Assembly: GCF_030930995.1 (NCBI RefSeq)
Contig: NZ_CP133217.1
Coordinates: 372,001-436,000 of the forward strand
DNA: 64,000 nt
Direction of reading: 5' to 3'
Origin: Thiothrix subterranea
GTDB taxonomy: Bacteria > Pseudomonadota > Gammaproteobacteria > Thiotrichales > Thiotrichaceae
Below the pieces are notes generated by a model. That model was not told the DNA's origin, made no database searches, and worked only from the letters and a program-made list of their open reading frames with translations. Of this stretch, positions 1 to 64,000 are shown in pieces. Position 1 is the stretch's first letter. Each line of letters begins with the position of its first letter. Made by a program: the position numbers and the translations under genes.

Positions 1-83
1 TGACCATAAACCAAGTGAACGTTTTTAACATAAGGGGTTGCTCCTAATAATATTGTGAGTAACAGGCAAATTTCGTACCAGCG

Positions 84-1451
84 TCAACCGCCATGCTTCG
101 CGACCAGTCGGCGGGCGGCTTGCTGGTGCTCGTGCATCAGAGCGCGAATATCCACGTCGGGCAATTGCCCATCCACCACCTTCCACTGCCCCGCGACCAT
201 CACACGATCGGCTTTGTGTGCGCCACACAATAACAGTGCCGCCACCGGATCATGATGCCCCGAAAAGCGCAATTCATCCAGCTTAAACAGCGCCAAGTCC
301 GCCTGTTTGCCGACAGCAATTTCGCCAATATCGCTACGCCCTAACACTCGTGCCGAACCTTGCGTCGCCCAACGCAGCGCATCGTAGTGGGTAACGTTCG
401 CCGCACCATAGCGCAACCGCTGAATATACATCGCTTGGCGCACTTCGCTAATCAGGTTGGAATGGTCATTGGAAGCCGAGCCATCCACCCCAATGCCTAC
501 CGGACTTCCCGCCGCTTCCAGTTCACGAATCCGGCAAATCCCCGATGCCAGCATCATGTTGGAATTCGGGCAGTGGCAAACGCCAACGCCCGCTGCACCC
601 AAACGGCGGATTTCGTCATCATCGAAATGAATGCCATGCGCCAGCCAAGTTTGCGCCCCCAACCAGCCGACACTTTCCAGATAATCGACAGTGCGCATTC
701 CGAACATTTTCAGGCAAAAGGCTTCCTCATCGAGCGTTTCCGCCAAATGGGTGTGCAATCGCACGTGATGTTGCCCCGCCAATTCCGCACTGGCTTTCAT
801 CAAATCGGTGGTGACGGAAAACGGTGAACAAGGGGCAAGCGCAAGTTGCACCATCGCGCCTTCGCTGGAGTCGTGGTAGGCGCGGATCAAGCGGGCGCTG
901 TCATCCATAATCGCCGTTTCGGTTTGCACGGTACTTTGCGGGGGCAAGCCGCCTTGATCCTTGCCCAGACTCATTGAGCCACGGGTCAATGTTACCCGTG
1001 TGCCTACCTGTGCAGCGGCTGCCACTTGCACATCAATGGCGTGTTCCATACCCGCCGGAAACAGGTAATGGTGGTCGGCAGCGGTGGTACAACCCGACAA
1101 CAGTAATTCGCTCAACGCCAAGCGCGTTGCCACCGCCAGCATTTCCGGTTCAAGCCCCGCCCACACCGGATACAGCGATACCAGCCAGGGGAATAATTCC
1201 TGATTCAATGCACCCGGATACGCACGGGTCAGGGTTTGGTAAAAATGGTGATGGGTATTGATCAACCCCGGCAAGACAACGTGTTCACTGGCATCGAAGA
1301 CTTGCTCTACCGGCATAAGTGGTTGCTGCCCTGATGCAACCAATTCAACCAAACGGTTGCCTTGCACCACCACACCGCCGCCTGCGTCTTGCCCACTTAG
1401 GGTGAACATTGCCAACGGGTTCTTAATCCACAACCTTGCTTGGTCACTCAT
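84..1451 (-). CDS. 8-oxoguanine deaminase (amidohydrolase family)
   Basis: Cytosolic zinc amidohydrolase expected to deaminate 8-oxoguanine to urate, feeding the urate pathway encoded nearby. The 455-residue protein has the amidohydrolase metal site: THHH near residue 67, HTHLAET in the middle, and GVDGSASND carrying the catalytic Asp. As I recall the family, it matches the Pseudomonas 8-oxoguanine deaminases closely over its whole length (SGCTTAADHHYLFP, RGSMSLG, KLDELRFSG). The reading frame extends to 1535, but I start at 1451, where ATG follows AAGGAG at good spacing and MSDQARLWIKNP matches family N-termini. It is divergent from the NCS2 permease, with a candidate operator between them. 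Guanine deaminase is less likely because a separate guaD lies at 18661. Confidence 0.9.
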   Translation of the reverse strand: MSDQARLWIKNPLAMFTLSGQDAGGGVVVQGNRLVELVASGQQPLMPVEQVFDASEHVVLPGLINTHHHFYQTLTRAYPGALNQELFPWLVSLYPVWAGLEPEMLAVATRLALSELLLSGCTTAADHHYLFPAGMEHAIDVQVAAAAQVGTRVTLTRGSMSLGKDQGGLPPQSTVQTETAIMDDSARLIRAYHDSSEGAMVQLALAPCSPFSVTTDLMKASAELAGQHHVRLHTHLAETLDEEAFCLKMFGMRTVDYLESVGWLGAQTWLAHGIHFDDDEIRRLGAAGVGVCHCPNSNMMLASGICRIRELEAAGSPVGIGVDGSASNDHSNLISEVRQAMYIQRLRYGAANVTHYDALRWATQGSARVLGRSDIGEIAVGKQADLALFKLDELRFSGHHDPVAALLLCGAHKADRVMVAGQWKVVDGQLPDVDIRALMHEHQQAARRLVAKHGG

Positions 1452-1485
1452 GCCGCGTAACTCCTTAAAAAACATGGCAAGCATT

Positions 1486-1533
1486 TTGCATAGAAAACCT
1501 GACCAAGTAGACAACTTTTTCACAAGCCCTGTC
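1486..1533. promoter_or_regulatory. Divergent promoter region with RutR-like operator (site B)
   Basis: The gap between the leftward deaminase and the rightward permease holds TGACCAAGTAGACA at 1500-1513. It is a 12 of 14 match to the site at 8447-8460 read on the opposite strand, and close to the known E. coli RutR consensus (TTGACCA-NN-TGGTCAA). For the leftward gene, TTGACA (complement of 1528-1533), an 18-base spacer and TCTACT form a promoter whose -10 lies inside the operator. A weaker rightward -35, TTGCAT at 1486-1491, also flanks it. Repression by the TetR protein encoded at 7565-8251 is inferred. Confidence 0.6.
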
Positions 1534-1553
1534 AATTTAAGGAGCTACGTTTT

Positions 1554-3038
1554 ATGAGCACATCGGTTCACCCTGTTGATGAAATACTCCCCGTCGGCAA
1601 AATGGCAACATTAGGACTTCAGCACGTCCTGATTATGTATGCGGGCGCGGTCGCCGTGCCGCTGATTATCGGGCGGGCGCTGCAACTCAGCCCGGAACAA
1701 ATTTCCATGCTGATTTCGGCTGATTTGTTCGTCTGTGGCATTGTCACCCTGATCCAATCGTTTGGCATGACACAATGGTTTGGCGTTCAACTTCCCGTGA
1801 TGATGGGTGTAACCTTCGCAGCGGTTGCACCGATTGTGAGCATGGCAAAAGCCACACCGGGCATTGAAGGTGCGCAACTCATCTTCGGCGCGGTCATTGG
1901 CGCAGGGCTGATTTCGATCCTGATTGCGCCGATTGTCAGCCGCATGTTGCGGTTTTTCCCGCCAGTCGTCACGGGTACAATCATTGCGGTGATCGGCATT
2001 ACCCTGATGCGCATTGGCATCAACTGGATTTTCGGCAACCCCGTGGGACCTACCGCACCAATGATTATTAGCCCTGAACACGCGCAATGGCTGGAAGCGG
2101 TCAAAGCTGCCACGGAAACCGGGGCAAGTATTCCCGCCCCGCCTGCCAGTATCGCGCTGGCTTCCACCGTACCAAATCCCAAATACGCCACGTTGACCAA
2201 TGTGGGGATTGCCGCTGTGGTACTCGCCTCTATCCTGCTGATTTCGCGCTTTGCCAAAGGCTTTTTGTCGAATATTGCGGTACTGATCGGCATTCTGGTC
2301 GGTGGGATAATTACCGCCGCGTTGGGAATGATGACCTTTGAAAAAGTCGCCAATGCCAGTTGGTTTGGCTTGGTCATGCCCTTCCAGTTCGGAATGCCGG
2401 TATTTGATCCGCTGCTGATTCTGACCATGACGCTGGTGATGATTGTGGTAATGATTGAATCGACCGGGATGTTTTTGGCATTAGGCGAAATGACTGAACG
2501 TCCCGTTGACCAAGCCCGCTTGTCACGCGGCTTGCGTACCGACGGTTTGGGGACATTGATTGGCGGGATTTTCAATACCTTCCCTTACACCAGTTTTTCG
2601 CAAAACGTGGGGTTGGTCGCTGTCACCGGCATCCGCAGCCGCTACGTGTGTGTGGCAGGCGGTATTATTTTGGTGGTGCTGGGTTTGTTGCCAAAAATGG
2701 CGGCATTGGTGGAATCGTTACCAACCGTGGTATTGGGTGGCGCAGGTTTGGTCATGTTCGGCATGGTAGCGGCAACGGGTATCCGCATCCTCTCGCAGGT
2801 CGATTTCAAGACCAACCGCAATAACGCCATGATCGTAGCCATTTCTATCGGCATGGGTATGATTCCACTGATTGCACCCAACTTTAAGCAATGGATGCCG
2901 CACGGGATTCATTCGCTGATCGAATCCGGCATTTTGCTGGCATCGTTTAGTGCGGTATTGCTGAATCTGTTCTTCAACGGTGCGAGCAGCGATACCAGCG
3001 CGGCAGTGCGGGCGAGTGCCGAAGCAGAAGCGCACTAA
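1554..3038 (+). CDS. NCS2-family purine (xanthine/urate) permease
   Basis: Inner-membrane nucleobase:cation symporter-2 of 494 residues, expected to import xanthine or urate with protons. It is hydrophobic throughout, consistent with the 14-helix NCS2 fold. The central region has the family's Glu-bearing stretch (VVMIESTGMFLALGEMT), followed by PYTSFSQNVGLV, which carries the QN-G-hallmark. The ATG follows AAGGAG (1541-1546). It lies divergent from 8-oxoguanine deaminase and convergent with allA. Xanthine versus urate preference cannot be read from the sequence; the purine-cluster location makes uracil unlikely. Confidence 0.9.
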   Translation: MSTSVHPVDEILPVGKMATLGLQHVLIMYAGAVAVPLIIGRALQLSPEQISMLISADLFVCGIVTLIQSFGMTQWFGVQLPVMMGVTFAAVAPIVSMAKATPGIEGAQLIFGAVIGAGLISILIAPIVSRMLRFFPPVVTGTIIAVIGITLMRIGINWIFGNPVGPTAPMIISPEHAQWLEAVKAATETGASIPAPPASIALASTVPNPKYATLTNVGIAAVVLASILLISRFAKGFLSNIAVLIGILVGGIITAALGMMTFEKVANASWFGLVMPFQFGMPVFDPLLILTMTLVMIVVMIESTGMFLALGEMTERPVDQARLSRGLRTDGLGTLIGGIFNTFPYTSFSQNVGLVAVTGIRSRYVCVAGGIILVVLGLLPKMAALVESLPTVVLGGAGLVMFGMVAATGIRILSQVDFKTNRNNAMIVAISIGMGMIPLIAPNFKQWMPHGIHSLIESGILLASFSAVLLNLFFNGASSDTSAAVRASAEAEAH

Positions 3039-3051
3039 ATCAACTCTTCCT

Positions 3052-3090
3052 CCCTTCACCCCTTGCGGGGGAAGGGGTGGGGATGGGGGG
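3052..3090. repeat. G/C-rich dyad repeat, copy 1 (within allA 3' end)
   Basis: A 39-bp sequence with a CCCTTCACCCC / GGGGGAAGGG hairpin around TTGC. It recurs at 60798-60836 with a single mismatch. It lies between the permease stop and the body of the convergent allA, and it encodes AllA's last residues and stop codon. Confidence 0.8.
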
Positions 3091-3577
3091 GTATATAAAC
3101 CTCCTCCACAAACCGATACTCATCGCAATTCCCCCCATACCCACCACTGCGGTCGATACACAGAAAATCCCGCACCTCATCCAGACTGAACTGGTAGTGA
3201 TGCCAAACCCCGCGATGGTAATTCACCCCCTGATCCGCCCCGACGACAAACAGCCGCAACTGTTCCAGCAACGGCTGCTCAGCGGGCGGCGCAACCAACA
3301 CCAAAAACGGTTTGCGCTGCATCGACAGAAACGCCTGACTGCTGTGCGGATGGCGTTCCATCACTTCCACTTTCAGCGGAAACTGTGCCGGTTGCGAGCG
3401 GAAAATACTCACGGTGGGTTTGCCGTCATTTTCCAACACATCCAATTGTGCCAGATCGTGGTAACGTTCAGTACGTCCGTAATTAATGGCGTAATGCGTG
3501 CGCCCGTCACCCACCTCAATCACATCGCCAAACGGCGCAAACGCTGCCGCCGTCAACGGTTCTGGTATCAGAATCAT
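3056..3577 (-). CDS. allA: Ureidoglycolate lyase
   Basis: Cleaves ureidoglycolate to glyoxylate and urea, the last step of allantoin degradation here. The 173-residue protein has the AllA features: an N-terminal AAFAPFGDVIE, then FRSQP, MERHPHSSQAFLS (metal/substrate histidines) and YHRGVWHH. I use the ATG at 3577 because GGAGGGAGG lies just upstream and it overlaps the allantoicase stop by ATGA; the frame stays open upstream to 3739. The last roughly dozen residues (IPPHPHPFPRKG) and the stop are encoded by a dispersed palindromic repeat, so the native C-terminus has probably been replaced. It is the last gene of the leftward urate operon. Confidence 0.9.
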   Translation of the reverse strand: MILIPEPLTAAAFAPFGDVIEVGDGRTHYAINYGRTERYHDLAQLDVLENDGKPTVSIFRSQPAQFPLKVEVMERHPHSSQAFLSMQRKPFLVLVAPPAEQPLLEQLRLFVVGADQGVNYHRGVWHHYQFSLDEVRDFLCIDRSGGYGGNCDEYRFVEEVYIPPHPHPFPRKG

Positions 3578-4572
3578 TCCTCCCTCCGCACCTTGCCAAA
3601 CGCCCGCAAGCGACTCACCCCACCATCGGGGTAAATATTCAAACGCAAATGCGACACCGGCCCAATCTGCCGCAATTGCTCGATAAAAGTAAACTCGGTA
3701 TCCGCCGCCATGCGCTGGGGAGGCAGGATTTGATCCCAATAAAGGCTTTGCGTGGCAATGCTATCCTCGTTGCCACCTTGATAGAGCGTGCCGCACACCG
3801 AACATTCATACGGGTAATTGCCTTTAAAATGCGCGGTATCAATCACCAGCCGGGTAATTTGCCCCACATACGCCAAGCGCAAAATGATCCAATCAAACCC
3901 CGGTTCGCGGCGGCGACGGGTTTCCCAGCCATCGCCCATATTCACGCCTTTACCGGGGGCAATCAGGTTGCTGATATGCCCAAAGTGCATGTCGCTGGCA
4001 CACAACGCTCGTCCACCGTTGAGCATCGCCGCCAAATCAAGTTCGCCATCCAGCTCGTCGGCACTGAGTTCGCGGCGTACTTGTCCGTAAACCCGTAACC
4101 GCGCAATGCCGCCATCGGGGTAAATATTCAAGCGCAAATAATTCCACACCTCACGCGAACCGATTTCAAACGTATTGTGTGAATTGCCCTGCAAAGCCCG
4201 CGAATGCAGCAACGGAAACCAGCGGGTATTCTCATCCGGCGGGGTTTTGCTGTAACAGGCTTCAATGCTGGCAGAAGGTGCAAAATTGCCGGTGAAATGA
4301 GCAGTATCCAAATCCACCCCGTAAATCACGCCGGAGCAGATTTTGATAATCGCGTAATCGTAACCATCACCGCGTTTGCGGCGGGTTTCCCAACCATCCA
4401 TCCACTTGCCGTTGTCGTCGTACTTGCCCGGAATAAACACCGGTTCTTCAGGCTGGATCAGGCGTTCCAATGGTGCAAAAAACTCATCGGTCGCATAGAC
4501 AGCTTGCGCCCCCAAACGTGGTTGGGCGAGGTCAATCCAATAGTTTTGCAAGGTTTTCAATAAATCATTCAT
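3574..4572 (-). CDS. alc: Allantoicase
   Basis: Hydrolyses allantoate to (S)-ureidoglycolate and urea. It consists of two homologous allantoicase repeats, each with a DGWETRR-(K/R)-GDGYD/EPGFDW motif followed by an aspartate-histidine stretch (DLDTAHFTGNFAP in the first, VIDTAHFKGNYP in the second) and RLNIYPDGG..RLR. The length (332 residues from the ATG at 4572) is normal for the family. A TTG start at 4590 would overlap the uraD stop and add six residues; neither start has a strong ribosome-binding site. The gene sits between uraD and allA and overlaps allA by 4 bp. Confidence 0.92.
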   Translation of the reverse strand: MNDLLKTLQNYWIDLAQPRLGAQAVYATDEFFAPLERLIQPEEPVFIPGKYDDNGKWMDGWETRRKRGDGYDYAIIKICSGVIYGVDLDTAHFTGNFAPSASIEACYSKTPPDENTRWFPLLHSRALQGNSHNTFEIGSREVWNYLRLNIYPDGGIARLRVYGQVRRELSADELDGELDLAAMLNGGRALCASDMHFGHISNLIAPGKGVNMGDGWETRRRREPGFDWIILRLAYVGQITRLVIDTAHFKGNYPYECSVCGTLYQGGNEDSIATQSLYWDQILPPQRMAADTEFTFIEQLRQIGPVSHLRLNIYPDGGVSRLRAFGKVRREE

Positions 4573-4582
4573 TGTGTATCGG

Positions 4583-5092
4583 TTACTCAATCAGGTCAGC
4601 AATACGGAAGGCGGCAATACGATTGATTTGCGCCAGCGCCGTGGCAAATTCTGCTTCCGGCGTATTATCAATTCGCTGTTCAAAACCGCTAAGAATCTGG
4701 TGTTTGGTAGCGTTTTTCACCGCCATAATGAACGGGAAACCGAAGCGAGCCTGATAGCGCGTATTCAGTTCGGTGAAACGCGCAAATTCCTCTGCCGTCA
4801 ATTGCCCCAAGCCTGCGCCAGCCTGTTCACGGGTCGATTCCGCTGTCAATTCGCCGCGCAATGCCGCCTTGCCTGCAAGATCAGGATGCGCCCGAATCAA
4901 CGCCAATTGCTCGTCGTGGTCAGCTTGCGCCAAGGTTGCCCGCATCGCTTGCAACAGCGCGTCCACATCCGCAAATGGCAAGTAGGCAAAGCTACGTTCC
5001 GCCATCCACGGCGAATGTTCGTACACCCCTCCGAGCAGCGCCACAAATGCGGCCTGATCCAATTGATTCAAAGCACTAAGGGATGTTTTCAT
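4583..5092 (-). CDS. uraD: OHCU decarboxylase
   Basis: Decarboxylates 2-oxo-4-hydroxy-4-carboxy-5-ureidoimidazoline to (S)-allantoin. The 169-residue protein shows the family signature set: the EHSPW histidine, LIRAHPDLAGKAA, EQAGAGL and FGFPFIMAVK. Length is typical. The start overlaps the puuE stop by ATGA, so translation is likely coupled. It acts with HiuH and the urate oxidase encoded upstream in the same operon. Confidence 0.95.
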   Translation of the reverse strand: MKTSLSALNQLDQAAFVALLGGVYEHSPWMAERSFAYLPFADVDALLQAMRATLAQADHDEQLALIRAHPDLAGKAALRGELTAESTREQAGAGLGQLTAEEFARFTELNTRYQARFGFPFIMAVKNATKHQILSGFEQRIDNTPEAEFATALAQINRIAAFRIADLIE

Positions 5093-6003
5093 GTTACCGG
5101 GTGCTCCTTAATCCAGTGTTGAGCAATGTCGATGCGGCGGCAAAACCACACATCCTGATGTTGCTGAGCGTATTCGACAAAACGTTGCAAAGCGCGGAAA
5201 CGTCCGGGGCGACCAATCAAGCGGCAATGCAGCCCAATCGACAGCATCTTCGGCGTTTCCTCACCTTCGGCATACAACACATCAAACGCATCTTTGAGGT
5301 ACTGCAAAAACTGCTCGCCACTGTTAAAGCCCTGCGGGGATGCAAAGCGCATGTCGTTGGTATCCAGCGTGTACGGCACGATTAAATGATCCTTGTCGCC
5401 GACCTTAATCCAAAACGGCAAATCATCGCTGTAATCATCCGCGTCGTAGAGAAAACCACCCTGCTCTACCAGCAATTCGCGGGTATGCGGGCTATTGCGC
5501 CCGGTGTACCAGCCCTTGGATTTCTCGCCCGTCATGCGCTCGATAATCGCAACGGCGCGTTGCATGTGTTCGCGTTCTTGCTCACGGCTCATCCATTGGT
5601 AATCAATCCAACGCCAACCATGGCTACAGATTTCATAGCCGTTTTCCAGCATTGCCTCGACAGCGTGGGGGTTGCGTTCCAATGCCATTGCCACGCCGAA
5701 AATGGTCAGCGGAATACCGCGTTCCCGGAAGTAACGGATAATGCGCCAAAATCCAGCACGGCTGCCGTATTCGTAAATGGATTCCATGCTGGGGTGGCGT
5801 ACCCCTTCGTAAGGTCGCGCACCGACGATTTCAGACAGGAAGGCTTCGGAGGCAGCATCACCGTGTAATACACAGTTTTCGCCGCCTTCTTCGTAATTCA
5901 GCACAAATTGCACCGCGATACGCGCACCGCCCGGCCAGTTGGCATGGGGTACGTGATCGGCGTAACCGACCAAATCGCGGGGATAGACGGTATGTTCAGG
6001 CAT
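5089..6003 (-). CDS. puuE: Allantoinase (PuuE type, polysaccharide-deacetylase fold)
   Basis: Hydrolyses allantoin to allantoate. At 304 residues it belongs to the NodB/polysaccharide-deacetylase-like allantoinases rather than the amidohydrolase AllB. Landmarks are YPRDLVGYADHVPHANWPGGARIAVQFVLNYEEGGE, ICSHGWRW and GWYTGRNSPHTRELL. It starts 9 bases after the puuD stop and overlaps uraD by 4 bases. Confidence 0.93.
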   Translation of the reverse strand: MPEHTVYPRDLVGYADHVPHANWPGGARIAVQFVLNYEEGGENCVLHGDAASEAFLSEIVGARPYEGVRHPSMESIYEYGSRAGFWRIIRYFRERGIPLTIFGVAMALERNPHAVEAMLENGYEICSHGWRWIDYQWMSREQEREHMQRAVAIIERMTGEKSKGWYTGRNSPHTRELLVEQGGFLYDADDYSDDLPFWIKVGDKDHLIVPYTLDTNDMRFASPQGFNSGEQFLQYLKDAFDVLYAEGEETPKMLSIGLHCRLIGRPGRFRALQRFVEYAQQHQDVWFCRRIDIAQHWIKEHPVT

Positions 6004-6012
6004 AGTGAATAC

Positions 6013-7191
6013 TCATGGTTGAACCTGACGCGCCCATTGCACCAGCAACTGGCGTTCGTCTTCGGTCATGCCGGTAGTATTACCCAATGGCATAATGCGC
6101 GAAGACACTTGGCTGGCAATCTGGGTGGCTTGGCTACGCGCTTGCGCCTCGGTTTCCAGCATCACGCCTTTGGGTGCAGCGGTAAACGCGGTGCTGGTGG
6201 GTTGCGCCGCATGGCAACTGATGCAATGCTGTTGCAGCAAGCCTTGCACTTGATTGAACTGAATTTCACCCGCCGCCTTTTGCGACAACGCCGGATAACT
6301 GGCAACTAACGCCGTGCCAATAAACACGACAAACGCCACCACCAACATCCAGCCCGCTTTGAAATTGCCTTGCTTGTCACGCACATTGAAATAATGGCGC
6401 ACCAATACCCCAACGGCGAACAACGCAATCAAAATCAGCCAGTTCCATTCCCCGCCAAACGTCGCTGGGTAATGGTTGCTGAACATGCAAAACAGCACCG
6501 GCAAGGTCAGGTAATTATTGTGCAAGGAACGTTGCCCTGCATCGTTAGCAAGCTGTTTATTCTGCGGCTGCCCCGCCAACGTCGCCTGCACCAATTGCCG
6601 CTGGGCGGGCATAATGACGAAAAACACATTGCCACTCATCCAGGTTGCCAGCATTGCGCCAACATGCAGAAATGCACCACGCCCGCTGAATACCTGTGTC
6701 AGCACAATCGTCATGAGGATAATGAAGACTGCCGTCAATACCACGCTGCGGGTCTGGTTACTGCGCCCAAACGCTGAATTCCACAAGCCGTGATACACCA
6801 GCCAGCTACCCGCCAAGGTTGCCAGACTGATAACAATCGCTTGCCACGCAGTCAGCGCCATGACCGCCGGATCAATCAAATAGGCTTCCGCGCCAAAATA
6901 ATAAACGATGACCAGCATCACGAAACCGCTCATCCACGTCCAATACGATTCCCACTTGAACCAATGCAGCGGTTCGGGCAGTTGACCCGGCTCGATATTG
7001 CGCTTTTCCACATTGAAAAAGCCCCCCGCGTGGAGCGCCCACAATTGCCCCGACACTTTCGGGTCATCCGAAGTCAGCAGATGGTTGAGTAACCAATTGA
7101 AGTAAAACGATGCGCCGATCCACGCAATGCCGGTGATAATGTGTATCCAGCGAAATGCCAGACCTAACCATTCCAGAATAAGGGATTCCAT
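6013..7191 (-). CDS. puuD: Membrane urate oxidase with C-terminal cytochrome c domain (PuuD)
   Basis: Oxidises urate to 5-hydroxyisourate, passing electrons through its own heme instead of making H2O2 as soluble uricase does. The N-terminal ~290 residues are the multi-helix DUF989-type membrane domain (FRWIHIITGIAWIGASFYFNW). A periplasmic c-type domain follows, with CISCH near residue 333 and a later axial-Met region (ASRIMPLGNTTGMT). I start at 7191 (MESLILEWL), about 12 bases after AAGGAG, giving 392 residues. Its electrons presumably enter the respiratory chain. Confidence 0.9.
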   Translation of the reverse strand: MESLILEWLGLAFRWIHIITGIAWIGASFYFNWLLNHLLTSDDPKVSGQLWALHAGGFFNVEKRNIEPGQLPEPLHWFKWESYWTWMSGFVMLVIVYYFGAEAYLIDPAVMALTAWQAIVISLATLAGSWLVYHGLWNSAFGRSNQTRSVVLTAVFIILMTIVLTQVFSGRGAFLHVGAMLATWMSGNVFFVIMPAQRQLVQATLAGQPQNKQLANDAGQRSLHNNYLTLPVLFCMFSNHYPATFGGEWNWLILIALFAVGVLVRHYFNVRDKQGNFKAGWMLVVAFVVFIGTALVASYPALSQKAAGEIQFNQVQGLLQQHCISCHAAQPTSTAFTAAPKGVMLETEAQARSQATQIASQVSSRIMPLGNTTGMTEDERQLLVQWARQVQP

Positions 7192-7211
7192 CAGCCAAGA
7201 CTCCTTAACGG

Positions 7212-7568
7212 CTAACTGCCGCGATAGGTGGAATAACTCCAAGGGGAGACAAGTAGCGGGACGTGGTAGTGGGCGCTGACATCGGCAATCCCGAAACGCA
7301 GGGTAATCACATCCAGAAACGGCGGGGCATCCAACGGCGTATGGCGCTGCTGGAAATAGTCAGCGGTGTGGAAGACCAACTCCCAAATGCCGGTTTGCAT
7401 CTCATCCGCACTCAGCAAAGGGCTATCGCAACGCCCATCAGCATTGGTAAACGCCTGTTTCATCAGAATACGGGGCGCGTTTTCCGGGCAGGCATACAGT
7501 GCCAGCTTCACCCCCGCAGCGGGGCAACCATTGGCGGTATCCAGAACATGTGTGGTTAATCCGGTCAT
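7212..7568 (-). CDS. hiuH: 5-hydroxyisourate hydrolase (transthyretin-like)
   Basis: Converts 5-hydroxyisourate to OHCU between PuuD and UraD. The 118-residue protein begins with the conserved [17 protein letters not shown] and ends in the diagnostic YRGS tetrapeptide. FHTADYF and [19 protein letters not shown] carry the catalytic histidine/serine region. The ATG overlaps the TetR stop (ATGA), placing the regulator and this enzyme in one transcript. Confidence 0.96.
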
Positions 7569-8251
7569 CTTGGTGATTCATTTCCTTGGTAGGGGTGAAA
7601 CGGTTGTACGCCGCAACCTTTAAGGATTACGTGCAACAAGGTTTGGGTTGCCCGCTCGTAGTCTGCGGCTTGCAGTGTTTGACCGGGTTTGCCCAGTGCC
7701 GCACTGATCTGGCAGGCAAAATCGGCGTAATGCTGGGTGGATGACCACAGCAGGAAAATCACATGCGCCGGGTCGAGCCGATCCATTTTGCCTTGCGCCA
7801 TCCATGCCTCAAATACCGCCGTCCTGCCCTTGAACCATTCCAGATAACCTGTGCTGAAATATTCCTGCAAGTAAGGTGCGCCGCTCATGATTTCGATACC
7901 AAAAATGCGCGATGCTTGCGGGTATGCCTGTGCCAGCCGCATTTTGGCGCGGATATAGGCTTCCAGTTCCACCGCCGGGTCGCCTGCTGCATCCAATTTC
8001 ACCAGCAGCTTGTCCCACATATCCAAGATGTGTGCCAACACCGCCACGTACAGCCGCAACTTGGAACCAAAGTAGTAATGGATATTGGCTTTGGGCAGCC
8101 CGGCATGGTCGGCAATGCTTTGCATACTCGCGCCTTTGTAGCCGTGGCGGGCAAATTCGGCTTCGGCGGCGGCAATGATTTTGCATTCATTGTCTTTGCG
8201 AATACGCCCTGCCGAACCGTTGGCGGTGTGTGAGTCAAGCTCAATAAACAT
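7565..8251 (-). CDS. TetR-family regulator, RutR/YcdC type
   Basis: Probable purine-responsive repressor and first gene of the hiuH-allA operon. The N-terminal helix-turn-helix is [33 protein letters not shown] (about residues 33-65), the classical TetR arrangement. The C-terminal ligand domain resembles the RutR/YcdC_C group ([23 protein letters not shown]). It is divergent from the tsx-xdh operon. Two RutR-like operators flank the purine genes (8447-8460 and 1500-1513), so autoregulation plus control of both divergent sets is a reasonable inference. The ligand is unknown; urate, xanthine or a related purine would fit. Confidence 0.85.
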
Positions 8252-8438
8252 GGAAAGCTAACCTTTTTGCCGATTCGCCATGCACCATGACGATTATGTT
8301 ACGCACTAATCAAGCGCATTATTTTACAGGGAGTTGTTAGACGATAACGTAAAAACTTACCCAATCTAAGACATGCCTAAGGTTATCGGTGAATATTGCA
8401 CATTCATGCAAACAGTTGGCGCGATTATTGCCTTTCTA

Positions 8439-8469
8439 TTGAAAGCTGTCCAGTTGGTCAGGTTTTAAT
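8439..8469 (+). promoter_or_regulatory. tsx-xdh promoter with RutR-like operator (site A)
   Basis: TGTCCAGTTGGTCA at 8447-8460 is a 14-bp dyad differing from the RutR core (TGACCA-NN-TGGTCA) at one base. It lies between a -35-like TTGAAA (8439-8444) and a -10-like TTTTAAT (8463-8469), the usual place for a repressor to block polymerase. The rest of the 8252-8492 gap between the divergent regulator and channel genes shows no reading frame or other strong motif. Confidence 0.65.
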
Positions 8470-8492
8470 GAATAGCAACGAGGTGAAATTTT

Positions 8493-9215
8493 ATGCCAAA
8501 TAAAGCGTTTTTCAGCGTCGTAGTGACGTGTGGTGTGCTGGCTTCTCCAGCAGTGCTGGCGGAACAACTATGGAGCGATGCCAGCCTGACCTATATTAAT
8601 GGTCAAAATTACAAAGTCGGCGATGATAAGCGTCAAGTCATGACCTTTGAACACGCCAGTGGTCACAACTGGGGCGACACTTTTTTCTTCGCCGATCATT
8701 TGCGTTCCGAAAACGGCACGAAAGAAACCTATTTTGAACTTGCTCCGCGTGTCAGCTTAAGCTACTTGACCGGCAAAGAACTGAAAACCGGCCTTATCAA
8801 GGACGTGTATCTGGCGGGAACGATGGAAGGTTCGCCCAGTTTTGACAACTACCTCGCCGGGGTCGGCGTGGGTTTGAATGTCCCCAAATTCAAGTACGTC
8901 AACGTCAATTTGTACAAGGTCAATAACGAAAAAATCGCCGATGACGAGCAAGTCACTGTTACTTGGGCGTTACCTTTCAAAGTGGGCAAAGCCGAATTCC
9001 AGTACGACGGCTTTATTGATGCCAGCACCGCACAAGACGACCATGCCGCCGAAACCAACTTCACTTCGCAAATCAAGTGGGATGCAGGCAAGCAATTGTT
9101 CAACACCAAAAAGCCGATTTACGTGGGGATTGAACACGCCGAATGGAAAAACAAATTCGGGATTGACGGCGTAAACGAAAGCAATCCGGCGTTCATGATC
9201 AAGGCACATTTCTAA
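8493..9215 (+). CDS. Tsx-like nucleoside-specific outer-membrane channel
   Basis: Outer-membrane beta-barrel expected to admit nucleosides or purines. It has a signal peptide (about residues 1-23, ending SPAVLA before EQLWSDASL), alternating amphipathic strands throughout, HNWGDTFFFADH typical of Tsx/OmpK-like channels, and a C-terminal phenylalanine (IKAHF) as required for barrel insertion. Length of 240 residues fits the family. It is the first gene of the rightward xdh-transport operon, which argues for purine uptake. Confidence 0.82.
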   Translation: MPNKAFFSVVVTCGVLASPAVLAEQLWSDASLTYINGQNYKVGDDKRQVMTFEHASGHNWGDTFFFADHLRSENGTKETYFELAPRVSLSYLTGKELKTGLIKDVYLAGTMEGSPSFDNYLAGVGVGLNVPKFKYVNVNLYKVNNEKIADDEQVTVTWALPFKVGKAEFQYDGFIDASTAQDDHAAETNFTSQIKWDAGKQLFNTKKPIYVGIEHAEWKNKFGIDGVNESNPAFMIKAHF

Positions 9216-9249
9216 GGCGTATTGTATAAATTTTTCTTCGAGTCGTTGG

Positions 9250-9267
9250 GGGCAGAATCTTCTGCCC
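9250..9267 (+). terminator. Hairpin between tsx and xdhA
   Basis: GGGCAGAA (9250-9257) pairs perfectly with TTCTGCCC (9260-9267), followed by a pyrimidine-rich CTCCCTTCTT rather than a clean T run. It could attenuate transcription so that the abundant channel protein exceeds the enzyme genes, or act as an RNA-processing hairpin. Confidence 0.4.
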
Positions 9268-9291
9268 TCCCTTCTTAGCAGAGGACAGCGG

Positions 9292-10776
9292 ATGAATGCA
9301 GGCGAGGTCACAGTCAAACACAGCATCACCTTCATGCTCGATGGGCAAGCGCACACCCCGCCGCCATTCGCCCCCGATACCACTTTGCTCAATTACCTAC
9401 GTGAACACTTGTACCGCAAAGGGACAAAAGAAGGCTGTGCCGAAGGCGATTGCGGCGCGTGTACCGTCGTGGTCGCTGACCTGCAACACGGCTCAGTACG
9501 TTATCGCGCCTTGAATGCCTGCATTCAGTTGCTGGCAACGCTCGACGGCAAAGCCCTGTTTACGGTGGAAAGCCTGCAACATGGCAAGCAATTGCACCCC
9601 GTGCAACAAGCACTGGTCGATTGCCACGCCTCGCAATGCGGCTTTTGCACCCCCGGTTTCGTCATGTCATTGTTTGCCTTGTACCAGAATCAACCCAATG
9701 CCAGCCGCCTGCAAATCAGCCAAGCCCTGTCCGGCAATTTGTGCCGCTGCACCGGCTACCGTCCCATTCTGGAGGCAGGGGAACGCATGTATGAATACGC
9801 CCACGCATTTCCAAACGATGACCTTGCCGAAACAACTCTGATCACCACCCTGACGCAATGGGCGCAACAACCCCACAGCCTGTTACTGGAACACGACGGC
9901 AAACGCTTTTGCGCCCCCACCAGCCTTGGCAAACTTGCCATCTTGCTTGAACGCTATCCCGATGCCACCTTACTGGCAGGCGCAACCGATGTAGGCTTGT
10001 GGATTACCAAACAACACCGCGATTTACCCACCTTGATTTCCCTGAACAAAGTCGCGGGGCTGGATCAAATCACCACGCACGCTGGCTGGCTGGAAATCGC
10101 TGCTGCGGTATCGCTGGAAGCCGCTTTTCAAGCCATCGTCGCCCATTACCCATCACTGCGCGAATTGCACGAACGCTTTGCCTCATTGCCAATCCGCAAT
10201 GCCGGTACATTGGGGGGCAATATCGCCAACGGTTCGCCCATCGGTGATTCCATGCCTGCGCTGCTGGTGCTGGGGGCGAGAATCCGCTTGCGCAAAGGTG
10301 ATGCTACCCGCGAACTGCCACTGGAAGCGTTTTATCTGGCTTACCAACAAAAAGATTTGGCGGCAGGTGAATTCGTAGAAGCGGTACGAATTCCCTTGCC
10401 GAATGCGGCAACTGGCTTGCTGCGCTGCTACAAAATCTCCAAACGTTTTGAGCAAGACATCTCCGCCGTGTGCGCCGCGTTCCACATTCAACTCGATGCA
10501 AAAGAGCGCGTCACTGAAGCCCGTATTGCCTATGGCGGCATGGCAGGCATTCCCAAACGCGCCAGCCATTGCGAAGCGGCATTAAGCGGGCAAGCGTGGG
10601 AACAAGCCAGCGTCACCGCAGCGATGAAGGCGCTGGAACACGATTTCCAACCGCTTACCGATATGCGGGCTTCCGCCACCTACCGCATGAATGTGGCAAA
10701 AAACCTGCTGCTGAAATACCTGCTAGAAACCACGGGCGAATCTGTTTCCCTGTACGCAACGGGGGTGCAAGCATGA
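9292..10776 (+). CDS. xdhA: Xanthine dehydrogenase small subunit (2Fe-2S/FAD)
   Basis: Electron-transfer subunit of xanthine dehydrogenase, which oxidises hypoxanthine/xanthine to urate with NAD+. Residues 1-170 hold the two 2Fe-2S domains: CAEGDCGACTV in the plant-ferredoxin-like part, then CGFCTPGFVMS and CRCTGYRPI in the helical part. Residues about 195-485 are the FAD-binding domain (LLAGATDVGLWITK, NAGTLGGNIANGSPIGD). The stop overlaps the xdhB start by 4 bases. Confidence 0.96.
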   Translation: MNAGEVTVKHSITFMLDGQAHTPPPFAPDTTLLNYLREHLYRKGTKEGCAEGDCGACTVVVADLQHGSVRYRALNACIQLLATLDGKALFTVESLQHGKQLHPVQQALVDCHASQCGFCTPGFVMSLFALYQNQPNASRLQISQALSGNLCRCTGYRPILEAGERMYEYAHAFPNDDLAETTLITTLTQWAQQPHSLLLEHDGKRFCAPTSLGKLAILLERYPDATLLAGATDVGLWITKQHRDLPTLISLNKVAGLDQITTHAGWLEIAAAVSLEAAFQAIVAHYPSLRELHERFASLPIRNAGTLGGNIANGSPIGDSMPALLVLGARIRLRKGDATRELPLEAFYLAYQQKDLAAGEFVEAVRIPLPNAATGLLRCYKISKRFEQDISAVCAAFHIQLDAKERVTEARIAYGGMAGIPKRASHCEAALSGQAWEQASVTAAMKALEHDFQPLTDMRASATYRMNVAKNLLLKYLLETTGESVSLYATGVQA

Positions 10777-13079
10777 GCATTGGCAAACCCATCAAACATG
10801 ACAGCGCCGAATTGCATGTCACGGGCGCGGCGCATTACACAGATGACCTGCCCGAACCCCGCGATACCTTGTACGCCGCCATCGGTATCAGCCAGCAAGC
10901 CCACGCCCGTTTGCGCAGCGTGAATCTGGATGCAGTACGCCAAGCAGCGGGGGTAATCGCTGTCATCACCGCCGCCGACATTACCGGCGTAAATCACCTT
11001 GGTGGGGCGATGCAGGATGAGCCAGTATTCGCCACCGACACCGTGGAATACATCGGGCAAGCCATTTTCGCCGTCGCTGCCACGTCCGTCGAAGCTGCCC
11101 GCCGTGCGGCGCGTTTGGCAGTGATTGATTACGACCCCTTGCCGCACAACCTCGACATCCAACACGCCGTTGAGCAACAGCAATTCGTCTTGCCCAGCAA
11201 ACACCTGCAACGCGGGCAACCCGAAACCGCCCTGCAACAAGCCCCCCATCGCCTCAGCGGGCATTTTCAGTTGGGCGGGCAGGAACATTTCTATCTGGAA
11301 GGCATGATTGCCTTTGCATTGCCACGTGAACATGGCGATGTGCTGATCTATAGCTCTACCCAGCATCCGCACCACGACCAGAAAACCCTCGCAAGCGTCT
11401 TGGGGCTAACCGAGAAAGACATTGTGCTGGAATGCCGCCGCATGGGTGGCGCATTCGGTGGCAAAGAAAGCCAACCGGCACTGTTTGCCAGCATTGCCGC
11501 GCTGCTTGCGCTGAAAACCCAACGCCCAGTGAAACTGCGACTGGATCGGGACGATGACATTACCATCACCGGCAAACGCCATTGTTTCGACATTCACTAC
11601 GAAGCCGGTTTCAACGACGCGGGGCTGCTGCAAGGGGTGAAGTTGGTGTATGCCTCGCGTTGCGGCATTTCCGCTGACCTGTCAGGGCCGGTGAATGACC
11701 GCAGCATGTTCCACGCCGACAATGCCTATTACCTTGAGCATGTGGATATTGTTTCGCACCGTTGCAAGACCAATTCGCAATCGAATACCGCGTTTCGTGG
11801 CTTTGGTGGCCCGCAAGGGATGATGGCGATTGAATACGTGCTGGACGACGTGGCGCGTTACCTGCAATGCGACCCGCTGGCGGTGCGCCGTGCCAATTTC
11901 TACGGTACAAATGGCGTGCGCAGCCAAACCCATTACGGCATGGAGGTCGAGGACAATATTATCCAGCGCATTGTCAATGAACTGGAAAGCAGTGCCGACT
12001 ACCAGCAACGCCGTGCTGATATTATTGCGTTCAACCGCAACAGTCCGTGGTTGAAGAAAGGCATGGCGCTCACCCCCGTCAAATTCGGTATTTCCTTTAC
12101 CGCGACGTTTTTCAATCAGGCGGGGGCATTGCTGCACATTTACAGCGACGGTTCGGTACAGCTCAATCACGGCGGGCTGGAAATGGGGCAAGGCTTGTAT
12201 ACAAAGGTGGCACAAGTGGTGGCGGAAGAATTGCAAATTCCGCTCAGTCAAATCCGCTGTACCGCTACCCGTACCGATAAAGTGCCGAATGCGTCGGCAA
12301 CGGCCGCATCCTCCGGCTCTGACCTCAACGGCATGGCGGCACAAGATGCAGCACGTACTTTAAAACAACGCCTCACCGAATTTGCCGCCAGCCACTACGG
12401 GGTGGATGCTGCAAGCATTGTGTTTCAGGACGGGCAAATTCATCTCGGCACGGCAAAAACCGTGAGTTTTGCGCACCTAGCACACGATGCTTGGATAAAT
12501 CGCATTTCGCTATCAGCCACGGGCTTTTACCGTACCCCGAAAATCCATTACGACCCGCAAACCATGACCGGGCGACCGTTCTATTACTTTGCCTATGGTG
12601 CGGCAGTATCTGAGGTGATCATCGATACCTTGACGGGCGAAAATCGGGTAGTGCGCGTCGATATTCTGCACGATGTCGGGCAATCGCTGAATCCGGCGCT
12701 GGATATTGGGCAAATCGAAGGCGGTTTCATTCAGGGTATGGGGTGGCTGACCACGGAACAATTGTGGTGGGATAACAGCGGGCGGTTGCGTACTCATGCA
12801 CCGTCCACCTACAAAATTCCGGTGGCGGGGGATATTCCCACGCAGTTTACGGTGAAGCTGCTGGACAATAATGCCAATGTGGAACACACCATTTACCGTT
12901 CCAAAGCGGTGGGCGAACCGCCGCTGATGTTGGCAATGTCGGTGTTTTTTGCGTTGCGGGATGCGGTTGCCAGTGTCGGCGATTACCGTTGCAGCCCGCC
13001 ATTGCAAGCGCCAGCGACACCGGAAGCAATTCTGAATGCGGTGCAAGCGGTGCGTGACACCATGCAGGACAACGCATGA
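10773..13079 (+). CDS. xdhB: Xanthine dehydrogenase molybdopterin-binding subunit
   Basis: Catalytic molybdenum subunit that hydroxylates xanthine at C8. The 768-residue protein shows the family landmarks: HVTGAAHYTDD at the N-terminus, GGAFGGKE, RTAFRGFGG-like NTAFRGFGGPQG (molybdopterin contact and substrate Arg), MGQGLYTKV, and the catalytic Glu in VGEPPLML near the C-terminus. I start at the ATG at 10773, which overlaps xdhA; the longer upstream frame lies inside xdhA and is not needed. It overlaps xdhC by 4 bases. Confidence 0.96.
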   Translation: MSIGKPIKHDSAELHVTGAAHYTDDLPEPRDTLYAAIGISQQAHARLRSVNLDAVRQAAGVIAVITAADITGVNHLGGAMQDEPVFATDTVEYIGQAIFAVAATSVEAARRAARLAVIDYDPLPHNLDIQHAVEQQQFVLPSKHLQRGQPETALQQAPHRLSGHFQLGGQEHFYLEGMIAFALPREHGDVLIYSSTQHPHHDQKTLASVLGLTEKDIVLECRRMGGAFGGKESQPALFASIAALLALKTQRPVKLRLDRDDDITITGKRHCFDIHYEAGFNDAGLLQGVKLVYASRCGISADLSGPVNDRSMFHADNAYYLEHVDIVSHRCKTNSQSNTAFRGFGGPQGMMAIEYVLDDVARYLQCDPLAVRRANFYGTNGVRSQTHYGMEVEDNIIQRIVNELESSADYQQRRADIIAFNRNSPWLKKGMALTPVKFGISFTATFFNQAGALLHIYSDGSVQLNHGGLEMGQGLYTKVAQVVAEELQIPLSQIRCTATRTDKVPNASATAASSGSDLNGMAAQDAARTLKQRLTEFAASHYGVDAASIVFQDGQIHLGTAKTVSFAHLAHDAWINRISLSATGFYRTPKIHYDPQTMTGRPFYYFAYGAAVSEVIIDTLTGENRVVRVDILHDVGQSLNPALDIGQIEGGFIQGMGWLTTEQLWWDNSGRLRTHAPSTYKIPVAGDIPTQFTVKLLDNNANVEHTIYRSKAVGEPPLMLAMSVFFALRDAVASVGDYRCSPPLQAPATPEAILNAVQAVRDTMQDNA

Positions 13080-13918
13080 TTCCAGCCGCCTTCATCATTG
13101 CCCGCATTGCCGATACGCAAGGTTCAACCCCGCGTGAAAACGGGGCGTACATGCTGATTGCGGCGGAGGAATCCTTGGGGAGTATCGGTGGTGGCAAGCT
13201 GGAACAGCAGGTGATGGAAGAAGCGCGGGCGTTATTGGCGGAAACAGAGATTGGAGAGGGCGACCGCCGGTCGCCCCTACAGGGAACGGTTTTCGTAGGG
13301 GCGACCGGCGGTCGCCCTCTTCAACTCCAACGTGAATTCACTCTCGGCCCAACACTGGGGCAATGTTGCGGCGGGCGCGTCCACATCCGCTACGAATACT
13401 GCGCTGACCCACAGCAATGGCAACACCCCGATGCCATCAACGCCAACCAATTCCCAATTGTGCTATTTGGTGCAGGGCATGTCGGGCAAGCACTCGCGCC
13501 GATACTGGCAACCCAGCATTGCCGTTTGTATTGGGTCGATAGTCGCGAGGAGCAGTTCCCCGCCGAATTGCCCGCCAATGCCAAAGCCTATATTGCCCCC
13601 AACCCTGCCAGCTTGATCGAAGCCTTACCAGACAACGCCTACCTGCTGGTGATGACGCACGATCACGCGCTGGATTTAGCGATTTGCGATGCCGCCTTGC
13701 GCCACAACCGTTTCCGCTTTCTGGGGCTGATCGGTTCGCAAACCAAGCTCGGCAAATTCCGCAAGCACTTGCTGGATAAGGGGCATAGCCATACAACGCT
13801 GGAACGCCTCGTTTGCCCCATCGGTATTGCGCAAATCCGCAGCAAGCAGCCCGCCCACATTGCCCTTGCCGTCGCCGCGCAATTGCTGGCATTACACCTA
13901 CAGGAGAACCCGCTATGA
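13076..13918 (+). CDS. xdhC: XdhC molybdenum-cofactor maturation factor, with in-frame palindrome insertion
   Basis: Chaperone that binds and delivers sulfurated molybdenum cofactor to XdhB. The N-terminal XdhC/CoxI domain has TQGSTPRENGAYML, GSIGGGKLE and LGQCCGG (cofactor-binding Cys pair). The C-terminal Rossmann-like domain has VLFGAGHVGQALAPIL and GLIGSQTK. Residues about 60-82 are absent from homologues I know and are encoded by a 66-bp palindromic element (13255-13320). The frame is kept, so the protein is probably functional with an extra surface loop. It overlaps both xdhB and the ATPase gene by ATGA. Confidence 0.93.
   Translation: MIPAAFIIARIADTQGSTPRENGAYMLIAAEESLGSIGGGKLEQQVMEEARALLAETEIGEGDRRSPLQGTVFVGATGGRPLQLQREFTLGPTLGQCCGGRVHIRYEYCADPQQWQHPDAINANQFPIVLFGAGHVGQALAPILATQHCRLYWVDSREEQFPAELPANAKAYIAPNPASLIEALPDNAYLLVMTHDHALDLAICDAALRHNRFRFLGLIGSQTKLGKFRKHLLDKGHSHTTLERLVCPIGIAQIRSKQPAHIALAVAAQLLALHLQENPL
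13255..13320. repeat. 66-bp palindromic element inserted in frame in xdhC
   Basis: Perfect 26-bp inverted repeats (13255-13280 and 13295-13320) flank a 14-bp loop. Each arm is itself nearly palindromic (GGCGACCG-C-CGGTCGCC). The length is 22 codons exactly, so the reading frame of xdhC is preserved. The outer end GTAGGGGC matches the start of the 28-bp palindrome at 53283. Confidence 0.92.
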
Positions 13919-15450
13919 CAGCACCCCGCCTCGAATTGCGCGGTATCAGCAAGTATTACCTCTCGGTTATCGCCAACGAAAACGTCAACCTCACGGTCAT
14001 GCCCGGTGAAATTCACGCCTTGCTGGGTGAAAACGGCGCGGGCAAAAGCACCCTGATGAAAGCGGTGTATGGCGTGGTCAAACCCGATAAGGGCGAGATT
14101 CTCTGGAACGGCGAGCCAGTCAATATCCACAGCCCTGCGCAAGCCCGCAAGCTGGGCATTGGCATGGTGTTCCAGCATTTTTCACTGTTCGACACCCTCA
14201 GTGTTACCCAAAACATTGCGCTGGCAATGGATGCCAAGCAAAACATGAAAGCACTGGCGCAACAAATCGAAGAAGTATCCGAGAGTTACGGTTTGCCTCT
14301 CAACCCGCACCGCTTGGTACACGACTTGTCCGTGGGCGAACGTCAGCGGGTGGAAATCGTGCGTTGCCTATTGCAAAACCCGCAATTGCTGATCATGGAT
14401 GAACCCACCTCCGTGCTCACCCCACAAGCGGTGCGCAAGCTGTTTGAAACCCTGCGACGCTTGTCGGATGAAGGATGCAGCATCCTCTACATCAGCCACA
14501 AGCTCGAAGAAATCCGCGAACTTTGCCACAAAGCCACCGTATTACGCATGGGGCGCGTCAGCGGCGAAGCCGATCCGCGTCGGGAAACCGCTAAAAGCCT
14601 TGCTGAAATGATGGTCGGCAGAGAACTTCCCGTGTGTGAACACGCCCCCGCCCGCACCGACGGTGCAGAACGCTTGGTGGTCAAACAACTGTCGCGGGTT
14701 TCGGAAGACCCGTTCGGCACCGATTTGCACGACATCAACCTAAGCGTGCGAGCCGGGGAAATCTTCGGCATTGCGGGCGTTTCCGGCAATGGTCAGCAGG
14801 AATTGCTGTACGCCCTCAGCGGTGAAAAACCCTCGCCACACGCCAACGATATTCTCATCAAGGGTCAGCCCGCCGGACGCTTAAACCCCGCGCAACGCCG
14901 CAAACTGGGGCTGCGTTTCATACCGGAAGAACGGTTGGGGCGCGGTGCGGTTCCCGCCATGTCGCTGGCTTACAATGCCTTGCTCACCGGGCATGAAGAC
15001 GGCATGTCGAACACTGGCTTTATCAGTCACAAACGAATGCGGGATTTTTCACGCCATTGCATTGAGCGCTTCAGTGTCAAATGCTCAGGCGACCATGCCG
15101 AAGCCAAGAGCTTGTCGGGTGGCAATGTGCAGAAATACATCGTCGGGCGCGAATTGCTGCTCAAACCGGACGTGCTGATTATTGCGCAACCGACATGGGG
15201 CGTAGACGTGGGCGCTGCCAGCTTTATCCGCCAAACGCTGGTGAATTTGCGCAAGGACAATGTGGCGATTCTGGTGGTATCCGAAGAGCTGGATGAATTG
15301 TTTGAAATTTGCGACCGCATCGCCGTCATTCATCACGGCAAACTCTCGCCGCCCATGAATGCCCGCAGCACCACACTGGAAGACATCGGCATCCTGATGG
15401 GCGGTGGCAGTTTGGTTGAGCAAACGGAGGATACTGATCATGCTATTTAA
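13915..15450 (+). CDS. BMP-type ABC importer, ATP-binding protein
   Basis: Cytosolic ATPase of a nucleoside/purine importer (same type as the BmpDEFG, NupOPQ and YufNOPQ systems). The 511 residues form two fused ATPase domains. The first has Walker A GENGAGKST, signature LSVGERQRVEI and Walker B LLIMDEPTSVL. The second is degenerate at Walker A (GVSGNGQQEL), has LSGGNVQKYIVGREL as signature, and AQPTWGVD where Walker B is expected; this asymmetry is normal for the sugar/nucleoside two-domain class. Start at 13915 overlaps xdhC by 4 bases. Followed by two permeases and a binding protein. Confidence 0.93.
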   Translation: MTAPRLELRGISKYYLSVIANENVNLTVMPGEIHALLGENGAGKSTLMKAVYGVVKPDKGEILWNGEPVNIHSPAQARKLGIGMVFQHFSLFDTLSVTQNIALAMDAKQNMKALAQQIEEVSESYGLPLNPHRLVHDLSVGERQRVEIVRCLLQNPQLLIMDEPTSVLTPQAVRKLFETLRRLSDEGCSILYISHKLEEIRELCHKATVLRMGRVSGEADPRRETAKSLAEMMVGRELPVCEHAPARTDGAERLVVKQLSRVSEDPFGTDLHDINLSVRAGEIFGIAGVSGNGQQELLYALSGEKPSPHANDILIKGQPAGRLNPAQRRKLGLRFIPEERLGRGAVPAMSLAYNALLTGHEDGMSNTGFISHKRMRDFSRHCIERFSVKCSGDHAEAKSLSGGNVQKYIVGRELLLKPDVLIIAQPTWGVDVGAASFIRQTLVNLRKDNVAILVVSEELDELFEICDRIAVIHHGKLSPPMNARSTTLEDIGILMGGGSLVEQTEDTDHAI

Positions 15451-16510
15451 ATTACAACCCCGCCCGCAGCCGTCTCAACGCATGGTCTGGTTATCACCGT
15501 TACTGGCAATTGCACTGATGTTGTTGGTCGGCATGGTCATTTTCACCTTGCTGGGGCAAAGCCCGATCAAGGCATTTCATGCGTTTTTCATCGAGCCTAT
15601 CAATGATATGTACGGCTTGGGCGAATTGCTGATTAAGGCATCACCGCTGGCATTGATAGCCTTGGGGCTGTCGGTGGGTTTCCGCGCCAATGTGTGGAAT
15701 ATCGGCGCGGAAGGGCAATTGACCATCGGCGCGATTGCCGCTGGTGGCGTAGCCTTGTGGTTTTATGAAACTGAAAGCCTGTGGGTATTACCGCTCATGC
15801 TCATTGCGGGCGCACTCGGTGGAATGCTGTGGGCAGCGATTCCAGCGTTACTGCGTACCCGTTTCCATACCAGCGAAATTCTGGTGAGTTTGATGTTGGT
15901 GTATGTCGCTCAACTGTTGCTGAGTTGGTTGGTGCATGGCCCGTGGCGTGACCCGGATGGCTTTGGTTTCCCGCAATCCCGGCAGTTTACCGAATCAGCG
16001 ATTCTGCCGATTATGTTGGAAGGCACGCGTACCCATGCGGGCATTTGGCTAACGCTGATTGCACTGGTGATGGTGTTTGTGTTCATGCGCTGGAGCGTGG
16101 TGGCGTTTCAAATGCGGGTGGCAGGGCTTGCACCTAGAGCGGCGGATTATGCTGGGTTCAATGCCAAACGCACCATCTGGATTGGCTTGCTCACGGGCGG
16201 GGCAGCGGCTGGTATTGCGGGGATGAATGAAATCGCAGGGCCGATTGGGCAATTGAGTATGCCGCTGTCACCGGGCTATGGCTTTGCTGCAATCATTGTG
16301 GCGTTTGTAGGGCGCTTGCATCCCATCGGTATTTTGCTGGCAAGTCTGTTAATGGCGCTGCTGTACTTGGGTGGGGAATCGGCACAAATGCAATTGGCGT
16401 TGCCCGCTGCGGTGAGTGGTGTGTTTCAGGGCTTGCTGCTGTTCTTTTTGCTGGCAACCGATGTGTTAATCCATTTTCGCCTGACACCGACGTGGGGGAG
16501 CAAAGCATGA
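15440..16510 (+). CDS. BMP-type ABC importer, permease 1
   Basis: Inner-membrane permease of the purine-nucleoside importer, 356 residues and about eight to ten membrane segments. It carries the BPD_transp_2 pattern GFRANVWNIGAEGQLTIGAIAAGG and the later TGGAAAGIAGMNEIAG. The ATG at 15440 overlaps the ATPase stop by 11 bases; the upstream in-frame extension lies within the ATPase gene. Its stop overlaps permease 2 by ATGA. Confidence 0.93.
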   Translation: MLFKLQPRPQPSQRMVWLSPLLAIALMLLVGMVIFTLLGQSPIKAFHAFFIEPINDMYGLGELLIKASPLALIALGLSVGFRANVWNIGAEGQLTIGAIAAGGVALWFYETESLWVLPLMLIAGALGGMLWAAIPALLRTRFHTSEILVSLMLVYVAQLLLSWLVHGPWRDPDGFGFPQSRQFTESAILPIMLEGTRTHAGIWLTLIALVMVFVFMRWSVVAFQMRVAGLAPRAADYAGFNAKRTIWIGLLTGGAAAGIAGMNEIAGPIGQLSMPLSPGYGFAAIIVAFVGRLHPIGILLASLLMALLYLGGESAQMQLALPAAVSGVFQGLLLFFLLATDVLIHFRLTPTWGSKA

Positions 16511-17436
16511 ATGCTGATACCGTTATTCTCATTTTGGTGGCGACGATTACGGCGGGTGTGCCGCTGATTTTTTCCGCATTGGGCGAACTGGTGGTGGAAA
16601 AATCCGGTGTCCTCAATTTGGGCGTGGAAGGCATGATGATTGTCGGTGCAATCAGCGGTTTCATGGTGGCTGCCGAATCCGGGCAATTATGGCTAGGCGT
16701 GTTAGCTGGTGCTGGGGCGGGTATGTTGATGGCGCTGATTTTTGCGTTCATTACCCTGACTTTGATGGCAAATCAGGTGGCAACCGGGTTGGCGTTGACC
16801 ATTTTCGGTATTGGTTTGAGTGCTTACATGGGGCAGGCATACAGCAGTGTGGCGTTGGAAGGCATCAAATCCCTGCACATTCCGCTGCTGAGTGATTTGC
16901 CGGTGTTGGGTCAATTGCTGTTTAGCTATGACCCGCTGGTGTATCTGGCGTTGCTGTTATTTCCGCTGCTGGTGTGGTTTTTGTATCACAGCCGGGGTGG
17001 CTTGGTATTGCGAGCCATTGGTGAATCACCAACCTCGGCACACGCACTGGGTTATCCCGTAATCCGTATCCGTTATCTGGCGGTATTATTTGGCGGGGCA
17101 ATGGCGGGGATTGGCGGCGCGTATTTGTCGCTGGCGTATACCCCGTTGTGGTCGGAAGGCATGACTGCCGGGCGGGGTTGGATTGCGCTGGCACTGGTGG
17201 TGTTTGCGACTTGGCGACCGGGGCGGGTGCTGTTGGGCGCGTTCCTGTTTGGCGGCGTAACCATTGCTCAGTTTCACGTTCAGGGGCTGGGGGTGGATAT
17301 TCCCTCGCAGTTCCTGTCGATGTTGCCGTATCTGGCAACGATTGCGGTATTGGTGCTGATTTCACGCAATGCCAAGACTATTCGCCTGAATGCCCCCGCG
17401 TCGTTGGGGCAGGCTTTCCATCGTGAAGTTCATTAA
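16507..17436 (+). CDS. BMP-type ABC importer, permease 2
   Basis: Second membrane subunit, 309 residues. It has the paralogous motif EKSGVLNLGVEGMMIVGAISGF and the GGAMAGIGGAYLSLAYTPLWSEGMTAGRGWIALALV segment diagnostic of this permease pair. It forms a heterodimer with permease 1 by family analogy. It is followed 18 bases later by the binding-protein gene, whose ribosome-binding site AAGGAG starts six bases after this stop. Confidence 0.93.
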   Translation: MNADTVILILVATITAGVPLIFSALGELVVEKSGVLNLGVEGMMIVGAISGFMVAAESGQLWLGVLAGAGAGMLMALIFAFITLTLMANQVATGLALTIFGIGLSAYMGQAYSSVALEGIKSLHIPLLSDLPVLGQLLFSYDPLVYLALLLFPLLVWFLYHSRGGLVLRAIGESPTSAHALGYPVIRIRYLAVLFGGAMAGIGGAYLSLAYTPLWSEGMTAGRGWIALALVVFATWRPGRVLLGAFLFGGVTIAQFHVQGLGVDIPSQFLSMLPYLATIAVLVLISRNAKTIRLNAPASLGQAFHREVH

Positions 17437-17454
17437 CGTACAAGGAGATTGATG

Positions 17455-18558
17455 ATGACAAACCCGTTCACTACTCAACGCCACCCACGGCTGAAAACCT
17501 TGCTGGGGTTGTTACTGGTTGCCAGTTCGCTGCTGTTGGGCGCGGCACAGGCCGAAGACAAGCTCAAAGTCGGTTTCATTTACGTTAGCCCGATTGGGGA
17601 TGCGGGGTGGACATACCAGCATGACACCGGGCGCAAAGCATTGGAGGAAAAGTTCGGCGACAAAATCGAAGTTAAGGTCTTGGATAGCATCCCCGAAGGT
17701 GCTGAAGCGGAACGTGTTACCCGTGAACTCGCGAGTAGCGGTCACAAGCTGATTTTTGGCACCTCGTTCGGCTACATGAACCCGATGCTCAAAGTCGCCA
17801 AGGCGTTCCCGGATACGCATTTTGAACACGCGACAGGTTACAAAACCACCGATAACCTAGGCAATTACAATGCACGCTTCTACGAAGGCCGTTATTTGGC
17901 AGGCATGGTGGCAGGGTCGATGACCAAGGACAATAAGCTGGGTTATGTGGCAGCGTTCCCAATCCCCGAAGTATTGCAGGGGATTAATGCTTACATGCTG
18001 GGGGCGCAGAGCGTTAACCCGAAAATCGAGATGAATGTGGTGTGGGTGAATTCGTGGTTCGATCCCGGTCGTGAGCGTGAAGCGGCGGATACCCTGATTG
18101 ACCAAGGTGCGGATGTGATTACGCACCATACCGATTCCACTGCTGCGGTGATTGCGGCACAGGAAAAGAAGAAATACGCCATCGCCTACCATTCCGATAT
18201 GTCCAAGTACGGCAAAGATGCACACTTGACCGCAGTTACCCATCACTGGGGTGACTATTACATCAAGCAAGTGCAAAGCCAATTGGATGGTACCTGGAAA
18301 CCGGGCAGCATCTGGGGCGGTATCAAGGATGGTATGGTGGATTTAGCGCCCATGAATGACGTGGTTCCTGCCGACGTTAAAGCCAAGGTGGAAGAAGCTA
18401 AAGGCAAAATCAAGGATGGCAGTTTGCACCCATTTGCAGGGCCAGTCGTTGATCAAGACGGTAAGGAAATCGTCGCCGCTGGTAGCAATATGTCGGACGA
18501 AGATATGTCGAAAATGGCGTTTTACGTCAAAGGGATTACCGGCAAATTGCCGAAATAA
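17455..18558 (+). CDS. BMP-family purine/nucleoside-binding protein
   Basis: Periplasmic solute-binding protein of the importer. It has a signal peptide (hydrophobic LLGLLLVASSLLLGAAQA, cleaved before EDKLKVGFIY) and a Bmp domain with VSPIGDAGWTYQHDTGRKAL, FGTSFGYM, HATGYKT and FYEGRYLAGMVAGSMT. Two adjacent ATGs exist (17452, 17455); the second is 7 bases from AAGGAG and is preferred. The likely ligand, by context with XDH and guanine deaminase, is a nucleoside or free purine. Confidence 0.9.
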   Translation: MTNPFTTQRHPRLKTLLGLLLVASSLLLGAAQAEDKLKVGFIYVSPIGDAGWTYQHDTGRKALEEKFGDKIEVKVLDSIPEGAEAERVTRELASSGHKLIFGTSFGYMNPMLKVAKAFPDTHFEHATGYKTTDNLGNYNARFYEGRYLAGMVAGSMTKDNKLGYVAAFPIPEVLQGINAYMLGAQSVNPKIEMNVVWVNSWFDPGREREAADTLIDQGADVITHHTDSTAAVIAAQEKKKYAIAYHSDMSKYGKDAHLTAVTHHWGDYYIKQVQSQLDGTWKPGSIWGGIKDGMVDLAPMNDVVPADVKAKVEEAKGKIKDGSLHPFAGPVVDQDGKEIVAAGSNMSDEDMSKMAFYVKGITGKLPK

Positions 18559-18562
18559 GAAG

Positions 18563-18622
18563 ACCCCTCACCCTAACCCACACCCATCCCCTTGCAGGGT
18601 CGTCCCTCAAGGGGAAAGGGGA
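18563..18622. repeat. G/C-rich dyad repeat, divergent copy
   Basis: The short gap before guaD holds ACCCCTCACCCTAACCC followed by CATCCCCTTGCAGGG and CCCTCAAGGGGAAAGGGGA. It is related to the arms of the long inverted repeat at 59227-59332, but degenerate, and it leaves the guaD ribosome-binding region intact. Confidence 0.6.
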
Positions 18623-18660
18623 TAAGAAATAAGAAAGAGATCTATCCAAGGGAAACAACC

Positions 18661-19965
18661 ATGACTCAAATAAAAGCGTTTCGGGCTGCGATTGTTCACT
18701 TGCTGGATGATCCGGGCTATGACTTGCACCCTACACCTCCGGCGGTTGAATACTTTGAAGACGGTATTCTGTTGGTGGAAAAGGGTTATGTGCGTGCGGT
18801 AGGGGCTGCCAGCGCGTTGTTGCCACATTTGCCGGAAGGCTGCGAATTGCTGGAATTCCCCGATCATTTGATCATTCCCGGCATGATTGACACCCATATT
18901 CACTACCCGCAAACGGATATGATTGCGTCTTATGGCGAACAACTGTTGGAATGGCTGGAAACGTATACCTTTCCCACCGAACGTCAATTTTCTGACCCGC
19001 ACCATGCTCGCGAAGTGGCTGATTTTTTTCTGGGGGAATTACTGCGTAATGGCACGACGACGGCGTGCGTATTCGGTACGGTACACCCCGAATCGGTGGA
19101 CGCTTTCTTTGCTGCCGCCGAAACCCGTAACCTGCGCATGATTGCCGGAAAGGTAATGATGGATCGCAATTGCCCGGATTATCTGCAAGATACCCCGGAA
19201 AGTGCTTACCAGGACAGTAAGGCGTTGATTGAAAAATGGCACGGGCGCGGACGTTTGTCTTATGCCGTGACGCCACGTTTTGCCCCTACTTCGACACCTG
19301 AGCAACTCAGCAAAGCGGGGCAATTGTTGCAGGAATTTCCTGATGTTTACCTGCATACCCACGTTGCTGAAAACAAAGCGGAAGTGGCATGGGTGCAGGA
19401 ACTGTTTCCCGACAGCCGCAGCTATTTGGATGTGTACCATCAGCATGGTTTGCTGAAACCGCGTTCCGTGATGGCGCATTGCATTTATTTGGATGAGGCG
19501 GATAAGCAGTGCATGGCGGAAACCGGGGCGGCGGTGGCGTTTTGCCCGACTTCTAATCTGTTTATCGGTAGTGGGCTGTTTGATGTGGTTGATACCAAGA
19601 CGCATGGAATCCGGGTCGGCATGGGCACGGATGTGGGCGGCGGCAGCAGTTTTAGCTTGCTGCAAACCGCGAACGAAGCCTACAAAGTCACCCAATTGCG
19701 CGGCAACAAGCTGTCAGCGTTCCAGATGCTGTATCTGGCGACACTGGGCGGGGCAAAGGCGCTGTATCTGGATGACAAGATTGGTAATTTCGCCCCCGGT
19801 AAGGAAGCGGATTTTGTGTTGCTGAACCCGAAGGCGACACCGTTGCTGGAACGGCGTTTGCGGCATTGTCAGGATATTGCGGAATTGCTGTTTGTGCTGA
19901 TGATGTTGGGGGATGATCGGGTGGTGAGTAAGGTGTGGGTTATGGGGGAGGAGGCGAGCAGTTGA
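18661..19965 (+). CDS. guaD: Guanine deaminase
   Basis: Zinc amidohydrolase converting guanine to xanthine, the substrate of XDH encoded upstream. The 434-residue protein has PGMIDTHIHYPQTDMIASYGEQLLEWLETYTFPTE (the metal HxH plus the guanine-deaminase-specific stretch), LHTHVAEN, MAHCIYLDEAD, FCPTSNLFIGSGLFD and GMGTDVGGGSSFS. I use the ATG at 18661; the frame continues upstream only through the repeat element. Last gene of the rightward purine operon. Confidence 0.95.
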   Translation: MTQIKAFRAAIVHLLDDPGYDLHPTPPAVEYFEDGILLVEKGYVRAVGAASALLPHLPEGCELLEFPDHLIIPGMIDTHIHYPQTDMIASYGEQLLEWLETYTFPTERQFSDPHHAREVADFFLGELLRNGTTTACVFGTVHPESVDAFFAAAETRNLRMIAGKVMMDRNCPDYLQDTPESAYQDSKALIEKWHGRGRLSYAVTPRFAPTSTPEQLSKAGQLLQEFPDVYLHTHVAENKAEVAWVQELFPDSRSYLDVYHQHGLLKPRSVMAHCIYLDEADKQCMAETGAAVAFCPTSNLFIGSGLFDVVDTKTHGIRVGMGTDVGGGSSFSLLQTANEAYKVTQLRGNKLSAFQMLYLATLGGAKALYLDDKIGNFAPGKEADFVLLNPKATPLLERRLRHCQDIAELLFVLMMLGDDRVVSKVWVMGEEASS

Positions 19966-20101
19966 AGGGGTTCTGCCACGGCAAAAGCTCTGCACCAAAC
20001 CTGCACCTGCCTACACCCTTTTTCCACACCGCCCGCATCAAACCTCCATTATTCTTATTTATGATGATGCTCAATCCCGTCACTAGTCCAAGGAGCATCC
20101 C

Positions 20102-21523
20102 GTGCCGAACCAGCGTTATTACCTCAAACTGGTCATTATTGCCTGCCTGATTTTGTTTTTGCTGATCCCGCAAGCCTTTATGTTGGGGCTGGTCGGCGAA
20201 CGTGTCAGTTGGCGACATCAAGCCTACAGCAGCATCGAACAAAGTTGGCCGGGGATGCAAACCCTTGCTGGCCCCTTGCTCACCATCCCCTATCAACTCA
20301 CTTACAATGTCAAAGAACTGGTCAAGGACAAGGATGGCAAAGAACGCGAAATCCTACGCGAAGTCACCGACCAAGACGCGCTGCACCTGATTCCCAGCCA
20401 GCTCGACATCACCAGCACCTTAGACAGTTCACTGCGTTACCGAGGCATTTACGACGTACCGGTTTACAGCAGCGGCTTGCAAGTCAGCGGCACCTTCAAC
20501 ACCCAACCCTTGCTGGATTTAATCGCTGACACCAAGGGCAAACAAATCCGCTGGGAAAATCCGCAACTCGCCGTCATGGTACGCGACCAACGCGGTATTG
20601 CTGCCCCACCCAGCCTGCAATGGAACGGCGCAACCGTCAATTTCAAACCCGGCAATAACCTCCCCGGCAGTGCCAGCGCGGGGATGCACGCCAAATTGCC
20701 CGCACTCGACCTCAACCAAGCCAGCCGTATCCCGTTTCAATTTGAGCTGGAATTGCGCGGAATGCGTTCCATGAATTTCGCCCTGCTCGCCGAAAACAGC
20801 GCGGTAAAACTGGCTGCCAACTGGCCACACCCCAGCTTCAGCGGCGAATTACTGCCCGAAACCCGTGACATTCATGCCAATGGTTTCAATGCCTTGTGGA
20901 AAGCGTCGTCGTTTTCCTACAACGTCAGCGGGGCGTTGGAGCAATGCCGTGCCGGTGAATGCAGCGGCTTGCTGGAGCGTGCGGTCGGTTTCGAGCTAAT
21001 CCAGCCGGTGGATGTGTATCAGCAATCCGAACGCAGCATCAAATACGCTGCCCTGTTCATTATTCTCACCTTTGTGGTACTGATTTTGTTTGAATTGCTG
21101 AAAAAACTGCGGGTGCATCCGGTGCAATACACGCTGGTGGGATTTGCGCTGCTGGTGTTCTACCTGTTGCTGATTTCCTTGTCAGAACACGTCGATTTCC
21201 TGCGAGCGTATACGGCAGCGGCATTCGCCAGCACCGGCTTGCTCACCCTGTATTTCGGGGCAATTTTACACAGCCACAAACTGGGTTTGCTATTAGGTAC
21301 GGGGCTGGCGGGCTTATATGCCCTGCTCTACCTAATTTTGCAGGCAGAGGAAAACGCCTTGCTGATGGGCAGTGTGCTAATCTTCGCCGTACTTGCGCTG
21401 CTGATGTTAGCCACACGCCACTTCGACTGGTACGCGCTGACAGCAGGAAATCCGCCTAACCGTACAGTTTCCGGTACAGACCATCCTGTTCCAGCAACTC
21501 CTGATGACTCCCCTGTTCGCTGA
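20102..21523 (+). CDS. creD: CreD-like inner-membrane protein
   Basis: Integral membrane protein of the CreD (Cet) family, associated with envelope stress and colicin tolerance in enterics; its biochemical role is unknown. One N-terminal membrane segment (LVIIACLILFLLIPQAFML) is followed by a periplasmic domain of about 300 residues (GPLLTIPYQL, RYRGIYDVPVYSSGL) and a C-terminal cluster of about five helices. The start is GTG at 20102 after AAGGAG. The last 68 bases overlap the convergent ABC exporter gene. No creBC two-component genes lie beside it. Confidence 0.85.
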   Translation: MPNQRYYLKLVIIACLILFLLIPQAFMLGLVGERVSWRHQAYSSIEQSWPGMQTLAGPLLTIPYQLTYNVKELVKDKDGKEREILREVTDQDALHLIPSQLDITSTLDSSLRYRGIYDVPVYSSGLQVSGTFNTQPLLDLIADTKGKQIRWENPQLAVMVRDQRGIAAPPSLQWNGATVNFKPGNNLPGSASAGMHAKLPALDLNQASRIPFQFELELRGMRSMNFALLAENSAVKLAANWPHPSFSGELLPETRDIHANGFNALWKASSFSYNVSGALEQCRAGECSGLLERAVGFELIQPVDVYQQSERSIKYAALFIILTFVVLILFELLKKLRVHPVQYTLVGFALLVFYLLLISLSEHVDFLRAYTAAAFASTGLLTLYFGAILHSHKLGLLLGTGLAGLYALLYLILQAEENALLMGSVLIFAVLALLMLATRHFDWYALTAGNPPNRTVSGTDHPVPATPDDSPVR

Positions 21524-23240
21524 TGCCACCGTCTTCAAACACGAAAATGTGATCGGCTTGGCGCACCGCACTCAAGCGGTGTGCCACGATCAGGGTGGTA
21601 CGCCCTTGCAAGAATTCGCTCATCGCGGCGTGGAGTTTTTGCTCCGTTGCCGTATCCAGCGCCGAAGTCGCTTCATCCAAAATCACCACGCTGGGGTTGG
21701 ATAAAATCATCCGCGCAATCGCCAGCCGCTGGCGTTGCCCACCGGATAAACGTATGCCTTGCCGTCCCACAATCGTCTCCAAGCCTTGCGCCTGTTCACG
21801 AATGGTGTCATCCAATTGCGCAATGCGTAAGGCTTCCCACAATTGATCATCCGACGCTTGCCGCCCCAAGGTCAGGTTGGCGCGTACCGTGTCATTGAAG
21901 AGCGCGGGTTGTTGCAATACTGTAGCAACGTGTTCGCGCACCACATCCAAACCGATTTCCGTGACGGGTACACCGTCAAAATACAATTGCCCTTGCTGCG
22001 GCTGGTACAAGCCTAATAACACTTGCACGAAGGTCGATTTGCCGCCACCGCTTGCGCCCACCAGCGCGATTTTCTGTCCCGCTCGAATGGTCAGATTCAC
22101 ATCACGCAACACCGGCGGCTTGTCACCGTAAGCAAAGGTAATGTGTTCCGCTCGCACGCTGACCGTGGTTTTGCCCGCAAACGGGTTATGCGTATGCGGG
22201 TAGGCGGGTTCAGGTTGCATTTCCAGCAAGGTATTAATGCGCTGCAACGCCGCTTTTGCGCCGTACCAGCCGTATTGAATCGCCAGCACTTCCTGCACCG
22301 GTCCCATCATGAACCACAGGTAGCTGAACACCGCGAACATTTCGCCAATACTGAGATCGGAAAACACCACCATTAACATGCTGACCGCACGAAACAGGTC
22401 AAACCCCGCGATGAATACCGTAAAAGATAAGCGGCTGGCAGCATCGCTGCGCCAGGCAAATTGCCCCGCGTGTTGTTTCACCTGTTGCGCGTGTTCGGTC
22501 ACACGCCCGAAAAAGCTGCTGGCGCGGTTGCTGGCACGGATTTGTTGGATGGTATCGAGGGTTTCGGTCAAGGCTTGCTGGAATAATTCAAACGCGCTGT
22601 TTTCCTGCTTTTTCAAGTCTTTGACATAAGAACCCAGCTTGGTGGTCAGCAAAATTACCAGCGGATTCAGCAGCAAAATAAACAACGCCAATTGCCAATG
22701 CAACCACAGCAACACTGCCGTTACCCCGATCAGGGTGAGAACCGCAACAATCGACTTGCTGATACTGATGCCGAGGAAATTGTCGATGGTTTCCACATCC
22801 ACCACCAGCCGCGAGCTGACTGTGCCGCTGCCGAGGGTTTCGTATTCGGTCATTTCCACCGTTTGAATATGCCCCAGCAACCGGCGGCGGATGCTGTAGG
22901 TGAGTTCTTTGCTGATCAGGGTAAATTCGCGGTTTTGCCAGACGCCTGCTGCCAGCGCGATTAAACGCATGAGCACGGTTAACACGCTAATGAACGTGAT
23001 GTACAGCACTGCGCCGTGCCATTCGGTGGGGAATAAACCGTTCATACACGCCACTAGCCAGCCGGGTTTATCGAGCAATACCTCATCAACCAGCAGCGGA
23101 ATCAATAGCGGGATCGGCACGCTAATGAGTACCGCGAAAATCGCCACGAGGTTGGCAATCACCAGTTCCTTACGGTGGGTGAGCATCCGCTGAAACAGTT
23201 CTTGCCAGGAATAGGTGTGTAAAGTGCTAGGTGTTTTCAT
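21456..23240 (-). CDS. ABC exporter, fused membrane and ATPase domains
   Basis: Half-transporter of 594 residues that would work as a homodimer. Six helices occupy about residues 25-310, and the ATPase domain follows with Walker A GASGGGKST, signature LSGGQRQRLAIARM, Walker B SVVILDEATSALD and the H-loop VAHRLS. It resembles MsbA/lipid- and multidrug-exporter relatives. The substrate cannot be assigned because no export-linked gene lies next to it. The start at 23240 is the only plausible ATG. Confidence 0.88.
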   Translation of the reverse strand: MKTPSTLHTYSWQELFQRMLTHRKELVIANLVAIFAVLISVPIPLLIPLLVDEVLLDKPGWLVACMNGLFPTEWHGAVLYITFISVLTVLMRLIALAAGVWQNREFTLISKELTYSIRRRLLGHIQTVEMTEYETLGSGTVSSRLVVDVETIDNFLGISISKSIVAVLTLIGVTAVLLWLHWQLALFILLLNPLVILLTTKLGSYVKDLKKQENSAFELFQQALTETLDTIQQIRASNRASSFFGRVTEHAQQVKQHAGQFAWRSDAASRLSFTVFIAGFDLFRAVSMLMVVFSDLSIGEMFAVFSYLWFMMGPVQEVLAIQYGWYGAKAALQRINTLLEMQPEPAYPHTHNPFAGKTTVSVRAEHITFAYGDKPPVLRDVNLTIRAGQKIALVGASGGGKSTFVQVLLGLYQPQQGQLYFDGVPVTEIGLDVVREHVATVLQQPALFNDTVRANLTLGRQASDDQLWEALRIAQLDDTIREQAQGLETIVGRQGIRLSGGQRQRLAIARMILSNPSVVILDEATSALDTATEQKLHAAMSEFLQGRTTLIVAHRLSAVRQADHIFVFEDGGISEQGSHQELLEQDGLYRKLYG

Positions 23241-23272
23241 GCGGGCATACTACCCGCTATTGCGTGCGTTGC

Positions 23273-23301
23273 AAAAAAGAAAGGCGCTTTGTAGCGCCTT
23301 T
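23273..23301 (-). terminator. Rho-independent terminator of the diheme cytochrome gene
   Basis: Read leftward, AAAGGCGC and GCGCCTTT form an 8-bp stem with a 6-base loop, followed by CTTTTTT. It lies 29 bases past the cytochrome stop codon. Confidence 0.85.
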
Positions 23302-23329
23302 CGATAGTGTGCCGATTGGCTGCACGCCA

Positions 23330-24253
23330 TTACTTGCCGTTAGCGACCATGTAATCCACGGCGGCTTTGACTTCAGCGTCTGACAGTGCTGGGTTGCCGC
23401 CTTTAGCAGGCATCGCACCCTTACCGTTGAGTGAGGAGGCATACAAGGCTTCAGCGCCAGTAGCAATGCGTGGTGCCCATGCAGCCTTGTCACCAAATTT
23501 AGGTGAACCGGCAACGCCGACATCGTGGCAAGAGAAGCAAATGCCCTTGTAGACTTTTTCACCGTCGATAGCAGCAACCGGTGCGGCGGCTTGAACCGGG
23601 GCAGCTTCAGCAACCGGTGCGGCGGCTTGAACCGGGGCAGCTTCAGCAACCGGTGCGGCGGCTTGAACCGGGGCAGCTTCAGCAACCGGTGCGGCGGCTT
23701 GAACCGGGGCAGCTTCAGCAGCAGGCGCAGCAGCAACGGCGGCGGGTGCTGCACCTGCTGCTGGCTTGGCTTGTGCAGACAAATCATGCCCGGCTTTGCC
23801 GGTCATATAAATAATGGCATTGGTCAGCTCTTCATCGGTAATGGACGGATCGCCACCACGCGCAGGCATATTATTGATGCCGTTGACGGCGTTTTTCATC
23901 AAACCATCCAAGCCTTGTGCTACCCGTGGATCCCATGCGGCTTTGTCATCAATCTTGGGAGCGCCGAGCACACCAGCCGCGTGACATGAGGTACAAACAG
24001 CCGTGTAAACCGCTTCGCCAGAACGTGCTACCTTGACGATAGACTTATCCACGGCGTTAACTTTACCAATGGGTGCAAGATTGGCATCCGCCACCGCTAC
24101 TTGTGCAGTGGTGTCGATTTCACCTTTGATGGAATTTTTATCAATAGTAGTGAACAAGTTGGAAACCAATACGGCTACGGTTGTGCCGATCAAAGCGAGA
24201 CCACCAATCAGCATTGGTGTAGCCATAGGGTCTTTAGGTGTAGAGTGAGCCAC
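23330..24253 (-). CDS. Diheme c-type cytochrome (two cytochrome c5-like domains)
   Basis: Membrane-anchored periplasmic electron carrier. An N-terminal hydrophobic segment (MLIGGLALIGTTVAVLVSNLF, about residues 13-33) precedes heme domain 1 with CTSCH near residue 87, ending YMTGKAGHDL. A long Ala/Pro/Val/Glu linker follows, then heme domain 2 with CFSCH near residue 240, ending YMVANGK. The two domains share GAPKIDDKAAWDPR / GSPKFGDKAAWAPR and PA(R/K)GG, so they arose by duplication. The linker is made of four identical 12-residue units. It is monocistronic with its own terminator. The electron partner is unknown. Confidence 0.88.
   Translation of the reverse strand: MAHSTPKDPMATPMLIGGLALIGTTVAVLVSNLFTTIDKNSIKGEIDTTAQVAVADANLAPIGKVNAVDKSIVKVARSGEAVYTAVCTSCHAAGVLGAPKIDDKAAWDPRVAQGLDGLMKNAVNGINNMPARGGDPSITDEELTNAIIYMTGKAGHDLSAQAKPAAGAAPAAVAAAPAAEAAPVQAAAPVAEAAPVQAAAPVAEAAPVQAAAPVAEAAPVQAAAPVAAIDGEKVYKGICFSCHDVGVAGSPKFGDKAAWAPRIATGAEALYASSLNGKGAMPAKGGNPALSDAEVKAAVDYMVANGK
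23574..23717. repeat. Four perfect 36-bp tandem repeats in the cytochrome linker
   Basis: Four consecutive identical copies of a 36-bp unit, each encoding EAAPVQAAAPVA in rotated register, form the flexible tether between the two heme domains. Perfect identity at the DNA level implies recent expansion and likely length variation among strains. Confidence 0.95.
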
Positions 24254-24478
24254 GTGTATCCTCCTGTAGACTGGGCGTTAAGCGCCTAACAATCTGTGAA
24301 TCTTAAAAGCTAAAAGCATCAGAAAATCATAAACCGACGGATTATATTCAAAATCCCTAATATTCGCTATGTGTCGGCAACGAAAACTTGACCTGAATCA
24401 TACTAAACAATGCAAGTTTCCGCACTAACCGATGATAGACGTGACGGCGCTCCTTGGGTATGATGCACTCTCTACAAC

Positions 24479-24554
24479 GCACCCGTAGCTCAGGGGATAG
24501 AGTATCGGCCTCCGAAGCCGAGGGTCGCTGGTTCGATTCCAGCCGGGTGCGCCA
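24479..24554 (+). tRNA. tRNA-Arg (anticodon CCG)
   Basis: A 76-base cloverleaf with acceptor arms GCACCCG/CGGGTGC, anticodon loop CTCCGAA (CCG at 24512-24514), T-loop GGTTCGATTCC and an encoded 3' CCA. It reads Arg CGG codons. The 3' end is followed directly by sequence suggestive of a former integration site. Confidence 0.97.
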
Positions 24555-24599
24555 ATATTTTCAAAGACTTACGCAAAATTCCGAAAAGCAAAAAAATAG

Positions 24600-24621
24600 T
24601 GAGTCACCACTGAGTCACCAC
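24600..24621. repeat. Tandem 11-bp repeat next to tRNA-Arg (possible integrase arm sites)
   Basis: TGAGTCACCAC occurs twice without a gap, 45 bases beyond the tRNA 3' end. Short tandem direct repeats at this position are typical arm-type binding sites of tRNA-targeting integrases. No integrase gene remains nearby, so this is at most a relic. Confidence 0.45.
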
Positions 24622-24677
24622 CAGAAAAGCCGCAACAAGTGCGACCTTTGGTCTAAGTGGTTAAAATTTCGTTGTGT

Positions 24678-25235
24678 CTATGCCGCTTTCAGCACGTTGT
24701 AAACGCTTGCCACTGAGATACCCAATGCTTCAGCAATCTTAGGTTTAGTCATGCCTTGCGCTAGTAATTCGGCAATCTCTGCCCGCTTTGCTTGCGCCGT
24801 TGGTTTGCGCCCGGTGTATGCGCCCTCCTCTTTCGCTTTAGCAATACCTTCGAGCTGTCGTTCTTTGCGGATGTTGGTTTCAAACTCTGCGAACACTGCC
24901 AGCATTCCGAGAAACGCTTTCCCTTATGGTGATCGGGTATCAATGGCTTGATCTAGCGCCATGATCGTTACGCCCTTCTCTTCCAATTCATGCACAAGGT
25001 TTTGCAGGTCACGGGATGAACGCGCCAGACGGTCAATTTTAGTGAATACCAGCGTGTCGCCTTCACGGATGTAACCGAGGCATTCTTCAAGCGCCGTTCT
25101 GCCCTTTTGCGTTATGCCTGATTTCTTTTCACTGAACACCTTGGTGCAACCTGCTGTATTCAGTCGTTCAATCTGTGTGGTGTGATCTTGGTCTAAGGTG
25201 CTTACCCTTGCATATCCTACCAGTGCCATGTTCAT
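24678..25235 (-). pseudogene. Serine recombinase (resolvase/invertase) broken by an in-frame stop
   Basis: A resolvase-family site-specific recombinase of about 185 codons. The N-terminal catalytic domain is MALVGYARVSTLDQDHTTQ (catalytic Ser in RVS), with FTKIDRLARSSRDL carrying the conserved arginines. The C-terminal part has GMLAVFAEFETNIRKERQLEGI and a helix-turn-helix ending MTKPKIAEALGISVASVYNVLK. A TAA at 24924-24926 interrupts the frame after residue 103, where the family normally reads ...T-GKAF. Both halves remain in the same frame, so this is one nonsense mutation rather than a frameshift, and it implies recent inactivation. It lies beside tRNA-Arg at the edge of the accessory region. 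Confidence 0.85.
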
Positions 25236-25545
25236 TCCCCTGTTTGTTGCTTGATGTGTGTAAATGTTCTAAATAGCATTTAGATGTTATTAAAACATTC
25301 TCTAAAAAATCTGAAATTAACCCTATTTATAGGCTTTTTGAGGGGTGTTTCAGTCTCTAACATGGGTTTACCGTTGAAGGTGATGAGTGGACTGCTTAAA
25401 TCACTCACTGAGTAGCAGGAATGAATCGCTAATGACTGAATCGAGAGTGTTGGATCTGGATAAGTGCAAAGTGTGACCACAATCAATGCTGCATCGGTCA
25501 ACTAGTGATATGTTAAACGCTAATTGTAACTTAGGGGCAGGAATT
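25236..25545. other. A/T-rich intergenic stretch with leader copy 1
   Basis: About 310 bases between the divergent recombinase pseudogene and the lipoprotein gene. The left part is low-complexity A/T-rich sequence with no convincing gene. From about 25430 onward it contains the first copy of a leader that recurs before the next gene at about 25999-26145, including the identical 15-mer AAGTGCAAAGTGTGA (25462-25476). Confidence 0.6.
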
Positions 25546-25552
25546 ATGAAGC
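25430..25552 (+). repeat. Leader repeat, copy 1
   Basis: Imperfect direct repeat with the copy at about 25999-26147. Shared blocks are GAGTG-TGGA, AAGTGCAAAGTGTGA, ATCAA-GC--CATCG, CTAATTG-AACTTAGGG and the ATGAAG start of the gene that follows. Each copy sits immediately upstream of a short secreted-protein gene. Confidence 0.7.
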
Positions 25553-25938
25553 GGATTATTGTGCTTATTGGCGTGCTATTGCTGGCTGGATGCGCCACAA
25601 CAGAGAAGGAATACCACACAGAGCAAGGAACAAAAGAAAAGCCGATTTCTTGCGCACGTATCTATTCAAATGATGCAAAATGGATTGATGGAAAAATAAC
25701 AAAAAGCAAAGAACCCATTGGGGTTATTCTGAATTATGTGAAAGGAAAACTCTATATTGGTGATTTACTGACTGGGTATGATTGCAAGAAACACATAAGT
25801 GCGAGTATCTGGAACTGCGACACCCCGACAGGAGAAGCGCTTGTTGCCCTAGGGGAAGGTGACTCGGCTACCTACAAGGTAGTTTCCATCTTCGAGCTTG
25901 TTAAGCCACGGTGGAAATATGAGCTATGTCCTGAATAG
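25546..25938 (+). CDS. Small putative lipoprotein, unknown function
   Basis: 130 residues starting at the ATG at 25546 (MKRIIVLIGVLLLAGC), a textbook signal peptide with lipobox LLAG|C, so the mature protein is expected to be lipidated at Cys15-16. The body is charged with four or so further cysteines (ISCARIY, GYDCKKH, WNCDTP, YELCPE), suggesting disulfides. I do not recognise the family. It is A/T-richer than the housekeeping genes and sits in the accessory stretch behind the recombinase relic. Confidence 0.65.
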   Translation: MKRIIVLIGVLLLAGCATTEKEYHTEQGTKEKPISCARIYSNDAKWIDGKITKSKEPIGVILNYVKGKLYIGDLLTGYDCKKHISASIWNCDTPTGEALVALGEGDSATYKVVSIFELVKPRWKYELCPE

Positions 25939-25998
25939 GATTTTGGATCTAAATAATCCATAGGCAACACTCGCATGATAAATCTATGGGGTGTGGTT

Positions 25999-26147
25999 TG
26001 TAATGAATCCAGAGTGCTGGAACTTATACAGCATGAACTCGACAAGTGCAAAGTGTGATCATCATCAAAGCAACATCGATTCAATGATGTTACATTAAAA
26101 GACTAATTGAAACTTAGGGCTTTTGAGGGGGATTAATTATGAAGTGG
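25999..26147 (+). repeat. Leader repeat, copy 2
   Basis: Second copy of the leader described at 25430-25552, with the same AAGTGCAAAGTGTGA block at 26044-26058 and a few small indels. It precedes the ATG of the next secreted-protein gene. The two copies flank the lipoprotein gene as direct repeats. Confidence 0.7.
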
Positions 26148-26750
26148 ATACTTGCACCGCTACTTTTGTTCGCTGCTGTGACCGTTAGCGCCGATGATGC
26201 ATATCAACGCGGCTATCAGATGGGAGCTGACTTGAAGGCATATCAAGAAGGGTGGGAAGCTGCCCAGAAAGAAGTGCAACCAAGCGACGAACCCAAAAGC
26301 CAGACATTTGCTGAATTCAGAGAGCAGCGCAAGCTGAAAAAAATGACGTTTATTCAAGCAGATATTGACGGTATAAGGCTCGATTTCACAGAAAGAGACA
26401 AGACGTTCAAATCAGATAAAGACGGAATCAAAGGTAAAACAAGTTTTGAAATACTCGACGATGGAATAGCCGCCAAGATTTACATTACTGGCAATAAAAA
26501 CCAATCTGAAACTGCTGATGGGGTCGTGCTACAGCAAACTGCTGAAATGGTTGTTATCGCCACAACATACGGCGCACAAAAAAGACTCGACAAGATTGAT
26601 GTTTACACCCTGTACCCGTCACTTGGGATTGGCTTCCTCAATATCACCCATGCCTATGGTGGGACAGGGGAATTAGGGAAAGCACTCGCTGAAACTGGCA
26701 AAGGCTACCCATCAGCATCATCAATCACCATTCCCTTGAAATTGGAATAA
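26139..26750 (+). CDS. Putative periplasmic protein, unknown function
   Basis: 203 residues. It has a signal peptide MKWILAPLLLFAAVTVSA, probably cleaved before DDAYQRGYQMG. A short helical, charged region with Tyr/Gln repeats (YQRGYQMGADLKAYQEGWEAAQKE) is followed by a mixed domain with no motif I recognise. It ends near the accessory-region middle. The leader is shared with the preceding lipoprotein gene, so the two may be co-regulated, though the proteins are not similar. Confidence 0.65.
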   Translation: MKWILAPLLLFAAVTVSADDAYQRGYQMGADLKAYQEGWEAAQKEVQPSDEPKSQTFAEFREQRKLKKMTFIQADIDGIRLDFTERDKTFKSDKDGIKGKTSFEILDDGIAAKIYITGNKNQSETADGVVLQQTAEMVVIATTYGAQKRLDKIDVYTLYPSLGIGFLNITHAYGGTGELGKALAETGKGYPSASSITIPLKLE

Positions 26751-26879
26751 ATTTACAAGTACCATCAACAGACAAACGAGTAACATATGGGCGAATCTTT
26801 GGAATTTCGCAGGTGACATTGCCTAAAAATTCAAATATTGACGCGGGAAGAAATCACCTTGCTAGAAAGCAACAGTTAA

Positions 26880-28427
26880 TCACGCATTTTCCCACTCAAA
26901 GCCCACAATATTGCGGTCAGTTTTGCTGAACTCGACCCCAATCAAATAGATTGGCTGATTTAACCCACGGTATTTATCCGCGTAAGCCTTGTCTTTGATC
27001 TGCTGCAATGCTTTGCCCTGCGGTATCAACTCCACCACTTTGAACTCAAAGATATACACCTGCTGGTTAAACTTCAGGGTCATATCAATGCGCCCTAAAT
27101 TGCTGGTGTCCTCCAACGTAATGTCCAACCCCAAAGAGGCAAAATACGAATAAAATACGCTGGCATAATACCCCTCATAATTTTGGATGTCGTTGCTGTT
27201 ATACCACTGGTGAGGAATGCTGGCGAAAAAGCTGTGAAACAAGGCTTTTAAACCCGCCATATCGTTACGCATCAATAAGTGATAAAGCTGGCTAGTCTGC
27301 ACGGCTTGTTGGGATTTATTTTGCACTAACGTCGATAATACACTTTCATTAAGACTTTGATAAACCTCGCGATTGGGATAGCCCAAGGTATAAAAGTCCT
27401 GCCCGCCCAAACGCTCAACTTGCTTAATGGTCAAGTAGCCGGTTTGAAACAATAATGCCTCAATGCTAATATCGCCCACGTCAAAACTGGATAATAATGC
27501 GCTGCTACTCACCATCTGATCGAGTTTGGGGCTGGCTATCTGACGTTTCAGCAACTGCTCGATCAGGAAAGTCGGCGTACCCGTTTCAAACCAGTAGTTT
27601 TTAAAAAGACGTTCGTCAAACAACTGTAAAATGTCGAAGGGGTTATAAACACCACTCCCCAACCAATGATAACCGTTATACCAATCGCGGATTTCCTGCC
27701 TATCCAACTCCAGCAATTCAGCCGCAAATACCGTATCAATATCGGCATCCGTATAACCACACAGCGTACTGTAACGCTTGTCTAGCGTAATGTCTTTCAG
27801 ATTATTCAAGCCGGAAAACAAACTGACTTTGGAAAACTTACTAACACCGGTCAAAAAACTGAAACGGATATTGGCATCATAATCTTTAATCGTGCTGTAA
27901 AAGCCCCGCAGAAAATCCCGGTTGAGTTTGGCAACTTCTGGGTATTCCAGCGCATCAAGAATCGGTTTATCGTATTCATCAATCAACACCACCAGCGGCA
28001 AACCCGTTTGTGCCTTGATATTTTCCAGCAAATCCGCAAAGCGGCTGCCTGCATCCGCAAAGCGTGCTGCAAGCTGAAAATCTTGCTCCATTTGGGTCAA
28101 TTGTTGGTGCAAGGTTTCTTCCAAAGCTTGCGGCTGGCGGTAATTCTTGCGCCCAAAACTGAAGCGCAATACGGGGTATTTGATCGACCAATCCCACTGT
28201 GGATGTACCGCCAAGCCTTTGAATAACGGCTCATTGCCCTCGAATAACTCCTTGATGGTATCCAACAGCAAACTTTTACCGAAACGGCGCGGGCGTGAGA
28301 GAAAGTAATGCTTGCCACCTTGCACCATGTCCAAAATCATGCCAGTTTTATCCACGTAATAGTGGGCTTTGTCGCGAATTTCGCGGAAAGTCTGGATACC
28401 AATAGGCAGGCGTTTGCGTCCAGTCAT
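26880..28427 (-). CDS. AAA-ATPase-like / PD-(D/E)XK nuclease-like protein
   Basis: 515-residue member of the widespread family combining an AAA-ATPase-like N-terminal region (PF09820 type) with a C-terminal PD-(D/E)XK nuclease-like domain (PF08011 type). The P-loop is the family's atypical FLSRPRRFGKSLLLDTI (about residues 42-58), Walker B is VVLIDEYDKPIL, and the nuclease-like core is GRIDMTLKF...VYIFEFKVVE. The ATG follows GGAG. Family members occur in multiple copies in some genomes, and their physiological role is unknown; mobile-element or defence links have been suggested. Confidence 0.85.
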   Translation of the reverse strand: MTGRKRLPIGIQTFREIRDKAHYYVDKTGMILDMVQGGKHYFLSRPRRFGKSLLLDTIKELFEGNEPLFKGLAVHPQWDWSIKYPVLRFSFGRKNYRQPQALEETLHQQLTQMEQDFQLAARFADAGSRFADLLENIKAQTGLPLVVLIDEYDKPILDALEYPEVAKLNRDFLRGFYSTIKDYDANIRFSFLTGVSKFSKVSLFSGLNNLKDITLDKRYSTLCGYTDADIDTVFAAELLELDRQEIRDWYNGYHWLGSGVYNPFDILQLFDERLFKNYWFETGTPTFLIEQLLKRQIASPKLDQMVSSSALLSSFDVGDISIEALLFQTGYLTIKQVERLGGQDFYTLGYPNREVYQSLNESVLSTLVQNKSQQAVQTSQLYHLLMRNDMAGLKALFHSFFASIPHQWYNSNDIQNYEGYYASVFYSYFASLGLDITLEDTSNLGRIDMTLKFNQQVYIFEFKVVELIPQGKALQQIKDKAYADKYRGLNQPIYLIGVEFSKTDRNIVGFEWENA

Positions 28428-28446
28428 GGTAATTCTCCTTCAAACA

Positions 28447-28791
28447 CTACGACGTACAACTCGATACCTGCCGCTCTGCCGCCGACAAACGCTGTTGATC
28501 CAACTGAAAAATGGCTTCACCCGCACTCCCGCTTTGCAAACCCGCCAATACCCCCAGCGCCCACGTCGGCAATTCAGGGTGCAAGCAGTAATACACCCAC
28601 AGCCCTGCTTTCCTATCCTGCAACACACTGGCTTCGCGCAAAATCGCCAAATGCCGGGAAATCTTCGGTTGCGCCAACTCCAGCGCTTGCGTGAGTTCGC
28701 ACACGCACAACTCGCGTCCATTGGCTAACAACAGCAACAGACGCAAGCGGGTTTGATCGGCAAGGGCTTTGGTAAATATTTCCAATAACAT
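28447..28791 (-). CDS. arsR: ArsR-family arsenic-responsive repressor
   Basis: 114-residue winged-helix regulator. ELCVCELTQAL (about residues 27-37) holds the CxC As(III)-binding pair characteristic of ArsR, and LAQPKISRHLAILREASVLQDRKAGLWVYY is the recognition helix and wing. It is divergent from the GAPDH-arsJ operon, which it presumably represses until As(III) binds. The C-terminus has a CTS tail that could add a third thiol. Confidence 0.9.
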   Translation of the reverse strand: MLLEIFTKALADQTRLRLLLLLANGRELCVCELTQALELAQPKISRHLAILREASVLQDRKAGLWVYYCLHPELPTWALGVLAGLQSGSAGEAIFQLDQQRLSAAERQVSSCTS

Positions 28792-28945
28792 ACGCGGCGA
28801 ATCCTGAAAAACAACACTGAGTATAGCGCGGATAGCCCTGCTTTAGCAGGCACGCGCCCGCATGAAGTTTTTGTGACAGGGGTTTCCTTATATTCGCCTT
28901 GGCATATACAATCCTCGCCACTGTGCAATAAACGGGAACATCACG
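28792..28945. promoter_or_regulatory. Divergent arsR / GAPDH-arsJ promoter region
   Basis: The 154-bp gap must contain both promoters. Candidate elements are the imperfect dyad TATATTCGCCTTGGCATATA (about 28890-28909) overlapping a possible TACAAT -10 element, and a CCTGC-TTTA-GCAGG hairpin nearer arsR. Which dyad ArsR binds cannot be decided from the sequence alone. Confidence 0.4.
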
Positions 28946-29944
28946 ATGGCAACGATTGGTATCAACGGCTTCGGGCGCATGGGGCGCCTAGGTCTTCGCG
29001 CCGCATGGGGCAACCCAGCGTTTACGTTCACGCAAGTCAATGAAATTGCAGGCAATGCCGCCACTTCCGCCCACCTGCTGAAATTCGATTCCATCCACGG
29101 CATCTGGTCGCCAGAATGCAGTGCTGATGATGACAATATGCTGATTGCCGGGCAAACCATTGCCTACACCTCCAACAAAGCCATTGAAGACACCGATTGG
29201 TCAGGCTGCGACATCGTGCTGGAATGCAGCGGTAAATTCCGCAAAATCGAGCAATTACAGGCATATTTCGATCAGGGTGTGAAAAAAGTCATTGTTGCCG
29301 CTCCCGTCGAAGGCGCGTTGAACATCGTGTACGGCGTGAATGACGACTGGTACAAACCCGAAGAACACCACCTGATTACCGCCGCGTCTTGCACCACTAA
29401 CTGCTTAGCACCTGTGGTCAAAGTCATGCACGAAAAAGTCGGCATCAAGCACGGCTGCATGACCACGCTGCACAATATCACCAACACCCAAACCATTATC
29501 GACAAAGGACATAAGGATTTACGCCGCGCACGCGCATGTGGCGAATCCATGATCCCCACCACCACGGGTTCTGCCAAAGCCATCACCAAAATCTTCCCCG
29601 AACTCGCTGGTAAGCTCAATGGTCATGCGGTACGGATTCCGTTACTGAATGCCTCCCTCACCGACTTCGTGTTTGAAGCCGCACGCGAAGTCACCGCCGA
29701 AGAGCTGAACGGTTATTTCAAAGAAGCCTCAGAAACTTACCTGAAGGATATTTTGGGTTACGAAGAGCGCCCGCTGGTGTCAGTCGATTACAAGCACGAC
29801 CCGCGTTCGTCGATTATTGACGCGCCCTCCACGATGGTCATCGACGGCACGCAGGTGAAAATCTATGCTTGGTATGACAATGAATGGGGCTACATGAATC
29901 GCATGATGGAACTGGCGGCAAAAGTGGTCGCAAGCCTGCCATGA
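28946..29944 (+). CDS. ArsJ-associated glyceraldehyde-3-phosphate dehydrogenase
   Basis: 332-residue GAPDH paralogue with the nucleotide fold ([19 protein letters not shown]) and catalytic Cys149 in [12 protein letters not shown]. By the known ArsJ pathway it uses arsenate in place of phosphate to make 1-arseno-3-phosphoglycerate, which ArsJ exports and which then breaks down outside. The sequence differs from the central-metabolism GAPDH at 54610-55614 (for example the insertion [11 protein letters not shown]). It overlaps arsJ by ATGA and lies divergent from arsR. Confidence 0.92.
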
Positions 29945-31140
29945 CAACCGACCTGCGCAATTACCTCACCGTCACCTTCGGCTACTGGGCATTCACCCTC
30001 ACCGATGGCGCAATCCGTATGCTGGTGGTGCTGTATTTTCACCAGTTGGGTTATTCGCCGTTTCAGGTGGCGATGCTGTTTTTGTTCTACGAATTTTTCG
30101 GCATTGTGACCAATTTGGTCGGCGGTTGGCTGGCGGCACGGCTGGGGCTGAATGTCACCATGCACATGGGGATGGTGTTGCAAATCGTGGCGTTGGGGAT
30201 GCTCGTTCCCACGCATTTGCTCTCGGTGCCGTATGTGATGGCGGCGCAAGCGCTCTCTGGCATTGCTAAAGACTTAAATAAAATGTCGGCGAAAGCCAGT
30301 GTAAAAACCCTCGTGCCCAAGGATGCGAATACGCGCTTATTCAAATGGGTGGCAATTCTGACCGGCTCGAAAAATGCACTGAAAGGCGCGGGCTTTTTCC
30401 TCGGTGCAGTGTTGTTGCAAGTCGTCGGCTTCCAAGATGCAATGCTGATCCTCGCGGGTAGTTTGTTTGCCGTGACCTTGATGACGCTGTTGCTGTTACC
30501 TGATGAGATTGGTAAATCCAAATCCAAACCGAAGTTTTCGCAGGTATTTTCCAATAATGCGGCGATTAATTGGTTGTCAGCAGCGCGGTTTTTCCTGTTC
30601 GGGGCGCGGGACGTGTGGTTTGTGGTTGCAGTGCCGGTGTTTATGTCGGGTGTGTTGGGCTGGAGTTTTACCCAAGTCGGTACTTTCATGGCGGCGTGGG
30701 TGATCGGTTACGGCGTGGTGCAGGCCAGTGCGCCCGCCTTATTGCGGTTGAAAGCGCATTCGCTGGGTGCGGGTGCGGGTGCGGCGCAATTTTGGGCATT
30801 GGTATTGCTGGTGATTCCGGCAGGCATTGCCATCGCACTCGCGCAAGGTTGGGATGCCGGAACGGTGTTAGTCACCGGCTTGCTGATTTTCGGCGTGGTA
30901 TTTGCCATCAATTCAGCGCTGCATTCGTACCTGATTCTGGCGTATGCCGATCACGACAAAGTGGCTCTGAAAGTCGGATTTTACTACATGGCAAATGCCG
31001 GAGGGCGCTTGGCAGGCACGGTATTATCCGGCTGGGGTTATCAGCAATACGGGTTGGAAGGCTGTTTGTGGTTTTCCACCGCGTTTGTATTCGCCGCATT
31101 ATTACTCTCATTGCCGCTGACACGACTGCGCCACGCCTGA
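29941..31140 (+). CDS. arsJ: Organoarsenical efflux MFS transporter
   Basis: Inner-membrane major-facilitator protein (399 residues, about 11-12 helices) that exports 1-arseno-3-phosphoglycerate. The N-terminus [37 protein letters not shown] is the ArsJ hallmark. [13 protein letters not shown] and [14 protein letters not shown] lie in the central loop region. The ATG at 29941 overlaps the GAPDH stop, coupling the two proteins. The arsR-GAPDH-arsJ arrangement makes the call firm. Confidence 0.93.
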
Positions 31141-31147
31141 AATCCGT

Positions 31148-31612
31148 TCAAACCTTACGCGCCGTTAAGCCGTGTTTGGTGAGGAAACGGTCTAACTGAT
31201 TCGCAAACGCCTGCCGATCACTCAAGTTCAAAGTCGCAGGCCCACCGGTCATTACCCCGCTGTTGCGCATTTCTTCCATCGCATTACGTACCCGCAAACG
31301 TTCGCGAATATTTTCCGGGGTGTAAAATTGCCCGCGTGGATTCAGCGCGTGTCCCTGTTTTTCGATCACCTCTGCCGCCAAGGGAATATCGGCGGTAATC
31401 ACCAAATCGCCTGCTTCCAAATCTTGCACGATGCGGTTATCCGCCACATCAAAGCCCGCCTGCACTTGAATGGTTTTGATGTAGAGTGACGGCGGAATCC
31501 GCAGGGGTTGATTTGCCACCAGCGTGGTGCGAATTTGCAAGCGTTCCGCCGCGCGAAACAGAATTTCCTTGATTACATTGGGGCAGGCATCGGCATCGAC
31601 CCAGATTTGCAT
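31148..31612 (-). CDS. YaiI/YqxD-family protein (DUF188)
   Basis: 154-residue protein of the UPF0178 family, related to NYN/PIN-like nucleases; function unproven. Motifs: [18 protein letters not shown] at the N-terminus, [27 protein letters not shown] with conserved acidic residues, and [11 protein letters not shown] use the ATG at 31612, where the conserved domain starts; the frame extends upstream to 31858 through unrelated sequence. Confidence 0.88.
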
Positions 31613-31640
31613 GGTGGTTTCCTTGGTAACAGTATTGCCC

Positions 31641-31677
31641 ATAGTATTGACACCAGTATAACCAACGTCAATACTAT
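31641..31677 (+). promoter_or_regulatory. Promoter and dyad operator of the toxin-antitoxin operon
   Basis: ATAGTATTGAC (31641-31651) and GTCAATACTAT (31667-31677) are perfect 11-bp inverted repeats, centred about 26 bp apart. A -35 TTGACA (31647-31652) and a -10 AATACT (31670-31675) are spaced by 17 bp, so each half-site covers one promoter element. This is the expected layout for autorepression by the ribbon-helix-helix antitoxin. Confidence 0.7.
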
Positions 31678-31711
31678 CAGTGGAATTTGCCCCATTTAAG
31701 CAGGTGTTACC

Positions 31712-31975
31712 GTGTCGACCAGTATCAAAACAGCCATTTCCATCCAACAAGACTTGTTTGATGCCATCAACCAACTGGCGCAAGAATTGCACATTTCCCG
31801 CAGCAAACTGTTCATGCTGGCGGTAGAAGACTTCATCGCTAAAAACAAAAATCGCCAATTACTGGCGCAAATCAACGCCGCTTACGACGATGCCGCGTCG
31901 GATGCCGAAGAAACACACATACAAACCGCCATGAAACAAAAACAAGCCCGCCGTCTTGAGACAGAGGCATGGTAA
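31712..31975 (+). CDS. Antitoxin, ribbon-helix-helix (MazE/CopG-like)
   Basis: 87 residues from a GTG start. The N-terminal [40 protein letters not shown] is a ribbon-helix-helix DNA-binding domain. The charged C-terminal tail ([21 protein letters not shown]) would wrap the toxin. It overlaps the MazF-like gene by 7 bases, the usual arrangement with antitoxin first. It probably represses its own promoter at the dyad upstream. Confidence 0.85.
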
Positions 31976-32322
31976 TCAAGCAAGGTGAGATTTATTGGGT
32001 GGATTTAGGCGAACCCGCAGGTTCAGAACCGGGCTACCGCCACCCGCATCTAGTGCTGCAAAATGACGTATTCAATGCCAGCCTGATTAGCACAGTAGTG
32101 GTTTGCAGCCTCACCTCTAACCTCAAACGGGCGCAATCCCCCGGCAACGTATTGCTAAAAAAAGGTGAGGCAAACCTCCCCAAAGCCAGTGTGGTGAATG
32201 TCTCCCAAATCTACACCGTCAACAAGGACGAACTGACCGAAAAAATCGGTAACGTGTCAGCAGAACGGATGCAGGAAATCATTGCAGGCGTGCAACTATT
32301 GATCGAACGACGGATATTATAA
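31969..32322 (+). CDS. MazF/PemK-family mRNA interferase toxin
   Basis: 117-residue PemK/MazF-fold endoribonuclease toxin that would cleave mRNA when its antitoxin decays. Conserved features: GEIYWVDLGEPAGSEPGYRHPHLVLQND (with the catalytic-loop Arg), VVVCSLTSNLKRA (Thr), and LPKASVVNVSQIYTVNKDEL. The cleavage motif cannot be predicted. The methyltransferase gene starts on the very next base, so the three genes may be one transcript. Confidence 0.9.
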   Translation: MVIKQGEIYWVDLGEPAGSEPGYRHPHLVLQNDVFNASLISTVVVCSLTSNLKRAQSPGNVLLKKGEANLPKASVVNVSQIYTVNKDELTEKIGNVSAERMQEIIAGVQLLIERRIL

Positions 32323-33460
32323 ATGCCAAACAAAATCATTAGCCTTTTTTCGGGAGCAGGTGGCATGGACATAGGTTTTCACCAAGCCGGGTTCATCACT
32401 GCTGTAGCCGTCGAACAAGACAGTTCCTGTTGCGCTACGTTACGCAAAAATATGTCGGATACTCCAATTATCGAAGGCGATATTACAACACTACCCACCC
32501 ATGCGATTTTGGCTAAAGCAGGTTTACAACCCTTGGAGCCTGCTTTAGTAGTTGGTGGCCCCCCTTGCCAAAGTTTTAGCTTAGCGGGTAAACGCATGGG
32601 CTTAGACGACCCTAGAGGTCGTTTGGTTTTAGAATTTCTGCGCGTAGTCCGCGAAGCATTACCCGTTGCCTTTGTGATGGAAAATGTTAAGGGCATGATG
32701 AATTGGGAAGGCGGGAAAGCACTAAAAGCTATTTTAGATGAAGCCTCCCAACCTATTACGTATCAAAATCAAATCTATCAATACCAAGTATCCTATCAAG
32801 TATTGGATGCTGTTGATTTTGGTGCACCCCAATTCAGGGAACGTATTTTTATTATCGGTAATCGCATAGGAAAAAGCTTTACGTTTCCTAAACCAACGCA
32901 CACAGCCCCTGCCAATCACCAAGCAGACCTATTTGCTAAGCACCATCAAACATGGCAATCGGTCTGGGATGGCATTGGTTCATTACCAAACGCCGACGAA
33001 CCCTCCGATACGGCGATGAAAGTAGCGGGAACAATAAAAGGAAGGATTGCCCGACATGGTTATTAAAAATCACCAAAAAACGGCACACGCGCCAACGACT
33101 TTGGAAAAAATTAAAATTGTCCCTATTGGTGGCAAGCTCAGTCAGATCAAACAAACGTTTGGCTCCACCTATCGGCGGCTTGATCCCACGAAACCTTCAC
33201 CAACTGTAACCCGTAGCGGTTATCGTGATTTCATCCATCCGTATGAAGATCGAATGCTGACGGTACGTGAGTTGGCTTGCTTACAAACGTTTCCTCTCCA
33301 TTGGGAATTCATCGGTACACGTTTAGATTCATACAGCAGCAAACGCATTGTCACGATGACGCAATTCGGTCAGGTTGGTAACGCAGTTCCCCCCGTGCTT
33401 GCCAAGGCGATTGGTCTTGCGATCAAGACACAAATTTTTGAGGAAAACTTAGGTGAATAA
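32323..33460 (+). pseudogene. Cytosine-5 DNA methyltransferase, split by a frameshift
   Basis: The first frame (32323-33066, 247 residues) carries motif I SLFSGAGGMDIGF, motif IV GGPPCQSFS with the catalytic Cys, motif VI FVMENVKG and motif VIII QFRERIFIIG, then stops after RIARHGY. The second frame (33047-33460) continues with KNHQKTAHAPTTLEKI, the recognition region GGKLSQIKQTFGSTYRRLDP, motif IX RELACLQTFP and motif X GNAVPPVLAKAIG. Together they give a complete C5-methyltransferase with one shift near 33050-33066. It could be a true mutation, an assembly or sequencing error, or a naturally two-chain enzyme; the last is less likely because the break does not follow a domain boundary. Confidence 0.85.
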
Positions 33461-33617
33461 TATTCATATCACCGCAGCCACTGATTTAGTGACAACGCCC
33501 GCCGCCCGCCGCAGTGGTTTTTTGGAATATGCGTTACGTCGAAATAAGGAGTCTTGCGCCAATTTGACTAGCGATGATCAATTAGCTGCCTTATGCGAAT
33601 GGTTGGTGAGACTATGA
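33453..33617 (+). CDS. Small ORF between methyltransferase and uvrD, unknown
   Basis: A 54-codon frame from a GTG that overlaps the methyltransferase stop and ends at a TGA overlapping the uvrD ATG. The predicted peptide begins VNNIHITAATDLVTTPAARRSGFLEYALRR and has the composition of real protein. Its place beside a modification enzyme suggests the N-terminal remnant of a cognate restriction endonuclease whose remainder was lost; that is inference. Chance is possible at this length. Confidence 0.4.
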   Translation: MNNIHITAATDLVTTPAARRSGFLEYALRRNKESCANLTSDDQLAALCEWLVRL

Positions 33618-35875
33618 ATATGAATACCCAATCCCCCATTCTCGCCCCCCTAAACCCGCAGCAACAACTCGCTGTTGCCGCGCCGCCCAAATCCGTCCTC
33701 GTCCTCGCAGGCGCAGGCAGCGGTAAAACCCGTGTGCTGGTGCATCGCATTGCTTGGCTGATCGAAGTCGAAAACGTCTCGCCATTAAGCGTCCTTGCCG
33801 TGACCTTCACCAACAAAGCGGCGGCAGAAATGCGCGGACGCATCCAAGACCTGCTGCAACTGCCCAGCGGTGGTATGTGGGTTGGCACCTTCCACGGCAT
33901 TTCTCACCGCTTGCTCCGCCTGCACTGGCAGCAAGCCAAATTGCCGCAAACCTTCCAAATCCTCGATTCCGAAGACCAGATTCGTATGGTCAAGCGCATC
34001 CTCAAATCGTTGGAACTCGACGAAACCCGCTTCCCGCCCCGTCAAGTTGCTGGTTTCCTCAATGCGCGTAAGGACGAAGGTTCGCGCCCGCACCACATTG
34101 AAGACAAAGGCGATTTCAACCAACGGCAAATGGTGCAAATTTACAGCGTGTACGAACAAACCTGCCAACGCAACGGCGTGGTGGATTTCGCGGAACTGTT
34201 GCTGCGCTCGCTGGAATTGCTGCGTGACAATCCCGACCTGCAACAGCATTACCGCAACCGTTTCCGCCACATTTTGGTGGACGAATTCCAAGACACCAAC
34301 GCGCTGCAATACGCATGGTTGCGCCTGCTGGCGGGGGATAAGAATCCGGTGTTTGCGGTGGGCGATGACGACCAGTCGATTTACGGTTGGCGCGGTGCAA
34401 AGATCGAAAACATCCGCAATTTCACCAAACATTTCCCCGACTGTGAAACCGTGCGGTTGGAACAAAACTACCGCTCCACCGCCAATATCCTCAAAGCCGC
34501 CAATGCATTGATTGATAATAACAAAGGGCGTTTGGGTAAAAACTTGTGGACGGATGGCAAAGACGGCGAACGCCTGCACCTCTACGCCGCCTTCAACGAA
34601 ATCGACGAAGCCCGCTTTGTTGCCGGACGCATTCAAAAATGGGTGGATCAGGGCGGAATGCGCCGCGACGTTGCCATTTTGTACCGTTCCAACGCGCAAT
34701 CGCGGGTATTTGAAAGCACGTTTAACGAAAATCGCATTCCCTACCGTGTCTACGGCGGCTTACGCTTCTTTGAACGCGCTGAAATCAAGGACGCGCTGGC
34801 GTATTTACGCCTTACCATCAATCACCAAGACGATGCCTCGTTTGAACGTATCGTCAATCACCCACCACGCGGCATTGGCGAACGCACGGTTGACATCTTG
34901 CGTAGCCACGCCCGCGCCACCAACCTGTCATTGTGGGAAGCCGCTGCGCAAGCCGCTGACATCGGCGACTTCACCCCACGTGCCAGCAATGGCGTACTCG
35001 GTTTCGTGCAACTGATCAAACGTATGGCAAGCGACATTCATAGCTTGCCATTGCGCGAACAAGTCGAAATCGTCATCGACCTTGCCGGACTCAAGCCGCA
35101 TTTCCTCGCCAAAGAAAAAGGCGAAGCGGGGCAAGGGCGCGTCGACAACCTCAACGAATTAGTTACCGCCGCACAGGGTTACACCTACGTGCAGACCGTT
35201 CCCGACCGCTCCCTGAGCGAAGTCGAAGGGAACGATGGCTTCGACTCCGCTCAGCCAACGGACGAACTTTCCGCCTTCCTCTCGCACGCGGCGTTGGAAG
35301 CAGGCGAAGGTCAGGGTGAAGCCGGTGAAGATTGCGTGCAAATGATGACGCTGCACTCTGCCAAAGGGCTGGAATTCCCGCTGGTGTTTTTGTGCGGCTT
35401 GGAAGAAGGCTTGTTCCCGCATCAAATGTCCGCCGATGACCCAGCACGGTTGGAAGAAGAACGCCGCCTGTGCTACGTCGGCATTACCCGTGCGGAAAAA
35501 GAGCTGGTGATGAGTTACGCCGAACAGCGCATGTTGCACGGGCGTACCCAATTCAACCCGCCGTCACGTTTCTTGCGCGAATTACCGCCGGAATTGGTGG
35601 AAGAAGTGCGCCCGAAAGTGAAGACCTATTCCACCGGCTTTGGCGGCAACAACCAGTTTCGCGCCCCGGCCAATGCGCCCAAACCCGTGACGCGCACCAC
35701 CAACTTCAATGAAACCGGCTATCGGGTCGGGCAACGGGTACGTCATGCCAAGTTTGGCGATGGCGTGATCACGGATTCCGAAGGCGCGGGCGCACATTCG
35801 CGGGTACAAGTGAATTTTAAAGCGGTCGGTGTCAAATGGCTGGTATTGGGTTACGCCAATTTAGAAAAGCTGTAG
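33614..35875 (+). CDS. uvrD: DNA helicase II, with in-frame palindrome insertion
   Basis: 3'-5' superfamily-1 helicase for nucleotide-excision and mismatch repair. From the ATG at 33614 (MNMNTQSPILAPLNPQQQLAV) it has Walker A LAGAGSGKT, ILVDEFQDTN (motif II), GDDDQSIYGWRGA (III), LEQNYRS (IV), QMMTLHSAKGLEFPLVF (V) and RRLCYVGITRAEKEL (VI). At 753 residues it is longer than E. coli UvrD partly because about 17 residues (around VPDRSLSEVEGNDGFDSAQPT) are encoded by a palindromic element at 35213-35254. These precede the conserved AFLSHAALEAGEGQ. The C-terminus has the usual RVGQRVRHAKFGDGVI Tudor-like domain. Confidence 0.95.
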   Translation: MNMNTQSPILAPLNPQQQLAVAAPPKSVLVLAGAGSGKTRVLVHRIAWLIEVENVSPLSVLAVTFTNKAAAEMRGRIQDLLQLPSGGMWVGTFHGISHRLLRLHWQQAKLPQTFQILDSEDQIRMVKRILKSLELDETRFPPRQVAGFLNARKDEGSRPHHIEDKGDFNQRQMVQIYSVYEQTCQRNGVVDFAELLLRSLELLRDNPDLQQHYRNRFRHILVDEFQDTNALQYAWLRLLAGDKNPVFAVGDDDQSIYGWRGAKIENIRNFTKHFPDCETVRLEQNYRSTANILKAANALIDNNKGRLGKNLWTDGKDGERLHLYAAFNEIDEARFVAGRIQKWVDQGGMRRDVAILYRSNAQSRVFESTFNENRIPYRVYGGLRFFERAEIKDALAYLRLTINHQDDASFERIVNHPPRGIGERTVDILRSHARATNLSLWEAAAQAADIGDFTPRASNGVLGFVQLIKRMASDIHSLPLREQVEIVIDLAGLKPHFLAKEKGEAGQGRVDNLNELVTAAQGYTYVQTVPDRSLSEVEGNDGFDSAQPTDELSAFLSHAALEAGEGQGEAGEDCVQMMTLHSAKGLEFPLVFLCGLEEGLFPHQMSADDPARLEEERRLCYVGITRAEKELVMSYAEQRMLHGRTQFNPPSRFLRELPPELVEEVRPKVKTYSTGFGGNNQFRAPANAPKPVTRTTNFNETGYRVGQRVRHAKFGDGVITDSEGAGAHSRVQVNFKAVGVKWLVLGYANLEKL
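35213..35254. repeat. Palindromic element inserted in frame in uvrD
   Basis: CTGAGCGAAGTCGAAG (35213-35228) and CTTCGACTCCGCTCAG (35239-35254) are inverted repeats matching at 15 of 16 positions around a 10-bp loop. Weaker pairing extends outward to GTTC/GAAC near 35199 and 35266. The stretch is absent from E. coli UvrD at the aligned place and keeps the frame open. Confidence 0.85.
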
Positions 35876-35878
35876 CGG

Positions 35879-35906
35879 GTAGAGACGCAAAATTTTGCGT
35901 CTCTAC
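35879..35906. repeat. 28-bp perfect palindrome, copy A
   Basis: Two 14-base halves, GTAGAGACGCAAAA and its exact complement, meet without a loop. It fills the space between uvrD and the convergent CbiC-like gene and contains the latter's stop codon (35903-35905). A copy with two differences is at 50622-50649. It lacks the T-run of a normal terminator, though it might work as a hairpin 3' end. Confidence 0.9.
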
Positions 35907-36547
35907 GGTGCGGGGGACGCTTGCATCTGCATCATCAACAAGGCATTCAGTGCCGCCGCTGCGAGTACCCCGCCGCCGCGCGTGCCGTCCACCACAATGC
36001 ATTCCACGCCCAACTCCTGATGCTGTTTCCATAACAGTTTCTTGGCTTCGGTTGCATTCACAAAGCCACGCGGGGATGCAATGATCAGCGCGGGCGGGCG
36101 TACACCGTCCTGAAGCAATTCAACCAAATGCAGCAATGCCGTTGCCGATTGCCCGATCAGCACAATCCCGCCCGACATATACGGTTTCCAACAATCCACT
36201 GCCGTCATCGCACGGGTTTGCTTGGTGCTTTTCGCTTGCGAAATCACCGACGCTCGCCCCATAAAACCCAGCGGCTCCTGATACAGTAAGGATTCTTTCA
36301 GCGCGTGCTTAACCAATTCCGCATCGTACAGCAAGTTATTGCGCTGTTTGATCACTTTGCGGGCAACGCTTAGCGCGTTTTCACTAAAACGGATGTACTT
36401 AACCAAATCAGGGTCGCCATACGCCAACACCATTTGAATAACCACAGGTTGTTGCTCTGGCGTAAAGGCACTCAAATCAACCTGTTCACGCAAACGGGCG
36501 TAATTCTGTTCATGGATACGCTCTGGATCACGCAAATACTCGATCAT
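35903..36547 (-). CDS. Precorrin-8X methylmutase-like protein (CbiC/CobH family)
   Basis: 214-residue protein with the CbiC/CobH fold: YLRDPERIHEQNYARLREQVDLSAF at the N-terminus, LLYDAELVKHAL, MTAVDCW, GGIVLIGQSATALLHLVELLQDG and PRGFVNATEAKK. Authentic methylmutases have a catalytic histidine in RM(V/I)HACG. Here the aligned stretch is QMVLAYGD, with Leu in that place. It may therefore not catalyse the 1,5-methyl shift. No other cobalamin gene is in the window. Its start overlaps the upstream lipoprotein gene by 4 bases, and its stop codon lies in the 28-bp palindrome. Confidence 0.8.
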   Translation of the reverse strand: MIEYLRDPERIHEQNYARLREQVDLSAFTPEQQPVVIQMVLAYGDPDLVKYIRFSENALSVARKVIKQRNNLLYDAELVKHALKESLLYQEPLGFMGRASVISQAKSTKQTRAMTAVDCWKPYMSGGIVLIGQSATALLHLVELLQDGVRPPALIIASPRGFVNATEAKKLLWKQHQELGVECIVVDGTRGGGVLAAAALNALLMMQMQASPAP

Positions 36548-37374
36548 CGCGCCAGCGCCGCTAACAAACTGCCATCCGGTATCAGCGCATTAATCGCGTC
36601 ATACCCCACGGTAAATTCTGTCGGCCCCAGCGCATACGGCGCGACTTCATACGGGTTAAAGTTAAACACCAAGCCATTGCCCGACACGCCCACATTGGTG
36701 TTGACCTTAAACATACCATTGGCAAACCAAAAACCGGCCTCTTCCAAGCTGGTATTAGCCCCCAATCCGCGTTCGCGACGGAACGCTTGTTCACCTGCTT
36801 TATTCAGCCCTTCTTCGTAGCCCGCCACCAGCAAATCTTTTAGCGTCAATTGCTGCCCCGTGTTCACATCAAACACCGCGTAACGTTGCCCGCTGAAGGG
36901 GTGCGCCCCGCCGATATAACCCGATTCGCGGATAGCCAGAGTAGCTAAGTGTTCAGAGGCAAAACTCACCTCCACCTCGCGCACCATTTCCCATAAACCC
37001 ACCGCTTCCGGCACGTCGTTGTAATCCGCCACGAACATGCTGGCAAGTTCATCCGCTGTTGCCGGTGGCTTGCCTTCTGCATCCGAGTATTCCAGCAATT
37101 GCGCTTGAATATACTGATTCATTGCGGCCGCAGCCGCAGGCGTACCCGCCGCCACAATCTTGGGGTAAATCAGGCGCAAACTGGCACAGCGGATATTCTC
37201 CGGCGTTGTACCCGCTACGTCCGGGCATTGAGGCCCCCCTGCTCGCTCAAACGTCACCGTTTCCAGTGTTAATGGCCCGCTGATACTGCTACCACTGAGC
37301 AGCGGCAGTTCCAATTTACAGCCCGTCATCAGTAACAGGCTGGCGGCTAACAGCATTGATTTTGCTAACATCAT
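36544..37374 (-). CDS. RsiV-like lipoprotein (DUF3298)
   Basis: 276-residue envelope lipoprotein with signal peptide SMLLAASLLLMTGC (lipobox LMTG|C near residue 19). The C-terminal part matches the DUF3298/RsiV domain: HPFSGQRYAVFDVNTGQQLTLKDLL, GLVFNFNPYEVAPYALGPTEFTVGYDAI. In Bacillus RsiV this domain binds lysozyme; no sigma factor is adjacent here, so a stress-sensing role is not supported by context. Two adjacent ATGs (37374, 37371) are equivalent. Confidence 0.8.
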   Translation of the reverse strand: MMLAKSMLLAASLLLMTGCKLELPLLSGSSISGPLTLETVTFERAGGPQCPDVAGTTPENIRCASLRLIYPKIVAAGTPAAAAAMNQYIQAQLLEYSDAEGKPPATADELASMFVADYNDVPEAVGLWEMVREVEVSFASEHLATLAIRESGYIGGAHPFSGQRYAVFDVNTGQQLTLKDLLVAGYEEGLNKAGEQAFRRERGLGANTSLEEAGFWFANGMFKVNTNVGVSGNGLVFNFNPYEVAPYALGPTEFTVGYDAINALIPDGSLLAALAR

Positions 37375-37380
37375 GTATCC

Positions 37381-37845
37381 TTACCACAACCAACGGCGCA
37401 CTTGCGCTTTATAGTCACGATACGCGCCACCAAAGGTTTGTTCCAGAATTTTTTCCTCAGGAATAATTTGCTCCACCGTCAATACCCACACGAATAGCGG
37501 CAACAGCAAAAACGGCGCAAGACTGCCCAACCAAATACCCCAGCCGGTTAAAATCACCAACATCCCCACGTACATTGGGTTGCGGGTGTAACGGTAAGGG
37601 CCGGTCGTCACCAACGCATGGGTACGTTCGGGGTGAATCGGGTTAAACGTGGTGTGCGCACGAAAAAACAAACCCAACGACCAAAAGTCCACCAACACCG
37701 CTGCTGCAATCAACAGCAACCCTGCCCGATTCCACGGCGCAGCAATCACATGCAGTAGCGGCAACCACGCATTGACGCCCCACATCAGCCCTGCAAACGT
37801 CAACAAATACACTGGCGGCGGAATTTTCAATTGCAGAAAAGTCAT
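37381..37845 (-). CDS. Isoprenylcysteine methyltransferase-family membrane protein
   Basis: 154-residue ICMT/PEMT-like membrane protein, about four hydrophobic helices, with the SAM-binding signature GPYRYTRNPMYVGMLVILTGWG near residues 82-103 and C-terminal EEKILEQTFGGAYRDYKAQVRRWL. Bacterial members presumably methylate small molecules or lipids; the substrate is unknown. It overlaps pdxH by ATGA. Confidence 0.83.
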   Translation of the reverse strand: MTFLQLKIPPPVYLLTFAGLMWGVNAWLPLLHVIAAPWNRAGLLLIAAAVLVDFWSLGLFFRAHTTFNPIHPERTHALVTTGPYRYTRNPMYVGMLVILTGWGIWLGSLAPFLLLPLFVWVLTVEQIIPEEKILEQTFGGAYRDYKAQVRRWLW

Positions 37846-38477
37846 GGTGCTAACCTCGCAATGTCCCAGCCATCGGCTTGACGCCGGTATTCAAAGCGAT
37901 CATGCAAACGGCTGGGGCGACCTTGCCAAAATTCGATCGTATCCGGCACGATGCGGTAGCCACCCCAAAAGTCCGGCAGCGGAATGTCGCCTGCGCTGAA
38001 TTTGCGCTTCATTTCGTCCAATTTGATTTCTAGCAACGTGCGCGAGGTAATCACCGAACTCTGGGCAGAAACCCATGCACCCAACTGACTCCCACGCGGG
38101 CGCGTCACAAAATAACGCAAGGATTCTAAGGTAGGAATTTTTTCAGCGCGTCCGGTAATTTCCACCTGACGCTCCAACTCTTTCCAGAACAGCAATAACG
38201 CCACTTGCGGGTTTTCGGTGATTTGTTGGGCTTTTTGACTGTGGTAATTGGTGAAAAACACAAAGCCATTCGCGTCGAAAGATTTCAGCAGCACCGTGCG
38301 CAGCGTGGGTTTTCCCGTCGCGGATGCGGTCGCAATCTGCATGGCGGTGGGTTCGATCACTTCGCCGTCTATCGCCTGCTTGAGCCACAGACTGAACTGT
38401 TGGTAAGGATCGGGGTCTAGTGTTTGACGGCTTAAGCCTGCTTTGGTGTATTCGTGACGTAATGATGAAAGATCCAT
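37842..38477 (-). CDS. pdxH: Pyridoxamine/pyridoxine 5'-phosphate oxidase
   Basis: FMN enzyme making pyridoxal 5'-phosphate. The 211-residue protein has the family features: LRHEYTKAGL, MQIATASATGKPTLRTVLLKSFD, FFTNYHSQKAQQI (FMN), RPRGSQLGAWVSAQS and the C-terminal FWQGRPSRLHDRFEY..W...RLAP. I start at 38477 (MDLSSLRHEY), preceded by GGGAGTGAG; the longer frame upstream lacks homology. Confidence 0.95.
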   Translation of the reverse strand: MDLSSLRHEYTKAGLSRQTLDPDPYQQFSLWLKQAIDGEVIEPTAMQIATASATGKPTLRTVLLKSFDANGFVFFTNYHSQKAQQITENPQVALLLFWKELERQVEITGRAEKIPTLESLRYFVTRPRGSQLGAWVSAQSSVITSRTLLEIKLDEMKRKFSAGDIPLPDFWGGYRIVPDTIEFWQGRPSRLHDRFEYRRQADGWDIARLAP

Positions 38478-38530
38478 GCTCTCACTCCCAATAATTGTTG
38501 TGTGGTTGGCGCGGATATTACCTGAAAATA

Positions 38531-38567
38531 AAAAAGCCAGACCCAAAAATAGCAGGTCTGGCCAAAA
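38531..38567 (-). terminator. Terminator of the small lipoprotein gene
   Basis: GCCAGACC (38536-38543) pairs with GGTCTGGC (38555-38562). The stem is flanked by A-rich sequence on the left and AAAAA on the right, so it can end transcription in both directions. Read leftward it is followed by TTTTTT, which suits the lipoprotein gene at 38658-38954. A second hairpin, TGGAGTCC/GGACTCCA, lies at 38604-38624. Confidence 0.75.
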
Positions 38568-38657
38568 AGACACAAAGGAAGGGCTAAGACCTTTGCGTCA
38601 AAGTGGAGTCCGCGTTGGACTCCAGGGGCTAACAAATAGGGTTTATAGCATACAATA

Positions 38658-38954
38658 TTATTGTAGTGAGTAATATTGCGAGATAAATTTTGTTTCTTGC
38701 TCCGAAACAGTACGTGAAACATTCAAAAGTGCCGCTGAAACGGTATCTAATGGGTTCGTCATGACTGGACGGTATGGCATCGCGGCATTCATGAACGAGC
38801 TGGCAGGCGCTGCGGCTGGCACAGGCATTCCATAAGCACCGTAGGCACGTTCTTCCCACATACTGTATAAATTATTTTCTTTCACGGTCGTGCAGCCGGG
38901 CAATACAGCCACTGCTAACAACGTCCACAACACACTCACTATTTTTGTTTTCAT
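38658..38954 (-). CDS. Small putative lipoprotein, unknown function
   Basis: 98 residues with a signal peptide (KIVSVLWTLLAVAVLPGC, lipobox LPG|C near residue 21). The mature part has a Tyr/Ala/Pro-rich segment (YGAYGMPVPAAAPASSF) and no recognised domain. It is monocistronic with its own terminator. The promoter region contains three 7-bp TGCATA(G/C) repeats. Confidence 0.65.
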   Translation of the reverse strand: MKTKIVSVLWTLLAVAVLPGCTTVKENNLYSMWEERAYGAYGMPVPAAAPASSFMNAAMPYRPVMTNPLDTVSAALLNVSRTVSEQETKFISQYYSLQ

Positions 38955-39012
38955 CGCGTTGTTTTGGGGTTTGGGTTTGTGATGTGGCTATCATGCCCAA
39001 AATCAGTGCCTG

Positions 39013-39033
39013 TGCATAGTGCATAGTGCATAC
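39013..39033. repeat. Three 7-bp direct repeats upstream of the small lipoprotein
   Basis: TGCATAG occurs twice, then TGCATAC, in tandem. The gap (38955-39069) otherwise shows nothing. It could be a regulator-binding array or simple slippage sequence. Confidence 0.6.
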
Positions 39034-39069
39034 TGATGTTCGGATTAAAATCATGGATAAGCTGTAAAA

Positions 39070-40119
39070 TCAACCGCTAATCGACTGTTTTTGTTGCTCA
39101 ATTGCCCATTGAATATGTTCCTTCACCAACACACTGTCCGATACACGGTATTGATGCTGCAACACAGCCAGTGTACTTCGGCTCGGTGGCGCATTGCCCA
39201 GTGCCACCGCAATATTGCGCAGCCAACGTTCGTAACCAATCCGACGAATCGGCGAACCTTCCAGCTTGCGCATAAATTCGCTTTCACTCCATTGGAACAA
39301 CTCGCTTAATCGCGTACTGTCCAAACCATTGCGCACCGCGAAATCCGCTTCGGGCGAGCTTTGCGCAAAGCGATTCCAGGGGCAAATAAGCTGGCAGTCG
39401 TCGCAGCCATAAATACGATTGCCCATGAGCGGGCGCAACTCAACCGGAATACTGCCTTGGTATTCAATCGTGAGGTAGGAAATGCAGCGCCGTGCATCCA
39501 ATACATAGGGTGCAATAATGGCTTGGGTGGGACATACATCAATACACGCGGTGCATTGCCCGCAATGCTCAGACACGCTGCCCGTTTCCTGTAGGGGCAA
39601 ATCGGTGTAAATCTCACCAAGGAAAAACCACGAACCCGCGTCACGGCTGAGAACATTGGTGTGTTTCCCCATCCAGCCCAAGCCTGCTTTTACCGCGATA
39701 GGCTTTTCCAGCACTGGAGCGCTATCGGTGAACACGCGGTAGCCAAATGCACCGATTTCGGTTTGCAACTGTTGTGCAAATTTTTCCAGCCGCTGCCGGA
39801 TCACCTTGTGGTAATCACGCCCTAATGCATAGCGGGAAATGTAAGCGCGTTCGGGGTGATTGAGGATCGATACTGCATCCATGCTATCCGGCGGCAAATA
39901 ATCCATGCGCACACTGATCACGCTCAACGTGCCGGAAACCAATTCAGCGGGACGACTGCGTTTCGTACCGTGGTGCGCCATCCACGCCATGTCGCCGTGA
40001 TAGCCTTGCGCCAACCAATCCAGCAGACGCTGTTCGGCAAGCGACAGGTCGATATTGCTGACACCCACAGCATTAAAACCAAGTGCCTGCCCAATGGCTT
40101 GAATACGCGCAATCTCCAT
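39070..40119 (-). CDS. queG: Epoxyqueuosine reductase
   Basis: Cobalamin- and iron-sulfur-dependent enzyme that reduces epoxyqueuosine to queuosine in tRNA wobble positions. The 349-residue protein has WLAQGYHGDMAWM at the N-terminus, DSAPVLEKPIAVKAGLGWMGKHTNVL, then the two ferredoxin-type clusters CGQCTACIDVCPTQAI and CDDCQLICPWN. The ATG begins directly after the msrA TAA stop, so the two genes are co-transcribed. Confidence 0.95.
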   Translation of the reverse strand: MEIARIQAIGQALGFNAVGVSNIDLSLAEQRLLDWLAQGYHGDMAWMAHHGTKRSRPAELVSGTLSVISVRMDYLPPDSMDAVSILNHPERAYISRYALGRDYHKVIRQRLEKFAQQLQTEIGAFGYRVFTDSAPVLEKPIAVKAGLGWMGKHTNVLSRDAGSWFFLGEIYTDLPLQETGSVSEHCGQCTACIDVCPTQAIIAPYVLDARRCISYLTIEYQGSIPVELRPLMGNRIYGCDDCQLICPWNRFAQSSPEADFAVRNGLDSTRLSELFQWSESEFMRKLEGSPIRRIGYERWLRNIAVALGNAPPSRSTLAVLQHQYRVSDSVLVKEHIQWAIEQQKQSISG

Positions 40120-40620
40120 TTAGCCGCACGTGACTCCCGTGCCACCCAAACCGCAATACCCGCGCGGATTTTTCTCTAAATAGCGCTGGTGGTATTCCTC
40201 GGCGGGGTAAAACGTTGGTGCAGCCAGAATTTCCGTAGTGATTTTACCCAATCCTGCCGCCGTTAATGCCGCCTGATAACGCGCCCGACTCGCTTCTGCC
40301 GCTGCTTGTTGCTCAGGCGAATAGGTGTAAATGCCGGAACGGTATTGTTCACCCACGTCATTGCCTTGACGCATTCCTTGAGTGGGATTGTGTGCTTCCC
40401 AAAACACTGTCAGCAAAGCGTCGTAACTGATTTGTTCTGGATCGAATTCAACCCACACCACTTCATTATGCCCCGTCGTACCACTGCATACTTGGCGATA
40501 CGTAGGATTTTCAGTATGCCCTGCTGCATAACCCACAGCAGTGCGGATGACACCCGGCGTTTGCCAAAACTTGCGTTCTGCGCCCCAAAAACACCCTAAG
40601 CCAAACATTGCTTGTTGCAT
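40120..40620 (-). CDS. msrA: Peptide methionine sulfoxide reductase A
   Basis: Repairs oxidised methionine (S-sulfoxide) in proteins. The 166-residue protein has the catalytic GLGCFWGAE (Cys10), [29 protein letters not shown] and [12 protein letters not shown]. The C-terminal tail [13 protein letters not shown] provides possible resolving cysteines. It starts a two-gene leftward unit with queG. Confidence 0.96.
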
Positions 40621-40706
40621 AACACCCTCCTTTTCTCCTGTTTCAAGGCTGTGACTTGTACACCCGTTTTACGGTAGGATACAGCAACCCAACCAAGGAT
40701 GTGACT

Positions 40707-41441
40707 ATGCTACTGATTCCCGCGATTGATTTGAAAGACGGCCAATGCGTGCGCCTGCGCCAGGGTCGTATGGATGACACCACCGTGTTTGCCAGCAATC
40801 CCGTCGATGTTGCCCAACGCTGGGTCGATGCGGGCGCACGCCGTCTGCACCTGGTCGATTTAAACGGTGCATTTGCAGGCAAGCCGGTGAATGGCGACGT
40901 GGTTCGCGCAGTCGCGGCACGTTTCCCGAATGTTCCGGTGCAAATCGGCGGCGGTATCCGCGATGCGGCTACGGTAGCGGCCTATCTGGAAGCAGGCGTG
41001 CACTATTGCATAATCGGCACAAAAGCGGTGCAAGAACCGCAATTCGTCATCGACCTGTGCCAGCAATTCCCCGGTCACATTATTGTTGGGATTGATGCCA
41101 AAAACGGCATGGTGGCCACCGACGGTTGGGCAGAAGTGTCTTCCGTTGCCGCGATTGAACTTGCCAAGCAATTTGAGCAAGTCGGGGTCAGTGCGATTGT
41201 TTACACCGACATTGCTCGCGATGGCATGATGAAAGGCGTGAACGTGGAAGAAACCGCGAAACTCGCCGCCAGCATCAAGATTCCCGTCGTCGCCTCCGGT
41301 GGCGTGACCAACATGGACGACATTAAAGCCCTGTGCGCGGTGGAAGACCAAGGCATTATGGGCGCAATCCTCGGTCGCTCGATCTACGAAGGCACGATTG
41401 ATCTGGCAGCCGCGCAACAATACGTCGATTCGGTGAAATAA
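40707..41441 (+). CDS. hisA: Phosphoribosyl-formimino-AICAR-phosphate isomerase
   Basis: Histidine-pathway (ba)8 barrel of 244 residues isomerising ProFAR to PRFAR. Landmarks: [19 protein letters not shown] (Asp8), [26 protein letters not shown] and [13 protein letters not shown] start at 40707 after AAGGATG. It is followed two bases later by hisF. Confidence 0.96.
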
Positions 41442-41443
41442 TT

Positions 41444-42217
41444 ATGGGACTCGCCAAACGCATTATCCCCTGCCTTGACGTGAACAACGGTCGCGTTGTC
41501 AAAGGCGTGAACTTCGTCGACATCCGTGACGCGGGCGACCCGGTGGAAATCGCCGCGCGTTACAATCGTGAAGGCGCGGACGAAATCACCTTCCTCGACA
41601 TTACCGCCAGCTCCGACAACCGCGATACCATCGTTCACATGGTCGAAGCGGTTGCCTCGCAGGTTTTCATTCCGCTCACGGTCGGCGGCGGTATCCGCAA
41701 ACCCGAAGACGTGCGCCGCATGTTGAATGCTGGAGCGGATAAGGTTGGGATTAACACTGCCGCGATTACCAACCCCGACTTGGTACGCGAATGCACTGAC
41801 TATTTTGGGTCGCAATGCATTGTAGTGGCGATTGATGCCAAGCGCGTCAATGAGCCGGGCGAACCGGATCGCTGGGAAGTATTCACCCACGGCGGGCGCA
41901 ACCGTACCGGCATTGATGCTGTGGCATGGGCAGAAAAAATGGCGCAATACGGCGCGGGTGAATTGCTGGTCACAAGCATGGATCGCGATGGCACGAAAGT
42001 CGGCTTCGACCTTGGTTTAACCCGTGCGATTACTGATCGCGTAGGTATTCCGCTGATCGCTTCCGGCGGCGTGGGCAATTTGCAGCATTTAGCCGATGGC
42101 GTACTCAAAGGCGGGGCGGATGCGGTACTGGCTGCGAGTATTTTTCACTTTGGTGAATACACCGTGGGCGATGCCAAACGCTACATGGCGGCCCAAGGCA
42201 TCGAGATGAGGCTGTGA
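41444..42217 (+). CDS. hisF: Imidazole glycerol phosphate synthase cyclase subunit
   Basis: Cyclase subunit (257 residues) of the HisFH synthase forming IGP and AICAR. Key stretches: [22 protein letters not shown] with the catalytic Asp, [27 protein letters not shown] and [10 protein letters not shown]. HisH is not in the window. Its stop overlaps the start of the following unknown gene. Confidence 0.97.
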
Positions 42218-42747
42218 ATCTGATGGCAGCAGCACCGGCGCAAATCCAAATTCGCTATATTCAGGAAGAAGACCGCATTCTGATGCGCATCAATACCGTA
42301 GCGAGTGAAGAATTTCGCTTCTGGTTAACGCGGCGCTTTCTCATGCGTCTCTGGCCGGTATTGCAGGACGCCTTAATGTCGTCGCCTGCGGTCAAACAGC
42401 ACAGCGATTACAGTTCCCGCCAAGCGATTGTCGCGTTTGAACACGAGCGGGCGCAAAGTAAAGCCGCGTTCAACAACCCGTTTCGCGACGCCGACCATTT
42501 GCCACTGGGCACCGACCCGTTGCTGGTGGTAAAAGCAGGCTTTCGGCACAAAGAGAACGGCGCGTTGCAAATTGCCTTCAAAGACAACCATGATAAAGGT
42601 GTCGATCTCAACTTGAGCAACGAGCTATTGCACTTGCTGTGCAAATTATTGGACGATGCGGCGCAACAATCCGACTGGAAAATGACCGCTTTGTTACCAA
42701 ACATTACCGAAACCGCTTCACCAGTCGCCGCACACCAATTGAATTAG
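42214..42747 (+). CDS. Conserved-looking protein of unknown function in the his operon
   Basis: 177 residues. GTG at 42214 overlaps the hisF stop, with an alternative ATG at 42223. It has no signal peptide or membrane segment. Features include [38 protein letters not shown], a basic amphipathic helix region, and a hydrophilic C-terminus. I do not recognise the family. Sandwiched between hisF and hisE with tight spacing, it is almost certainly expressed, but need not act in histidine synthesis. Confidence 0.75.
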
Positions 42748-42762
42748 GTATACTCCAGCCCC

Positions 42763-43086
42763 ATGATGAATGATAACGTACTTGCACAACTTGCCGAGGT
42801 GCTGGAAAGCCGCAAACAGGCCGAGCCAGACAGTTCTTATGTTGCCAAACTCTACGCCAAGGGGCTGGATGCGATCCTCAAAAAGATCGGCGAAGAAGCC
42901 ACCGAAACCGTGATGGCAGCAAAAGACGGTGAGAAAGATAAAATTGTGTATGAAATCGCGGATTTATGGTTTCATACCCTCGTATTACTGGCACAACAGG
43001 GCTTACACCCCGATGCGGTGCTGGCAGAATTAGCCCGGCGCTCTGGCGTCTCCGGTCTGGTCGAAAAAGCCAGCCGCACACATTAA
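42763..43086 (+). CDS. hisE: Phosphoribosyl-ATP pyrophosphatase
   Basis: 107-residue all-alpha NTP pyrophosphohydrolase converting PR-ATP to PR-AMP. The family motif [17 protein letters not shown], with metal-binding Glu residues, is followed by [19 protein letters not shown]. It is a stand-alone HisE, not fused to HisI. The second of two adjacent ATGs (42766) is an equal start candidate. Confidence 0.95.
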
Positions 43087-43103
43087 CTTTAAGGAGAAAC
43101 GAA

Positions 43104-43346
43104 ATGGGTTTAGGTGGCATCAGCCCTTGGTCATTGTTACTGATTCTGGTCATTATTCTGTTATTGTTTGGCACTAAACGCCTGCGCAACATGGGCAGTG
43201 ACCTCGGTGAAACCTTCAAAAACTTCAAAAAGTCCATGAAAGACGGGCAGGAAGAAACCTCTGAACAAGTCTCGCAACAACCACCGCAAAACATTCCCGG
43301 TGGGCGCGTGATTGACACGGAAGCCAAAGAAAAAGACAAGGTTTAA
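43104..43346 (+). CDS. tatA: Sec-independent translocase subunit TatA
   Basis: 80-residue pore-forming subunit of the twin-arginine translocase. It has one N-terminal membrane helix ([25 protein letters not shown]), then an amphipathic helix [18 protein letters not shown] and an acidic tail. I use the ATG at 43104 after AAGGAGAAACGAA. Confidence 0.95.
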
Positions 43347-43369
43347 GCACCTAACAGGTAACGCAAGCC

Positions 43370-43669
43370 ATGTTTGAATCCAGTTTCCTCGAAATGCTGG
43401 TGGTGGGTGTCATTGCCCTGCTGGTGATTGGCCCTGAGCGCCTGCCCGGGCTTGCCCGTAAAGCCGGACGCTTGCTGGGCAAAGCGCGTGCTTTCATTGC
43501 GACCACGCGCACTGATATTGAGCGTGAATTACGCACGGAAGAAATGCGTGGAATGCTCAGCCGTCAGGAAGAGGAAATCCGCGAATTGCGCAATTTGATG
43601 CAACAAAATACGCAAGACGTTCGCCACAGTATCGAAGACGCCACCAAGCCCCATGACGAAAAAAGCTAA
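43370..43669 (+). CDS. tatB: Sec-independent translocase subunit TatB
   Basis: 99-residue receptor subunit with membrane helix FLEMLVVGVIALLVIGPERLPGLARKAGRLLGKAR, the TatB-type E-PERLP hinge, and an acidic coiled-coil-like tail. It overlaps the tatC start by 17 bases. Distinct from TatA by length of the charged helix and the ERLP motif. Confidence 0.95.
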   Translation: MFESSFLEMLVVGVIALLVIGPERLPGLARKAGRLLGKARAFIATTRTDIERELRTEEMRGMLSRQEEEIRELRNLMQQNTQDVRHSIEDATKPHDEKS

Positions 43670-44699
43670 TACGTCCGCGCCGGAAGGTGAGGAACTCGGT
43701 TTCTTGCAACACCTCGTGGAGTTGCGTGACCGCTTATTGCGCATGGTGCTGGCAATTGGCATTGTGTTTTTGATCCTCATGCCGTTCGCACAGGATTTGT
43801 ACAACTTACTCTCTGACCCACTGGTGCGGCATTTACCAGAAGGTCAAAAACTGATTGCAGTTGGGGTGGCTTCACCTTTCTTTATCCCTTACAAGCTCGC
43901 CATGATGGTCGCGTTTGTCTTGGCATTACCTTATGTGTTGTATCAAGTATGGGGATTTATTGCCCCCGGTTTGTACCAGCACGAAAAGAAAATTGTCACA
44001 CCACTATTGCTCTCCAGCGTGGCACTGTTTTATGTTGGCATGGCATTTGCCTATTTCTTAGTGCTGCCGATGATGTTTAGCATCTTGCCGGGCTTCGCTC
44101 CTTCCAATGTCGATGTCACCCCGGATATTGCCGAATACCTTGATTTCGTGATGATGATGTTCATGGCATTCGGCATTGGTTTTGAAATGCCAGTTGCGAC
44201 TATCTTATTAATCACCACCGGCATTGCCAGTCGTGAAACACTTGAACAATCACGCCCTTATGTGATCGTGGTCGCCTTTATCGTCGGCATGTTTTTAACG
44301 CCACCGGATGTGCTATCACAGGTAATGTTAGCCGTACCCATGTGGTTACTGTTTGAAGTGGGTTTGCTTGCCAGCCGCCTGTTTGACCAACACGTAGAGA
44401 AAGCGAGTGCGGAAAGAGAAGCTCGCGAGAAACTCGAATACCAGCGTGAAATTAAACCACCGGCAGCGCCCGCTACCACCGCAGCAGCAACCGGGGCAGC
44501 GGCAGCAGCAGCGACGACTGCTTGGGAAAATGACCAATACATTTTCGAGGAAACCGTGCCAGTACAACCCACGGATGATGACGAATTTCGCCCCTTGACC
44601 GACGAAGAAATGGAAGCGGAACTGGAACGCATGGATGAAGAATTCAAGCGCATGGAAGACAACTTCCGTAAACAAGAAGACGATGGGAAAAAGCCATGA
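43653..44699 (+). CDS. tatC: Sec-independent translocase subunit TatC with long acidic tail
   Basis: Core receptor of the Tat system, six membrane helices in the first ~250 residues, with HLVELRDRLLRMVLAIG at the N-terminus and FMAFGIGFEMPVATILL. The C-terminus adds about 100 residues not found in E. coli TatC: a Lys/Glu helix, a Thr/Ala-rich stretch (PAAPATTAAATGAAAAAATTAW), then a very acidic Met/Glu/Asp segment. The tail faces the cytoplasm. Stop overlaps gpmI by ATGA. Confidence 0.95.
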   Translation: MTKKANTSAPEGEELGFLQHLVELRDRLLRMVLAIGIVFLILMPFAQDLYNLLSDPLVRHLPEGQKLIAVGVASPFFIPYKLAMMVAFVLALPYVLYQVWGFIAPGLYQHEKKIVTPLLLSSVALFYVGMAFAYFLVLPMMFSILPGFAPSNVDVTPDIAEYLDFVMMMFMAFGIGFEMPVATILLITTGIASRETLEQSRPYVIVVAFIVGMFLTPPDVLSQVMLAVPMWLLFEVGLLASRLFDQHVEKASAEREAREKLEYQREIKPPAAPATTAAATGAAAAAATTAWENDQYIFEETVPVQPTDDDEFRPLTDEEMEAELERMDEEFKRMEDNFRKQEDDGKKP

Positions 44700-46267
44700 A
44701 ATCAAAACACCCCAATGTGCCGCGCCGCAAAACCATTCTGGTGATTTTGGATGGCGTAGGCGTTAACCCTAGCAAACGCTTTAACGCGGTACACGAAGCC
44801 GATACCCCGAATTTTGACCGCTATTTCGGCAGCTACCCGCACACCACTTTGCAAGCCTCCGGGCGGGCAGTCGGGCTACCGGATGGGCAAATGGGCAACT
44901 CCGAAGTCGGGCACATGACCATTGGCTGTGGCACGATTTTGCGCCAAGATTTGGTGCGGATCGAAGACGCAATAGAAGACGGTAGCTTCTACAAAAATCA
45001 TTCCCTGCTGAATGCGCTGGAAAGTGCCAAAGCCGACAAACGTCCGCTGCACTTATTGGGCTTGGTATCGGACGGCGGCGTACACAGCCACATGACGCAC
45101 ATTATCGCCTTGCTGAAAGCCTGCATGGAACACAATGTCAAACCCGTGCTGCATGTGATTACCGACGGGCGTGACACTGCACCGAAAATCGCCAAGCAAT
45201 TTATCCAGCAAATTCAACGGGTGATGGAAATGACGGGCGGTGAAATTGCCACTGTCACCGGGCGTTTTTACGCGATGGATCGGGATAACCGTTGGGAGCG
45301 CACCAAACTCGCGTGGGACGCGATGGTACGTGGCATCGGCACACCTGCCAGCAGCGCGTTGCAAGCGGTGGATGATGCGTATGCCGCTGGGGAAACCGAC
45401 GAATTCATCAAACCGCGCATTATGCCGGGTGCTGAGTTAATCCAAAGCAATGACACCGTGCTGTTTTTCAACTTCCGCAATGACCGCCCCCGCCAAACCG
45501 CGAAAGCCTTGGCTGACCCGGACTTTGCCGATTTTGACCGGGGTGATTTCGAGCCAGTCTCGCTCACCACCATGACGGAATACGACAAACGCCTGCTTGC
45601 CCCGGTGATTTTTTCACCGGAACGCCCCGCCACCAACTTGGCGCAAACCATTAGCTTAGCGGGCTTGAAACAACTGCATTGTGCGGAAACCGAAAAGTAC
45701 GCCCACGTCACGTTCTTTTTCAACGGCGGGCGTGAACGCACTTACGCGGGCGAAGACCGTATCGTCATCCCCTCGCCTAAGGTAGAAACTTATGACGATC
45801 AGCCGGAAATGAGCGCGAAAGAAGTCGCTGACACCATTATCAGTGCGATTGAGCAGGACAAATATTGCTTCATCGTGGTGAATTTTGCCAATGGTGACAT
45901 GGTAGGGCACACCGCCGTTCCCGGTGCGGTGATTAAAGCGGTGGAAGCGCTGGATCGTGAAGTCGGGCGTTTGTTAGACAGCGCGGTTGCTCACGATTAC
46001 TCGGTGATTTTGACGGCTGACCACGGTAACTGCGACGAATACATTGACCCGCTGACCGGCGAACCCAATACCCAGCACACCGTTTACCCCGTGCCCTGCT
46101 TGATTATGGACAAATCCAACTGGCGGCTATCGACTGAAGGCGGCTTGAGCAATCTTGCGCCGACGGTATTGCACTTAATGGGGCTGCCCAAACCGGATGG
46201 CATGAAAGGCAAATCCTTATTGCTGGAAGAACTCCCCAAAGGCCACCGCCCAGTGGGAGCGTACTAA
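44696..46267 (+). CDS. gpmI: 2,3-bisphosphoglycerate-independent phosphoglycerate mutase
   Basis: Manganese-dependent glycolytic mutase of 523 residues (alkaline phosphatase superfamily). Landmarks: ILVILDGVGVN (metal Asp), GQMGNSEVGH with the phospho-Ser near residue 69, HVITDGRDTAPK, GRFYAMDRD..WER, and VILTADHGNCD. Length is normal. It is translationally coupled to tatC rather than placed with other glycolytic genes, which are clustered at 50660-57690. Confidence 0.96.
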   Translation: MKSKHPNVPRRKTILVILDGVGVNPSKRFNAVHEADTPNFDRYFGSYPHTTLQASGRAVGLPDGQMGNSEVGHMTIGCGTILRQDLVRIEDAIEDGSFYKNHSLLNALESAKADKRPLHLLGLVSDGGVHSHMTHIIALLKACMEHNVKPVLHVITDGRDTAPKIAKQFIQQIQRVMEMTGGEIATVTGRFYAMDRDNRWERTKLAWDAMVRGIGTPASSALQAVDDAYAAGETDEFIKPRIMPGAELIQSNDTVLFFNFRNDRPRQTAKALADPDFADFDRGDFEPVSLTTMTEYDKRLLAPVIFSPERPATNLAQTISLAGLKQLHCAETEKYAHVTFFFNGGRERTYAGEDRIVIPSPKVETYDDQPEMSAKEVADTIISAIEQDKYCFIVVNFANGDMVGHTAVPGAVIKAVEALDREVGRLLDSAVAHDYSVILTADHGNCDEYIDPLTGEPNTQHTVYPVPCLIMDKSNWRLSTEGGLSNLAPTVLHLMGLPKPDGMKGKSLLLEELPKGHRPVGAY

Positions 46268-46269
46268 GC

Positions 46270-46470
46270 ATGGAAATACTCGTGAATGGCACACCGCACC
46301 TCGTGGCGGAAGGCACGACAGCGGCGCAGTTGTTGGTGATTTTAGACTTGCAAGGCAAACGCCTCGCGCTGGAAATCAATCAAGCACTCGTGCCGCGCAG
46401 TCAATTTGACACCTTCGTACTGCAACCCCATGATACGGTTGAAATCGTCCACGCCATCGGTGGCGGTTAA
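46270..46470 (+). CDS. thiS: Thiamine biosynthesis sulfur carrier ThiS
   Basis: 66-residue ubiquitin-like sulfur carrier ending in the required Gly-Gly (VHAIGGG), preceded by MEILVNGTPHLVAEGTTAAQLL. The C-terminal thiocarboxylate supplies sulfur to the thiazole made by ThiG. It starts two bases after gpmI. No TPP riboswitch is seen in front, so it depends on the upstream transcript. Confidence 0.95.
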   Translation: MEILVNGTPHLVAEGTTAAQLLVILDLQGKRLALEINQALVPRSQFDTFVLQPHDTVEIVHAIGGG

Positions 46471-46488
46471 TACAATAAGGAATTCATC

Positions 46489-47271
46489 ATGCAACACGAC
46501 ACCCTCACCATTGCAGGCAAGGTCTATTCATCCCGCCTGTTGGTTGGCACTGGCAAATACAAAGACTTAGCAGAAACCCAAGCCGCCACCGAAGCCAGCG
46601 GTGCGCAAATTATTACCGTCGCGATTCGCCGCACCAACATCGGTCAGAATAAGGATGAACCCAACCTGCTGGATGTGATTCCGCTGAGTAAATACACCCT
46701 GCTGCCGAATACCGCAGGTTGTTACAACGTCGATGATGCCGTGCGCACTTGCCGCTTAGCGCGTGAATTGTTGGATGGTCACAAGCTGGTCAAACTCGAA
46801 GTGCTGGGCGATGCCAAAACCCTCTACCCTGACACGATTCAAACCCTGAAAGCGGCTGAAATTCTAGTAAAAGATGGCTTTGATGTCATGGTGTACACCA
46901 GCGACGACCCATTGATTGCGCGTCAATTGGAAGAAATCGGCTGCGTGGCTGTCATGCCGCTGGCAGCACCGATTGGCTCAGGTTTAGGCATTCGCAATCC
47001 ATATAACATCCTTGAAATCATTGAAAACGCTAACGTTCCGATTATCGTAGATGCAGGCGTAGGTACTGCGTCTGATGCGGCAATTGCGATGGAAATGGGC
47101 TGTGACGGCGTGTTGATGAACACCGCCATTGCGGGCGCGAAAAACCCCGTATTGATGGCTTCTGCCATGAAAAAAGCCATTGAAGCGGGGCGTGAAGCCT
47201 TCCTTGCAGGGCGGATGCCACGTAAACGTTACGCTTCTGCCTCCTCACCGCTGGAAGGCACGTTCTTCTAA
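46489..47271 (+). CDS. thiG: Thiazole synthase
   Basis: Forms the thiazole ring of thiamine from deoxyxylulose phosphate, dehydroglycine and ThiS sulfur. The 260-residue barrel has [10 protein letters not shown], the Schiff-base lysine in [11 protein letters not shown] (about Lys102), [17 protein letters not shown], and [33 protein letters not shown]. Other thi genes are not nearby. Confidence 0.96.
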
Positions 47272-47285
47272 ACACTGGCAGAGTC

Positions 47286-47975
47286 ATGGATACAACAACA
47301 GCACCGCATCGCGCCATTAAGAGTTTCGTCTTGCGTCAAGGTCGCGTCACCAAGGCGCAGGAAGAAGCGTTAACCAATCTGTGGCCGGTTTTCGGCATCG
47401 AACCCAGTGATACAGCGCTCGACTTCCCCACCCTATTCGGGCGCGTTGCCTCGGTAACGCTGGAAATCGGCTTCGGCAATGGTGATTCCCTCGCGCAAAT
47501 GGCAGCCGCCGCGCCGGAACGTGATTTCATCGGCATTGAAGTGCATACCCCCGGCGTGGGGCATTTGCTCAAACTGATCGGCGATCAGGGTTTGCAAAAT
47601 GTGCGGGTGATGAATACCGATGCGGTCGAAATCCTGCAACAACGCATCCCCGCCCATTCGCTGGATCGGGTGCAATTGTTTTTTCCTGACCCTTGGCACA
47701 AGAAAAAGCACCACAAACGCCGCATCGTGCAATTACCGTTTGTGAGCCTATTAGCCTCGCGCTTGCAAACCGGTGGCGTGTTCCACATGGCCACTGATTG
47801 GGAAAATTACGCCGAATACATGGCTGAGGTTATGCAAACCAGCCCGGACTTCGTTAATCTTGCACCCCAAACGCCCTATTCACCCCGCCCAGACACGCGC
47901 CCACTGACCAAATTTGAAAACCGTGGGTTAAAACTGGGGCATGGCGTTTGGGATCTGCTTTACCAAAAAAATTAA
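47286..47975 (+). CDS. trmB: tRNA (guanine-N7-)-methyltransferase
   Basis: Methylates G46 of tRNA variable loops. 229 residues, with SAM motif [33 protein letters not shown], and the family signature [18 protein letters not shown] followed by [10 protein letters not shown]. It sits 14 bases after thiG and six before purU, all in one direction. Confidence 0.95.
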
Positions 47976-47981
47976 TACGTT

Positions 47982-48845
47982 ATGCCAACCGAAGCCCATT
48001 ACATTCTCACCGTCACCTGCCCCGCCAAAACCGGGATCGTCGCTGCTGTCACCGGCTTTCTGGCGGAATCCCAATGCTACATTACCGAAATGGCGCAATA
48101 CGATGACGAGATGACCCAGAAATTTTTCTGCCGGATTATGTTCCGCCGCGATAGCCAGTTATCGCCTGCGCTTGACACGCTGCGCCAACAGTTTGCCGTG
48201 ATTGCCGAAAATTTTGCGATGCAATGGGGCATCACCAATGCCACCCGTGCCACCCGCGTGGTACTCATGGTCTCCAAAGCGGATCATTGTTTGGTGGATT
48301 TGCTGTACCGCAAGAACAAAGGCGATTTGAATATGAACGTCGTCTGCGTGGTTTCCAATCACATGGATTTGCGTTCTTTGGTGGAACGTGAAGGCATCCG
48401 CTTTGTGTGCCTGCCTGTCGACAAAACCAATAAAGCCGAACAAGAAGCGCGAATGTTGGAAATTGTTGCCGACGCCCAAGCCGAATTGGTGGTGCTGGCG
48501 CGTTACATGCAAATCCTTTCGGACGACACGTGCCGGAAATTGGCGGGTATGTGCATCAATATTCACCATTCATTCCTGCCCGGATTCAAAGGCGCACGCC
48601 CTTACCACCAAGCCTACGACCGTGGGGTGAAACTGATTGGGGCGACCGCGCATTACGTTACCTCCGATTTGGATGAAGGTCCGATCATCGAGCAATCGGT
48701 AGAGCGCGTCGACCACACCTACCAACCCGAAGACCTCGCTGCATTGGGGCGCGACCTCGAAAACAGTGCTCTCGCCAAAGCCGTGCGCTTACACATTGAG
48801 CGGCGTGTGTTTATGGATGGCAATAAAACCGTGGTATTCAAATAA
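47982..48845 (+). CDS. purU: Formyltetrahydrofolate deformylase
   Basis: Hydrolyses 10-formyl-THF to THF and formate, balancing one-carbon pools. 287 residues: an N-terminal ACT domain (YILTVTCPAKTGIVAAVTGFLAESQCYITE, about residues 8-80) and a C-terminal formyltransferase-fold domain with VVCVVSNHMDLR, NIHHSFLPGFKGARPYHQAYDRGVKLIGATAHYVTSDLDEGPII. The GARF-like His and Asp are intact. Confidence 0.95.
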   Translation: MPTEAHYILTVTCPAKTGIVAAVTGFLAESQCYITEMAQYDDEMTQKFFCRIMFRRDSQLSPALDTLRQQFAVIAENFAMQWGITNATRATRVVLMVSKADHCLVDLLYRKNKGDLNMNVVCVVSNHMDLRSLVEREGIRFVCLPVDKTNKAEQEARMLEIVADAQAELVVLARYMQILSDDTCRKLAGMCINIHHSFLPGFKGARPYHQAYDRGVKLIGATAHYVTSDLDEGPIIEQSVERVDHTYQPEDLAALGRDLENSALAKAVRLHIERRVFMDGNKTVVFK

Positions 48846-48870
48846 CCACCTCTAGCAGGAACCGATTGCA

Positions 48871-49932
48871 ATGACCACTTTATTCGACTCCGCTCAACTG
48901 GGCGATCTTACCTTGCGCAACCGCATTATTATGGCACCGCTGACCCGTTGCCGTGCCAGTAGCGGGCGTGTGCCGAATGCACTCATGGCACAGTATTACC
49001 AACAACGTGCCAGCGCAGGCTTAATTTTAACCGAAGCCACCTCCGTGACGCCAATGGGCGTGGGCTACCCTGATACGCCGGGAATCTGGTCGCCGGAACA
49101 AGTCGAAGGCTGGAAACTCATCACCGATGCAGTGCATCAAGTGGGCGGGCTAATTTTCCTGCAACTGTGGCACGTTGGGCGCATTTCTGATTCCAGCTAT
49201 TTGAATGGCGAGCTACCCGTTGCCCCCAGCGCGATTGCAGCGCAAGGCCATGTGAGTTTAGTGCGCCCCGAAAAAACCTACGAAGTGCCACGCGCCTTGG
49301 AAACGCATGAAATTCCGGGCATTGTCAGCGCTTACCGTTTGGGGGCAGAAAACGCGAAGCTGGCAGGCTTTGACGGGGTGGAAGTCCACGGGGCGAATGG
49401 CTATTTACTCGACCAATTCCTGCAAGACAGCACCAATCAACGCACCGATGCTTACGGCGGAACGCTAGAAAATCGGGCGCGTTTGCTGTTGGAAGTCACT
49501 GATGCCGTGATTGAGGTGTGGGGTGCTGCACGGGTCGGCGTGCACCTTGCACCGCGTTGCGATGCGCACACGATGAGCGATTCTAACCCGCTAGAAACGT
49601 TCACCTACGTGGCGCAAGCTCTAGGCAAACGCCACATCGCGTTTATTTTCACCCGCGAAGCTGTGGGCGCTGACAGCATTAGCTCCGCGATGAAACAAGC
49701 CTTCGGGGGATTTTTCATCGCTAACGAAAACTTCGATGCGCAAACGGCACAACAGGTATTAGCAGCAGGCAATGCCGATGCGGTAGCGTTTGGTCAGAAG
49801 TTTATTGCTAACCCCGATTTACCACGCCGTTTGCAGGAAAATTTGCCGTTGAATCCGCCCAACTTTGATACATTCTACCCAATGGGCAATCCAGATTTCG
49901 CGGTGGGGTATACCGACTATCCGTTTAGTTAA
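48871..49932 (+). CDS. Old-yellow-enzyme-family alkene/flavin reductase
   Basis: FMN-dependent oxidoreductase of 353 residues related to NemA and xenobiotic reductases. Motifs: NRIIMAPLTRCRASSGRVPNALMAQYY, LILTEATSVTPMGVGYPDTPGIWS, QLWHVGRIS, VEVHGANGYLLDQFLQDSTNQRTDAYGG (the HxxN-type phenol-binding pair is HGAN) and FGQKFIANPDLP. It probably reduces activated C=C bonds with NAD(P)H; the physiological substrate is unknown. Confidence 0.9.
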   Translation: MTTLFDSAQLGDLTLRNRIIMAPLTRCRASSGRVPNALMAQYYQQRASAGLILTEATSVTPMGVGYPDTPGIWSPEQVEGWKLITDAVHQVGGLIFLQLWHVGRISDSSYLNGELPVAPSAIAAQGHVSLVRPEKTYEVPRALETHEIPGIVSAYRLGAENAKLAGFDGVEVHGANGYLLDQFLQDSTNQRTDAYGGTLENRARLLLEVTDAVIEVWGAARVGVHLAPRCDAHTMSDSNPLETFTYVAQALGKRHIAFIFTREAVGADSISSAMKQAFGGFFIANENFDAQTAQQVLAAGNADAVAFGQKFIANPDLPRRLQENLPLNPPNFDTFYPMGNPDFAVGYTDYPFS

Positions 49933-49956
49933 CAGATATTGGCGGCGTTTAGTGCT

Positions 49957-50475
49957 TCAAATGACCGCCAATAGCTTTTCGCGTAAATCTTTACCCTGTT
50001 TTTGCCCTTGCTGGGTATTGGCAATTTCTTCATGCCACGCTTCAAACAAAGCACGCAATTCGACGTGCGTTTGGCAACGCTCAATATTTCGCACCAAATG
50101 GGTTGCGCCATAAGCTCCCTTAAAAGCATTTAGGCTATTCATCATAAAGTTCTTAGCCATACTGAACTTGGCAGGCTCAAAGGTTGCTGGTAACTCACGA
50201 AAAAGACGAAAGTCTGCATCAGAGATTTGTTTAGCAGCAGATGGGGTTGCAATATTCGTGGGTGCATTATTGACAGGTGCAATGTAACCGCCCGTTTCCA
50301 AAAAGCGTAGAATACCGCTTAAATCATCAACACGCGGCAAGGTTTTCAGCTCTTCAAAGCGGCGTTTGCCGTCCACATAAATCAATACCGAGCGCTCTAC
50401 TCTGGATAAGCCGTTCGCTTTGGTTTGAACTTCCTCGAAACCTTTGGGGGTCTTGGAAAAAATTATGTTTATCAT
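49957..50475 (-). CDS. Hypothetical protein
   Basis: 172 residues, soluble. The N-terminal region IIFSKTPKGFEEVQTKANGLSRVERSVLIYVDGKRRFEELKTLPRVDD resembles proteobacterial proteins in which such a domain acts as a small regulatory or adaptor module, but I cannot name a family. A Pro/Ala/Thr-rich linker and a helical C-terminus with VRNIERCQTHVELRALFEAWHEEIAN follow. It is convergent with the flavin reductase gene and has no obvious operon partner. Confidence 0.7.
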   Translation of the reverse strand: MINIIFSKTPKGFEEVQTKANGLSRVERSVLIYVDGKRRFEELKTLPRVDDLSGILRFLETGGYIAPVNNAPTNIATPSAAKQISDADFRLFRELPATFEPAKFSMAKNFMMNSLNAFKGAYGATHLVRNIERCQTHVELRALFEAWHEEIANTQQGQKQGKDLREKLLAVI

Positions 50476-50572
50476 GGGTTACTCCTCCTTTTTATCTTGT
50501 TTGATCGTTTTTTTAATTTGGAAAATTCACCGATACTCTATCGTAGAAACCATTCGGTTGGCTACATCAAAC

Positions 50573-50599
50573 AAAAAGGGAGCCGAAGCTCCCTTTTTT
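50573..50599 (-). terminator. Bidirectional terminator after fba
   Basis: AAAAAGGGAGC and GCTCCCTTTTT form an 11-bp stem with a CGAA tetraloop, flanked by T-rich sequence in both directions. Leftward it ends the tkt-to-fba gene set. Confidence 0.88.
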
Positions 50600-50621
50600 A
50601 CGCGCTATGCAGGCGCTTGCC

Positions 50622-50649
50622 GTAGAGACGCAAAATCTTGCGCCTCTAC
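50622..50649. repeat. 28-bp palindrome, copy B
   Basis: Same element as at 35879-35906 with two substitutions, which leave two mismatched pairs in the dyad. It lies just past the fba stop codon and before the strong terminator. Confidence 0.88.
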
Positions 50650-50659
50650 ATTGGCTAGT

Positions 50660-51724
50660 TTACGACACTTTCGGGTCGAGCTTGCCAGCTTTGTATTCAC
50701 CGAACATGACTTCCAGTGAAACCGGTTTGATTTTGCTGGCTTGACCGGCACAACCAAACGCTTCAAAGCGGTCTTTGCAGATGCCTGACATCGCTTTGGT
50801 CGCTTCTTTCAGGAATTTGCGTGGGTCAAAGTTAGCGGTGTTTTCAGCCAAATGCTTACGGATTGCACCAGTGGATGCCATACGCAAGTCAGTGTCGATG
50901 TTAACTTTACGCACGCCGTGCTTGATGCCTTCAACGATTTCAGAAACCGGTACGCCGTAGGTTTGGCCCATGTCGCCGCCGTAGTTGTTGATAATCGCGA
51001 GCCAATCTTCTGGCACAGAAGAAGAGCCGTGCATAACCAAGTGGACGGTCGGGATGCGAGCGTGGATTTCTTTCACACGGTCGATACGCAGTACATTGCC
51101 GGTAGGCTTCTTGGTGAACTTGTATGCACCATGGGAAGTACCGATAGCGATCGCCAGCGCGTCAACGCCGGTCTTGCGCACGAAGTCAGCCGCTTCTTCT
51201 GGGTCAGTCAGCAATTGGGAATGATCCAATACGCCTTCTGCACCGTGACCGTCTTCTTCGCCCATCATGCCGGTTTCGAGTGAACCCAAGCAACCCAGTT
51301 CGCCTTCCACGGAAACGCCGCAAGCATGAGCCAGCTCAACCACTTTACGGGTAGTTTCAACATTGTATTCGTAGCTGGATGGAGTTTTTGCATCCGCCAT
51401 CAACGAGCCATCCATCATCACGGATGAGAAGCCAGACTGGATGGAACGGAAGCAAACTGCCGGTTCAGAACCGTGGTCTTGGTGCATAACCACGGGGATA
51501 TGCGGGTACATTTCGACCGCTGCCAGTACCAAGTGACGCAGGAACGGTTCGCCTGCGTAAGAACGCGCACCGGCAGAACCTTGCAGGATAACCGGAGAGT
51601 TGCACGCATCAGCCGCTTGCATGATGGCGTGGATTTGCTCCATGTTGTTGACGTTGAATGCTGGCATCCCGTAGCCGTTTTCAGCCGCGTGATCCAGTAA
51701 TTGACGCAAAGAAATCAAAGCCAT
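50660..51724 (-). CDS. fba: Fructose-bisphosphate aldolase, class II
   Basis: Zinc aldolase of 354 residues serving glycolysis and the Calvin cycle (FBP and probably sedoheptulose-1,7-bisphosphate). Signatures: [27 protein letters not shown] (zinc His and catalytic Asp), [20 protein letters not shown] and [11 protein letters not shown]. The ATG follows GAGGAG. It is the final gene of the leftward tkt-gap-pgk-pyk-fba cluster, the class and order seen in autotrophic proteobacteria. Confidence 0.95.
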
Positions 51725-51769
51725 GTTGTTCTCCTCAAAATGTTATGTAAACTGTTAATGTGTTCTGCC

Positions 51770-53212
51770 TTAGCCGTTCTGGTGTTCGCCGACGCGCAGA
51801 ATCTTGAGCTGATTGGTGCCGCCTTTCGTACCCATCAGGTCGCCTTTGGTGATAATGACCAGATCACCGTTTTCCACGATGCCTTCTTCAATCATTAATT
51901 CAACCGCTTGACGGTTAGCTATTTTCGGGTCTTTCAACGGTTCATGCAATTTCACCGGATAAACCCCGCGATACATGCTCACCCGCCGTGCTGCTTCATC
52001 ACTGGAGGTCAGCGCGTAAATCGGGATACCGGAACGAATCCGCGACATCCACAATGGGGTTGCACCGGATTCGGTCAAAGTAGCAATCGCCCGTACTCCC
52101 ATGTGGTTGGCGGTGTACATGGTTGCCATCGCAATGCCTTCGTCGATACGCTCAAAACGGTCTTCCATACGATGCCCAGAACGGCGATTTTCGTTGGAAT
52201 TTTCCGCTTCTTTGCAAATCGCAGCCATCGTTTTCACGACCAATGCAGGGTGTTTGCCGGTCGCGGTTTCGCCCGATAACATCACCGCATCCGTACCATC
52301 CATAACCGCGTTTGCCACGTCGAAGACTTCCGCCCGCGTCGGGATCGGATTTTCGGTCATGGTTTCCATCATTTGCGTGGCGGTAATCACCGCACGGTTC
52401 AGGGTACGCGCTCGGCTGATCAAGCATTTCTGCGCCTGTGGCAACTTCGCATCGCCGATTTCCACGCCTAAATCGCCGCGAGCAATCATAATCACGTCGG
52501 ATGCCAGAATGATTTCGTCGCGAATCGCCTCTTGCATGGTTTCCGCCCGTTCCATTTTGGCAACAATAGCGGCTTTGCAACCAGCTTCTAATGCCAAACG
52601 GCGGGCTTCGTGAATATCATCAGCCGAGCGCGGGAATGACACTGCCAGAAAATCCACGCCAATGCTGGCAGCAGCAGCAATGTCTTCCCGGTCTTTGTCG
52701 GTCAAGGCTTCGGCACTCAAGCCACCGCCGCGCCGATTCAAGCCCTTGTTGTTGGATAAAATACCGCCGTTGATGGCGCGGGTATGGATTTCCTGCCCCC
52801 TCACCTCGACGATTTCCAACACAATGCGCCCGTCATCCAACCAGAGTTCGTCTCCGGCACTCACGTCATTGACCAATTCTTTGTAACCGAGGCCAACGCG
52901 CTCTTGCGTTCCGGCATCGCTGGCAAGATCGGCATCCAAAATGAAGGCATCGCCCGCTTTCAGGGTAATTTTGCCGTCTTGGAAACGTGAAATGCGTAAT
53001 TTAGGGCCTTGCAAGTCGCCGAGAATACCGACAATACGTCCCGCTTTATGCGCTAATTCACGCACCAAAGCGGCACGCGCCGCGTGTTCTGCGTGGGTAC
53101 CGTGGGAGAAATTCATCCGCACCACGTCCACACCCGCCCGAATAATCGCTTCGATTGCTTCCGGCGTATCGGTAGCAGGCCCCATGGTCGCTACAATTTT
53201 TGTCCTTCTCAA
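51770..53212 (-). CDS. pyk: Pyruvate kinase
   Basis: Transfers phosphate from PEP to ADP. 480 residues with RRTKIVATMGPATD, VRMNFSHG, ARGDLGVEIGDAKLPQAQK, and TATQMMETMTENPIPTRAEVFDVANAVMDGTDAVMLSGETATGKHP, followed by a C-terminal allosteric domain. The start appears to be TTG at 53212; no ATG or GTG occurs in frame just upstream, and the next ATG would remove the first conserved strand. The weak start may keep pyk expression low beside Calvin-cycle genes. Confidence 0.93.
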   Translation of the reverse strand: MRRTKIVATMGPATDTPEAIEAIIRAGVDVVRMNFSHGTHAEHAARAALVRELAHKAGRIVGILGDLQGPKLRISRFQDGKITLKAGDAFILDADLASDAGTQERVGLGYKELVNDVSAGDELWLDDGRIVLEIVEVRGQEIHTRAINGGILSNNKGLNRRGGGLSAEALTDKDREDIAAAASIGVDFLAVSFPRSADDIHEARRLALEAGCKAAIVAKMERAETMQEAIRDEIILASDVIMIARGDLGVEIGDAKLPQAQKCLISRARTLNRAVITATQMMETMTENPIPTRAEVFDVANAVMDGTDAVMLSGETATGKHPALVVKTMAAICKEAENSNENRRSGHRMEDRFERIDEGIAMATMYTANHMGVRAIATLTESGATPLWMSRIRSGIPIYALTSSDEAARRVSMYRGVYPVKLHEPLKDPKIANRQAVELMIEEGIVENGDLVIITKGDLMGTKGGTNQLKILRVGEHQNG

Positions 53213-53282
53213 TGGATTACCTATTAACTGTGTGCTGTAAAGTGCGTAGTTTATGCTTGTTTTATGTCATTTGTGTGGGATT

Positions 53283-53310
53283 GTAGGGGCAATTCATGAA
53301 TTGCCCCTAC
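53283..53310. repeat. 28-bp perfect palindrome, variant C
   Basis: GTAGGGGCAATTCA and its exact complement meet without a loop. It shares the size, GTAG start and perfect symmetry of the 35879 element and the GTAGGGGC end of the xdhC insertion, but a different core. It lies between pgk and pyk. Confidence 0.9.
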
Positions 53311-53320
53311 GGAAGGCTGG

Positions 53321-54502
53321 TTAAGCCTTGGCGCGTTCTTCCAACATCGCCACTGCTGGCAGGGTTTTGCCTTCGAGGTATTCGAGGAAAGCACCGCCCG
53401 CTGTGGAGATGTAAGAAATCTTGTCGTAAATGTCGTACTTCTGGATCGCTGCGATGGTGTCACCACCGCCTGCCAGGGTGAAGGCTTTGGTTTCAGCCAT
53501 TGCCATTGAAATGGCTTTCGTGCCTTCGCCGAATTGGTCGAACTCGAATACACCGACTGGGCCATTCCAGACGACCGTGCCAGCGTTCATGATAATATCG
53601 ACCAGTTCTTGTGCAGACTTAGGGCCGATGTCGAAAATCATGTCGTCGTCTGCTACGTCTTTCGCGTCTTTCAGAACAGCAGGTTCGGCTGGGTCGAATT
53701 TCTTGCCACACACCACGTCAACCGCGATGGGGATGATTGCGCCGCGTGCCGTCATCTTGGTAATCAGCGCGTTGGCAGTGTCAACCAGATCATCTTCGCA
53801 CAAAGATTTACCGACGTTGTGGCCTGTGGCTTTCAGGAAAGTATTCGCAATACCGCCGCCAACAACCAACTGTTCGCACTTCTCAGACAAGGCTTCCAAG
53901 ACGGTCAGTTTGGTGGAAACTTTAGAGCCGCCGACGATAGCCACCATTGGACGAGCTGGGTTTGCCAATGCTTTATCCAACGCCAGCAATTCTTCAGTCA
54001 GCAACATACCTGCCGCTGCGACTGGGGCAAACATGCCTACGCCGTAAGTTGAGGCTTCAGCACGGTGCGCAGTACCAAACGCATCCATCACAAATACATC
54101 ACACAGGGCAGCGTATTTTTTGGCGGTTTCTTCAACATTTTTCTTTTCGCCTTTGTTCACGCGGCAGTTTTCCAGCACGACCAATTCGCCGTCAGCTACG
54201 TCAAAACCACCGTCAACCCAATCCTTGATCAAGCGCACATCTGAACCCAAACGCGCCGCAATATTGTCAGCAACCGGTTTCAGGGAAACGGCTTCAGACC
54301 ACTCGCCTTCGGTCGGACGACCCAAGTGAGAAGTGACCATTACTTTTGCACCCGCATCCATTGCGAACTTGATGGTCGCCATTGAAGCAGTAATGCGTGC
54401 GTCGGAAGTGACTTTGCCGTCTTTGACAGGAACGTTCAGGTCAGAACGGATCAGAACACGTTTGCCCTTCAGATCCAGATCGGTCATTTTGATGAAAGCC
54501 AT
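53321..54502 (-). CDS. pgk: Phosphoglycerate kinase
   Basis: 393-residue kinase interconverting 1,3-bisphosphoglycerate and 3-phosphoglycerate. Motifs: [55 protein letters not shown] and the C-terminal [30 protein letters not shown] nucleotide site. Start at 54502 with AAGGAG upstream. Confidence 0.96.
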
Positions 54503-54577
54503 GTGGTGGAACTCCTTGCAGAAATCAAATCAGTCAAATAAAGCGCGGGGTGATTTATGTGACGGATCTGGGAAGGA

Positions 54578-54597
54578 GGGCGAGGGATTCCCCGCCC
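54578..54597 (-). terminator. Hairpin between gap and pgk
   Basis: GGGCGAGG and CCCCGCCC pair across a short loop in the 107-bp gap. It lacks a T-run, so it is more likely an RNA-stability or processing element than a true terminator. Confidence 0.35.
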
Positions 54598-54609
54598 ACC
54601 TCTTGAACC

Positions 54610-55683
<1,074 letters not shown>

Positions 55684-55692
55684 TCATTTTGC

Positions 55693-57690
55693 TTACGCGA
55701 CGCTATTGATAGCGTTCAGAACGTTGTCAACAGTGAAACCAAACTGCTTGAACAACTGATCCGCCGGGGCAGATTCACCGAACGTGGTCATGCAAATGAC
55801 CTTGCCGTTCAGACCCACGTACTTGTACCAAGCGTCACCGATGGCTGCTTCGACTGCAACGCGGGCAGTGACTGCGGCAGGCAATACGGATTCTTTGTAC
55901 GCCGCATCTTGTGCATCGAATACATCGCAAGAAGGCATAGAAACTACGCGCACTTTCTTGTCAGATTTCGCCGCTGCTTGCATTGCCAATTCGACTTCAG
56001 AACCGGTAGCAATCACGATCACGTCAGGTGTGCCGTCGGTGTCTTTCAACACGTAGCCGCCTTTAGCGATGTTGGCAATCGTCGCTGCATCACGTACCTG
56101 ATGCTTCAGGTTTTGGCGCGAGAAGATCAAGGTGCTAGGGCCTTTGTATTCAATCGCGTGTTTCCAGGAAACAGCCGTTTCTACCGCGTCACACGCACGC
56201 CAAACGGACATACGCGGGATCATGCGCAGCGTTGGGATTTGCTCAACGGGCTGATGCGTAGGGCCGTCTTCGCCCAGACCGATGGAGTCATGGGTGTAAA
56301 CGAAGATGCTTTGAATCTTCATCAACGCCGCCATACGCAGTGCATTACGGGCGTATTCAGAGAACATCAGGAAGGTAGCACCATAAGGCAGCAAACCGCC
56401 GTGCAATGCCATCCCGTTCATGATGGCGCTCATACCGAATTCGCGTACACCGTAAGACAGGTAGTTGCCGCTGAAGTCTTGCGCTTTGCCGTGACCTGCA
56501 CTGATGTGCTTGCTGGACTTGTTGAAGGTGTTGTTGGAAGGCGTTAAGTCAGCCGAGCCGCCGAGGAATTCAGGCAACAATGGTGCGAACGCATCCAGTG
56601 CATTTTTGGAAGCCACGCGCGTTGCCGGTGATTCTGCTTTCGCATCAATCGCTGCAATCGCTGCCGCCGATGCTTCAGCCCAATTAGCAGGCAATTCGCC
56701 AGCCATACGACGCTTGAATTCAGCCGCTTCTGCTGGGTAAGCCGCTGCATAAGCTGCAAACGTACCGTTCCATGCCTCTTCAGCCGCTGCACCCTTGGCT
56801 TTAGCATCCCAACCTGCGTAAACATTGTCGGGAATCGCAAACGGTTCAGCGTTAGTCCAACCCAATGCTTGGCGAGTCAGCGCGATTTCAGCGTCACCCA
56901 GTGGTGCGCCGTGGCAATCGTGTGAACCGGCTTTGTTCGGTGAACCAAAACCGATGGTAGTTTTGCAGCAAATCATGGAAGGCTTGCCGGTTTCTGCTTT
57001 CGCTGCTTCGGTTGCTGCTTTGATCGCCTCAGGATCGTGACCGTCAACGCTCAGGACGTGCCAGCCATAAGCTTCAAAACGCTTAGGGGTGTTGTCCGTG
57101 AACCAGCCATCCACTTCGCCGTCGATAGAGATATTGTTGTCGTCATAGAAGCAAATCAGTTTGCCCAAGCCCATTGTGCCAGCAAATGAACACGCTTCAT
57201 GGGAAATACCTTCCATCAAGCAGCCATCGCCCAAGAACACGTAGCTGTAATGGTCAACAATGGTGTGACCCGGCTTGTTGAATTGTGCTGCGAGGATTTT
57301 TTCAGCCAATGCCATACCCACAGCATTGGTAATACCCTGACCCAGTGGGCCTGTGGTAGTTTCAATACCCGGTGCATAGCCATACTCAGGGTGGCCTGGG
57401 GTTTTGGAATGCAATTGGCGGAACGCTTTCAGATCGTCCATGCTCAGGTCGTAGCCAGTCAAGTGCAGTACGGAATACGGCAACATTGAGCCATGCCCGT
57501 TGGACATGACGAAACGGTCACGGTTTGCCCAAGCAGGATTTTGTGGGTTATGGGACATGAAATCGTTGAACAGGACTTCGGCAATGTCTGCCATGCCCAT
57601 CGGTGCGCCCGGATGCCCGGAATTTGCTTTTTGTACGGCATCCATAGCCAATACGCGGATTGCGTTAGCCAGCTCGCGGCGTGTAGTCAT
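55693..57690 (-). CDS. tkt: Transketolase
   Basis: Thiamine-diphosphate enzyme of 665 residues for the pentose phosphate and Calvin cycles. It has [33 protein letters not shown], the ThDP motif [42 protein letters not shown], and the [17 protein letters not shown] pyrimidine-domain motif. First gene of the leftward carbon cluster, divergent from metK. No phosphoribulokinase or RuBisCO gene is in the window. Confidence 0.96.
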
Positions 57691-58049
57691 TGACGGGTCT
57701 CCTGTAGTTTCAAATCGGGAATCATGATGCCTTTTGGGTATTTATTATGCAGGCAGTATAACGTCTTGTATTGTGTCGAACTTCTCTAGCAGGGGCAACT
57801 CTCCCTTGTTGGATAGAGAACATTCGCTTGAGGTTAAATTTTTATCATTTTCTTCGATAGGGAATGATGCAACGCCCGATATTTTTCGTTATTATACCGC
57901 CCATCGGATGCTAACTGGGCTAGTTAGCTGTCTGAAAAAACCCACGGTATCTGAGGAGCGTTGCGACGGGAACAACCCGCCAGGCTCAGATAGTGGTTGC
58001 ACATACCAACGGCGCTCAGTCATTTAATTTTTAGTTTAGGAGAACATTA
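57691..58049. other. Divergent tkt/metK regulatory region
   Basis: The 359-bp gap has no reading frame of note. From left to right it holds the tkt leader with its AGGAG, an A/T-rich middle (57820-57900) that probably contains both promoters (for example TATTAT/TTATAC near 57890 for metK), and the SAH riboswitch from about 57945. Confidence 0.6.
57945..58020 (+). promoter_or_regulatory. SAH (S-adenosylhomocysteine) riboswitch
   Basis: Matches the ahcY-motif SAH riboswitch. P1 is TATCTGAG (57948-57955) with CTCAGATA (57985-57992). The conserved core GAGGAGCGTTGCGAC is followed by P2 CGGG/CCCG (57967-57970/57976-57979) and the conserved CCAGGCTC. The pseudoknot pairs GAGCG (57956-57960) with CGCTC (58013-58017) after AACGG. 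It ends about 30 bases before the metK ATG, with AGGAG at 58038-58042. By family knowledge, SAH binding turns expression on. Controlled genes would be metK, ahcY and metF. Confidence 0.92.
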
Positions 58050-59213
58050 ATGACTGAGAGAAGTTACCTCTTCACGTCCGAATCTGTTTCTGAAGGCCAT
58101 CCGGACAAAATGGCGGATCAAATTTCCGATGCCATTCTGGACGCGATCATCGCTAAAGACCCGTATGCGCGGGTTGCGTGCGAAACCCTGACCAAGACCG
58201 GCATGGTCGTACTGGCAGGCGAAATCACTACCACTGCGGAAATCGACTACGAAGGCATCGTGCGTGGCGTGGTCAATGACATCGGCTACAACAATTCCGA
58301 AATCGGTTTCGACGGTCACACGTGCGCGGTCGTCAATGCACTCGGCAAGCAATCCCCCGACATCGCGATGGGCGTTGACCGTGCCAAGCCAGAAGACCAA
58401 GGCGCGGGCGACCAAGGCTTGATGTTCGGTTACGCCAGCAACGAAACTGACGTTTTGATGCCAGCCGCTCTGACTTACGCCCACCGTTTGGTGAAACAAC
58501 AAGCGGATATGCGCAAAAACGGCACATTACCTTGGCTGCGCCCGGATGCAAAATCCCAAGTCACGGTGCGTTACGAAGCAGGCAAAATCGTTGCTATCGA
58601 CGCGGTAGTACTTTCCACCCAACACAGCCCGGACATCAACCTTGATGACCTGCGCATGGGTGTCATGGAACACGTTATTTTCCCTGTCCTGCCACAAGAA
58701 TGGCTACACAAGGACACCAAATTCCACATCAACCCAACCGGCAACTTTGTAATCGGCGGCCCTGTGGGTGACTGCGGTCTGACGGGTCGTAAAATCATCG
58801 TTGACACTTACGGTGGTATGGCACGTCACGGCGGCGGCGCATTCTCCGGCAAAGACCCTTCTAAAGTTGACCGTTCTGCGGCTTACGCGGGTCGGTACGT
58901 GGCGAAAAACATCGTCGCGGCTGGCTTGGCGGATCGTTGCGAAATTCAAGTCTCCTACGCAATCGGTGTCGCACAACCGACTTCCATCACGGTTGAAACT
59001 TTCGGCACGAACAAAGTCGATGAAACCCTGATCGAAAATCTGGTACGCGAACACTTCGACCTGCGTCCTTATGGCATCACCAAAATGCTGGATCTGTTGC
59101 GCCCGATTTACCGTGGCACTGCCGCCTATGGTCACTTCGGTCGTGACGACCTTGACCTGCCTTGGGAACGCACTGACCGCGCTGACGCATTACGCGCTGC
59201 TGCTGGCCTGTAA
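58050..59213 (+). CDS. metK: S-adenosylmethionine synthetase
   Basis: Makes SAM from methionine and ATP. 387 residues with [40 protein letters not shown], and [34 protein letters not shown]. Start ATG at 58050 after TTTAGGAG. It is first in the SAH-riboswitch transcript, ahead of ahcY and metF, so SAM synthesis and SAH removal would be raised together. Confidence 0.97.
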
Positions 59214-59226
59214 TTAATTTTTAAGA

Positions 59227-59332
59227 ACCCCTCACCCCCCTAACCCCCTCTCCCTCAAGGGGCGAGGGGGAACAAGAGGCAAATCTCTCTTAGCCCCTCT
59301 CCCCTTGAGGGAGAGGGGTTGGGGTGAGGGGT
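59227..59332. repeat. Long inverted repeat between metK and ahcY
   Basis: Left arm 59227-59270 and right arm 59294-59332 are near-perfect inverted copies, beginning ACCCCTCACCCC and containing CCCTCAAGGGG in each. It can fold into a roughly 35-bp stem-loop in the metK-ahcY transcript. Each arm resembles the element at 18563-18622. Confidence 0.88.
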
Positions 59333-59354
59333 ACAAACAAAGGATACAAATATT

Positions 59355-60761
59355 ATGACTACTTTTAACGACTATATCGTCGCCGATATGGGCTTGGCTG
59401 CTTGGGGCCGTAAAGAACTCAACGTCGCTGAACACGAAATGCCCGGTTTGATGGCGATTCGCCGTGAATTTGCTGAATCCAAGCCATTGGCGGGTGCGCG
59501 TATCGCTGGCTCATTGCACATGACCATCCAGACAGGCGTGTTGATTGAAACCCTGACCGCGCTGGGTGCAGACGTGCGCTGGGCTTCTTGCAATATCTTC
59601 TCTACGCAAGACCACGCTGCTGCCGCCATTGCGCAAGCAGGCGTTCCGGTATTCGCGTACAAAGGCGAATCATTGGAAGAATACTGGGATTACACCCACA
59701 AAATCTTCGAGTGGCCGAATGGCGAACAAGCGAACATGATTCTGGATGACGGCGGCGATGCTACGCTGCTGCTGCATTTGGGCGCACGCGCTGAAGTTGA
59801 CCCTAGCTTGGTTGCCAAACCTGAGTCTGAAGAAGAAACCTTCCTGTACGCCGCCATCCGCAAGCGTCTGGAAACCTCACCGAACTGGTACAGCACTCGT
59901 TTGGCAGAAATCCGTGGTGTTACTGAAGAAACCACCACGGGCGTACATCGCTTGTACCAAATGCACGAACGTGGCGAACTGAAATTCCCTGGCATTAACG
60001 TCAACGATTCCGTCACTAAATCCAAATTCGACAACCTGTACGGCTGCCGCGAATCACTGGTTGACAGCATCAAGCGTGCTACCGACGTAATGATTGCGGG
60101 CAAAGTCGCACTGGTCTGCGGTTACGGCGACGTAGGTAAAGGTTCTGCGCAAGCGTTACGCGCCCTGTCTGCACAAGTCTGGGTAACAGAAATCGACCCG
60201 ATTTGCGCACTGCAAGCGGCAATGGAAGGCTACCGCGTGGTAACAATGGAATACGCGGCTGACAAAGCCGACATTTTCGTGACCGCAACCGGCAACTTCC
60301 ACGTCATCACCCATGACCACATGGCAGCGATGAAAAACGAAGCCATCGTCTGCAATATCGGTCACTTCGATAACGAAATCGACGTAGCGTCACTGGAACA
60401 GTACGAGTGGGACGAAATCAAGCCACAAGTTGACCACGTGATCTTCCCTGACGGCAAGCGCATCACGCTGCTGGCAAAAGGGCGTTTGGTGAACTTAGGC
60501 TGTGCCACAGGGCATCCGTCTTACGTCATGTCATCTTCGTTTGCGAACCAAACGATTGCGCAAATTGAATTGTGGGCTGAGCGCGATTCTGGCAAATACC
60601 CGATTGGCGTTTACACCCTGCCGAAGCATTTGGACGAAAAAGTTGCACGGTTGCAGTTGAAAACCCTCAACGCGCAACTCAGCACCTTGACCGAAAAGCA
60701 AGCGCAGTACATTAACGTCGCAGTGGAAGGGCCTTACAAGGCTGACCATTACCGTTATTAA
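59355..60761 (+). CDS. ahcY: Adenosylhomocysteinase
   Basis: Hydrolyses SAH to adenosine and homocysteine using bound NAD+. 468 residues: an N-terminal substrate domain ([30 protein letters not shown]), the long bacterial insertion typical of this clade, the NAD motif [26 protein letters not shown] and the C-terminal KADHYRY that completes the partner's cofactor site. The riboswitch ligand is this enzyme's substrate. Confidence 0.97.
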
Positions 60762-60797
60762 GGTGTAAGAACCCAACTCACTCCTCCCCTTCTTGCT

Positions 60798-60836
60798 CCC
60801 TTCACCCCTTGCGGGGGAAGGGTTGGGGATGGGGGG
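60798..60836. repeat. G/C-rich dyad repeat, copy 2
   Basis: One-mismatch copy of 3052-3090, same orientation, ending 15 bases before the metF start. A hairpin here may separate expression of metF from ahcY or affect its ribosome-binding site. Confidence 0.85.
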
Positions 60837-60851
60837 AAGTTCGGAGTAACT

Positions 60852-61724
60852 ATGACTGACGACCATCAACACGATCACGTAAACCACGATGATCTGATCT
60901 TTAGCTTTGAGTTTTTCCCGCCCAAAACCGACAAGGGCGCAGAAAACTTACGCGCAGTACGCAACGAATTAGCGGCATTAAACCCGCGTTTCTTTTCGGT
61001 CACTTACGGCGCAGGCGGCTCAACGCAAGCGAATACACTGAATACGGTGCTGGAAATCCAGCGTGATTCCGGCATTGAAGCCGCGCCACACTTATCGTGC
61101 GTGGGTTCGAGTGCCGAACAAATTCGCGAAACACTAGACACCTACCGCAATAACGGCATCAAGCACATTGTCGCCTTGCGCGGTGATTTGCCGTCCGGTT
61201 CACGCGATTTGGGGCAATTTCGCTACGCCAACGAATTGGTGGAATTTATCCGTAAGGAAACCGGCGACCATTTCAATATCGAAGTGGCTGCTTACCCCGA
61301 AATGCACCCGCAAGCCCCCAACCTCAAAGTCGACATCGACAACTTTGTGCGCAAGGTGCAGTCAGGCGCGAACAGTGCGATTACGCAATACTTCTTCAAT
61401 GCTGATGCGTACTGGCATTTCGTGGATGAATGTGTGAAAAAAGGCGTGGAAATTCCCATCGTCCCCGGCATTATGCCGATCACCAATTATTCACAATTGG
61501 CACGTTTTTCGGATATGTGCGGCGCAGAAATCCCGCGCTGGTTGCGCAAGCAACTGGAAACGTATGCCGATGATGTGGAATCCATCGCCAAATTCGGCGA
61601 GGAGTTCATCAGCTTGCTGTGTGAAAACTTGCTGGAAACGGGTGCGCCGGGGCTGCATTTCTACACCATGAATCGGGTTGAACCGACCATGAGTATTTGG
61701 AAAAACATCGGGTTGGCAGACTAA
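60852..61724 (+). CDS. metF: 5,10-methylenetetrahydrofolate reductase
   Basis: FAD enzyme making 5-methyl-THF for homocysteine methylation. 290 residues with FSFEFFPPKTDKGAENLR (catalytic Glu), FFSVTYGAGGSTQANT, HIVALRGDLP, and AAYPEMHPQAPN. The N-terminal His/Asp cluster DDHQHDHVNHDD is unusual but lies before the conserved domain. The stop overlaps the rsmE ATG by one base. Confidence 0.95.
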   Translation: MTDDHQHDHVNHDDLIFSFEFFPPKTDKGAENLRAVRNELAALNPRFFSVTYGAGGSTQANTLNTVLEIQRDSGIEAAPHLSCVGSSAEQIRETLDTYRNNGIKHIVALRGDLPSGSRDLGQFRYANELVEFIRKETGDHFNIEVAAYPEMHPQAPNLKVDIDNFVRKVQSGANSAITQYFFNADAYWHFVDECVKKGVEIPIVPGIMPITNYSQLARFSDMCGAEIPRWLRKQLETYADDVESIAKFGEEFISLLCENLLETGAPGLHFYTMNRVEPTMSIWKNIGLAD

Positions 61725-62455
61725 TGCGCATCCCGCGTTTTTACGTCCCGCAACCTTTCGCTGTCGGGCAGGAATTCACCTTGCCCGACACGACGTTTCG
61801 CCATGCTGTGCAAGTGTTACGCTTGAGCGTGGGCGAATCACTCATTTTATTTAACGGCGAAGGCGGCGAATATCTCGCACAGATAAGCAACATCAGCAAA
61901 CGTAGCGCATCCGTCCAGATTGACAGCTTTTCCGCAATTGATACCGAATCGCCCGTCCACCTCACCCTCGTGCAAGCCGTCATCAAGCCCGACAAGATGG
62001 ATTTTGCCCTGCAAAAAGCCGTGGAACTCGGTGCAAATACCATCCAGCCACTGATCACGCAGCGCAGCGTAGTCCGCATCGGCAAAGAACAGGTGGACAA
62101 GAAATTGCAGCATTGGGAAGGCATTGTCGTGGCTGCGTGCGAACAATCGGGGCGTACCCGAATGCCAATCGTGCAAGCCCCGTTAACGCTGGAACGCTGG
62201 CTGGCAACGCCATTTGCAGGCACACGAATGATTCTTGCGCCCGGTGATTTCCCCCGCATTAACGCCCTACCGTCTGATTTATCCACACCGATTGCGCTTT
62301 TGATTGGTCCCGAAGGTGGGTTTACCGATGCGGAAGTGGAAACCTGTGTGCAAGCTGGGGTAATGCCCGTCTCGTTAGGGCCACGAATATTGCGGGCAGA
62401 AACGGCGAGTAGCGCGGCACTGGCATTGCTCCAGCACCGCTTTGGCGATCTTTGA
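61724..62455 (+). CDS. rsmE: 16S rRNA (uracil-1498-N3)-methyltransferase
   Basis: SPOUT-class methyltransferase of 243 residues. N-terminal PUA-like part RIPRFYVPQPF...FRHAVQVLRLSVGESLILFNGEGGEY, then VQAVIKPDKMDFALQKAVELG, ACEQSGRTRMP, and the knotted SAM site LLIGPEGGFTDAEVE..SLGPRILRAETASSAALALLQ. I start at 61724; the upstream frame lies inside metF. Confidence 0.95.
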   Translation: MRIPRFYVPQPFAVGQEFTLPDTTFRHAVQVLRLSVGESLILFNGEGGEYLAQISNISKRSASVQIDSFSAIDTESPVHLTLVQAVIKPDKMDFALQKAVELGANTIQPLITQRSVVRIGKEQVDKKLQHWEGIVVAACEQSGRTRMPIVQAPLTLERWLATPFAGTRMILAPGDFPRINALPSDLSTPIALLIGPEGGFTDAEVETCVQAGVMPVSLGPRILRAETASSAALALLQHRFGDL

Positions 62456-62457
62456 AC

Positions 62458-63417
62458 TTATTCGTCGGCTAACTGCGACAGCAAAGCATCTGCGGCGCGT
62501 TGCAAATACGTATCCAATGACAACGGCGGATTCGCATGGATATTCAGCGAACTCAGTTCTTGATGGTAATACGGCTCGCTGGAAAACTCATTCGCCATCG
62601 TTACCTGATCCAACACGCTAATTGCTCGCAAGCCTAGCGGCAGCGCACTCAAGACCAAGGCAAGACCCAAAGCGGGCAAACGTTTCTGACTCAACACCCA
62701 ATGCAGATAGGCATACAACAACGCGGGTATCAGCACAAAACCACTGAAGCCGGTCATGAGCCAAGTAAACGGCGCATCCGATGTCAGGAAATAACTCAGC
62801 CAGCCGCTTATTTCTTCCAATACCATTGGCACCAAGTTAAACAATGACACCACACTCAACGCCGGAGCAAACTCCCAACGGTGCGTGAACAGCCGCGTAA
62901 TGCCACTGATCACCAAAGTCGCAAACAGCATCCACACCAAGGTCGGCAGTATCCCGCTGATGTAATAGAGCGGTTCTTTAGCGACCGCCACATTCAAATA
63001 GTCATTCAGCAACAGTGATACCACCGTCAACAAGAACAGTAACGCTGCCCACAACGGCTTACAAAAAGGGGTAAACAAACCCGCACAACGACTCACGTAT
63101 GTGGTTTCTACCGGCATTTCCGTCGATGCCAAACGCAACTTACGGTTGCCCAGCAATAACTGACTGGGAATCGGCACCTGTACCGGCTGCACCCCAAGCT
63201 GGTGATTATTCAGGCGCGTACCGTTTTCACTCGACAAATTGTGGGCAAAGACTTGTCCCTCTGCATCTTGCTCCAAACACAAATGGTAAGGCGACACCGA
63301 GTTATCGGACAAAATCACATCATTATCCAGCGCCCGCCCAATCGTTACCGGAAACTGCTCCAAACGGTGGTACTGATTCAAACCGCGTGTCTGGATCTCC
63401 AAAATCATTTTTGCCAT
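62458..63417 (-). CDS. FHA-domain membrane protein
   Basis: 319 residues. The N-terminal FHA domain (about residues 20-90: VTIGRALDNDVILSDNSVSPYHLCL, LSSENGTRLNN) is expected to bind phosphothreonine peptides. The rest has about five membrane helices starting PLWAALLFLLTVVSLLL, and a short periplasmic or cytosolic tail. An alternative ATG at 63408 gives an ATGA overlap with the upstream gene. The partner kinase is not in the window. It is convergent with rsmE, separated by two bases. Confidence 0.85.
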   Translation of the reverse strand: MAKMILEIQTRGLNQYHRLEQFPVTIGRALDNDVILSDNSVSPYHLCLEQDAEGQVFAHNLSSENGTRLNNHQLGVQPVQVPIPSQLLLGNRKLRLASTEMPVETTYVSRCAGLFTPFCKPLWAALLFLLTVVSLLLNDYLNVAVAKEPLYYISGILPTLVWMLFATLVISGITRLFTHRWEFAPALSVVSLFNLVPMVLEEISGWLSYFLTSDAPFTWLMTGFSGFVLIPALLYAYLHWVLSQKRLPALGLALVLSALPLGLRAISVLDQVTMANEFSSEPYYHQELSSLNIHANPPLSLDTYLQRAADALLSQLADE

Positions 63418-64000
63418 TTGAAATCCCCCAACATGCGCTGCAACAACGCCATGCCACTTTCAAAGGTCGTGCCCGTCATATCCAAGTTGAACAGCATTCC
63501 CTGACGCTTATGCCCCACTAACGCCGCCGTCACCAGCAAATCACTCAGCCCGGTGTAATTGAGGTAATCACGCCGACACACCGTCATCTTGAACTCCTGT
63601 CCCGCAATCAGCGTAAAATCGGTAAAACACTCGAAATTGGTTACATCTTGTTTACCAGCCCCACTTGCGGAAACGCTGACATTCATCGCCTCATAGTGAC
63701 GGTAAAAGCGTGCCGGAGTCATTTCCCCCGCATCCAACCACACATACTCGTAATCTAACGTCCCCACTTCCAGATCATCATCCAGATAAACGCTGCTCTC
63801 ATTGCGGCATTGGGTGAAATACGAGCGCATTAAATTGCCTGGTATGGGTTTATCACTGTTATCCCAGCAACGCACCACGCCAGTGACATCCATTGGCACT
63901 TTGAAGTTTCCCAGTTGCTGAAACGTCCATTCCCGCTTCTGCAAATTTTGCACGTATTTATCAGCATGGTTTTGCAATTGCTCGGTAATGCGCTGCCCAA
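63405..64000 (-). CDS. Unknown protein, N-terminus cut by window edge
   Basis: The frame is open through the right edge (GQRITEQLQNHADKYVQNLQ), so the true start lies outside; the TTG at 63977 is not a convincing start. The visible ~198 residues include FKVPMDVTGVVRCWDNSDKPIPGNLMRSYF, YLDDDLEVGTLDYEYVWLDAGEMTPARFYRHYEAMNVS and a C-terminal domain ending RMLGDFKWQK. I do not recognise the family. It overlaps the FHA gene by up to 13 bases, so the two form an operon and may act together. Confidence 0.75.
   Translation of the reverse strand, partial: GQRITEQLQNHADKYVQNLQKREWTFQQLGNFKVPMDVTGVVRCWDNSDKPIPGNLMRSYFTQCRNESSVYLDDDLEVGTLDYEYVWLDAGEMTPARFYRHYEAMNVSVSASGAGKQDVTNFECFTDFTLIAGQEFKMTVCRRDYLNYTGLSDLLVTAALVGHKRQGMLFNLDMTGTTFESGMALLQRMLGDFKWQK

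Follow-up and report, generated by a model that had tools for sequence, protein, structure and literature searches.

The xdhC gene of Thiothrix subterranea carries an in-frame element that is almost certainly a dimer of GTAG REPs. The dimer occupies the same nucleotide in three species, and between two of them both arms differ in REP class while the spacer is identical base for base. We consider it quite probable that an ancestral REP dimer insertion was followed by arm copying and by in-place replacement of the REP class. The window is the whole 64,000-nucleotide stretch that was analysed; its genome is termed G000, and the other genomes compared are G001, G005-G007, G009-G012 and G015.

The 280-codon ORF that contains the element matched TIGR02964 (xanthine_xdhC) over the cut-off in a profile search (E 2.7e-80). 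Its Pfam domains flank the insert (XdhC_CoxI, residues 5-57; XdhC_C, residues 128-270), and the gene order is xdhA and xdhB, then xdhC. A Thiotrichaceae MAG and Thiolinea disciformis gave the best-scoring named XdhC homologues among the matches listed, a list that may leave out records of the window's own genome or near ones. The sequence-only reading had described an intact gene and frame and a perfect 26-bp inverted repeat with a 14-bp loop, and we confirmed both (arms 13255-13280 and 13295-13320). Its element length of 66 bp holds for the perfect repeat, but the family consensus (GAAGAGGGCG...CGCCCTCTTC) sets slightly wider limits, giving 70 bp. Allowing one mismatch, the arms are 30 nt long (13251-13280 and 13295-13324). 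Each arm consists of the GTAG tag, an 8-bp stem (GGGCGACC/GGTCGCCC) and a 3-nt loop, with the tags inside. The single-stranded DNA fold of 13245-13330 reached -43 kcal/mol versus -14.4 (sd 2.4) in shuffles (z -12.1), and 0 of 200 dinucleotide-preserving shuffles folded as well, which rules out a chance palindrome.

Table 1. Features of the xdhC element, and lists of related dimers and RAYT loci
Feature	Position in the window, or members	Strand	Detail or basis
xdhC (xanthine dehydrogenase accessory protein), insert in frame	13076..13918	+	ORF, 280 codons; TIGR02964; Pfam
Whole element: tail-to-tail GTAG REP dimer, 70 bp	13253..13322	.	dimer alignment, three-species comparison, protein alignment
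Left REP	13253..13280	-	GTAG tag 13277-13280 on - strand; class-specific core ACCGCCGGT at 13263-13271
Spacer, 14 nt	13281..13294	.	AGGGAACGGTTTTC
Right REP	13295..13322	+	GTAG tag 13295-13298; class-specific core ACCGGCGGT at 13304-13312
G000 family-supported in-gene dimers	xdhC, argS, tmcA, pgl, ASCH-DEAD helicase gene, GH2 gene, nitrate-reductase-like (nasA-like) gene
RAYT loci with an internal REP	L138, L328, L330, L329, L326, L136, L336, L327		of G000, G001, G010, G007, G011, G000, G007, G009, respectively

The element is one of many. An exact pattern of the xdhC design found 31 dimers in G000, versus 4 with a reversed control, one of the 31 (3781113) being of an odd class; tagged ACC-class sites (GTAGGGGCGACC) numbered 58, versus 3 for the reversed pattern. 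Element matches occurred in 10 of the 40 genomes searched (own included), all of the same genus, of which 16 members were searched. A wide spread of the TATTGCATA class was unsupported: a phylum-wide sample of 397 other genomes contained no copy of the exact 23-mer. Seven of the 31 dimers lie inside ORFs with family matches spanning the dimer or on both sides of it. Another dimer, also spanned by an opposite-strand ORF, is in a VWA-domain ORF whose domain is confined to one side of the dimer, and two are in large duplicated ORFs with no family assignment. The remaining G000 dimers have no spanning ORF, or only short or family-unassigned ones. G001 has two further in-gene dimers, in maf and in an MlaE-type gene. 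The proposal of a dispersed, once-mobile palindrome that adds a tolerated 22-residue loop was upheld.

The large ORF (937-1058 aa) is present in two copies per genome (G000:C2:525924 and 1775456; G001:C1:2217655 and 2221653). The same dimer, spacer included, lies in frame near the C-terminus in all four, as though duplication of the gene had carried it along. A 10-nt core, ACCAGCCGGT, was observed in several intergenic dimers (e.g. G000:C2:1357370, 1359620, 1362559 and 1527202) and, by eye, in none of the family-supported in-gene dimers. In-gene spacer lengths, 9 of 13 being 2 modulo 3, pointed to a fixed 2-bp target duplication. This idea was dropped, because 10 of 21 other G000 dimers were also 2 modulo 3 and because the empty sites found, when inspected for the short direct repeats of a MITE with target duplication, had flanks that diverged next to the insertion point. 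In the empty-site query, element ends were set 21 nt outside CCCCTAC, and a few were off by 1-2 bases.

Same-tag REPs also flank RAYT genes. The RAYT-like gene G000:C2:1359751-1360203, whose NF047646 score is below the cut-off, has near-class REPs (GTAGGGGCGACCGGCTGGTCGCCC, core ACCGGCTGGT) with the same tag on both sides. The RAYT of G007 is flanked by the exact class of the G000 xdhC copy, and that of G011 by the class present at xdhC in G006. Such flanking by same-tag REPs suggests that the xdhC element is a RAYT-linked REP dimer, a link to which proximity and the class match of RAYT and REPs both point. Among the results against the mechanism proposed below, no RAYT was found in G006 at the threshold used; therefore, a RAYT need not be present today.

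Several RAYT loci had features of their own. A second RAYT-like gene of G000 (C2:3783910-3784335, L136) is flanked on each side by REPs of a class of its own, GTAGGGGCGGTTCGCGAACCGCCC, which form a run of copies spaced at about 74 bp. Among the 15 RAYT loci with a readable HUH ORF, 8 contain, directly behind the HUH motif, an in-frame REP matching those at the flanks of the same locus, and in all 7 loci tested by class the own class was the best match for the internal REP. In related RAYTs of G000 and G007, the internal and flanking classes differ together. The RAYT-like gene G015:C1:1455893-1457671 (L323, L333) scores over the family cut-off in two halves 1.3 kb apart, as if interrupted by an insertion.

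We compared the insert with XdhC homologues. The stretch from ..LE to CCGG is 53 residues long in the window and 27-34 residues long in 77 of 78 measured homologues (those with both motifs among 80 named XdhC homologues, 2 of the 80 being without a motif), in agreement with the earlier claim that homologues lack the added stretch. A 26-row protein alignment placed the net gain of 22 residues at about residues 60-81, which correspond to 13253-13318. An AlphaFold2 model (26 sequences) had a mean pLDDT of 87 and values <50 at residues 62-64 and 67-79, between the helix at 41-59 and the strand at 83-89; the insert was thus modelled as a disordered loop. Outside the insert, the dN/dS of xdhC was 0.08-0.16, indicating purifying selection on the rest of XdhC. 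The one other exception among the homologues, XdhC of Psychrobacter sp. I-STPA10 (L272), has 60 residues between the motifs. Its loop at the same place is hydrophilic, unrelated and 29 residues over the usual length, and no palindrome was seen in it by eye. This XdhC site therefore tolerates insertions.

The presence-or-absence comparison of xdhC that the sequence-only reading had proposed located the dimer in G001 and G006 as well as in G000, and revealed no element in G005 and G015. The G005 gene (C1:2517393-2518145, L133) has a broken reading frame; a sequencing error is possible, and the genome is listed as 91% complete. The 14-nt spacer is identical in G001 and G006 (14/14), and that of G000 differs from both at two positions. 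G001 has the core ACCGCCGGT in both arms, and G006 has TATGCAATA in both. Within the 70-bp dimer, 14 of 18 core positions differ between these two genomes versus 0 of 52 other positions, and the dS of the rest of xdhC is 0.34; the Fisher test run with this comparison takes sites to be independent. The two core classes encode EGDRRSPL..VGATGGRPL and EGVCNTPL..VGAYCIRPL, respectively.

Two rival readings of the insert bear on these data. In one, selection acts on the 22 residues as part of XdhC, and the palindrome in their DNA is incidental, as retention of the insert in three species and the same-place loop of Psychrobacter might suggest. However, from G001 to G006 the peptide differs in step with the REP class, and the DNA remains symmetrical; unrelated genes contain the same DNA design; the insert is predicted to be disordered; and 77 of 78 homologues do without it. 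Because the peptide follows the DNA class, a selected protein loop is disfavoured and we regard it as very improbable. In the other, the hairpin persists because it regulates the xdhC transcript, for instance through pausing, attenuation or mRNA protection. This would fit its high stability, and REPs are often downstream of genes and presumed to act in RNA, according to extracts of PMC3733652. The xdhC hairpin, however, lies inside a translated stretch, G015 has an xdhC without it, and at least six further, unrelated genes of G000 contain dimers; a regulatory role is accordingly improbable.

Class differences at unmoved sites were not limited to xdhC. At one position in argS there are three classes, AAT (G000 and G001), ACC (G007) and TAT (G012), with spacers CATCCCCC, CATCCTCC and CATCTTCC, respectively; argS of G006 and G015 has a single TAT arm. 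At the nasA-like site, G000 and G001 have ACT/ACC (spacer CGTGAATCTCC), G012 has TAT (spacer CGTGAATATTC), and the element is absent from G006 and G015. At tmcA, G001 has AAT/AAT, G006 has TAT/TAT, and G000 combines AAT/TAT with an inverted spacer. At the helicase site, G000 and G001 share ACC/ACC, and G006 has ACC/TAT. All five loci with a changed class and a similar spacer lie in genes, where orthology is easiest to recognize, and their share is not a rate. Class differed in at least one arm in 4 of 8 G000/G006 pairs and in 2 of 22 G000/G001 pairs, the latter set leaving out the two duplicated large-ORF sites, maf and the glycosyltransferase site; site 2902460 is outside the comparison with G001 and G006. 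Other sites were unchanged: class TAT and an identical spacer are shared by G000, G006, G007 and G015 at the GH2 site, and class ACC and an identical spacer by G000 and G012 at site 524002; three genomes have one class at site 1527202.

ACC/ACC is the commonest dimer in G000 (20/31) and G001 (22/30, after the pattern hit 2215435, which is not a REP, was dropped from the class counts), and TAT/TAT in G006 (7/9). In each of these genomes, the xdhC dimer is of the class commonest among that genome's dimers. The argS class AAT/AAT is rare in its genomes (1/31 in G000, 2/30 in G001), a result that speaks against a takeover of every site by the commonest class. In the REP lists of G012 and G015, TAT is the dominant class, a hint that at xdhC TAT may be older than ACC.

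These differences could have arisen if different REP dimers had inserted independently at the same nucleotide, through a strong RAYT target preference or through homing into older REP remnants. Such remnants could be the single-arm copies at argS (G006, G015) and at the VWA-domain site (G015). Sites 1335667 and 1357370 changed between species in spacer as well as in class, a pattern that suits re-insertion better than in-place exchange. The 14-nt spacers are also alike between loci, and we therefore compared each spacer with its counterpart and with the best match at any other locus. At argS (AAT/TAT) the test was a tie (6/8 versus 6), as it was at tmcA (13/14 versus 13), where the rival spacer may be tmcA's own inverted G000 copy, which was kept in the comparison. 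At xdhC the same locus won by one base (14 versus 13 of 14), although both arms had changed class. The nasA-like spacer matched at 9 of 11 positions versus 6 at the best other locus, and the helicase dimer, changed in one arm, retained the other arm and 10 of 11 spacer bases. The spacers kept at xdhC, the nasA-like site and the helicase site argue against independent insertion, which we consider unlikely; the two ties and the one-base margin at xdhC count against in-place class replacement, which we nevertheless consider probable.

The two arms of a dimer behave as one unit. Both arms were of the same coarse class (labels in which ACC lumps 9- and 10-nt cores) in 29 of 31 G000 dimers and 29 of 30 G001 dimers, above all 10,000 shuffles; in G006, the pairing of arm classes was not significant (8/9, P 0.18). 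The 22 G000/G001 pairs included three inverted spacers, one dimer replaced whole and two mirrored changes; a fourth inverted spacer was found between G000 and G006 at 1335667. Two or more mirrored changes were expected by chance with a probability of 0.0012 (simulation, 5+5 split of differences). Against arm copying, the same 22 pairs contained six single-arm changes without a mirror. At the glycosyltransferase site, G000 and G006 share a mismatch and the arms match in G001, as would result from copying of the altered right arm onto the left. In yeast coding genes, template switching is reported to leave two marks, homogenized arms and inverted spacers (PMC8604942). We regard arm copying by template switching as fairly probable in these dimers.

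From the comparative pattern we infer a single ancestral insertion, template switching, and either ectopic conversion or RAYT-catalysed exchange. A GTAG REP dimer, a non-autonomous element of RAYT (TnpA-REP), would have inserted once before the G000/G001/G006 split, presumably by RAYT, into the loop between the helix of the N-terminal domain and the strand before LGQCCGG, with the frame kept. The insert would have survived because the loop was tolerated, and the loop would have been free to vary under purifying selection on XdhC. Since then, the dimer may have behaved as a member of a population of interacting REPs. Template switching during replication, by copying one arm to the other, would keep the arms complementary, and the same process would flip the spacer in other dimers. 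For class replacement, one arm would be exchanged with another REP, by ectopic conversion or RAYT-catalysed exchange, and then copied to the other arm. The half-changed dimers (tmcA in G000, helicase in G006 and G001:2616581) are the intermediates expected under such one-arm exchange. In one lineage, both xdhC cores would thus have been replaced in place, with the spacer, the GTAG tags and the flanking gene kept.

This mechanism would provide a route for the coordinated change of 14 bases in a protein gene while the dN/dS of the rest is about 0.1. It may be that REP dimers of the genus evolve in concert, and that a class converts older copies in place, arm by arm, with spacers and flanks kept, also in conserved protein genes. 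RAYT-linked repeats would thus repeatedly rewrite host-protein loops of about 22 residues without breakage. On this generalization our judgement is evenly balanced. Coding sites such as xdhC and argS are good recorders, since orthology can be read from the host gene, the individual insertion from the spacer and the class from the core; with them, decay and reinsertion versus in-place conversion becomes a testable choice. We found no earlier report of in-place class exchange at dispersed coding REPs in the literature searched, mostly outside subscription journals. The idea of conversion is old for REPs, to judge from the title of a 1988 review cited in PMC3116915, which asks if REPs evolve by gene conversion.

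The kind of element is already known. Extracts of Di Nocera et al. 2013 (PMC3733652) describe intragenic GTAG REPs in several bacteria other than Rickettsia, with dimers or groups that code for 20-30 residues making up over half of the intragenic inserts. In-frame REP dimers outside Rickettsia are thus in print, and the earlier view that such insertions are uncommon outside that group does not hold. As in Rickettsia palindromic elements, palindromes here lie in frame in genes. However, the same source places the intragenic R. conorii repeats, and RPE-4 and RPE-6, in the CGTC class, and the GTAG tag rules out a Rickettsia-type element, the comparison drawn by the sequence-only reading. The xdhC element has the features of the GTAG REP superfamily: a tag at the end of a short stem-loop, tail-to-tail dimers, many dispersed copies that are often paired, REP-flanked RAYT genes and in-frame inserts coding for about 20-30 residues. 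Our core classes were set without matching to the 24 families of that paper, and its extracts do not describe REP class exchange at orthologous dimers.

Like REPINs (Bertels and Rainey 2011, PMC3116915), the xdhC element consists of two inverted REPs and a spacer that form one hairpin and appear to be RAYT-linked; compensatory changes across the REPIN hairpin are mentioned in that paper. REPINs are placed there in extragenic space, whereas at least 7 of the 31 dimers here are in genes, the xdhC copy in frame. It is therefore filed as an intragenic GTAG REP dimer that may work like a REPIN. Internal REPs in RAYT genes are also known: TnpA-REP subclass 2.4 (Quentin et al. 2018, PMC6006769) has in-frame REPs in the transposase gene, between the HuH and Y motifs. 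The RAYTs of this genus have an in-frame REP after the HUH motif at 8 of 15 readable loci and were likened to subclass 2.4 by this internal REP, not by subclass models. The joint change of internal and flanking class is not mentioned in the text of that paper at hand.

As in the yeast coding inverted repeats of PMC8604942, arm homogenization and spacer inversion occur here in coding DNA; the repeats here are in addition a mobile family with probable class exchange, neither of which the available text of that paper describes. The closest parallel to the class differences themselves is the REP orthoswitch (Nunvar et al. 2013, PMC3686654), in which class differs between relatives at orthologous places. 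Extracts of that paper report the orthoswitch at RAYT flanks and call the mechanism by which REP classes replace one another speculative. In its model, old dispersed REP copies stay and decay in place by mutation. The dispersed copies described here do not fit that model, since at one and the same site their class varies between relatives and their spacer is retained.
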